32,788 bases of DNA from Ignavibacteriota bacterium (GTDB lineage Bacteria > Bacteroidota > Ignavibacteria > UBA10030). Shown here in pieces: positions 1 through 32,788 of the stretch. The stretch spans positions 1 to 32,788 of the forward strand of contig JAKEEG010000014.1 of NCBI GenBank assembly GCA_022616555.1, written 5' to 3'. The position numbers and the translations under genes were made by a program. Within the stretch, counting starts at the first letter, position 1; each line of letters opens with the position of its first letter. The notes beneath the pieces were generated by a model, which did not search any database, had not been told where the DNA came from, and was given only the letters and a program-made list of their open reading frames with translations.

Positions 1-602
1 AATCCAACGTTACGGAGAGGAGTTGATTCAACGATTACCCCACGAGCCGCAACCGCCTTTGCCAGTTCCGCAAGAATGGAAATACCCAACTGTTCCCGCT
101 CTGTCGAATAGAGCGCGCTGGCCTGAAAGCTTGCCGTTACGGAACGGCTGATGGAACGAAACTGCGGAACAAGGACGACGCCCTCATAGTCGCCGCCGAC
201 AATCGACTGATAGACTCTCGCGGCGGAATCGGGATTGAGACGGTACAAAACGCTGATCTCCAGTTCGATCGTGAGTCCTTCACGCGAAAGGACTCGCATG
301 GTTTCCTTGTGCTCTTTTGTTTGGACAGAATATTTATGAATCCGCGCAAAAGGGTTGACAATATTCACGCCTGCGGGCAGCGGGCGATCATTGACAGTGC
401 CCAAAAAATCCACCACCCCGACGTGCCCCGCAGGTACGACAGCGAAACACTGCGATAGAGCGACAATCGCAAAGAACACCATCACCACCAGGGCTATATT
501 GGACGTCGTACGGTACATCGCGTTAACAAGCATCCGTTTCTTTGCAGTTTGCCATGCAAAAAACGCAACAACGACAACTACCACACTCAGAATAAATAAC
601 AT
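1..602 (-). CDS. SPFH/Band 7 (prohibitin-like) membrane protein, 3' end cut by window edge
   Basis: An open frame runs from ATG at 602 to the window edge, about 200 codons, with no stop. The ATG follows a strong GGAGG ribosome site about six bases upstream. The protein starts with two hydrophobic segments (about residues 2-15 and 29-48), followed by a Band 7/SPFH beginning: VVPAGHVGVVDFLGTV, then LPAGVNIVNPFARIHKYSVQ, the EGLTIELEISVLYRL strand pair, and the helical part LGISILAELAKAVAARGV. SPFH proteins are membrane-anchored scaffolds that form large rings. The layout matches prohibitin-type members with an N-terminal anchor. The C-terminal coiled coil lies outside the window. Which SPFH subfamily it belongs to cannot be decided from this fragment. 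Confidence 0.85.
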   Translation of the reverse strand, partial: MLFILSVVVVVVAFFAWQTAKKRMLVNAMYRTTSNIALVVMVFFAIVALSQCFAVVPAGHVGVVDFLGTVNDRPLPAGVNIVNPFARIHKYSVQTKEHKETMRVLSREGLTIELEISVLYRLNPDSAARVYQSIVGGDYEGVVLVPQFRSISRSVTASFQASALYSTEREQLGISILAELAKAVAARGVIVESTPLRNVG

Positions 603-764
603 AACAGCCTCCTTTCAATAACGTGCAAAAAAACATTAATAGGACATTGAACCCTCGCAAGAGGTTCCCCTGTCCTATCTTTTATTTCAATCTGAAATCG
701 GAAATTCCTCTGAAGGAGTCCCTTTGGCAGAATTCCTTTATTCCGCACTCATCATTCTGCACTC

Positions 765-785
765 CCTGCCTACCGGCAGGTAGGC
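765..785. repeat. Short palindromic repeat, CTGCC/GGCAG family
   Basis: Two alternative hairpins overlap here: CCTGCC/GGCAGG (765-770 with 775-780) and GCCTACC/GGTAGGC (768-774 with 779-785). Related palindromes occur at 2668-2689, 8550-8566 and 27034-27072, always outside genes. This copy lies between the histidine kinase and the SPFH gene, both on the minus strand. Confidence 0.6.
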
Positions 786-795
786 GCATTCAACA

Positions 796-2604
796 TCAGC
801 CTTCCCCGCGCCGCACCGTGAATCGGAACGTGCTGCCTTTGCCCATTTCGCTTTCCACCCAGATGCGCCCCCCGTGCGCTTTGATGATCTCCGAACAGAT
901 CCATAGCCCCAACCCGGAACCTTTGATATCTTTCGCTTTGCCGTAATCGACGCGTGAAAACTTTTGGAACAGCCGCCCGATCTGGTCTGCGGGAATCCCC
1001 AGCCCTTGGTCGGTCACTGAAAATAACACCTGCTCAGCATCGCCTTCCAAGGGCACAACGTTTACCCTCACCTGCCCTCCGCCCGGCGAATACTTTACGG
1101 CGTTGGAGATGAGATTCTGCAACACCTGCCGCAGTTTCGTCTGGTCGCCACGGACATACGACGCGTTGATATCGACGGAGTATTCGAACTTGTGCCGAGA
1201 CGTAATCTTCGCCATCGAGAGCGCGTCTTTAATAACACCTTCGACATTGACAATTTTAAATTGGTATGTCAGTTGACCGGATTCGATTTTGGCGATTGAG
1301 AGCGTGTCTTCCGCCAGCTTGCTCAGCTTACCTGCCTGGTCAATAATAATAGACAGATACTCTCGATAGCGCTTTGAGGAGGTTGGATCGTCCTCTCGAA
1401 TGAGTGATTTCGCCGCAAGCATGATTGTCGAGAGCGGCGTCCGGAAATCGTGGGATACGATGCTCACAAATTCCGTTTTCAACTGGTCGTGCTCCAACAA
1501 CCGGTCGTTCGCGCGTTTGATTTCCTCGAACAACCTTGCGTTCTTGATCGCACCACCAATCTGGTCGCACAGCGTCTGTATTACGAGCACGTCCGCTTCG
1601 TCGAACGCGTTCGCGCGCGCCTCTTCTAAGTTCAGCACACCCACCACGACGCCATCAATCATGATTGGCGCGGCAAGCTCCGCACTCGTGTCTTGATATT
1701 GGTATGCAAGGTAACGACTATCTTTACGAACGTCGTTCACGAGCAAGTGACGGGCGTTGCTCGCCACCCAACCTATGATACCCTGGCTTACCGGCTGGCG
1801 GTAGCCGGTTGGGAGAAAATCACTGTAGCGCCCCGCTTGAGCTGCAAGCACCAACTCCTGCGACTCGTGGTCGAGCAGGAAAATCATGACGTCGAAATAA
1901 TTGAACTGCTTGCGAATGGTCTGTGCGGCGGAATCCAGCAGAGCCTCGGTTTCGACGGCAAACGTAAGATTGCGGGCGACGCGGTTCACCAGCTCGATCT
2001 GGTTTGCGCGTTTCTGCATTTTGTGCAACACGCCGGTATTCGCCAATGCAAGGGCTGTTTGCGTCCCCAGCAATTGCGCAAGCCATAAGTCGGTGTCTTC
2101 ATAACAATTCGGCACTACCGAACCAAATCCCACCGCACCAATGGTACTTTCGGTGGTTTTCATGGGCACGACGAGCACGGACTTGACGCCTTTTTCTTTC
2201 ATCGAGCGTTCGACAGCTGTGGGCGCGACCGGCAGAGAGTTCAAATCAACGCGCAGCGACGAGCCGTTGCTTAACACCCAGCCGGCGACGCCCTCATGCG
2301 ATGCGAATTGTGTCTGGTCGAGTATCATTGCTTCATCAGAAGAACAGATGCTATACACGTCGTACTGTGTCCGGTCGTTTTTCAGCAGGGAGACAAACGC
2401 GCATTCCCCCGGCATCACACGGTGAGCTTCGCTACGCAAGAGCTGCACGACTTCGTCCGCGGTTCGCACCGCGCCGATTTTCAGCGACAGCTCGCTCATC
2501 ATATTGATGCGCTTGCCGAATTCCTCAGCGGCTTCCAATCGCTGGGAAATGCCTTCCGGGGGCAATGAGTTGAGCTGGTTGGGAGGTTCTGTATTCACGT
2601 TCAT
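796..2604 (-). CDS. GAF-GAF sensor histidine kinase
   Basis: A 602-residue cytoplasmic sensor kinase with no membrane segment. Two GAF domains come first (about residues 40-190 and 205-355). The HisKA helix carries the phospho-acceptor in VSHDFRTPLS (His385). The ATPase domain keeps the N box (NLISNAVKYSP, about 497-507), the G1 box (DQGLGIP, 532-538) and the G2 box (GSGLGL, 562-567). GAF domains bind small ligands such as cyclic nucleotides, haem or NO; nothing in the sequence tells which. No response regulator is adjacent, so it is an orphan. The lone receiver protein at 14496 is a possible partner but is 12 kb away. The ATG at 2604 has no strong ribosome site. The function as a histidine kinase is secure; its signal and target are unknown. 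Confidence 0.95.
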   Translation of the reverse strand: MNVNTEPPNQLNSLPPEGISQRLEAAEEFGKRINMMSELSLKIGAVRTADEVVQLLRSEAHRVMPGECAFVSLLKNDRTQYDVYSICSSDEAMILDQTQFASHEGVAGWVLSNGSSLRVDLNSLPVAPTAVERSMKEKGVKSVLVVPMKTTESTIGAVGFGSVVPNCYEDTDLWLAQLLGTQTALALANTGVLHKMQKRANQIELVNRVARNLTFAVETEALLDSAAQTIRKQFNYFDVMIFLLDHESQELVLAAQAGRYSDFLPTGYRQPVSQGIIGWVASNARHLLVNDVRKDSRYLAYQYQDTSAELAAPIMIDGVVVGVLNLEEARANAFDEADVLVIQTLCDQIGGAIKNARLFEEIKRANDRLLEHDQLKTEFVSIVSHDFRTPLSTIMLAAKSLIREDDPTSSKRYREYLSIIIDQAGKLSKLAEDTLSIAKIESGQLTYQFKIVNVEGVIKDALSMAKITSRHKFEYSVDINASYVRGDQTKLRQVLQNLISNAVKYSPGGGQVRVNVVPLEGDAEQVLFSVTDQGLGIPADQIGRLFQKFSRVDYGKAKDIKGSGLGLWICSEIIKAHGGRIWVESEMGKGSTFRFTVRRGEG

Positions 2605-2655
2605 GAAAGTTTTTATATACTAACCGGGAATACTCTTGTAAAACTTTAAATTTAA

Positions 2656-2759
2656 TGTCATTCTGAGCCTGCCTGCCGGTAGGCAGGCGCAGCGAAGAAT
2701 CTAAACACTGAATTTAATCAAAACGGAGACCCTTCGTCGCTACGCTCCTCAGGATGACA
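2656..2759. repeat. Large imperfect inverted repeat (TGTCATTCTGAG type) with nested hairpin
   Basis: The ends TGTCATTCTGAG (2656-2667) and CTCAGGATGACA (2748-2759) are inverted copies with one mismatch. Inside the left arm a second palindrome of the CCTGCCGGTAGGCAGG type (2668-2689) splits the outer repeat. The element fills the gap between purM and the histidine kinase and could act as a terminator or RNA stabiliser, but no function is shown. Confidence 0.7.
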
Positions 2760-2794
2760 ATTCTTTCTTTTTTTAGGTACGGCTTCAGCATCAC

Positions 2795-3793
2795 TCACTT
2801 CCTTGCGACTTCACCCATCACAAACGGCTGTTCGTTCTTCTTTCGCAATGCGGCGATAACTTTATCGGCATCAGAGCGTTTAACAATCAATATCAAGCCG
2901 ATACCAAGATTGAATGTTCTTCGCATATCTTCTTCCGGAACCCCACCTGCTCGCTGGATGAGATTGAAAATCGCCGGACGCGTCCACGCGTTCCAATCGA
3001 TCTTTAACGCGAGGCTTTTCGGAACCACGCGCATCGTATTGCCTTCGATCCCGCCGCCGGTGATGTGGGACATCGCCTTCACCTTGAATCTCGATAGCAA
3101 CGGATAGACAGCTCTGTAATAAGAGCGATGCACGGCAAGCAGCGCGTCGCCAAGCGTTGTTCCCAATTCATCAGACGAATCATGCAACGAAAAATTTTTG
3201 AGAAGTGCTGCCCGGGCGAGCGAAAAGCCGTTGGTGTGCAAGCCCGTCGATGGAAGCCCAATTAATACATCGCCCGAAGCTACCTTTTTCCCATCTATAA
3301 TACTGTGCTGTGCGACAACCCCGACAATCGTGCCCGCAAGATCGTATTCGCCTTCGGCATAAATGCCCGGCATTTCCGCCGTTTCGCCGCCGATCAGCGC
3401 ACAGCCGTTTTCTTTACATGCTTTGACAAATCCCGAAATCACCTGCTCCCCCACTTCCGGATGCAGCTTCCCCGTCGCAAAATAATCGACAAAATACAAC
3501 GGTTTCGCGCCGCAAACAAGAATGTCATTCACACAGTGGTTCACAAGGTCCTGCCCCACTGTGTCGTGGCGGTTCATGACAAAAGCGATTTTGAGCTTCG
3601 TGCCTACGCCATCGACACTCGTCACCAGAACAGGATTTTTTATGCCTTTGAAGGATGCCTTGTAGAACGCCCCGAACATCCCAATATCCGCCAGCACGTT
3701 GCCGTTGAACGTGGAGCGCACGTTCTTCTTAATGCGGCGGACAAGCTCTTCGCCCGCTTCTATATCGACACCGGATTCTTTGTACGTCGTCAT
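2795..3793 (-). CDS. purM: Phosphoribosylformylglycinamidine cyclo-ligase (AIR synthetase)
   Basis: PurM carries out the fifth step of de novo purine synthesis, the ATP-dependent ring closure of FGAM to aminoimidazole ribotide, in the cytosol. The 332 residues match the usual length. Visible signatures are the N-terminal YKESGVDIEAG, the conserved VTSVDGVGTKLKIA segment, VNDILVCGAKPLYFVDYFA, the GGETAEMPGIY motif and the C-terminal SHITGGGIEGN glycine loop, all typical of the PurM/ThiL/HypE fold. It stands apart from other purine genes in this window and reads towards the histidine kinase, separated from it by a repeat. A purine-rich AGAG lies about 11 bases upstream of the ATG. Identification is very sure. 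Confidence 0.97.
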   Translation of the reverse strand: MTTYKESGVDIEAGEELVRRIKKNVRSTFNGNVLADIGMFGAFYKASFKGIKNPVLVTSVDGVGTKLKIAFVMNRHDTVGQDLVNHCVNDILVCGAKPLYFVDYFATGKLHPEVGEQVISGFVKACKENGCALIGGETAEMPGIYAEGEYDLAGTIVGVVAQHSIIDGKKVASGDVLIGLPSTGLHTNGFSLARAALLKNFSLHDSSDELGTTLGDALLAVHRSYYRAVYPLLSRFKVKAMSHITGGGIEGNTMRVVPKSLALKIDWNAWTRPAIFNLIQRAGGVPEEDMRRTFNLGIGLILIVKRSDADKVIAALRKKNEQPFVMGEVARK

Positions 3794-3859
3794 GCAAATT
3801 TTTCTCTGAAGAACAAAGATACTTTTTTTTTAGGGGTTGAACAAGGGAAATCGGGTTCA

Positions 3860-3989
3860 AAATTTCGTCGCAAGGCAAAACGACACTTGGTTGTGGTGTC
3901 AGGAGTTTCCTCCTGACACAAAGGACTTTCGTTCGGTCAGGACGTAAGTCCTGACCGCATACAAATTTCATCTCGGACAAAACGACACT
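3860..3989. repeat. Direct repeats flanking two perfect hairpins
   Basis: Two perfect hairpins stand side by side: GTGTCAGGAG/CTCCTGACAC (3896-3919, 10 bp) and GGTCAGGAC/GTCCTGACC (3935-3956, 9 bp). They are flanked by imperfect direct repeats (3860-3887 and 3963-3989) that share AAATTTC at one end and AAAACGACACT at the other. The block sits in the divergent gap between purM and the FAH gene. It looks like a small mobile or amplified palindromic unit. Confidence 0.6.
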
Positions 3990-4014
3990 ATAGAAGGCGT
4001 TCCCGATTCCATCC

Positions 4015-4043
4015 TTGCATAATTCTCCTCGCTTCGGTATATT
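4015..4043 (+). promoter_or_regulatory. Sigma70-like promoter of the FAH-family gene
   Basis: TTGCAT (4015-4020), a 17-base spacer and TATATT (4038-4043) predict transcription from about 4050, leaving a leader of about 27 bases before the ATG at 4077. Confidence 0.5.
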
Positions 4044-4076
4044 GGCTCAACACTCGCTCTTAACATCTCAATACGC

Positions 4077-4748
4077 ATGCGCACCGTCGAACTCGAAGGC
4101 AGTCCTGAACCCATTCGCGCCGGCACAATTATCTGCATCGGGCGAAATTATGCTGAACACGCAAAAGAAATGAAGTCGGACGTTCCGACGTCGCCCATTT
4201 TTTTTCTGAAACCCGCCAGCGCTCTGATTCATGACGGCGAAGCGATCGTCCTCCCATCCGTCAGCAAAGACGTTCATCACGAAGTCGAGATGACCGTGCT
4301 CATCGGCAAGGGCGGCAAGAATATATCGCGCGACGCCGCGTTGGATCACGTCGCCGGCTATGGCATAGGATTGGATATGACGCTGCGCGACATCCAAGCC
4401 GAAGCCAAGAAGAAAGGCTTGCCGTGGGCGCTTGCGAAAGGTTTCGACACATCCGCGCCCATCTCGCGCTTCGTTTCCGCTTCGAAAGTCCCTAACCCGC
4501 AAGCGATGACCGTCGAGCTGAGCGTAAACGGCACAGCGCGGCAGAAAGAAACAACCGCACAATTAATTTTCCCCGTGCAGCATCTTATCGCGTACCTCTC
4601 GCAGTTCATCACGCTCGAGCGCGGCGACATCATTTACACGGGAACCCCCGAAGGTGTTGCTCAAGTTCATCCCGGCGATACGCTCTCCGCTTTCCTCAAA
4701 AATGGCTCAGGGAAAACGCTTACATCCTTAACCGTGAGGGTGCAGTAG
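4077..4748 (+). CDS. Fumarylacetoacetate hydrolase (FAH) family protein
   Basis: A 223-residue protein of the short FAH family, which includes acylpyruvate hydrolases, oxaloacetate decarboxylases and 2-hydroxyhepta-2,4-diene-1,7-dioate isomerases. Family signatures are IICIGRNYAEHAKEM near the N terminus, PIFFLKPASALI, the metal-binding acidic stretch HHEVEMTVLIGKGG, GYGIGLDMTLRDIQ, KGFDTSAPIS and the closing ITLERGDIIYTGTPEGV. The length and these motifs are closest to FAHD1/YcgM-like enzymes. The substrate cannot be read from the sequence. The stop is two bases before the next ATG, so it is probably co-transcribed and translationally coupled with the small membrane protein downstream. Confidence 0.93.
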   Translation: MRTVELEGSPEPIRAGTIICIGRNYAEHAKEMKSDVPTSPIFFLKPASALIHDGEAIVLPSVSKDVHHEVEMTVLIGKGGKNISRDAALDHVAGYGIGLDMTLRDIQAEAKKKGLPWALAKGFDTSAPISRFVSASKVPNPQAMTVELSVNGTARQKETTAQLIFPVQHLIAYLSQFITLERGDIIYTGTPEGVAQVHPGDTLSAFLKNGSGKTLTSLTVRVQ

Positions 4749-4750
4749 GG

Positions 4751-5137
4751 ATGGCGTTTCTCGAAAAAGCGAAGCAGTTCTTTAAGACGTACTGGACTGC
4801 TATCCTGGCGTGGGTGATAATTATCGTCGGCGTGGAGATTGGGTTGTATTATGGTTTTGACGAGGGGATTCTGACCATGATCGCACTCATCGTCGGGTTC
4901 CTCGGACAAGCATTCGCCGCGCTGATTGCATGGATCGGGTTAGTTCCTCTCATCGGGCCGCTCGCCGCGAAAGTTCTCTCCCTTCCCTTCATCTGGCTGC
5001 TCAATGGTATCGGCTATCTCGTCACCATCGTCGCGATCAAGCGCGGATATCCCAAGGAAGTCCTCAACTACCGCGTTCTCACCATTACCCTGCTCGTCGG
5101 TATTACCATCGGCTATATTCTCGGGAAAGTTATCTAA
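4751..5137 (+). CDS. Small multi-spanning membrane protein of unknown function
   Basis: A 128-residue, very hydrophobic protein with three or four likely membrane helices: AILAWVIIIVGVEIGLYYG, ILTMIALIVGFLGQAFAALI (possibly two with the following segment) and the final VLTITLLVGITIGYILGKV. A short basic N terminus (EKAKQFFKTY) precedes the first helix. I do not recognise the family. It begins two bases after the FAH stop and ends before a clear terminator, so the two genes form a small operon. The pairing alone does not give a function. Confidence 0.8.
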   Translation: MAFLEKAKQFFKTYWTAILAWVIIIVGVEIGLYYGFDEGILTMIALIVGFLGQAFAALIAWIGLVPLIGPLAAKVLSLPFIWLLNGIGYLVTIVAIKRGYPKEVLNYRVLTITLLVGITIGYILGKVI

Positions 5138-5230
5138 TTCAGATTTTTGTCCCCCTCCATGAGGGGGATAAAGTGGGAGGAACACGTTTCCTTCATTGAT
5201 TTCCTCTCTGAAATTTCGTTAATTAAAAAA

Positions 5231-5252
5231 GGTAGCCGCGCGCTACCTTTTT
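5231..5252. terminator. Rho-independent terminator after the FAH operon
   Basis: GGTAGC and GCTACC (5231-5236, 5242-5247) form a stem followed by five T residues. An A run on the other side makes it look usable in both directions. Confidence 0.85.
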
Positions 5253-5267
5253 GTTTAATCTAGAAAT

Positions 5268-5372
5268 ATGACGCTGAAAAAGCGGATTTAAAAACAGATG
5301 TACACGGATAAGGCATTTTTATTATAAATCCTTATCTGTTTTTATCCGGCTTTGTTCCGCCTTTTCCGCGTT
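5268..5372. repeat. AT-rich inverted repeat upstream of valS
   Basis: Segments such as AAAAACAGAT with GGATAAG (left) and CTTATCTGTTTTTATCC (right) are inverted copies. The element has the same wording (GCGGATTTAAA, TTCCGCGT) as the inverted repeat at 9093-9187 and the fragment at 20655-20700. It occupies the region just ahead of valS. Confidence 0.55.
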
Positions 5373-5388
5373 CCATTTTTCATATATA

Positions 5389-8118
5389 ATGAACGAACTA
5401 CCGAAAGCATACAACCCCAAAGACGTCGAAGACAAGTGGTATTCCTACTGGGAATCCCACAACCTCTTCCATGCGAGCGTTAATAAAGACAAGACGCCGT
5501 ACACCGTTGTCATCCCGCCGCCGAACATCACCGGCATACTCACGATGGGGCACGTACTGAATAACACCATTCAGGACATTCTCATCCGCTGGAAGCGCAT
5601 GCAGGGGTACGAGGCGTGTTGGATCCCCGGCACCGACCACGCGGGCATCGCCACACAGAACGTGGTGGAGAAAACGCTCGCCAAGGAAGGCACCAATCGC
5701 CACCAACTTGGACGCGAAAAATTCCTCGAGCGCGTGTGGGCATGGAAAAAAGAATACGGCGGCACGATCATCAAGCAACTGCGGAAACTCGGCACGTCGT
5801 GCGACTGGCAACGCGAGCGCTTCACGATGGATGAAGGACTCTCCAACGCTGTGAAGGAAATCTTCATTCATCTTTTTGATAAGGGGCTCGTCTATCGCGG
5901 CAAGTACATTGTCAATTGGTGCCCATTCCATCTTACTGCACTAAGCGATGATGAAGTGGAACATTCCGAATCGCAGGGCAACCTCTGGCACATCAAGTAT
6001 CCGTTTGATGGTTCAGCCGACTTCGCCGTCGTCGCCACGACGCGGCCCGAAACGATGCTGGGCGACGTCGCCATCGCCGTCAACCCGAAAGACGAGCGCT
6101 ACAAAAAGCTCATCGGCAAGCACGCTATCCTCCCGATTGTCGGGCGTAAAATCCCCATCATCGCGGATGATTTTGTGGACGCGGAATTCGGCACGGGCAT
6201 GGTGAAGGTCACTCCGGCGCACGACCAGAACGACTTCCTGATGGGACAGCGACACGAGCTGCCTCAGATTAACATCTTCGAAGAAGACGGCAGGCTCAAT
6301 TCGTCTGTGCCGAAACAGTACGAGGGCATGGACCGCTTTGAGTGCCGCAAACAGATTGTGAAAGACCTCGAGGCGCAGGGCTTGCTGCTCAAAACCGAGC
6401 CGCACACGAACAACATCGGCCGCTGCTACCGGTGCAATACTATTATCGAGCCGTATATTTCCGACCAGTGGTTCGTGAAAATGAAGCCGCTCGCCATGCC
6501 CGCCCTGCGCGTGGTGCACGAAGGCAAAGTGCGCTTCCACCCTGAACGCTGGGTAAAAGTCTACGAGCACTGGATGACGAACATCCGCGATTGGTGTATC
6601 TCACGGCAGTTGTGGTGGGGACATCGTATTCCCGTTTTCTACGCACCGGACGGCACGTACACTGCCGCACGCAGCGAAGCCGAAGCTCGCACGAAGCTTA
6701 AGCTCAGTGCGAACATCGCATTGCGTCAAGACGAAGACGTGCTCGATACGTGGTTCTCGTCGTGGCTGTGGCCCTTCTCCACGCTCGGCTGGCCCGAGGA
6801 AACGCCGCAAGTCAAAGAGGATTTGCGCTATTTTAATCCCACCGACACACTCGTCACGGGACCCGATATTATTTTCTTCTGGGTCGCCCGGATGATCATG
6901 GCGAACATCGAAGTGATGAAAGGCATGCCCGATAAGAACGGCAAGCAACGGAGTAAGAGTGAAGACCTGGTGCCGTTCCGCGATGTGTATTTCACGAGCA
7001 TCATCCGCGACGCGCAGGGACGCAAGATGAGCAAGTCGCTCGGCAACTCCCCCGACCCGCTGGATGTCATCAACGAGTACGGCGCGGACGCATTGCGCTT
7101 TACGATTGCGTATCTTTCACCATTAGGACAGGATGTACTGTTTTCCACTGAGAAATGTGAGCTGGGCAGGAATTTCGCCAACAAGATTTGGAACGCGGGC
7201 CGGTTTTTGCTGATGAATAAAGCTGAGCTTGCAGGAGAGACAAACCTTAATCTTGACAAGCTCTCAACCGAACATTTAGATTTAGCCGACAAGTGGATTC
7301 TCTCACGCCTCAATCACGCCATACGTGATTACAACGATTCGCTCAATAATTTTCGTATTAATGAATCGACAAAGGTGCTGTACGATTTCATCTGGCATGA
7401 CTTCTGCGATTGGTACGTGGAGTTGGTGAAAACGCGATTTTATGGCGACGAGCCTGCCGAAGTAAAGCGAGCGGTCGTCCAGCGCGCATTGTGGGTCTTC
7501 GACCGGGCGCTGAGGCTCCTGCACCCACACATGCCATTCCTGAGCGAAGAGCTCTGGCAGCACCTCGCTGATAGGAACAGCGCCAGCCTGATGCGTGCGG
7601 AGTTCCCTGTCGCGGACGAAAAGCTTATAGACGAGAAAACAGAATCGGATATGGCGTTTGTGCAGAGTGTCATCAACGCTGTGCGGAATATCCGCGGCGA
7701 GAACAACGTGCCGCCCTCGAAGGAAATCCGGTTGCAAGTCCTCGCCGCCAAAAACGATCGTGGATCCGTGATTCAAACCTACGGCGCATATCTCAAAAAG
7801 CTCGGCAGAGTTCAGGAAATTGAGAGCATCACCGCCTCTACAAAGCCAAAGCTTGCTTCCAGCGCGGTAGTCGACGGCATTGAACTTTTTGTGCCTTTGG
7901 AAGGGTTAATCGACGTGGGTGCGGAGCGCCAGCGGCTTGAGAAAGAAATCGCCCGCCTGCAAGGATTGGTTGAGAGCATTGAAAAGAAACTCAGTAACCC
8001 GCAATTCGTCGAGCGCGCGCCTAAAGACGTTGTCCAGAAGGAGCGCGAGAAACAATCGAGCTTCAAAACGAATTTGGAGAAGCTACAACAGAATTTGAAG
8101 CAGTTACCGACCTCATAG
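5389..8118 (+). CDS. valS: Valyl-tRNA synthetase
   Basis: ValS charges tRNA-Val with valine and edits mischarged threonine. The 909 residues fit the bacterial enzyme. The class I signature HIGH appears as PPPNITGILTMGHV (residues 43-56) and the KMSKS loop as GRKMSKSLGNSPDP (KMSKS at 546-550). The large editing insertion (CP1) lies between them, with TTRPETMLGDVAIAVNP. The anticodon-binding domain follows, and the last 60 or so residues form the ValS-type coiled coil (ERQRLEKEIARLQGLV). The start at 5389 gives the normal N terminus (YNPKDVEDKWYSYW). It appears to be a single-gene unit. Identification is certain. Confidence 0.98.
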   Translation: MNELPKAYNPKDVEDKWYSYWESHNLFHASVNKDKTPYTVVIPPPNITGILTMGHVLNNTIQDILIRWKRMQGYEACWIPGTDHAGIATQNVVEKTLAKEGTNRHQLGREKFLERVWAWKKEYGGTIIKQLRKLGTSCDWQRERFTMDEGLSNAVKEIFIHLFDKGLVYRGKYIVNWCPFHLTALSDDEVEHSESQGNLWHIKYPFDGSADFAVVATTRPETMLGDVAIAVNPKDERYKKLIGKHAILPIVGRKIPIIADDFVDAEFGTGMVKVTPAHDQNDFLMGQRHELPQINIFEEDGRLNSSVPKQYEGMDRFECRKQIVKDLEAQGLLLKTEPHTNNIGRCYRCNTIIEPYISDQWFVKMKPLAMPALRVVHEGKVRFHPERWVKVYEHWMTNIRDWCISRQLWWGHRIPVFYAPDGTYTAARSEAEARTKLKLSANIALRQDEDVLDTWFSSWLWPFSTLGWPEETPQVKEDLRYFNPTDTLVTGPDIIFFWVARMIMANIEVMKGMPDKNGKQRSKSEDLVPFRDVYFTSIIRDAQGRKMSKSLGNSPDPLDVINEYGADALRFTIAYLSPLGQDVLFSTEKCELGRNFANKIWNAGRFLLMNKAELAGETNLNLDKLSTEHLDLADKWILSRLNHAIRDYNDSLNNFRINESTKVLYDFIWHDFCDWYVELVKTRFYGDEPAEVKRAVVQRALWVFDRALRLLHPHMPFLSEELWQHLADRNSASLMRAEFPVADEKLIDEKTESDMAFVQSVINAVRNIRGENNVPPSKEIRLQVLAAKNDRGSVIQTYGAYLKKLGRVQEIESITASTKPKLASSAVVDGIELFVPLEGLIDVGAERQRLEKEIARLQGLVESIEKKLSNPQFVERAPKDVVQKEREKQSSFKTNLEKLQQNLKQLPTS

Positions 8119-8145
8119 AACAACTACTACCAGCGAGGTACTAAC

Positions 8146-8526
8146 ATGCCAACCATTTGCATTGTGTTTTATTATTTGATAGCAACAGCATGGAGCGTAT
8201 TTCAATATTACGCAGGTCGTACTTATGGACTATTCATTATTGATTCTACCGACCATAAGTTAAAAATCAGCAGTACTAAAGAAATATTATGGCTTGGGGC
8301 ATCATCAAGGGATCGAAAATGGGCATATGGTTTTCAACATGGAGCGTTTTATTTTATTTGTACATTCTCAGGTTTTGTTTCATTGAATATTGCTTATTTG
8401 ATGTGGTGCGAAAACTATAACTGGGAAAATCTATCCACCGTTTTTGTTTTACTTTGTATTTATTCTGTCGTAGGCATTTCTGGAGGCCTACCACGTATTC
8501 TTTTTTTGGGTAAATGGCCTGGGTAG
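8146..8526 (+). CDS. AT-rich small membrane protein, unknown
   Basis: A 126-residue protein with three likely membrane helices: a first near residues 2-20, a second in HGAFYFICTFSGFVSLNIAYLMW and a third in LSTVFVLLCIYSVVGISGGL. The ATG follows GAGG by about eight bases, which supports translation. The stretch is clearly more AT-rich than valS before it, with many TTT, ATT and TAT codons, and so looks acquired or under weak selection. I recognise no family. It begins 27 bases after valS and is followed by a repeat cluster. Confidence 0.65.
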   Translation: MPTICIVFYYLIATAWSVFQYYAGRTYGLFIIDSTDHKLKISSTKEILWLGASSRDRKWAYGFQHGAFYFICTFSGFVSLNIAYLMWCENYNWENLSTVFVLLCIYSVVGISGGLPRILFLGKWPG

Positions 8527-8606
8527 CCAGCATAACCGTAAACGGTCATGCCTGCCGGTGGCAGGCTCAACGAACAAAGTCCAATAAATTGGACTCATGT
8601 AGAAGC

Positions 8607-8727
8607 CGTCTCAAAAATACTCTAAATCTGTCATTGCGAGCGTTTTTCAGCGAAGCAATCTCGTTTTAATTCGGCGGTTAGATTGCTTCGGCACAAAGCG
8701 CCTCGCAATGACAATTATTTTGAGACG
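8607..8727. repeat. MITE-like inverted repeat containing TCATTGCGAG / CTCGCAATGA
   Basis: The outer ends CGTCTCAAAAATA (8607-8619) and TATTTTGAGACG (8716-8727) are inverted copies. Inside, TGTCATTGCGAG (8629-8640) faces CTCGCAATGACA (8702-8713). GCGAAGCAATCTCG faces GATTGCTTCG near the centre. The whole 121 bp folds on itself. It ends 11 bases before the YjbR start. TCATTGCGAG-type intergenic repeats are, from memory, common in several bacterial phyla. Confidence 0.75.
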
Positions 8728-8737
8728 TAAAAAAAAT

Positions 8738-9079
8738 ATGACCCCCTCCTCTTTCCGCAAAATCGCTCTGAGCTTCCCAGAAGTCGAAGAGCGCAGCCAT
8801 CAGGCGCACCCGGATTTCCGCGTGCGGGGAAAAATTTTCGCGACACTCGATTTTCCAAAGCCGGGATGGGGCATGGCGTTCCTTGCTCCAAGCGTGCAGA
8901 AGCAATTTATCGACAAATACTCCAATGCGTTTTCGCCCGCAAACGGCTACTGGGGCCGCAGGGGCTGCACGATGATAAAACTCAGCAAGGCAACAACGGA
9001 CGCCGTCCGTAAGGCTCTCATCGCCGCGTGGCGCAATAAAGCTCCAAAAAAACTCGCCGCGCTGGTTGATGTGCAATAA
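8738..9079 (+). CDS. MmcQ/YjbR family protein
   Basis: A small protein of 113 residues with the YjbR pattern: an N-terminal helix (SSFRKIALSFPEVEERSHQ), then PDFRVRGKIFATLDF, the strand and turn GWGMAFLAPSVQKQFI, GYWGRRGCTMIKLSK, and a C-terminal helix (VRKALIAAWRNKAPKKLAAL). The family has a double-wing fold resembling DNA-binding proteins, but its cellular role is not established. I chose ATG 8738 because the longer frame from 8708 adds ten residues encoded by the end of the inverted repeat. The gene is probably transcribed alone. Confidence 0.85.
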   Translation: MTPSSFRKIALSFPEVEERSHQAHPDFRVRGKIFATLDFPKPGWGMAFLAPSVQKQFIDKYSNAFSPANGYWGRRGCTMIKLSKATTDAVRKALIAAWRNKAPKKLAALVDVQ

Positions 9080-9092
9080 CAAAACTTTAAAT

Positions 9093-9187
9093 AATAGGAC
9101 GCGGAAAAAACGGAAAAAAAAGACTGATTTAAGCGGATAAGAAATCCGCTTCTATCTGTTTTATATCTGCTTCTTCCGCGTCCTATT
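9093..9187. repeat. 95-bp inverted repeat between yjbR-like and osmC-like genes
   Basis: The ends AATAGGACGCGG and CCGCGTCCTATT (9093-9104, 9176-9187) are perfect inverted copies. AGCGGAT and ATCCGCT form an inner stem. It is related in wording to the element before valS. It could serve as a terminator for the upstream gene. Confidence 0.75.
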
Positions 9188-9230
9188 TTTTTTGCGCTTT
9201 TGCAATTTATCGTAATCTGAGGGAATCGCG

Positions 9231-9641
9231 ATGGTCCCACAACACGTCACCTATCAAGGCGGCTTGCGCTCAAAAGTCGTCCACACGCCCAGCAACACGC
9301 ACATCGAAACCGACGCGCCGACGGATAACTTTGGCAAGGGCGAACGCCACTCCCCAACGGACCTCGTCGCTTCCGCGCTCGCCACGTGCATGATCACCAC
9401 GATAGCGATTAAAACACGCAACGAGGGTTACAAACTGGACGGGACGGAAATCCACGTCGAAAAGCACATGAGCACGGACGCGCCGCGCAGAATCGTCAAG
9501 CTCGTCGCACACTTCACACTACCGAAGGGCATCCCGAACGAGAAACGTGCGCAGTTGGAGGAAATCGGCAATACCTGTCCGGTAATCCAAAGCATCAACC
9601 CGGCAATTGAAGTGGATGCGAAGTATCATTACGCCGATTAG
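9231..9641 (+). CDS. OsmC/Ohr family protein
   Basis: OsmC-like proteins are thiol peroxidases or related proteins that reduce organic hydroperoxides with a pair of cysteines in the cytosol. Both expected cysteines are present: Cys53 in SALATCMITT and Cys116 in NTCPVIQ. The family segment SPTDLVASAL before the first cysteine and GYKLDGTEIHVEKHM are also recognisable. The 136-residue length is normal. The subtype (OsmC, Ohr or YhfA-like) is not resolved; the spacing and the NTCPV context are closest to the YhfA/OsmC side. It stands alone between two repeat clusters, and no regulator is next to it. Confidence 0.9.
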   Translation: MVPQHVTYQGGLRSKVVHTPSNTHIETDAPTDNFGKGERHSPTDLVASALATCMITTIAIKTRNEGYKLDGTEIHVEKHMSTDAPRRIVKLVAHFTLPKGIPNEKRAQLEEIGNTCPVIQSINPAIEVDAKYHYAD

Positions 9642-9648
9642 CTTATTA

Positions 9649-9707
9649 CTGGGAGGGAGCTGTGCTCCCGACCCCATATCAGGTCGGGAGTAAGAACTCC
9701 CTCCCAG
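9649..9707. repeat. Inverted repeat, CTGGGAGGGAG / CTCCCTCCCAG
   Basis: The perfect outer arms (9649-9659 and 9697-9707) enclose an inner stem, CTCCCGACC/GGTCGGGAG. A half copy occurs at 20626-20651. The element directly follows the OsmC-like gene and may terminate it. Confidence 0.75.
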
Positions 9708-9724
9708 AAAAAACGAAACGACAA

Positions 9725-9915
9725 AAGCAGACCCCCATCCTGACCTTCCCCTAAGAGGGGAAGGCATAAGCTTCTCGAAAGCTATGGCGTACGTCCCCTC
9801 TCCTCTTAGGAGAGGGACAGGGTGAGGTCTCGTCAAAGGCGACGTGCCTGTCCCTTTGGGAGCGCCACGTCGCCTGCAAAATAAAACAAACCCCTGTAAA
9901 CAGGCTTAGAGTTCG
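9725..9915. repeat. Run of hairpin repeats before the cyclase operon
   Basis: This gene-free stretch holds several palindromes in a row: CTTCCCCT/AGGGGAAG near 9745, CCTCTCCTCTTAGGAGAGG near 9797, and GGCGACGTG/CACGTCGCC (9838-9874). A smaller CCTGTAAACAGG lies near 9892. No gene was found between 9642 and 10020, and I saw no clear promoter in the last 100 bases. Confidence 0.6.
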
Positions 9916-10020
9916 CACTTGATTTTCTCCTCCGAATCACCAAATTAGTAGACACTCTCTCCCCTGAGTGAAGATGTTGCGGCGCCTCCCACAGTCGAGT
10001 TTTATGTACAAGTGCTGTCG

Positions 10021-11481
10021 ATGAAAACCTTACTGCTGCAGATACAAGGATATTTCAACCAAACCGTTCGCATACTTCGCGCGTGGTTGAACATTGCGTG
10101 GGATTGGCTGGTGGATTTTTTCCTGCGCGTAAAGATCCGCGTGAAGCTGAGCCTTATCGTCGGCGCGTCCATCCTCATCGTCACGTTCATCATCAGCACA
10201 ATCTCGCTGGATATTCAGGAGCGAGAGCTCCGCCTGCAGGCGAACATCCTCGGAACGAACATCACGCAAAGCCTCACCGCGGTCGCGCAGGACAACCTTC
10301 TGCTCGACAACATCATCGCCATACAGGACTACCTGAACAACTCCGTCAAACAAAAAGTCCCGGCGATGCAAGATATGATGGTCATCGACCGCAACGGGAA
10401 AATCGTCGCGCACTTCAAAACGGAACACATCGACGAGATCGTCTCCCCGGAAGAGTGGGACGCGCTCACGGCATTCGATTCCACGCGGCTTGTCGAAACC
10501 GACGAGCACCTGCGGTTCATGCGTGCGATCTTCGTCAAGAGCAGGCGCGGGGACGATACAAAGGACATCCTGCTCGGCAGCGCGATGGTCACGTTCTCAA
10601 AGGAAGTGCTGTTCGCCCCGGTGCAGGAGATGAAACAGAATATCATTCTGGCGAGCTTTCTTGTGTCCTGCGTGGCGATTTCGGTCGTGTTCTTCTTCTC
10701 GAAACGAATCGTAAACATCATCATCCGCCTTTCCGACGCGGCGCGTAACGTCGGCCTGGGCGACCTCAAAATCGAGGTGCGCACGCGGGCGAAAGACGAG
10801 CTCGGGGCGCTTACGCACGATTTCAACCAGATGGTGATGCAGATCCGCGAAAAAACGGAAATGCAGAAGTTCGTTTCAAAAGCGACGCTGCAGGTCATCG
10901 CCGACGGCAAGGAAATGAAGCTCGAAGGCACGCGCCGCGTCATCACGACGCTCTTCACCGACGTGCGGAATTTTACCTCTGTCTCCGAACAGCTCTGGCC
11001 GGAAGAGATTGTCGAAACCCTCAACCAGTACCTCGACTTGCAAACAAAGATTATCGACAAGAATAACGGCAGCGTGGATAAATTTTTAGGGGACGGGCTG
11101 ATGAGCATTTTTCAGGGCAAGGACATGGTGCAAAACGCCGTCACCGCCGCCGTGGAAATCCAACAACAAATTTCAGAATTGAACCGGGCACGCAAGGAGC
11201 GTAAAGAGGTCGTACTGGAGATCGGCATCGGCGTCGCCACCGGCATTGCAGTCGTCGGGAGCGTCGGCTCGCACAACCGGATGGATTACACGGCCATCGG
11301 GGATACGGTGAACCTCTCCTCACGCTTGTGCGGACTCGCCGGACCGTCGGAAATCCTCGTCACAAAAGAAGTCACCCAGCGTCTCAACGGTTTCGTCACA
11401 TCGACGCCGCAGGGAAAAGTGCAGGTGAAAGGGAAAGCCCAGCGCGTGGAAATCTTTAAGATACCATACGTGAAACCCTAA
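10021..11481 (+). CDS. Membrane-bound class III adenylate cyclase with HAMP domain
   Basis: A sensor cyclase of 486 residues. A first membrane helix lies at about 44-62 and a second at about 207-226, with a periplasmic sensing region of about 140 residues between them. A HAMP linker (about 227-280) leads into the catalytic domain. The metal aspartates are Asp314 (LFTDVRNFT) and Asp358 (FLGDGLMSIF). Lys354 (VDKFLGD) and Asp422 (MDYTAIGD) are the pair that selects ATP rather than GTP. The transition-state residues Asn431 and Arg435 (VNLSSRL) are also present, so it should be active and make cAMP. A GTG three codons upstream (10012) is an alternative start; neither start has a strong ribosome site. 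The stop is two bases from the next ATG, so the two genes are surely co-transcribed. Confidence 0.95.
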   Translation: MKTLLLQIQGYFNQTVRILRAWLNIAWDWLVDFFLRVKIRVKLSLIVGASILIVTFIISTISLDIQERELRLQANILGTNITQSLTAVAQDNLLLDNIIAIQDYLNNSVKQKVPAMQDMMVIDRNGKIVAHFKTEHIDEIVSPEEWDALTAFDSTRLVETDEHLRFMRAIFVKSRRGDDTKDILLGSAMVTFSKEVLFAPVQEMKQNIILASFLVSCVAISVVFFFSKRIVNIIIRLSDAARNVGLGDLKIEVRTRAKDELGALTHDFNQMVMQIREKTEMQKFVSKATLQVIADGKEMKLEGTRRVITTLFTDVRNFTSVSEQLWPEEIVETLNQYLDLQTKIIDKNNGSVDKFLGDGLMSIFQGKDMVQNAVTAAVEIQQQISELNRARKERKEVVLEIGIGVATGIAVVGSVGSHNRMDYTAIGDTVNLSSRLCGLAGPSEILVTKEVTQRLNGFVTSTPQGKVQVKGKAQRVEIFKIPYVKP

Positions 11482-11483
11482 CC

Positions 11484-13172
11484 ATGCGTAACCGGACGAC
11501 ATTTATCCTCGCAATAGCATTTCTCGTTTCTGCCGCTACTGCGCAAGCCCAGCATACTGGCGGAAACGATTACGCCGCGGGCGGCTCTTCGGTGATGTGG
11601 CACGCGAGCCCCGGCGCATTGTTTCTAAATCCTGCCGAGCTAGCTCGAATCCGCCAAAGCGAATTTCATCTCAGCACAGATCGTCTCTCAGATCTCTATT
11701 CGCTGAGCGCGACGCACTTCGAGCCGTTCGTCGGTACGTTCGCTCTGGGTGTCGCGAATTATGGGAGTACCGAAGGATTCTCACTCGGTTACGCGCGCCG
11801 CATTGATTCTGAGTATATTGCGGGAGGGTCGTTGAATATTCTCTCCAAGATTAGCGGCTCACTCTCCTACTCGTTCGGCATTTCCATGCATCTCCCGGAT
11901 GATATCCCGGAGTCGGGATATCACGCCGGCTTCAGCGCGATAAACATAGGACCAAACTTCCCACACTACCATGGCTCGCTGAACGCGGGAGCGGCGTACT
12001 GGATCGCGCCCGGAGACTTACGCGCACAAGCGGCATGGCAAAAGAACAGTGTTGGGCACGCGATGATCCTCGGCGCTGAAGTGCGCGTCGTAAGCAGCTT
12101 GTGGTTGCAAACAGGAACGCGGGCCTTGAAGTCACTGACCGGCGGCTTCAGTGTCCGGACATCCTATCTTCACGCACAACTTGGTGCGGGAAAACAGGGC
12201 ATCGTGTTTTCATTGACTCTTCCAATCGGCGAGCAAGCCACAGCCCTGCGCGACAAACACTACCAGCTCGGCATGTCGGCGCTCAGCAAGCAGGATTTTC
12301 GCGATGCGCGCGAGCGCTTCCTCATTTCGTCTGAATACGATGAGGCGTCCGCGAACGCTCGCACGATGGCTCAACAGGCAAGCGCCACCCTCGATTCACT
12401 CGTCGTCCGCTATCTGCGGCAGGGAAAAACATTCGAGGCGCGCAACAATTTCCTCAAAGCAATACGCCGCTACAGGAGGGTCGTTCAACTCCAACCGGAC
12501 AACAACGAAGCCCATGCCAGTCTTGCGCGCATCGGGCCTAAACGCGAATTGCTCGTCCGCCAATTGATAGCCGCCGGAGACAGCCTGAAAACTCGCCGCG
12601 ATCTCAATAGTGCCAGACAAACTTACACTCGCGCACTCGACATCGACCCCGACAACAGTTCTATTGTCGAACGGCTGTCCGAGCTTGAAGCGAGCGAACG
12701 CGGCACTATACGGCAAATTCTCTCCCGCGCAAAAACGTTCGCCGACAAAAATCAACTCGACGAAGCCCAGCAGGAATACGAGCGCGTGCAGTCACTGGAC
12801 CCCGGCAATGCTGCCGCCCGATCCGGACTGGCAGCCGTCCGCTCCAAGCGTATCGCCGCCGAAATTGAGCAGGGGAAGGCGCTCTCTAACGAGGGAAGGT
12901 TCTTCGACGCCCTCCTGTTGTTTTCGGATATCCTCGCACGCGATGAAAACAACGGCGAGGTCGCTGTGCAGCTGCAGATTGTCCGCGATACGCTCCAAAG
13001 CGAAGCAGACAATTACTACAAGATCGGCTTGCAGAATTATGTCAGAGAGGAGTATAAAGCGGCGATGGAATACTGGGATAAAGTCCTCCTCATCGACCCA
13101 ACGCACCGAGGGGCACTCGAATACCGTAAACGCGCAGACGAGAAGCTGAAAGCTCTAGAGCGACTTCGGTGA
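11484..13172 (+). CDS. Outer-membrane protein: PorV/UPF0164-like barrel plus TPR repeats
   Basis: A 562-residue exported protein. The signal peptide (residues 1-22) ends in AQA. Residues 23 to about 250 are rich in short amphipathic strands and contain SSVMWHASPGALFLNPAELA, resembling the N-terminal signature of the PorV/UPF0164 beta-barrel family. From about 255 to the end, helical TPR-type repeats follow, for example ALRDKHYQLGMSALSKQDFR, ARQTYTRALDIDPDNSS, AQQEYERVQSLDPGNAAAR and AMEYWDKVLLIDPTHRGALE. The TPR part would face the periplasm if the barrel sits in the outer membrane. Coupling to the cyclase suggests that it senses or relays envelope state, but that is inference. The domain reading is good; the function is unknown. 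Confidence 0.85.
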   Translation: MRNRTTFILAIAFLVSAATAQAQHTGGNDYAAGGSSVMWHASPGALFLNPAELARIRQSEFHLSTDRLSDLYSLSATHFEPFVGTFALGVANYGSTEGFSLGYARRIDSEYIAGGSLNILSKISGSLSYSFGISMHLPDDIPESGYHAGFSAINIGPNFPHYHGSLNAGAAYWIAPGDLRAQAAWQKNSVGHAMILGAEVRVVSSLWLQTGTRALKSLTGGFSVRTSYLHAQLGAGKQGIVFSLTLPIGEQATALRDKHYQLGMSALSKQDFRDARERFLISSEYDEASANARTMAQQASATLDSLVVRYLRQGKTFEARNNFLKAIRRYRRVVQLQPDNNEAHASLARIGPKRELLVRQLIAAGDSLKTRRDLNSARQTYTRALDIDPDNSSIVERLSELEASERGTIRQILSRAKTFADKNQLDEAQQEYERVQSLDPGNAAARSGLAAVRSKRIAAEIEQGKALSNEGRFFDALLLFSDILARDENNGEVAVQLQIVRDTLQSEADNYYKIGLQNYVREEYKAAMEYWDKVLLIDPTHRGALEYRKRADEKLKALERLR

Positions 13173-13232
13173 GGTAGGCTATCTTCTCACTTCGGACTTC
13201 GCACTTCGTAGTTACTTAATTCCGCACTCGAA

Positions 13233-13649
13233 TCATTCTCCATACACTGTCACAATCACCTGCCGCTGGCGAGGGCGGTTGTCAAAATCCACGTGCACCA
13301 CTTGCTGCCACGTTCCGGCGACAAGCTCGCTGTCCCGTATGGGGATCGTAAGGTCGGGACCCAACAACGTAGCCTGCAAATGTGAGTGCGCATTGCCATC
13401 GTGCCACGTTTGCTCGTGCCCGTACTGGCGTCCGGGCGGGATGAGCTTGCTCAAGACTTCCGGTAAGTCTTTCTTTAAGCCGGGCTCAAACTCAATCGCT
13501 CCAATGCCCGCCGTGCTGCCGACGGCAAACACGTGCGCGAAACCGGTCGTGACTTTGGATTTCTTCACGGCCGACTGCACTTTCGCGGTGAGGTCGTGCA
13601 TATCCCCCTCCCCGCGTGTGGAAAACGAAAATTCTTCTTGGTAAACCAA
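13233..13649 (-). CDS. yjbQ: YjbQ family (UPF0047), possible secondary thiamine-phosphate synthase
   Basis: The 138-residue protein has the YjbQ signatures: the opening VYQEEFSFSTRGEGDMHDLT, the core FAHVFAVGSTAGIGAIEFEP, and NAHSHLQATLLGPDLTIPI followed by GTWQQVVHVDFDNRPRQRQV. In some bacteria the family shows weak thiamine-phosphate synthase activity; the true role is uncertain. The start is TTG at 13649: an in-frame TGA lies two codons upstream, the first ATG would remove the conserved N terminus, and GGGAGG lies about seven bases before the TTG. It runs in the same direction as the thioredoxin-like gene, 145 bases downstream of it, with repeats between. Confidence 0.92.
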   Translation of the reverse strand: MVYQEEFSFSTRGEGDMHDLTAKVQSAVKKSKVTTGFAHVFAVGSTAGIGAIEFEPGLKKDLPEVLSKLIPPGRQYGHEQTWHDGNAHSHLQATLLGPDLTIPIRDSELVAGTWQQVVHVDFDNRPRQRQVIVTVYGE

Positions 13650-13682
13650 ATCTCAACCTCCCCCGCCGCTTGTGCGGACTTT

Positions 13683-13720
13683 CCCCTCTCCTAAAGGGAT
13701 CCCTTCGGGAAATGAGGGGG
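13683..13720. repeat. Palindromic repeat between yjbQ and the thioredoxin-like gene
   Basis: CCCCTC and GAGGGG enclose the perfect palindrome AAGGGATCCCTT. It belongs to the same wording as the CCCCTCCT-type repeats elsewhere and could end the thioredoxin-like transcript. Confidence 0.5.
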
Positions 13721-13742
13721 ATATTTGCTTCAGTGCGCTTTC

Positions 13743-13796
13743 CTACTTACTACTTGATACTTTCTACTTACTACTTGATACTTTCTACTTACTACT
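13743..13796. repeat. Tandem 21-bp direct repeat
   Basis: Two perfect 21-bp copies (13743-13763 and 13764-13784) and a 12-bp partial copy (13785-13796) follow each other directly, beginning CTACTTACTACTTGATAC. The array ends inside the 3' end of the thioredoxin-like gene, whose stop codon it overlaps. There are no spacers, so it is not a CRISPR array. Confidence 0.9.
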
Positions 13797-14355
13797 AATT
13801 GTAAGGATTGACGCGCCACTTAATCGAGCAGCCCATGGAGGGGAATTGTTTTGCATCGACCGGCTTTCCTGCTGAAAGGTTCTTCACGGCGGCTTTCAAC
13901 TCTTCGTGCTGAACCTTCGACGGCTCCTGCCAGTTGTCGTCCACCCTGCCGTGGTACACGAGTTTCTTGTTCTTGTCGAACAGATAAATATCCGGCGTGC
14001 ACTGCGCTTTGAACTCCGCCGCCACCTTCTGTGTTTCATCCACAAGATACGGGAAGGTAACGCCCCATTCCTTGATGCGCTGTAACATGACTTCCGGCGC
14101 GTCTTCGGGGTAGTTGGGGTGAATATTGGGATTGATGCCTACTGTGTTAATGCCGAGTTTCTTCGCCTCGTTCGCGATGGTAATCGTACGCGGCCACACG
14201 GCTTTTGCATAGGGACAATGGTTGCAGGTGAAAATCACAAGCAACCCCTTTTCACCGTACGATGTTTCGCCGGAAAATGCGGCACCCGCAGCATCCTTCA
14301 ACTGGAATTTCGGCATCGTCGTACCTAAGGGAATATCAATGGATTCTATGGCCAT
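13795..14355 (-). CDS. Thioredoxin-like AhpC/TSA-family protein (CNHCPYAK type)
   Basis: A 186-residue redoxin with the active site CNHCPY (Cys44 and Cys47), preceded by KGLLVIFT. The region TPDIYLFDKNKKLVYHGRVDDN carries the expected cis-proline, and the C-terminal PVDAKQFPSMGCSIKW is characteristic of this thioredoxin-like group. No signal peptide is seen, so it should act in the cytosol as a thiol reductant or peroxidase. Cys152 or a similar residue (QCTPD) may also take part. It is transcribed away from the receiver-domain gene at 14496. The 140-base gap between them probably contains both promoters. Substrate unknown; family assignment is firm. Confidence 0.92.
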   Translation of the reverse strand: MAIESIDIPLGTTMPKFQLKDAAGAAFSGETSYGEKGLLVIFTCNHCPYAKAVWPRTITIANEAKKLGINTVGINPNIHPNYPEDAPEVMLQRIKEWGVTFPYLVDETQKVAAEFKAQCTPDIYLFDKNKKLVYHGRVDDNWQEPSKVQHEELKAAVKNLSAGKPVDAKQFPSMGCSIKWRVNPYN

Positions 14356-14495
14356 AACAATTGTTCTCCTCTCCGTTGATACAATTCATAAAGATATGTA
14401 GATTAGGTCTGCTTCCTTCGAACGCCCACCGCGTTAATGTACAAAAATTTTTATAACGATTGTAGTGCGCACCGGAGTAAATTTCTCAGGACTCC

Positions 14496-14870
14496 ATGAA
14501 ACCATTACGCATCGTCGTCGCAGACGACAATGAAATGTTTCAAGACCTTATCGCCCGTTTCCTCAACGACCATGAGGACGTGAAAGTCGTGAGCGTAGTA
14601 GGCACAGGAGACGAGACGCTCAAGGCGGTCGAACAGCACCGTCCGGAGATTGTTGTCGTCGACCTCAATATGCCGTACGACGGCTCCGTCATGACCCCGC
14701 GGGCGGTGAAGCAGCAATATCCCGACACGCGCGTGTTTATCTGCTCTGCGTACCCAGATGATGCATTGGAGACGTCGGTTATACAGCTCGGAGTTGACGG
14801 CTACATTTCCAAAGCCGCCCTCAAGGCCGGATTGAGGGAGATGGTGAGAAAAGTGCGCGAGGGGAAATAG
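14496..14870 (+). CDS. Stand-alone response regulator receiver protein
   Basis: A single CheY-like receiver domain of 124 residues without an output domain. The acidic pair Asp10-Asp11 (VVADDNE), the phosphorylation site Asp56 (VVVDLNMP), the switch serine Ser84 (FICSAYP) and Lys106 (YISKAAL) are all present, so it should be phosphorylatable. Lacking an output domain, it probably works by protein contact or in a phosphorelay. No kinase is next to it; the GAF-GAF kinase at 796-2604 is the only histidine kinase in the window. The family is secure and the partner is unknown. Confidence 0.93.
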   Translation: MKPLRIVVADDNEMFQDLIARFLNDHEDVKVVSVVGTGDETLKAVEQHRPEIVVVDLNMPYDGSVMTPRAVKQQYPDTRVFICSAYPDDALETSVIQLGVDGYISKAALKAGLREMVRKVREGK

Positions 14871-14914
14871 ATATGCATAGGTTTAAAAACTTGTTATCCA
14901 TCGCGAGAAGATGA

Positions 14915-15041
14915 CCCCCTGCGGCTCAAAAAAAAAACGAGCCGCGTCCCCCTTGGTAAGGGGGACAAATTACAAGTGAAAGCTTTTCCCCCTCCTAACC
15001 AAGGAAGAGTGTCCCGATGCTTTTTATCGGGACGGGTGGTT
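14915..15041. repeat. Modular palindromic repeat (family A), copy 1
   Basis: On the minus strand this copy reads in order: AACCACCC, a hairpin GTCCCGAT/ATCGGGAC, the CCTTGGTTAGGAGG stem, a GTCCCCCTT/AAGGGGGAC stem, ACGCG, a hairpin GCGGCTC/GAGCCGC, and GCAGGGGG. The same frame recurs at 18093, 20433 and 22693, with different sequences in the two hairpin slots. Confidence 0.75.
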
Positions 15042-15088
15042 GCTTTCTTTCTTTAAATCAATATTAGAAGTACGCAAAAATTCTTTCG

Positions 15089-16243
15089 ATGCCTTCACCT
15101 CAAAAATACATCGCCCACCTCGACCTCGACTGCTTCTTCGTTTCCGTCGAGCGCATCAAGGACCCATCGCTAAACGGCAAGCCTGTAGTCGTTGGCGGAA
15201 GCCCGAAGGGGCGCGGCGTGGTCGCCTCCGCGTCGTACGAGGCGCGGAAATTCGGCGTACGTTCCGCCATGCCGGCAGCACAAGCGCTTAGGCTTTGTCC
15301 CCAGCTAATTTTCGTGCGCGGGAGCCACGGCGAGTACGGGGAATACTCCAACAAGATTTACAAGCGCCTCTGCGAAATCGCTCCCATCGTCGAACGCGCA
15401 TCAATCGATGAATTGTATCTCGACTTCACCGGCTGCGAGGCAATCTACAACAACGACCTGCCCGGCTTCATGAAAATATTACAAAAAATGGTGTGGGAAG
15501 AATTCCAGCTCCCCTGCACCATTGCGCTGGCGTCCAACAAAACCGTCGCGAAAATCGCAACCGGAGCCGTGAAGCCTGCTGGTGTGTGTTACATTCCGCC
15601 CGGCACGGAGAAAGAATTTCTCGCCCCAATGCCCATCGATGTCATTCCCGGCGTCGGTGCCAAAACGTCCGAATCGCTCAAACGTCGCGGCATCAACTCT
15701 GTCCGCGATATGCAGAATATCCCAAGAGGGCAAGCCGCCGACATGCTTGGCAAATTCGGGTCGTGGATTTACAACGCCGCAAACGGCATGGGCTCGGATG
15801 TTGTCTCGCCCGAACACGAACGCAAGAGCGTCGGGCATGAGGAGACGTTCACGCATGACATCGGCGATACACGCGAGCTGGAAAAAATTCTCTTCAGGCA
15901 AGCGGAGGAAGTCTGCTCCTCCCTCCGGCGACACGGATGGAAGGCGAAAACGATTACGCTGAAACTCCGGTACTCGGATTTCAAAACCATCACCCGCGCG
16001 CAGACGATCAAACCGACGGACGACGACCCGGTGGTCTTCAAAACCGTGAAGGAACTGCTCCACAAGGCCTATAATAAGAAGCAGAAAGTCCGGCTCATCG
16101 GCGTGCGCGTATCGGAGTTCGTGGAAGAGGAGGCCGAGCTGCAGCTCTTTTCAACGACCGGCGCGCGCAAAAATATGCTGAGCGCCGTTGACCGCATCCG
16201 AAAGAAATTCGGCGACGACGTCATCCACGTGGGCGGGGCGTAA
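15089..16243 (+). CDS. dinB: DNA polymerase IV (Y-family translesion polymerase)
   Basis: A 384-residue Y-family polymerase that copies past damaged bases. The catalytic acidic residues are in HLDLDCFF (Asp12) and SIDELYLDF (Asp-Glu). The steric gate that excludes ribonucleotides is Phe17. SASYEARKFGVRSAMP is the fingers motif, VIPGVGAKTSESLKRRG is the helix-hairpin-helix of the thumb, and the C-terminal little finger ends near residue 380. The C terminus has no clear beta-clamp motif by eye. The stop overlaps an ATG (TAATG), but that ATG probably does not start the next gene (see ndh). A 24-bp perfect palindrome follows seven bases after the stop. Confidence 0.96.
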   Translation: MPSPQKYIAHLDLDCFFVSVERIKDPSLNGKPVVVGGSPKGRGVVASASYEARKFGVRSAMPAAQALRLCPQLIFVRGSHGEYGEYSNKIYKRLCEIAPIVERASIDELYLDFTGCEAIYNNDLPGFMKILQKMVWEEFQLPCTIALASNKTVAKIATGAVKPAGVCYIPPGTEKEFLAPMPIDVIPGVGAKTSESLKRRGINSVRDMQNIPRGQAADMLGKFGSWIYNAANGMGSDVVSPEHERKSVGHEETFTHDIGDTRELEKILFRQAEEVCSSLRRHGWKAKTITLKLRYSDFKTITRAQTIKPTDDDPVVFKTVKELLHKAYNKKQKVRLIGVRVSEFVEEEAELQLFSTTGARKNMLSAVDRIRKKFGDDVIHVGGA

Positions 16244-16249
16244 TGCGGA

Positions 16250-16273
16250 AGGCGAGGATATATATCCTCGCCT
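16250..16273. repeat. REP-like 24-bp perfect palindrome, copy 1
   Basis: A perfect palindrome made of AGGCGAGGATAT and its reverse complement. Identical copies lie at 26270-26293 and 26670-26693. It stands directly after dinB and may protect or end its transcript. RAYT transposases are known to mobilise such palindromes, and one is encoded at 26344. Confidence 0.9.
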
Positions 16274-16404
16274 GCTTAGGTTTCCGACTCCCTTTTGCTT
16301 TTTCACTATTCGTTTCCCATCTTTCTTCTCTATTTGCCTCACGAAGCACTGTACAAATTGAATACCTTCTTGTCACTTTGTGGCCTTGGTGGACAATTTT
16401 TTCT

Positions 16405-18042
16405 TTGACAAACCCTAACTCAAAACAGCGCGTGGTGATTCTCGGCGGAGGGTTCGCAGGAGCGTACTGCGCGTACTATCTACACCTCTTCTCTCGAAGA
16501 AACGAGAGCATCGAAGTCGTTCTCATCAACCGCGAGAACTACTTCGTCTTCCAGCCGATGCTGCCCGAAATTATCTCCGGCAGTATCGGCATCCTCGATA
16601 CCGTCAGCCCTCTACGTCGTTTGCTGCCCGATACAATTCTCTACGTGCGCGATGTAGAAGCCATCGACCTTACAAACAAAAACGTCACGCTGGGGCACGG
16701 TTTCCGTCCGCGGCCGCACGTACTCCAGTACGACCATCTCGTGATCTCTCTGGGGAACGTCACTGACTTCCGCAACATGCCCGGCTTGCACGAGCACGCG
16801 CTGCCGTTCAAGAATCTCGCCGACGCGCTCTACCTGCGCAATCATCTCATCCACGTCCTCGAAGAAGCGGCAATTGAAACCGACGCCGAGCTGCGCGAGC
16901 AGTTATTGACGTTTGTCGTCGCGGGCGGCGGCTTCTCCGGTGTCGAGGTTGTTGCAGAACTGAACGACTTCGTCCGCCGAGCGGCGCGGCATTATCCCGG
17001 CATCCATTCGGACGAAATCCGCGTCGTGCTGATACACTCCGGTGAGAAAATTTTGGACAAGGAGCTTGGCAAAGACCTGAGCCTCTATGCACAAAAAATG
17101 TTGACAAAGCGCGGAGTGGAGCTCTGTTTGAACACCCGCCTGCGCACGGCTACGCCCGACTCCGCAGTGCTCTCCAGCGGCGAACGTATCCCAACCAAAA
17201 CGCTGGTTTCCACCGTTCCGTCAATGCCGCACCCGCTTGTCGAAGGATTGGAGATTCCGAAAGAAAAAGGAAAAATCAAAACCGACGCGTTCCTGCAAGT
17301 CGAAGGATTTGCGGACGTCTGGGCGATGGGCGACTGCGCTCTCGTGCCGAATCCCTCCGGCAAGGGCTTCGCTCCGCCGACGGCACAGCACGCAATCCGC
17401 CAAGCAAAGATCGTCGCGCGGAATATCGTAGCTACAACTTCCACCAAACCGAAGCGGCGATACGATTTTGAGGGGTTGGGCAAAATGGGCGCTCTCGGCT
17501 ATCGCAATGCGGTGATGGAAATCTTCGGCATCAAACAATCGGGATTCCTCGCGTGGTTTATCTGGCGCGCCATTTATTGGTGGAAACTGCCGGGCCTCGA
17601 CCGCAAGCTGAAAGTCGGGCTCTCGTGGTTCATCGATGTGCTCATCCCGCCGGAGATCGTGCAATTGAAACTCGGTACCTCGCAGGGCGTCGTACAGGCA
17701 CACTTTGAACCGGGCGAATCGGTCTTCCGCCAAGGCGACCTCGGTGACTGTCTCTATATTATCTTGAGCGGCGAGGCGGAAGTGGTGCACGAAGACAACG
17801 GAACGGATAAAGTCCTGGCTCGTCTTGGTCCCGGTGAATACTTCGGCGAGATGGCACTCCTCAACGAAAAAACCCGCGGCGCATCAATCCGTTGCACGAA
17901 AGCGATGGACGTGCTGACGCTTCGCAAAGGCGACTTCAAAGCGCTCGTCGCCAACCTGCCCGACTTGCGCAGAGGCTTCGAGTCAGTAATGGAGAAACGT
18001 ATGAGCGAGCTGCAGAATTTTTTCAAGAAGGATGCGAATTAA
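16405..18042 (+). CDS. ndh: Type II NADH dehydrogenase fused to a cyclic-nucleotide-binding domain
   Basis: NDH-2 passes electrons from NADH to quinone through FAD at the inner face of the membrane without pumping protons. From the TTG at 16405 the protein has 545 residues. The FAD-binding GGGFAG is at 14-19, the NADH site VVAGGGFSGVEVV at about 170-182 and the second FAD motif MGDCALVP near 307. An amphipathic aromatic stretch (FLAWFIWRAIYWWKLPG) probably docks the enzyme to the membrane. Residues about 430-535 form a cNMP-binding domain with GDLGDCLYIILSGEAEVVHE and the phosphate cassette FGEMALLNEKTRGAS, which keeps the Glu and Arg that bind cyclic nucleotide. I chose TTG because the longer frame from ATG 16243 adds 54 residues translated from the palindrome and spacer. 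No strong ribosome site supports either start. Confidence 0.93.
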   Translation: MTNPNSKQRVVILGGGFAGAYCAYYLHLFSRRNESIEVVLINRENYFVFQPMLPEIISGSIGILDTVSPLRRLLPDTILYVRDVEAIDLTNKNVTLGHGFRPRPHVLQYDHLVISLGNVTDFRNMPGLHEHALPFKNLADALYLRNHLIHVLEEAAIETDAELREQLLTFVVAGGGFSGVEVVAELNDFVRRAARHYPGIHSDEIRVVLIHSGEKILDKELGKDLSLYAQKMLTKRGVELCLNTRLRTATPDSAVLSSGERIPTKTLVSTVPSMPHPLVEGLEIPKEKGKIKTDAFLQVEGFADVWAMGDCALVPNPSGKGFAPPTAQHAIRQAKIVARNIVATTSTKPKRRYDFEGLGKMGALGYRNAVMEIFGIKQSGFLAWFIWRAIYWWKLPGLDRKLKVGLSWFIDVLIPPEIVQLKLGTSQGVVQAHFEPGESVFRQGDLGDCLYIILSGEAEVVHEDNGTDKVLARLGPGEYFGEMALLNEKTRGASIRCTKAMDVLTLRKGDFKALVANLPDLRRGFESVMEKRMSELQNFFKKDAN

Positions 18043-18092
18043 GCAAAGGCATGTCAAATAAAATGCTTCATCAATCTACTTTGGACCCAAGT

Positions 18093-18135
18093 TGTCCCCC
18101 TATCAGGGGGACGCGACGTTTTCCGTCGCAGGGGG
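18093..18135. repeat. Modular palindromic repeat (family A), partial copy 2
   Basis: GTCCCCCT/AGGGGGAC is followed by the slot-2 hairpin GCGACG/CGTCGC and AGGGGG. Only the right half of the repeat frame is present. Confidence 0.7.
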
Positions 18136-18185
18136 TTTAAACGTAGGAACATTCCTACCAGCGTCTACGAAGATTGGGCCGGACA

Positions 18186-18203
18186 GTGATATATATCATC
18201 GCC
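18186..18203. repeat. Possible degraded copy of the REP-like palindrome
   Basis: GTGATATATATCATCGCC shares the GATATATATC core and the TCGCC end with the perfect 24-bp palindrome but has lost the left arm. It may be a decayed copy; chance resemblance of an AT core is possible. Confidence 0.35.
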
Positions 18204-18237
18204 TACGCAAAACAGCCCTAATGGCCGGGCAGGAACG

Positions 18238-18266
18238 TTTGTAAGTCTCTTATTTTCTCGTATATT
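18238..18266 (+). promoter_or_regulatory. Possible promoter of the deoC operon
   Basis: TTTGTA (18238-18243; or TTGTAA one base on), a 17-base spacer and TATATT (18261-18266) place the transcript start around 18273, leaving almost no leader before the ATG at 18278. Confidence 0.4.
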
Positions 18267-18277
18267 ATTACAGTTAT

Positions 18278-19180
18278 ATGCCCTCTCCTGCAACATTAGA
18301 ACGCCTGAACCCGGTTGACCGGGACCGCATCGTCAAGCTCATCGACGAGGTTATCAAGGAAACCAATGCATACCTGTGCTGTGAAGACGGCGTGTGCTCG
18401 GATAACCTCTGCGTCGTCCATAATAAAGAGGGCGTGCGGAACGTCGTCCAGAGCGGCGCCGACCGTATCTCCGCAGGCGTAGGTCTGAAGCACGCGGAGT
18501 TCGACGTAGCCATCGCTCAGATGATCGACCATACTTTATTAAAGCCCGAAGCAACGCTCCAGCAGGTAGAGGAACTCTGCGCCGAGGCAAAGCAGTATAG
18601 CTTCGCCAGCGTCTGCGTGAACCCCTCCTATGTGAAGCGCTGCGCGCAACTGTTGCGGGGCACAACCGTAAAAGTATGTACCGTAATAGGTTTCCCGCTC
18701 GGGGCGACCTCTACGGAAGCCAAGGTTGCCGAAGCCCAAATCGCTCTGCGAGATGGAGCGCGTGAACTAGATATGGTGATCAACGTGGGGATGCTCAAGT
18801 CCGAAAACGATGCGTATGTGGAACAAGATATCCGCTCGCTCGCAAGCCTTGTCCGCCGTTCAGGCGCGTTGCTCAAAGTAATTATCGAAACAGGATTGCT
18901 GACTGACGAAGAAAAAGTCCGCGCGTGTGTTCTTGCTAAACGCGCGGGCGCGGATTTCGTGAAAACTTCAACCGGATTTTCCAAAGGCGGCGCGACGGCG
19001 GGCGACATACGCTTGATGCGAAAAGTAGTAGGCAGTACGCTTGGTGTTAAGGCATCGGGCGGCGTCCGAACGCAAGAGCAAGCGAAAGAATTGATCGAGA
19101 GCGGCGCGGACCGTATCGGCGCAAGTGCGAGCGTGAAGATTGTGCTGGGGGAAAAAGAATCCACTGCACAAGGTTATTGA
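18278..19180 (+). CDS. deoC: Deoxyribose-phosphate aldolase with cysteine-rich N-terminal extension
   Basis: DeoC splits 2-deoxyribose 5-phosphate into acetaldehyde and glyceraldehyde 3-phosphate in nucleoside breakdown. The core (from about residue 78) has [16 protein letters not shown], the proton-relay [10 protein letters not shown], the Schiff-base Lys229 in VKTSTGF and GVKASGGVR near the end. The protein is 300 residues, against about 220-260 for the usual enzyme. The extra 75 residues carry four clustered cysteines (34, 35, 40, 45: [13 protein letters not shown]), which could bind metal or form disulfides. The extension also holds SGADRIS (59-65), a near copy of SGADRIG (275-281) in the C-terminal phosphate-binding part. 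The downstream lipoprotein starts three bases after the stop. The enzyme call is sure; the role of the extension is unknown. Confidence 0.94.
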
Positions 19181-19183
19181 GTA

Positions 19184-19645
19184 ATGAATCATTCCCTGAC
19201 ATTCTTCTTCTGTGTGTTGCTCGTAACAATGCTGAGCGCGTGCAGCGCATCCGACGAGACAGCACAGCAGGCTGACGGCGCGAGAACTCCCGCAGGGGCA
19301 AACGCATTCACAACGAAACAAGATACCGTCGTGGCATCGGTGGTGACGCAACTAAAACCCACCGCCCGCGTGCTATCCTCAAAAGCTACGGTATCGAATG
19401 TCGCGTTCACGATACAAGTCGGCGCGTTCAACAAGCCACAGCACGCATTGAAAGCGCAGCACACTGCCAAGTCCCGCTTCAACACGTTCCCCGTGTTCAA
19501 TCAGTTCGAGCCGTCGATGAAAGTGTACCGCGTGAGCATCGGAAAATTCGACAGCCGCGAAGAGGCTCTCCGCATCTTGAAGCATGTCATGTTATCGTAT
19601 CCCGAGGAGTATCAGGAGTGCTGGCTCAATATCATCGCGAAGTAG
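19184..19645 (+). CDS. SPOR-domain lipoprotein
   Basis: A 153-residue lipoprotein. The hydrophobic signal FFFCVLLVTML ends in the lipobox LSAC, so Cys20 is the probable lipidated residue. After a low-complexity linker, the last 80 residues form a SPOR domain (FTIQVGAFNKPQHALKAQ to YRVSIGKFDSREEALRIL). SPOR domains bind denuded peptidoglycan strands, often at the division site. It starts three bases after deoC and is probably in the same transcript, although no functional link with deoC is evident. A second SPOR lipoprotein follows. Confidence 0.88.
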   Translation: MNHSLTFFFCVLLVTMLSACSASDETAQQADGARTPAGANAFTTKQDTVVASVVTQLKPTARVLSSKATVSNVAFTIQVGAFNKPQHALKAQHTAKSRFNTFPVFNQFEPSMKVYRVSIGKFDSREEALRILKHVMLSYPEEYQECWLNIIAK

Positions 19646-19670
19646 GACCAATCACAAAAACAAAAAGTTT

Positions 19671-19737
19671 GTCATGCCCGCAGATTTTAAGCGGGCATCC
19701 ATCAGGTGGATTCCCGACTAAAGCATTCGGGAATGAC
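19671..19737. repeat. Composite inverted repeat (GTCATGCCCGC type) between the SPOR genes
   Basis: GTCATGCCCG and CGGGAATGAC mark the ends. It contains GCCCGC/GCGGGC and the perfect hairpin ATTCCCGA/TTCGGGAAT (19710-19734). A close relative of that hairpin lies at 29405-29429, with paired base changes. Confidence 0.7.
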
Positions 19738-19752
19738 TTGTGGGGGATTTTT

Positions 19753-20289
19753 TTGAAGCATATCCAAAAAGTTTCTTTACTGTTTATGTTTTTTTTGAGC
19801 GCGTGTTCGGCTTCGCGCGAGACACCGGCATCGTCGCCGCGGCAACAATCGACAGTGGAAGGACAAGAGCGGTCAACGCTCGCGGAGTACGAAGCGTCAT
19901 TCCGTCCATCGAACTACGACGAAAACGTTGAGCTCGCAAAAAAACGCGCGTCCGGCATAACTGCCACAACAGGAAACACCGCGCGCCCTGACAGCACGAG
20001 TGTTGAAGAAGTGACCGCACTGGGATTTCGCATCCAGATTTTTGCCAGCGCAAACATCTATGAAGCGAACTCGGCAAAACTAGCTGCCGCTGGGATCATC
20101 ACCAAAGATTCACTCTACGTCATTTACGACCCGCCGGTGTATAAAGTACGCGTCGGCGATTATGCCACACGCTTCGACGCCAACCGCGCGCTCCCGACTA
20201 TCGTTGAGCTCGGCTATCCCGATGCGTGGGTCGTGAACGATAAAATTATCAAGCGGAAGGTTACTGTTATTAAACGGCCGGGGAATTGA
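19753..20289 (+). CDS. Second SPOR-domain lipoprotein
   Basis: From TTG 19753 the protein has 178 residues and begins KHIQKVSLLFMFFLSACSAS, a lipoprotein signal with the lipobox LSAC. A linker follows, and the SPOR domain covers the C-terminal half (LGFRIQIFASANIYEANSAK to YKVRVGDYATRFDANRALP). I chose the TTG because GGGGGA lies about six bases upstream and the signal peptide starts there. The longer frame from 19618 would translate the inverted repeat between the two genes. It probably binds peptidoglycan, like its upstream neighbour. The two SPOR domains are clearly different in sequence, so this is not a recent duplication. Confidence 0.85.
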   Translation: MKHIQKVSLLFMFFLSACSASRETPASSPRQQSTVEGQERSTLAEYEASFRPSNYDENVELAKKRASGITATTGNTARPDSTSVEEVTALGFRIQIFASANIYEANSAKLAAAGIITKDSLYVIYDPPVYKVRVGDYATRFDANRALPTIVELGYPDAWVVNDKIIKRKVTVIKRPGN

Positions 20290-20305
20290 TAAATATTTTT
20301 GCACC

Positions 20306-20345
20306 AAACACAAAAGCCCGACTTACCAGTCGGGCTTTTGTGTTT
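20306..20345. terminator. Strong terminator after the deoC-SPOR genes
   Basis: An 18-bp perfect stem (20306-20323 with 20328-20345) around the loop TACC contains AAGCCCGACT/AGTCGGGCTT followed by TTTTGTGTTT. It is a classic rho-independent terminator that can work on both strands. Confidence 0.93.
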
Positions 20346-20432
20346 ATATAACTATCACGAATTGAGCATTACTTGGAAATACCATTGCCGGGTAAAAGCA
20401 TGGCACAGCAGGTTAAATCTCGAAGCAAGGTC

Positions 20433-20581
20433 AACCACCCCGTCCGCCTCCCCGACAAAAAACGTCGTAACGGGTCGGCGGACACCCCTCCTTTAGTAAG
20501 GAGGGGAAAAAGCATTGGCCGAAAACTTTGTCCCCCTAATCAAGGGGGACGCGTCCTGAGCCTGTCGAAGGACGCAGGGGG
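20433..20581. repeat. Modular palindromic repeat (family A), copy 3
   Basis: It begins AACCACCCC and ends GCAGGGGG. Slot 1 holds a hairpin with GTCCGCC/GGCGGAC arms and inner stems; slot 2 holds GCGTCC/GGACGC with CTGAGCCTGTCGAAGG in its loop. The middle has CTCCTTTAGTAAGGAG and GTCCCCCTAATCAAGGGGGAC-type stems. The repeat fills the gene-free gap between the SPOR lipoprotein and the acyl-CoA synthetase. Confidence 0.8.
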
Positions 20582-20625
20582 TCTTAATAGGCATTTTTCT
20601 TCTTGTAACTAAAACAAGTCTCTTG

Positions 20626-20700
20626 CTGGGAGGGAGTTCCTACTCCCGACCTACAAAAAATCCGCTTTGATCTCTCGTTTCAGCGTAAATCCGCGTCCCA
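20626..20700. repeat. Fragments of two other repeat families
   Basis: CTGGGAGGGAG with CTCCCGACC (20626-20651) is half of the element at 9649. The following stretch with AAATCCGC and AAATCCGCGTCCCATT (to about 20700) resembles one side of the inverted repeats at 5268 and 9093. Confidence 0.55.
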
Positions 20701-20717
20701 TTTCTTTCAGTTTATTC

Positions 20718-22529
20718 CTACGCCACCTTTTCGTACATCTTCTCAATCAAATGAGCAAACTTCTGCTCCACCACTTTCCGCTTCACCTTCTGCGTCGGCG
20801 TGATCTCCCCACCCTCCACAGTCAGCTGCTGCGGCAAGAGCTCAAATCGCCGCACGCGCTCGTAGTTCGGCATGTCTTTTTGGATGCCGTCAATCTCCTT
20901 CTGGAACAACTTCCGCACCTCCATGTGCGCAACGAGCTCCGCTTCGTTGGCGCCCTGTATTCCCTGCCCCCTCGCCCAATCTTTGAGGATATCGAATTCC
21001 GGCACAATCAGCGCTGTGAGAAACATTCTTCCATCGCCCACGAGCACGAACTGGTCAATGAACTTGCTCTCGAGGAAATGATTCTCAATCGGCTGCGGCG
21101 CGATGTTCTTTCCGCCCGAGCTGACAAACAAATGCTTCTTCCGGTCCGTAATCATCAAATGCCCCTCCGGATCGAACATCCCCACATCGCCCGTGTGGAA
21201 CCATCCCTCCTTGTCAATCACTTCCGCCGTCGCAGACGAATTATTATAGTAACCTTTCATAATGTTGGGGCCACGCGCCAAAATTTCTCCGTCGTCTGCG
21301 ATTTTAATTTCCACGTTTGGTATTGGCCTGCCCACTGTACCGAATTTATAATCATCCAGTCGGTTCACCGTCAGTACGGGCGAGGTTTCCGTCAAGCCGT
21401 AGCCTTCTATGATTTGAATGCCGACTGCTTCGAAAAATTCTCCGAGCATCTTCGGCAGCGCGGCGCCGCCGGAAACAAAGAACCGTATCTTTCCGCCTGT
21501 GCGCTCTTTTAACTTCGAGAACACGAGTTTGTTAGCAATCGCATGCTTTGCTTTGAGAACGGGTGAGACAGAGCCTTTGCGCTTTGCTTTCGCATATTCT
21601 TTGCCGACTCCTACCGCCCAGTGGAAAATTTTCTGCTTCGTCGGCGGCGTGCTTTCGACGTTCTTCAGGATGCGGCTATGGATGCGCTCGAACAATCGCG
21701 GCACCGTCGTAACAATAGTAGGGCGTATTTCCAACAAATTATCGCGCACGGTCTCAACGCTTTCCGCGTACGCAATCAACACTCCGCACGACATCGCCGT
21801 GTAGTAGCCCGCCATCCGCTCGAACGAATGGCACAGCGGCAGAAACGACAGGAACACATCCTCCGGACCGAACGGAATAGCTCTTGCCGACTCCTGAATA
21901 TTCGACGCCATATTATGGTGCGTCAGCATCACCCCTTTGGGGTTGCCGGTGGTACCGGAAGTATAGATAATCGTGAGCAAATCCTCGGGTTTCGGGCGTT
22001 TGGCGTACTCCTGAAACTTACCCGGGTTCGCCTTTTGCTGTTCGGATCCTCTATTATAGATATGGGTATAAGTGAGCGCACCGCCCGCCGCGTCTTTTTC
22101 ATTCATGATAATGATGTGCTCGAGCGTCTTCACTTCCTTCTGGATCTTCAGCACCTTTTGCAGTTGGAAGGTATTCGACACGATTGCCGTCTTGACGCCC
22201 GCATCGTTGAAAATAAATTCGATTTGCTTCGGCGTCAGCGTCGGATAAATCGGCACATCGACCACGCCGAGGCAGACCATAGCCATATCGGCGACGATCC
22301 ACTCTGGGCGGTTCTCGGCGATAATCCCGCACCGGTCGCCTTTGGTGATGCCCAGCGCGGCAAGACCGAGAGCGAACAGCTCAACGTTCCGCGTATACTC
22401 TTTATAAGAGATGCCCTGGTACTTCTTATCGACCTTATACATCAGCATGGGGCGCTCTTCGTTTGCAAAATGCGCCATCGTCTTCTCGAACATCTCACTG
22501 ATCGTCGAAAAGCTCACGATTGTTGCCAT
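20718..22529 (-). CDS. Long-chain fatty acid--CoA ligase (AMP-forming)
   Basis: A 603-residue ANL-superfamily enzyme that activates long-chain fatty acids through an acyl-AMP to acyl-CoA. The ATP loop TIIYTSGTTGNPKG lies at 187-199. SGGAALP and IEGYGLTETSP form the acyl-adenylate pocket, and GWFHTGDVG with ITDRKKHLFVSSGGKNIAP contains the adenylation aspartate and hinge. The catalytic lysine region lies near the C terminus (GGEITPTQKVKRKVV). The length and motifs place it with the COG1022 (FAA1-like) enzymes rather than the short FadD type. It is transcribed alone, with a 960-base gap upstream of its start. Confidence 0.94.
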   Translation of the reverse strand: MATIVSFSTISEMFEKTMAHFANEERPMLMYKVDKKYQGISYKEYTRNVELFALGLAALGITKGDRCGIIAENRPEWIVADMAMVCLGVVDVPIYPTLTPKQIEFIFNDAGVKTAIVSNTFQLQKVLKIQKEVKTLEHIIIMNEKDAAGGALTYTHIYNRGSEQQKANPGKFQEYAKRPKPEDLLTIIYTSGTTGNPKGVMLTHHNMASNIQESARAIPFGPEDVFLSFLPLCHSFERMAGYYTAMSCGVLIAYAESVETVRDNLLEIRPTIVTTVPRLFERIHSRILKNVESTPPTKQKIFHWAVGVGKEYAKAKRKGSVSPVLKAKHAIANKLVFSKLKERTGGKIRFFVSGGAALPKMLGEFFEAVGIQIIEGYGLTETSPVLTVNRLDDYKFGTVGRPIPNVEIKIADDGEILARGPNIMKGYYNNSSATAEVIDKEGWFHTGDVGMFDPEGHLMITDRKKHLFVSSGGKNIAPQPIENHFLESKFIDQFVLVGDGRMFLTALIVPEFDILKDWARGQGIQGANEAELVAHMEVRKLFQKEIDGIQKDMPNYERVRRFELLPQQLTVEGGEITPTQKVKRKVVEQKFAHLIEKMYEKVA

Positions 22530-22692
22530 GAAGTATCCCGTAAAAAGTGATACAAATAGGTGCTAAGGTACGGCTCCAACAGAAATAGGCTAGAAACCTC
22601 CGCCATAATAATGAAGATTGTGGACTTAACCCAGTTCGTTCTAGTGTCGTTTCTAACAAATCATATTGTGTGTGGGCTTAAGGATAAACAGT

Positions 22693-22823
22693 AACCACCC
22701 CGTCCCGCTGTAAACAGCGGGACACCCCTCTTGGTTAGGAGGGGAAAAAGCGCCGGAAAAGCTCTTTGTCCCCCTATCCAAGGGGGGACGCGTTCTGGTT
22801 ACTTGTAACTGGAACACGGGGGG
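22693..22823. repeat. Modular palindromic repeat (family A), copy 4
   Basis: The most complete copy. Slot 1 is the 10-bp perfect hairpin GTCCCGCTGT/ACAGCGGGAC. The middle stems are CCTCTTGGTTAGGAGG and GTCCCCCTATCCAAGGGGG. Slot 2 is GTTC/GAAC enclosing GGTTAC/GTAACT. It lies alone in the gap between the acyl-CoA synthetase and nrdJ. Confidence 0.8.
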
Positions 22824-23200
22824 TTTCCATTATCGAAAGAACCACAAGATTGCCTAACGCAGCCACGGTTCATATCGTGATGGGTACAGCTGCTTCCGGT
22901 CACGGATTGTACCTAGAGCATCGAGGCAGCTTACTTTAAACGCCGCTCAAAATTAATGTATCGCTCGTGTAGATGCAACTGAAATCGTTCCCCCGCCATA
23001 TCTTACGAGATTTCCGGCCAGCACTTGAACTCCCCCTGCTATCTCTTGTGCCACAACGTGCTCCGGGCATTCATTGAACGTTCATCGCCCCTCGTAATCA
23101 ATTGAAACCGAGGGGTATCCCCTCTACAGAGAAAATTTTACACAACGTAAGTCCTGTAAACTTCTAAGGATAAAGGTCTTGACAAAAAAATTTTCAGATT
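22824..23200. other. Gene-free stretch upstream of the nrdJ leader
   Basis: I find no convincing coding frame here on either strand. A short hairpin GAGGGG/CCCCTC lies near 23110-23125. A second TTGACA at 23179 has no good -10 partner. Nothing else is recognisable. Confidence 0.5.
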
Positions 23201-23204
23201 TAAC

Positions 23205-23233
23205 TTGACAAAAGACCGCGAAGCTCCTATATT
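23205..23233 (+). promoter_or_regulatory. Consensus sigma70-like promoter of nrdJ
   Basis: A perfect TTGACA (23205-23210), a 17-base spacer and TATATT (23228-23233) predict a start near 23240, which would give a leader of about 250 bases before nrdJ. It is the best promoter in the window. Confidence 0.75.
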
Positions 23234-23241
23234 CACAACCA

Positions 23242-23337
23242 GTTGCATTAGCTAGTCCTGAAGGCAGTATCCTTCCCGACCGTAGAGAGGCTAAGACAAA
23301 GCGGCAAATGAGCATATGTTCCAAAGGCTAATGCGAC
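23242..23337 (+). ncRNA. Candidate structured leader RNA of nrdJ
   Basis: Starting right at the predicted transcript start, GTTGCATTAGC (23242-23252) pairs with GCTAATGCGAC (23327-23337) to close an 11-bp stem with one G-U pair. Inside, GTC/GAC and GAAGG/CCTTC (23255-23280) form a two-step hairpin with the loop CAGTAT. The 3' part (23281-23326) is purine-rich, like a ligand-binding junction. The long leader, closed domain and position before a B12-dependent gene suggest a riboswitch or other cis-regulator. I could not match it to the cobalamin riboswitch consensus. A candidate RNA called nrdJ has, as I recall, been described from comparative genomics; I cannot say whether this is one. Confidence 0.45.
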
Positions 23338-23490
23338 CTCGCCCCTTTCGTTCTCAAACAGACTTGACATAAGTTAACAGCTCCATCCGCTTCCCTGCGT
23401 CTTTTGACCTACAGGGGATACAGGATGGCTTTTTGATTCGAGTATAGTAGTTTCAACATCATTAATAACCTCTAAATAACGGAGAGCCCA

Positions 23491-26241
23491 ATGATTGACA
23501 AAGATGTCCAGCAGGCTTCGGTCGCCAAGAAGGACGCCGAGCCCACCACGCAACGCGGGCTGAAGTTCCAACGCTTCTTCACCAAACCGGGAGTCCATCC
23601 TTTTGATGAGATCGAGTGGGAGCTGCGCACCGCCCTGATCTCCAATGAAAAGGGTGAAAAGATTTTCGAGCAGAAGGACGTGGAGTTTCCAAAATCGTGG
23701 TCGATGACCGCCACGAACGTCGTCGCGTCGAAATATTTTCACGGATCACTCGGTTCGCCGGAGCGCGAACGCAGCGTGAAGCAATTAGTCGAGCGCGTGG
23801 CGCTGACGTACCTAAAGTGGGGACTGAAAGACGGATACTTCGCCAGCGAGGACGACGCGGGCATTTTCTACGACGAGCTGGTGTACCTCCTTGTCAACCA
23901 ACTGATGGCATTCAACAGCCCGGTGTGGTTCAACGTGGGCGTGGAAGACCGTCCGCAGTGCTCGGCGTGCTTCATCAACTCCGTGCAGGATTCGATGGAG
24001 TCGATCCTTGGGCTTGCAAAGACCGAAGGTATGCTCTTTAAGTACGGCTCGGGCACAGGCTCGAACCTCTCGACGCTCCGCTCTTCACGTGAGAAGCTCT
24101 CCGGCGGCGGCACACCTTCCGGTCCCGTCTCGTTTATGAAGGGCTTCGACGCGTTCGCCGGCGTTATCAAGTCCGGCGGCAAAACGCGCCGCGCCGCGAA
24201 GATGGTCATCCTGAACGCAGACCACCCGGACATCCCGGAGTTCATCAATTGCAAATCCGACGAAGAAAAGAAAGCCTGGGCGCTCATCGACGCGGGCTAC
24301 GACGGCGGCTTCAACATCCCCGGCGGCGCATACGATTCGATTTCCTATCAGAACGCCAATCACTCCGTGCGCGTTACGGATGAGTTCATGAAGGCCGTTC
24401 TCGAGGACAAAGAATGGTGGACAAAAGCCGTTACCACCGGCAAGCCCATCGAGAAACACCGCGCGCGCGACCTGATGAAGCAAATCAGCGACGCAGCGTG
24501 GGTCTGCGGCGACCCCGGCATGCAGTACCATACGACAATCAACAACTGGCACACAAGCCCGAACACCGCGCCGATCAATTCCTCGAACCCGTGCAGCGAG
24601 TACATGTTCCTGGACGACACGGCGTGCAACCTCGCATCGCTCAACTTGATGAAGTTCCGTCTCGAGGACGGCGAGTTCGACGTGGAGAAATTCCGCCGCG
24701 CGGTACAGGTGACGATCACCGCGATGGAAATTTCCGTCGATAACTCCAGCTACCCGACGCCGTCCATCACGCAGAACAGCTTCGACTACCGTCCGCTCGG
24801 ACTCGGCTACGCGAACCTCGGCGCACTGCTGATGGCGCGCGGGCTTCCGTACGATAGCGAAGAAGGCCGCTCCTACGCCGGTGCGATTACCTCACTCATG
24901 TGCGGCGAGGCGTACAGGCAATCCGCGCTCATCTCGAAAACCAAAGGCCCCTTCAAGGGCTTCGCGATCAACCGCGAGCCGATGCTGAACGTGATGGCGA
25001 AGCACGGCATCTACGCGGAGAAAATCGATTCCGAAATCGTGCCGAAAGATTTGTGGGAAGCCTCCGCCAGCGTGTGGAAGGACGTGGTGAAATACGGCAA
25101 GCAGTACGGCATCCGCAACTCGCAAGCGACGGTGCTCGCACCAACGGGCACAATCGGCTTCATGATGGACTGCGACACGACGGGCGTAGAGCCGGATATC
25201 GCGCTCGTGAAATACAAAAAACTTGTGGGCGGCGGGATGCTCAAAATCGTCAACAACACCGTGCCCGAAGCGCTCCGCAAGCTTGGCTACGACTCCGAAC
25301 AAATCGAGCACATCGTAGCGTATATCGATAAAAACGACACGATTGAAGGCGCCCCGCACCTCAACGAAGACCACTTGCCTGTGTTCGACTGCGCCTTCAA
25401 GCCGGCGAACGGCAAGCGCACCATCCAGTATATGGGGCACATCCGCATGATGTCCGCCACACAGCCCTTCCTCTCCGGCGCCATCTCCAAGACGGTCAAC
25501 ATGCCGACAGAAGTGACCGCCGACGAGATCATGAACGCCTACATCGAGGCGTGGAAATTGGGCTTAAAGGCGATTGCGGTCTATCGCGACGGCTGCAAGC
25601 GCACACAGCCGCTCAGCACCTCGATGGACGACGGCAAGAAGAAAGAAGCGGCGACGCCGGCAAAGTTGCCGCCACGAAGAAGGCTGCCAGATGAGCGGCA
25701 ATCCATCACGCACAAATTCAGCATTGCGGGACACGAAGGCTATATCACCGTCGGTATGTTTGAAGACGGCATGCCGGGCGAGGTGTTCATCACCATGTCC
25801 AAGGAAGGCTCAACGATTTCCGGCTTGATGGACTCGTTCGCGACAGCGACGTCGATTTCCCTGCAATACGGCGTGCCGCTGCGCGTGATGGTGGATAAAT
25901 TCAGCCACGCGCGCTACGAGCCTTCGGGCTTCACGAACAATCCGGACATCCCGATTGCGAAATCCATAAGCGACTACATCTTCCGCTGGCTCGGCTCGAA
26001 ATTCATTCCGAAAGAGGGCGAGGCAGTTGCAGAACCTTCCGAAGGATTAAAGGCTGAAAGTACGATTGAGATGAAGCCGAGAGCTGCGGCGAAAGCGAAC
26101 CCGTCCGTTGAGCGCAACGAGAAGGTCGTCTTCGAAACCCAAGCCGACGCTCCCCCCTGCCACGAATGTGGCAGCATTATGATTCGTAGCGGGAGTTGCT
26201 ACAAATGTCTGGAGTGCGGTTCAACTTCCGGTTGCAGCTAA
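23491..26241 (+). CDS. nrdJ: Adenosylcobalamin-dependent (class II) ribonucleoside-diphosphate reductase
   Basis: NrdJ makes deoxyribonucleotides with or without oxygen, using adenosylcobalamin to generate a thiyl radical. In the 916 residues, Cys157/Cys160 lie in PQCSACFINSV (redox cysteine), the radical-site motif NPCSE is at 366-370 (Cys368, Glu370) and is followed by CNLASLNL, and LAPTGTIGFMMDCDT is the phosphate-binding loop. A TSCPD-type domain (about 735-855: THKFSIAGHEGYITVGMFED and MVDKFSHARYEPSG) follows. The C terminus is a zinc-ribbon-like tail with CHECG, CYKCLECG and a last Cys, which may carry the reducing cysteines. The ATG is preceded by GGAGA. No B12 synthesis or transport gene is nearby. 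Identification is certain. Confidence 0.97.
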   Translation: MIDKDVQQASVAKKDAEPTTQRGLKFQRFFTKPGVHPFDEIEWELRTALISNEKGEKIFEQKDVEFPKSWSMTATNVVASKYFHGSLGSPERERSVKQLVERVALTYLKWGLKDGYFASEDDAGIFYDELVYLLVNQLMAFNSPVWFNVGVEDRPQCSACFINSVQDSMESILGLAKTEGMLFKYGSGTGSNLSTLRSSREKLSGGGTPSGPVSFMKGFDAFAGVIKSGGKTRRAAKMVILNADHPDIPEFINCKSDEEKKAWALIDAGYDGGFNIPGGAYDSISYQNANHSVRVTDEFMKAVLEDKEWWTKAVTTGKPIEKHRARDLMKQISDAAWVCGDPGMQYHTTINNWHTSPNTAPINSSNPCSEYMFLDDTACNLASLNLMKFRLEDGEFDVEKFRRAVQVTITAMEISVDNSSYPTPSITQNSFDYRPLGLGYANLGALLMARGLPYDSEEGRSYAGAITSLMCGEAYRQSALISKTKGPFKGFAINREPMLNVMAKHGIYAEKIDSEIVPKDLWEASASVWKDVVKYGKQYGIRNSQATVLAPTGTIGFMMDCDTTGVEPDIALVKYKKLVGGGMLKIVNNTVPEALRKLGYDSEQIEHIVAYIDKNDTIEGAPHLNEDHLPVFDCAFKPANGKRTIQYMGHIRMMSATQPFLSGAISKTVNMPTEVTADEIMNAYIEAWKLGLKAIAVYRDGCKRTQPLSTSMDDGKKKEAATPAKLPPRRRLPDERQSITHKFSIAGHEGYITVGMFEDGMPGEVFITMSKEGSTISGLMDSFATATSISLQYGVPLRVMVDKFSHARYEPSGFTNNPDIPIAKSISDYIFRWLGSKFIPKEGEAVAEPSEGLKAESTIEMKPRAAAKANPSVERNEKVVFETQADAPPCHECGSIMIRSGSCYKCLECGSTSGCS

Positions 26242-26269
26242 GATAACGTAACAAATAGATATCTTGGGA

Positions 26270-26293
26270 AGGCGAGGATATATATCCTCGCCT
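26270..26293. repeat. REP-like 24-bp perfect palindrome, copy 2 (possible nrdJ terminator)
   Basis: Identical to the palindromes at 16250 and 26670. Here it is followed by TTCTTTATTTT, so it can act as a terminator for nrdJ. It lies just upstream of the RAYT promoter. Confidence 0.9.
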
Positions 26294-26306
26294 TCTTTAT
26301 TTTGGA

Positions 26307-26335
26307 TTGAAATTTTTTGCTTCTTCGGTTATATT
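26307..26335 (+). promoter_or_regulatory. Promoter of the RAYT gene
   Basis: TTGAAA (26307-26312), a 17-base spacer and TATATT (26330-26335) predict a start near 26342, two bases before the ATG, so the mRNA may be nearly leaderless. Confidence 0.5.
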
Positions 26336-26343
26336 GCTCCACC

Positions 26344-26973
26344 ATGCGCCGCCCTCACCGCAACTCCCAAAAACGCTATTACGAAGATAATGCGGTCTAT
26401 TTCATTACGACGGTCACGTACGATCGGCACCCATATTTTCGCGAGCCAATTTTGACAGAGTTGTTCATCCGTAACCTATGGTTCGCGAAAAAACTCAAAC
26501 AATGCGAATTATACGGTTATACCGTATTGCCGGATCATGTACATCTATTGATTCAACCAAAGGGAAAGGAGAATATTTCGGGAGTGATGCATAACATCAA
26601 ACGCGTCTTTTCCTTACAGGCAAATCAAATAATTCTTTCTCGCCGGTTGGAAAATAAAAAAACCGGGGAAGGCGAGGATATATATCCTCGCCTGCGAAAT
26701 GATGATCGGTATGCAAAACTTCGTTGGTCAGAAACCCTAAAGCGGTTACACCACCGTTTCATCAAACAACACGGCACAAACCACAATTTCCCTCCCTTCA
26801 AATGGCAATCCTCGTTCCGCGATCATCTTATCCGTGACAATGACGATTACGACCACCACATCGCATACATCCGCGACAATGCCATGAAACACGGATTGAT
26901 AAATACGGCAGAAGATTGGTTATGCATGTGGGTGGATGGTATTTTGGAGCCGGTGTTTTCTGAAACGCCGTAG
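26344..26973 (+). CDS. REP-associated tyrosine transposase (RAYT, Y1/IS200-like)
   Basis: A 209-residue single-copy Y1 transposase-like protein. RAYTs nick and join single-stranded DNA at REP palindromes. The metal-binding HUH motif is DHVHLL in YTVLPDHVHLLIQPK, preceded by the RRPHRNSQKRYYEDNAVYFIT start typical of the family. The candidate catalytic tyrosine is in YDHHIAYIRDNAMKHGL. A third copy of the 24-bp palindrome lies inside the gene and encodes GEDIYPRL in a linker between the HUH half and the tyrosine half without breaking the frame. ATG 26344 was chosen because homologues usually begin near RRPHR; a longer frame from 26317 exists but runs over the predicted promoter. No insertion-sequence ends are seen, as expected for a domesticated RAYT. 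Confidence 0.92.
   Translation: MRRPHRNSQKRYYEDNAVYFITTVTYDRHPYFREPILTELFIRNLWFAKKLKQCELYGYTVLPDHVHLLIQPKGKENISGVMHNIKRVFSLQANQIILSRRLENKKTGEGEDIYPRLRNDDRYAKLRWSETLKRLHHRFIKQHGTNHNFPPFKWQSSFRDHLIRDNDDYDHHIAYIRDNAMKHGLINTAEDWLCMWVDGILEPVFSETP
26670..26693. repeat. REP-like 24-bp perfect palindrome, copy 3, inside the RAYT gene
   Basis: The same 24 bases as copies 1 and 2, exactly 400 bp after copy 2. Being 8 codons long, it leaves the frame open. Confidence 0.9.
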
Positions 26974-27033
26974 AATCAGAATACAGGAGTCAGTAGTTAG
27001 AATTTAGAAGTAAAAATTACCCCCTTTGCGCCC

Positions 27034-27072
27034 CTGCCTGCCGCCTGCCTGCCGGTAGGCAGGGCAGGCAGG
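27034..27072. repeat. Palindromic repeat, CCTGCCGGTAGGCAGG family, long copy
   Basis: CCTGCCTGCC and GGCAGGCAGG arms surround the inner palindrome CCTGCCGGTAGGCAGG. It is the longest of four copies in the window. Confidence 0.75.
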
Positions 27073-27203
27073 TCTGTGGTTAAATCTTTTTGTCTTTCTT
27101 AGCGCTCTTCGCCCCTTAGCAGTTTTCTTTACCTCCCGTAATCTTTTACCAAATTTGTCCAATCTTTTTACAAAAATTGTCCAAACAAATTACAAATCTT
27201 GTA

Positions 27204-27268
27204 TTGACAAACGCGTTTTCCCGTAGTATATTTGGGTATATTATTTAATTACATTTTAATTAAATAAT
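27204..27268 (+). promoter_or_regulatory. Consensus promoter followed by an 11-bp hairpin, no gene downstream
   Basis: TTGACA (27204-27209), a 17-base spacer and TATATT (27227-27232). Just after it, ATTATTTAATT and AATTAAATAAT (27240-27250, 27258-27268) form a perfect stem with a 7-base loop. No protein frame follows for 1 kb, so it may drive a non-coding transcript. Confidence 0.5.
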
Positions 27269-27293
27269 GTGTATAGAATTACATACGCGAAAC

Positions 27294-27430
27294 GCTGATT
27301 ACACAGATTTAACCGATTTCCGCAGATTCGTACTCTAAAATGATTGCATGCGACTTGCTGCTTGTAGTCATTCAGAATATGAGTATCAGCGAGAATCTGT
27401 CTAACATCCGTGAGAATCCCGCGCTAAAAG
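27294..27430. repeat. Non-coding module, unit 1
   Basis: It contains GCTGATTACACAGATTT, then TGATTGCA (27341), 14 bases, TGTAGTCATTCAGAAT (27363-27378) and a tail with GAGAATCTGT. Unit 2 at 27506 has the same words in the same order, with the same 22-base step between the last two. Confidence 0.6.
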
Positions 27431-27469
27431 ATTTTATAAAAAATAAGCCCAAGTTTTATAAAACATAAG

Positions 27470-27497
27470 TTGACGAGCGGGTTTCACGTAGTATATT
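27470..27497 (+). promoter_or_regulatory. Second promoter-like element, copy of that at 27204
   Basis: TTGACG (27470-27475), a 16-base spacer ending CGTAG and TATATTTGG (from 27492). The stretch GTAGTATATTTGG is identical in both promoters, so they are duplicates. Confidence 0.45.
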
Positions 27498-27505
27498 TGG
27501 CATTA

Positions 27506-27632
27506 TGCTGATTTCGCAGATTACACTGATTTCACTGATACGTACAGTGAAGTGATTGCACAGAGCTAGCACTGTGTAGTCATTCAGAATTAGCATATCC
27601 GCGAAATCCGCGGGAATCTGTGAAATCTGCAT
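27506..27632. repeat. Non-coding module, unit 2
   Basis: GCTGATTTCGCAGATTACAC is followed by TGATTGCA (27553), a hairpin CACAG/CTGTG, TGTAGTCATTCAGAAT (27575-27590) and an inverted tail with CCGCGAAATCCGCGG and GAATCTGTGAAATCTGC. The head and tail are partly complementary (CGCAGATT with AATCTGTG), so the whole unit can fold. Confidence 0.6.
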
Positions 27633-27659
27633 AGTTACATCCTGACGTAGCGAAGGTGT

Positions 27660-27945
27660 CTGACTTCCGGCTGCCTCCCGACGAGTTCGTGGAATATCTG
27701 CGGTCGCTCCGCAGAAGGCCCCGGAGTAAGCGCTAAAGCAACACGCTGTTCTTTGCCACTTGGAGAGCTTGGCCTCTTGGCTGCCTGCTCTATCGCTCCA
27801 ACCGGACGCTGAACGCCGTTCCGGGTCCGTATAAGCGACTAGTCGTGAAAGCGGACGTGTGCGTACACCCTTAGTGCACGCACAGTTGGATCATGCAGCC
27901 AAGCCCCGTAGGCATGCGGGGGGCACCTTCGCACAGTTGGGAATT
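27660..27945. other. Hairpin-rich non-coding segment, candidate structured RNA
   Basis: The segment has no credible protein frame but holds a series of hairpins: TCTGCGG/CCGCAGA (27697-27715), TTGGAG/CTCCAA (27760-27801), CGGAC/GTCCG enclosing GAAC/GTTC (27803-27829), TGTGCGT/ACGCACA (27858-27884) and CCCCG/CGGGG (27904-27921). GCACAGTTGG occurs twice (27880-27889 and 27931-27940). It is GC-rich compared with the AT-rich modules before it. I could not match it to RNase P, tmRNA, SRP or 6S RNA. It could be an unknown RNA, an intron fragment or a dead element. Confidence 0.35.
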
Positions 27946-28069
27946 TTGAAAAGCAGAAGTCAGAATTCAGTAGTCAGAAGAAAAGAAAAAAGAAAGTATG
28001 AAATAGATAAGAAATCAAAACACATCGCCCACAGAAAAAGAGCGAGCCCCTCTCTCCTGCGCGTGGTAT

Positions 28070-28216
28070 ACCCTCTCCTCTTAGCAGAGGGTAGGGTGAG
28101 GTCTCTCTAAAAAAGCAAACCCCCTTATTGGGCAATAGTGTACTTCTTTGTAATCTTCGTGTCCTTTGTGCCCTTTGCGTTTTGTGCATCCCGCCGTTTT
28201 ATTTGGCGGGACGTGG
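28070..28216. repeat. Repeat fragments upstream of the serine hydrolase
   Basis: CCCTCTCCTCTTAGCAGAGGG is followed by TAGGGTGAGGTC, matching wording near 9797-9828. CTTCGTGTCCTTTGTG (near 28157) resembles the inverted pair at 32466. CCCGCC/GGCGGG (28191-28211) is a hairpin of the slot-1 type. No gene is evident between 26974 and 28302. Confidence 0.5.
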
Positions 28217-28302
28217 TTCAATCTTAGGGAAAAAAACAGGAACAATCCGCCAACCCGTTTCGTCTAAACCTCTGTTCACTCATGATACAGAAAGGGTCAC
28301 CC

Positions 28303-29328
28303 ATGCGCGCAAGAATTGCCTTCCTCCTGCTGTTCATCGTTGTTCAGACGGGGTTTTCCCAGCGGCGAATGCGAGAGCAAGAACTGCCCCGCGAGCCCAA
28401 GCACGACAATCAAGACCTCGCCTATGCTGTCTCGGGATTCGCAGATAGCCTTGCAAAAGAAGATGCGTTCTCCGGCGTTGTTCTCATCGCGCAGCACGGC
28501 AATATTGTGTTCCACAACGCGTACGGCTATGCCGACAGGGAAGAAAAAATCCCGAACAAGCCGGATACGAAATTTAACATCGGGTCTCTGAACAAGTCTT
28601 TCACCGCCCTTGCAATCAGACAGCTGGTCGACGAAGGAAAAATCTCGCTCGACGACAAGCTCAAAAAATTTTTGCCGGAGTATCCGAACCGGGAGGCTGC
28701 GGAGAAGGTCACAATACAGCATTTGCTCGATATGACGTCCGGCATCGGTGATATTTTCTGCCCGGCATATGAATCCACGCCAAAAGAAAAACTCCGCTCG
28801 ATAGAGGATTTCATCCCCCTCTTTGCCGGGGAACCGCTGCAATTCGAGCCGGGGACACAGCGGCAATACTCCAACGGCGGTTACATCCTATTGGGCGCAA
28901 TCATTCAGAAAGTGTCGGGGTTGGATTACTACACCTACGTGCGGGAGAAAATTTTCAAACCGGCGGGAATGACGGTAACGGAATATTATGCGAAAAATGC
29001 CGCAGTGGAAAATCTAGCGAGGGGCTATATGCGGGCGGATACAGAGCTCAAGGACAATTATCCAACACTGCCCGGGCGGGGAAGCTCGGCAGGCGGAGGA
29101 TACTCCACAGCGGAGGATTTGCTGAAATATACAATCGCCCTAAAGCAGGGAAAAATCAAATCTGGCAGAGCGGATGTGCTTGGCATCGGCGACGGGGCTC
29201 CGGGCTTGAACGCGGCGCTTGAATGGGACCCGGAGTCCGGTTATGCCATTATCGTGCTGGCAAACCTCGACCCTCCGGCTGCCGGAAGTGTTGCGCGCAA
29301 AATCCGCTCATGGCTGCCGAACGTCTAA
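28303..29328 (+). CDS. Secreted class C beta-lactamase-like serine hydrolase
   Basis: A 341-residue exported protein with a signal peptide (ARIAFLLLFIVVQTGFSQ). The serine beta-lactamase/transpeptidase fold is shown by the SxxK motif in IGSLNKSFTALA and the YSN motif in RQYSNGGYILLG, with the family's ISLDDKLKKFLPEYP and VTIQHLLDMTSGIGD between them. Members include D-aminopeptidases, esterases and penicillin-binding-like hydrolases, so the name does not imply antibiotic resistance. The third motif (usually HxG) is not obvious, although GGGYSTAEDLLKY and the C-terminal strand YAIIVLANLD are in place. ATG 28303 has AAAGGG nearby; an in-frame ATG at 28282 lacks this. The protein probably acts in the periplasm. 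Confidence 0.9.
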   Translation: MRARIAFLLLFIVVQTGFSQRRMREQELPREPKHDNQDLAYAVSGFADSLAKEDAFSGVVLIAQHGNIVFHNAYGYADREEKIPNKPDTKFNIGSLNKSFTALAIRQLVDEGKISLDDKLKKFLPEYPNREAAEKVTIQHLLDMTSGIGDIFCPAYESTPKEKLRSIEDFIPLFAGEPLQFEPGTQRQYSNGGYILLGAIIQKVSGLDYYTYVREKIFKPAGMTVTEYYAKNAAVENLARGYMRADTELKDNYPTLPGRGSSAGGGYSTAEDLLKYTIALKQGKIKSGRADVLGIGDGAPGLNAALEWDPESGYAIIVLANLDPPAAGSVARKIRSWLPNV

Positions 29329-29349
29329 GCACGTGACTGCTCAAAACAA

Positions 29350-29384
29350 AAATCCCCGTACCTCTTGGGCACGGGGACTTTTTA
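29350..29384. terminator. Terminator after the serine hydrolase
   Basis: CCCCGT/ACGGGG (29354-29359, 29371-29376) is flanked by an A run and a T run, so it may serve the convergent genes on both sides. Confidence 0.8.
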
Positions 29385-29404
29385 CTCCATTACTAAACTA
29401 CGAG

Positions 29405-29429
29405 ATCCCCGACTACAGCATTCGGGGAT
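29405..29429. repeat. Short palindromic repeat related to that at 19710
   Basis: ATCCCCGA and TTCGGGGAT form the arms around CTACAGCA. The 19710 copy has T and A where this one has C and G at the paired third position. It lies in the convergent gap before the NTF2-like gene's 3' end. Confidence 0.7.
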
Positions 29430-29436
29430 AGCTTCG

Positions 29437-29949
29437 CTACTTCTTCTTCTCGTCTTTCGGCATTTCCATCGGCGGCATCGGAATATCGGTGTTCCACATT
29501 TCCGCGGCGACTTTCCACGAGCCGTCTGCCTGTTGCTTCCAGATGGCAACATACTTGCCGTTATCGGTCATCGACGGCATATCGCCCATGCTGCCCGTCC
29601 AGGAATACGTGCCGATCTCATAGGCAATGGTGCCCGAGGCTTGCACATCCGACACGGTGAACGTCATAGACGAGGTCTTCATGCCGGACTGGTTCATGCC
29701 GGCGATCCAATCCTGAATCGCCTGTTTGCCCTTCACCATCGGCTCGTTCGGCGGCAACTCGACTGCGTCTTCAGCATAGTACGCAATCACCGCGCTATCG
29801 ACGGTTCCGGCAACCATCGCAGCACTCGAGGCGGCATTATAATCATCGATCGTTTTGCGGAGCGCAGCCATATCCACTGCGGGCGGCGCGCAGGACGCAA
29901 TCAACAGCGACAGGACGACAACACTGAACAGCGTATAGCGGGTACACAT
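29437..29949 (-). CDS. NTF2-like/SnoaL (DUF4440) lipoprotein
   Basis: A 170-residue lipoprotein with a signal ending in the lipobox IASC. The rest is an NTF2-like cone: helix MAALRKTIDDYNAASSAAMV, AYYAEDAVELPPNEPMVKGK, QAIQDWIAG and the strands YEIGTYSWTGSM and GKYVAIWKQQADGSWKVAAEMWN. The pattern is typical of DUF4440/SnoaL-like proteins, which include both enzymes and non-catalytic ligand binders; no function can be named. ATG 29949 is supported by GGAGGA a few bases upstream and by the signal peptide; the longer frame from 30024 adds 25 residues with no support. It is divergent from the M19 dipeptidase, with about 230 bases between. Confidence 0.85.
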   Translation of the reverse strand: MCTRYTLFSVVVLSLLIASCAPPAVDMAALRKTIDDYNAASSAAMVAGTVDSAVIAYYAEDAVELPPNEPMVKGKQAIQDWIAGMNQSGMKTSSMTFTVSDVQASGTIAYEIGTYSWTGSMGDMPSMTDNGKYVAIWKQQADGSWKVAAEMWNTDIPMPPMEMPKDEKKK

Positions 29950-30180
29950 ACTTCCTCCAAATTTGAGTAGGGTAAGAGATTGTGGGACATCGTAGCGCAA
30001 CAAAATTATGAAACACTCCATCAAGAATCAAGTGCGCACATGCCTCTTGCATTTCTCGTGCCATTGTGCTATTCTATGCACTCCGCTGCTGAGTACAACT
30101 TACACGCGTTTCATGCGCGATTTTATTCATCGTTTTGCACTTTCCCGTTTCGGGAGTCTATAAGTCCAGAGGGCATATCC

Positions 30181-31437
30181 ATGAAAAAAATAACAAAAAA
30201 TATTTTTCGTTTGTCGTTCCTATTGGCGTTTATCGCGGCTTTTCAATCGTTGCTCGCCCAAACGCCCGACGAACAGCTTCGTTCAAAGGCTAACGAGCTT
30301 GCGCAAAAATTCCTCATCGTCGATACGCATGTAGACGTCCCCTATCGCTTCAACGAAGGAGGGTGGGAGGATATTTCCAAGCGCACAGTGAAGGGCGACT
30401 TCGATTACGTCCGTGCGAGTGAAGGCGGATTGAACGCGCCGTTCATGTCGATCTACGTCCCCTCCGGACGCGAGCCGAACACGGGCACCGCTGCCGCGCC
30501 GAAGTTCGTTCCGCAGGGAGCCAAAGCCCTCGCCGATTCGCTTATCGACATGGTGGAGAGCTTTAATAAGAAATGGCCCGACAAGTTCAACATCGCCGAA
30601 TCCGCTGAGGACGTGAGGACGCTTGTCAGATTAGGTGCCATCGCCCTGCCGATGGGCATGGAAAACGGTTCGCCCATTGAAGGCAGCCTGGATAACCTGC
30701 GGCATTTTTACAATCGCGGCATCCGTTACATCACACTCACACACGGTAAGGATAATCATATCTGCGATTCCTCGTACGACACCACGCGCACGTGGAAAGG
30801 CTTAAGCCCGTTCGGCAAGCAGGTCGTTGCGGAGATGAACCGCCTCGGCATCATGGTGGATATCTCGCACGTGTCCGACGATGTGTTCTGGCAGGTGATG
30901 GAGCTTTCGAAAGCGCCCGCCATCGCATCGCATTCTTCCTGCCGCGCGTTCACGCCCGGCTGGCAACGCAATATGTCGGACGACATGATTAAAGCGCTGG
31001 CGAAACAAGGCGGCGTGATTATGATTGCATGGGGGTCGTCGTTCATCAGCGATGAGTTCCGTAAATGGGGCGATAATTTCGGCGCGTTCCTCACGGCCAA
31101 TAATGCGAGCTTCAGCAGCCCGAATGTGAGCGAGCTCCAAAAACAGTACGAGGCGACAAACCCCAAGCCGCGTGTCACTGTTGCGGACGTCGCGAAGCAC
31201 ATCGACCACGTGGTGAAACTCACGAGCGTGGACCACGTGGGCTTCGGCTCTGATTTCGACGGCGTGGGCGACACACTGCCCGAAGGCATTAAGGACGTGT
31301 CGATGTATCCCAATCTCATCTATGAATTGCTGAAGCTCGGGTATTCAGAGCAGGACATCGAAAAAATCTGCAGCGGCAACATTCTTCGTGTCTGGTCTAA
31401 AGTGGAACAAGTTGCAAAAGAATTGCAGGGGAAGTAA
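30181..31437 (+). CDS. Exported membrane-dipeptidase (peptidase M19)
   Basis: A zinc dipeptidase of 418 residues related to renal dipeptidase, which cleaves dipeptides, often tolerating a D-residue at the C-terminal side. A signal peptide (about 1-27, KNIFRLSFLLAFIAAFQSLLAQ) exports it. The metal ligands are His50 and Asp52 (VDTHVDVPYRF), the bridging Glu in MGMENGSPIEG, and His residues in TLTHGKDN, VDISHVSD and ASHSSCRA, with Asp in GFGSDFDG. All are in the usual order. ATG 30181 opens the signal peptide directly (MKKITKN); an upstream in-frame ATG would add 67 residues that look untranslated. It is followed by the M55 gene in the same direction, with 118 bases between. Confidence 0.94.
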   Translation: MKKITKNIFRLSFLLAFIAAFQSLLAQTPDEQLRSKANELAQKFLIVDTHVDVPYRFNEGGWEDISKRTVKGDFDYVRASEGGLNAPFMSIYVPSGREPNTGTAAAPKFVPQGAKALADSLIDMVESFNKKWPDKFNIAESAEDVRTLVRLGAIALPMGMENGSPIEGSLDNLRHFYNRGIRYITLTHGKDNHICDSSYDTTRTWKGLSPFGKQVVAEMNRLGIMVDISHVSDDVFWQVMELSKAPAIASHSSCRAFTPGWQRNMSDDMIKALAKQGGVIMIAWGSSFISDEFRKWGDNFGAFLTANNASFSSPNVSELQKQYEATNPKPRVTVADVAKHIDHVVKLTSVDHVGFGSDFDGVGDTLPEGIKDVSMYPNLIYELLKLGYSEQDIEKICSGNILRVWSKVEQVAKELQGK

Positions 31438-31480
31438 CCCACTTTTTCATTGCAACAATTAATCATTGCACAAGATTTGG

Positions 31481-31535
31481 AATCTTCCCCCTTTGTCCCC
31501 CTCTATGAGGGGGATAGCCGAAGGCGGGGGGGAAG
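31481..31535. repeat. Fragment of the modular palindromic repeat (family A)
   Basis: TTTGTCCCCCTCTATGAGGGG with GGCGGGGGGG beyond it. A similar fragment lies at 5150-5183. It precedes the ribosome site of the M55 peptidase. Confidence 0.55.
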
Positions 31536-31555
31536 CTTCTCATTTAGGAGACTGC

Positions 31556-32455
31556 ATGCGTAAAAAATTCTATCTGCTTACTTCTTTATTCTTGATTCTG
31601 AGTCTCACCGCCTTCTCCCAGCCCAAAAAGCTCAAGGTTCTCATCTCCGTCGATATGGAAGGCATCGCCGGCGTGGTAACGGGCGACCAGTTGAGTCCGG
31701 GCGGGTTCGAGTACCAACGCTTCCGCGAGTTCATGACGAACGAAGCGCTCGCCGCCGTCAACGCAGCCAAGGAGTCGGGTGCGACGGAGCTCCTCGTAGT
31801 GGATTCTCACGGCAACGGAGAGAACTTGCTGATTGAAAAATTTTCGAAAGACGTACGCATCATCCGCTCGTGGCCCCGCCGCTTCGGGATGATTGCCGGC
31901 ATCGATGAGACATTCGATGCGGTCGTCTTCATCGGCTATCATTCATCAACCAACAACCCAAAAGGCGTGCGCGCACATACATTCTCCAGCGCGCGGCTCA
32001 CGAGCGTCGCGCTCAACGGCAAAGCCGTTACTGAGGGCGCGTGGAACGCCGCTATCGCCGGGCACTTCGGTGTGCCGGTGGTGATGGTCTCGGGAGATGA
32101 TGCCGCCGTGAGCGAAGTCAGCGCGCTCGTCGGTAACATCGAAACGGCGGAAGTGAAGAAGAGCCTGAGCTTCCACTCCGCCAACACGCTCACGCCGGAA
32201 GCATCCTGCGAGTTAATCAGCCAAAAGGTGAAAGCCGCGTTGGGAAGGTTGAAAGAGTTTAAGCCGTACAAGCTCACCACACCCGTCACGCTGGACGTGA
32301 GCTTCAAGCATTACCGCGTGTTCGAAGTCTTGGCGTACCTCAAGACCGTTCAGCGCACGGACGCGCATTCCATCAGGTACGTCGGCAAGGATATGCTAGA
32401 CGTTGCAGATTTCTGGTTGTTCGTGACCTCGTACTCGCTGGAGTTGGAACCGTAG
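31556..32455 (+). CDS. Exported M55 family peptidase (DppA-like D-aminopeptidase)
   Basis: A 299-residue M55 metallopeptidase; the family includes the D-aminopeptidase DppA, which removes D-amino acids from peptides such as D-Ala-D-Ala. A signal peptide (KKFYLLTSLFLILSLTAFSQ) precedes it. The metal-binding residues are in SVDMEGIAGV (Asp33, Glu35), VVDSHGNGEN and FIGYHSSTN. ATG 31556 is supported by AGGAG five bases upstream and by the signal sequence; an upstream frame from 31466 would translate a repeat. Bacillus DppA is cytosolic, so the export is notable. With the M19 dipeptidase upstream it suggests handling of D-residue peptides outside the cytosol. Confidence 0.92.
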   Translation: MRKKFYLLTSLFLILSLTAFSQPKKLKVLISVDMEGIAGVVTGDQLSPGGFEYQRFREFMTNEALAAVNAAKESGATELLVVDSHGNGENLLIEKFSKDVRIIRSWPRRFGMIAGIDETFDAVVFIGYHSSTNNPKGVRAHTFSSARLTSVALNGKAVTEGAWNAAIAGHFGVPVVMVSGDDAAVSEVSALVGNIETAEVKKSLSFHSANTLTPEASCELISQKVKAALGRLKEFKPYKLTTPVTLDVSFKHYRVFEVLAYLKTVQRTDAHSIRYVGKDMLDVADFWLFVTSYSLELEP

Positions 32456-32465
32456 GGGCAACATT

Positions 32466-32552
32466 ATCCACGAAGGACACCAAGGACACAAAGTTTACAA
32501 CATAAGAGCTTTAATATTCTTCGTGTAACTTCGTGCTCTTAGTGGATTATTT
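32466..32552. repeat. Inverted pair of ATCCAC...GGACAC-type repeats
   Basis: ATCCACGAAGGACACCAAGG on one side faces CTTCGTGCTCTTAGTGGAT on the other. A fragment of the same wording is at about 28157. It separates the M55 gene from the convergent TolB-like gene and may act as a terminator. Confidence 0.55.
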
Positions 32553-32559
32553 TTGAGAC

Positions 32560-32788
32560 TTACGGAGTCGTCAATCTTCGCTTTCCAGTGCCGTCGGCGT
32601 TCATGATCCACAATCCCCCGTCGTTTCCTGTTGTGCGCGTGTAGACGATTTTGTTTCCGTCCGGGCTCCACGCTGGGTAGTCGCCGGCATCGCCGACAGT
32701 AAGATTAACATGCTGGCCTGTCGAGAGCACAACCTTCCGCACCTGCGTGTAGTCTGTCAGCGGTTTTGCGCCGTAGACGATTTCCGTG
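32560..32788 (-). CDS. C-terminal end of a TolB-like (PD40) beta-propeller protein, 5' end outside window
   Basis: The frame is open to the window edge and ends in TAA at 32560, giving 75 residues. They hold a PD40/WD40-like blade: AGDYPAWSPDGNKIVYTRT followed by GGLWIMNADGTGKRRLT, the pattern of TolB and related exported propellers. An internal GTG at 32742 could be mistaken for a start, but the frame continues upstream with EIVYGAKPLTDYTQV, which is another propeller strand. Whether it is TolB itself or a longer propeller protein cannot be told from this piece. Confidence 0.8.
   Translation of the reverse strand, partial: TEIVYGAKPLTDYTQVRKVVLSTGQHVNLTVGDAGDYPAWSPDGNKIVYTRTTGNDGGLWIMNADGTGKRRLTTP

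Follow-up and report, generated by a model that had tools for sequence, protein, structure and literature searches.

Why would a transposase gene hold, within its own reading frame, a palindrome that also lies elsewhere in the genome? The question is raised by the window, the whole 32,788-nucleotide stretch of DNA from an Ignavibacteriota bacterium (contig JAKEEG010000014.1) analyzed here. As the preliminary description had claimed, three identical perfect 24-bp palindromes (AGGCGAGGATATATATCCTCGCCT) were found in the window, at positions 16250 to 16273, 26270 to 26293, and 26670 to 26693; dinucleotide shuffles of the window gave an expectation of zero such 24-mers. The full repeat unit proved to be 28 bp (GAAGGCGA...TCGCCTNC), not 24 bp, with no strand assigned to any copy. 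The upstream copy (26268 to 26295) is perfect over 28 bp, and the in-gene copy (GAAGGCGAGGATATATATCCTCGCCTGC, 26668 to 26695) pairs at 13 of 14 positions, with a perfect inner 24 bp, and encodes residues 109 to 117 (EGEDIYPRL). The remaining copy (16248 to 16275) lies 7 bp past the dinB stop codon. This stretch (16243 to 16275) is also read as the opening codons of the ORF that follows, which encodes a pyridine nucleotide oxidoreductase with a cyclic-nucleotide domain; that ORF is over-extended, and its actual start probably lies further downstream.

The ORF that holds the last palindrome in frame runs from 26317 or 26344 to 26973, and the ATG at 26344 was chosen as the start because M..HRNSQKR corresponds to the family N terminus. 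The encoded protein (26344 to 26973, forward strand; 209 residues) carries an HUH motif, H65-V-H67, and its proposed identity as a RAYT (REP-associated tyrosine transposase) was confirmed. It matched Pfam Y1_Tnp (1e-9) and scored 110.6 bits against NCBIfam NF047646 (REP-associated tyrosine transposase; cutoff, 80), a profile matched by all 50 homologues surveyed below. An AF2 model (pLDDT 89) had as its top PDB fold match 4er8 (E, 1e-8), the structure of a RAYT in complex with a REP hairpin, and 4er8 was the nearest solved structure by sequence as well. The gene thus combines a Y1_Tnp/HUH domain with a RAYT-specific profile, and its score against transpos_IS200 (26.6 bits; cutoff, 55) places it outside IS200/IS605. 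In the model, the palindrome falls in a variable loop of approximately residues 98 to 118 (26635 to 26698, forward strand; pLDDT ∼63) between helices 78 to 97 and 122 to 143, and the insert is modeled as a low-confidence surface loop beside the IS200/RAYT fold.

That the palindrome belongs to a dispersed, REP-like class was borne out by the source genome, in which the core occurs in 7 exact copies and in 14 copies at up to three mismatches, with flanks that are unrelated beyond a GNA...TNC edge. Dispersal of the REPs in the same genome agrees with RAYT membership; the copy inside the RAYT and the genome count of 7 to 14 set the repeat apart from GTAG-type REPs, which are extragenic and high in copy number. 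The core was absent from 60 other genomes of the same family and order. Around the window RAYT, one copy lies upstream and one inside, and none was found just downstream. The upstream copy looks as if it doubles as the terminator of the preceding class II ribonucleotide reductase gene, since the stem at 26266 to 26297 followed by TATTTT scores as an intrinsic terminator. Between this copy and the RAYT gene lies a promoter-like site, TTGAAA-17-TATATT (26307 to 26335, forward strand), a consensus match of a kind found no more often than expected from shuffled sequence. The 400-bp spacing between the 26270 and 26670 copies was considered as meaningful and rejected: it looks like a coincidence, because the distances in relatives differ (∼468 and 420 bp). 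Three other non-IS200 Y1_Tnp genes of the source genome were searched for in-gene palindromes; two (L016 and L018) have none, and L019 has only a different, flanking repeat. A second palindrome population of the same kind, with the core ACGTGGCGCCACGT, was also seen in this genome in about eight copies (for example, G000:C9:83513, C22:220, C70:10729, C74:47603, C74:52073, C79:589, and C96:3). No RAYT of the in-gene-palindrome subfamily cognate to this core was present in the source assembly; its gene was possibly lost or left unassembled.

Is the in-gene copy peculiar to this gene? The genomes of 84,980 species were scanned with the family alignment, and 50 usable ORFs were kept, from records titled as Ignavibacteria, Spirochaetes, Patescibacteria groups, Cloacimonadota, Margulisbacteria, Caenarcanales, Marinimicrobia, and others. 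A 28-bp palindrome pairing at 12 or more of its 14 positions was found in 43 of the 50, and 37 of the 50 contain within the ORF a perfect palindrome of 18 bp or more, versus 71 of 10,000 codon-shuffled ORFs (0.7%). Throughout, the palindrome occupies a single loop that follows the helix NFSRNxNxI and precedes FKWQKSFHDH, and the copy at 26668 to 26695 aligns in place with the palindromes of 42 homologues. Homologues from other genera (∼40 to 50% identity) carry different palindromes at this same place, with a constant plan, GNAGGCGA-N6, mirrored, and a variable inner half-site. Since 43 of 50 homologues across phyla carry a palindrome here, each with its own core, these comparisons make it a long-standing trait of the subfamily that has been kept repeatedly. 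The preliminary description therefore holds as to the RAYT, the dispersed REP-like repeat, and the in-frame copy, but its reading of a local event, in which the element moved into this one gene, does not. Three further members of the family proper (L186, L188, and L192) turned up in a fresh 380-genome sample of one phylum, and all have the palindrome. An intact copy is absent from L067, L069, L074, L083, L091, and L093 and decayed in L059; the copy is therefore not essential for the family. Nor is it a property of all RAYTs, an idea that was dropped after 27 other RAYT-profile proteins of Spirochaetota were found to lack one.

The main rival to a kept element is passive tolerance: REPs often land near the transposase gene, and the exposed loop alone tolerates 9 to 10 extra residues, with no function. 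Model confidence in the loop is low, in keeping with flexibility, and some members lack the loop; presence of the palindrome changes at least six times on a tree built without the insert columns; and extra in-gene copies occur at other places (L071 at residue 77, L053 at residue 23, and L050 overlapping the stop codon). REPs are also reported to arise preferentially near rayt genes (PMC2817692). However, in the same 50 genes the unconstrained flanks (600 bp) contain 19 palindromes of at least 22 bp versus 39 in the ORFs, nearly all of the latter in one loop, and the presence of the palindrome in 43 of 50 homologues over large divergence, with decay rare, exceeds what tolerance predicts. We consider passive insertion rather unlikely. 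The density per kilobase of perfect palindromes 22 bp or longer was 1.28 in RAYT ORFs, 0.027 in other ORFs, and 0.28 in intergenic DNA of the same loci. By the criterion used, under which 15% of control stretches also give a match, 21 of 50 homologues have no flanking palindrome within 600 bp. A flanking palindrome accompanied 8 of 9 members without an intact in-gene copy versus 20 of 41 others (P = 0.06), a comparison in which the GC filter misclassifies L065, which has both copies. Repetition within the loop was seen as well: the palindrome, or one half of it, is tandemly repeated there in L060, L078, L095, L072, and L097, and in L060 (residues 107 to 185) an internal duplication contains two palindromes.

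What is kept at this place could be the peptide or the DNA. The palindrome is in frame and translated in every intact member, which speaks for a function of the encoded peptide. However, it is read in three frames (f0, f1, and f2) that yield unrelated peptides (GEDIYPRL, KARSRDLAF, and QRRRCASSP), the loop is of low confidence, and members without the insert have otherwise intact ORFs. GEDIYPRL recurs only in L060 and L061 (Patescibacteria-type), with the same DNA core, and is not conserved through different DNA; as a conserved peptide it is ruled out by the other frames and peptides. Of the two findings that the preliminary description named as refuting it, conservation of this stretch through different DNA and absence of the 24-mer from the rest of the genome, neither was obtained. 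A functional peptide is thus largely refuted, and we regard it as very improbable. The DNA behaves differently: the tree holds 33 cores and at least 34 core changes, and in column pairs 97.6% of cells are paired, a percentage that is partly built in because the palindromes were chosen as palindromic. That choice affects neither the fixed place nor the both-sided changes, which occur at 12 of 14 pairs and involve 136 cells, versus 34 in shuffles and at most 18 for slid structures. Because the half-site varies, the strands change together, and three frames are used, it is the DNA palindrome that is kept, and not the peptide. The RAYT coding sequence is thus a case in which DNA symmetry, and not the protein, sets the constraint.

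Two positions stand out within the variable palindrome. A3 (39 of 39) never varies, nor does T26, with which it pairs, and G4/C25 hardly varies; this constancy fits the A3G4 guide/CT cleavage rule that measurements on RAYTs established (PMC8266576). GTAG-type REPs have GTAG or GTGG located 5' of the hairpin; the palindromes here end in GNAG (GAAG, GCAG, or GTAG), but as part of the stem on both sides.

Symmetric change might also be produced by mutation, with template switching at hairpins keeping palindromes perfect, so that symmetric changes would not reflect selection. Quasi-palindrome correction would yield outer arms that vary and remain symmetric, and outer arms of this kind do occur within single genomes (L079, L066, and L055). 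Such a process accounts for perfection but not for the fixed place in the gene or for the match to genome cores, and hairpin templating would give no self-complementarity to the central 4 nucleotides, whereas nearly all copies are symmetric to the center. We judge this explanation improbable. As an observation in its own right, copies within one genome in L066, L079, L055, and L083 share a core and differ in their outer arms, which are nonetheless symmetric; these variants (perfect palindromes of up to 56 bp) hint at template-switch correction.

The match between in-gene cores and dispersed palindromes was then compared across loci. Palindromes outside the gene differed from the half-site of the RAYT at the same locus by 2.0 of 10 positions, with 20 of 32 identical, versus 4.9 of 10 mismatches and 0.8 of 32 identical when compared with the half-site of another locus; none of 10,000 permutations did as well. 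The window core was present in exactly 3 of 33 genomes, those whose RAYT carries that core, and in one of these (G108) both copies lie inside the gene. The core TTCGAA was less exclusive, occurring in its own two genomes and in three whose RAYT has another core. In a Kerfeldbacteria genome (G107), the cores CGATTCGCGAATCG, AATTTGGCCAAATT, AGGATATATATCCT, and ACACGTCGACGTGT were counted from a listing at 10, 6, 3, and 1 copies, and a later paralogue search found four RAYTs of the family carrying exactly these four, that is, the three commonest cores of the genome plus one rarer core. The cores were listed first and the paralogues sought afterwards, with L057 and L061 already known and the two commonest cores predicted. 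Several minor cores of G107 have no cognate RAYT in the assembly, and in G048 the in-gene core is not the commonest core of the genome. The dominant core of G117 belongs to L143, a RAYT without an in-gene copy that has GGTTAATTAACC palindromes on both sides. This genome (Brevinematales, 2.6 Mb, many contigs) shows more than 100 palindrome-pattern matches, mostly with the core CGGTTAATTAACCG, an expanded population; copy numbers are low (2 to 14) in many genomes.

The in-gene hairpin could instead limit expression of its own gene, through RAYT protein or RNA folding acting on it as DNA or mRNA. The RNA hairpin folds strongly (−21.8 kcal/mol for 64 nucleotides; z, −4.3), and many of the genes have another copy tens to ∼200 bp upstream. 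Against autoregulation, the hairpin lies ∼325 nucleotides into the coding sequence and not near the start, no T-run follows it and it is therefore no terminator, and the upstream copy in the window precedes the predicted promoter. We think such control unlikely.

From the place, symmetry, and genome match of the in-gene palindrome, we infer its function, and the reading that we prefer, with a probability of roughly 0.55, is that of a RAYT subfamily whose gene permanently holds its own cognate REP-like palindrome as a co-inherited copy of the substrate. The palindrome would be the substrate of the RAYT, and the inner half-site would be a specificity tag read by each enzyme. The in-gene copy would serve as a linked source: whether by inheritance or by transfer, the enzyme would arrive with a substrate that it can use, and the hairpin may become exposed in cis as single-stranded DNA when the gene is transcribed and replicated. 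The window palindromes at 26270 and 16250 would be dispersed copies of the in-gene element. The phyla are mixed on the tree, which suggests horizontal transfer. A search of plasmids gave a single remote match.

RAYTs, their REP flanks, coevolution of the two, and intragenic REPs are already known from the literature. Described RAYT/TnpA_REP systems, or REPtrons (Nunvar 2010, PMC2817692; PMC8266576), share with the present subfamily the transposase family and fold, cognate dispersed palindromes, co-diversification of enzyme and palindrome, a GTAG-like head, and the CT dinucleotide. In the described REPtrons, however, REPs flank the gene, whereas here a copy lies inside the coding frame, often as the sole copy near the gene, and unlike the described REPs the present palindromes are symmetric to the center with GNAG at both ends. 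Intragenic REPs (Di Nocera 2013, PMC3733652) are likewise read in frame, inside varied host genes (e.g., uvrA and recB) at mostly varied sites, and Rickettsia palindromic elements, as cited there, are palindromic repeats that have inserted into genes in frame, at exposed sites. The present case differs from intragenic REPs in that the host is the transposase itself and the place is one, conserved across phyla. The Rickettsia elements are not known to be paired with a transposase or to match the gene in which they sit, and the present palindromes differ in both respects. IS200/IS605 elements share a Y1 HUH transposase that recognizes end hairpins, but those hairpins mark the ends of the element, beyond the ORF, with element-specific guide and cleavage sites, and the present palindrome lies inside it. 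The open-access papers searched describe no RAYT ORF that carries its cognate REP at a conserved place, an absence that is no proof of novelty.

A broader proposal can be put forward only tentatively. It holds that these transposase genes are self-tagged: the master copy of a replicating palindrome would be the coding sequence itself, the gene alone would be a complete transferable unit, the inner hexamer would be a specificity code, and the REP population would be seeded and refreshed from inside the gene, with loop-hosting having arisen in several RAYT subfamilies. In other RAYT subfamilies of Patescibacteria-type genomes, GTAG-headed single palindromes with GTAGCTGGG arms occupy the homologous loop of L153 and L190, and REPIN-like inverted pairs occupy that of L189, L193, L195, and L150, again in other subfamilies. 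The L156 RAYT has several perfect flanking palindromes of another type (TAGC.GAGCCTTAAGGCTC.GCTA) and none in the gene.

These observations bear on how RAYTs and REPs remain matched and on the way in which REPs spread. In this widespread bacterial RAYT family, the enzyme and its probable substrate seem to be locked into one gene. If each gene carries its cognate palindrome, enzyme-substrate pairs could be read from sequence in many phyla, including Patescibacteria. The inner hexamer would then be a testable recognition code, and core swaps among paralogues within a genome would be a direct test of specificity.
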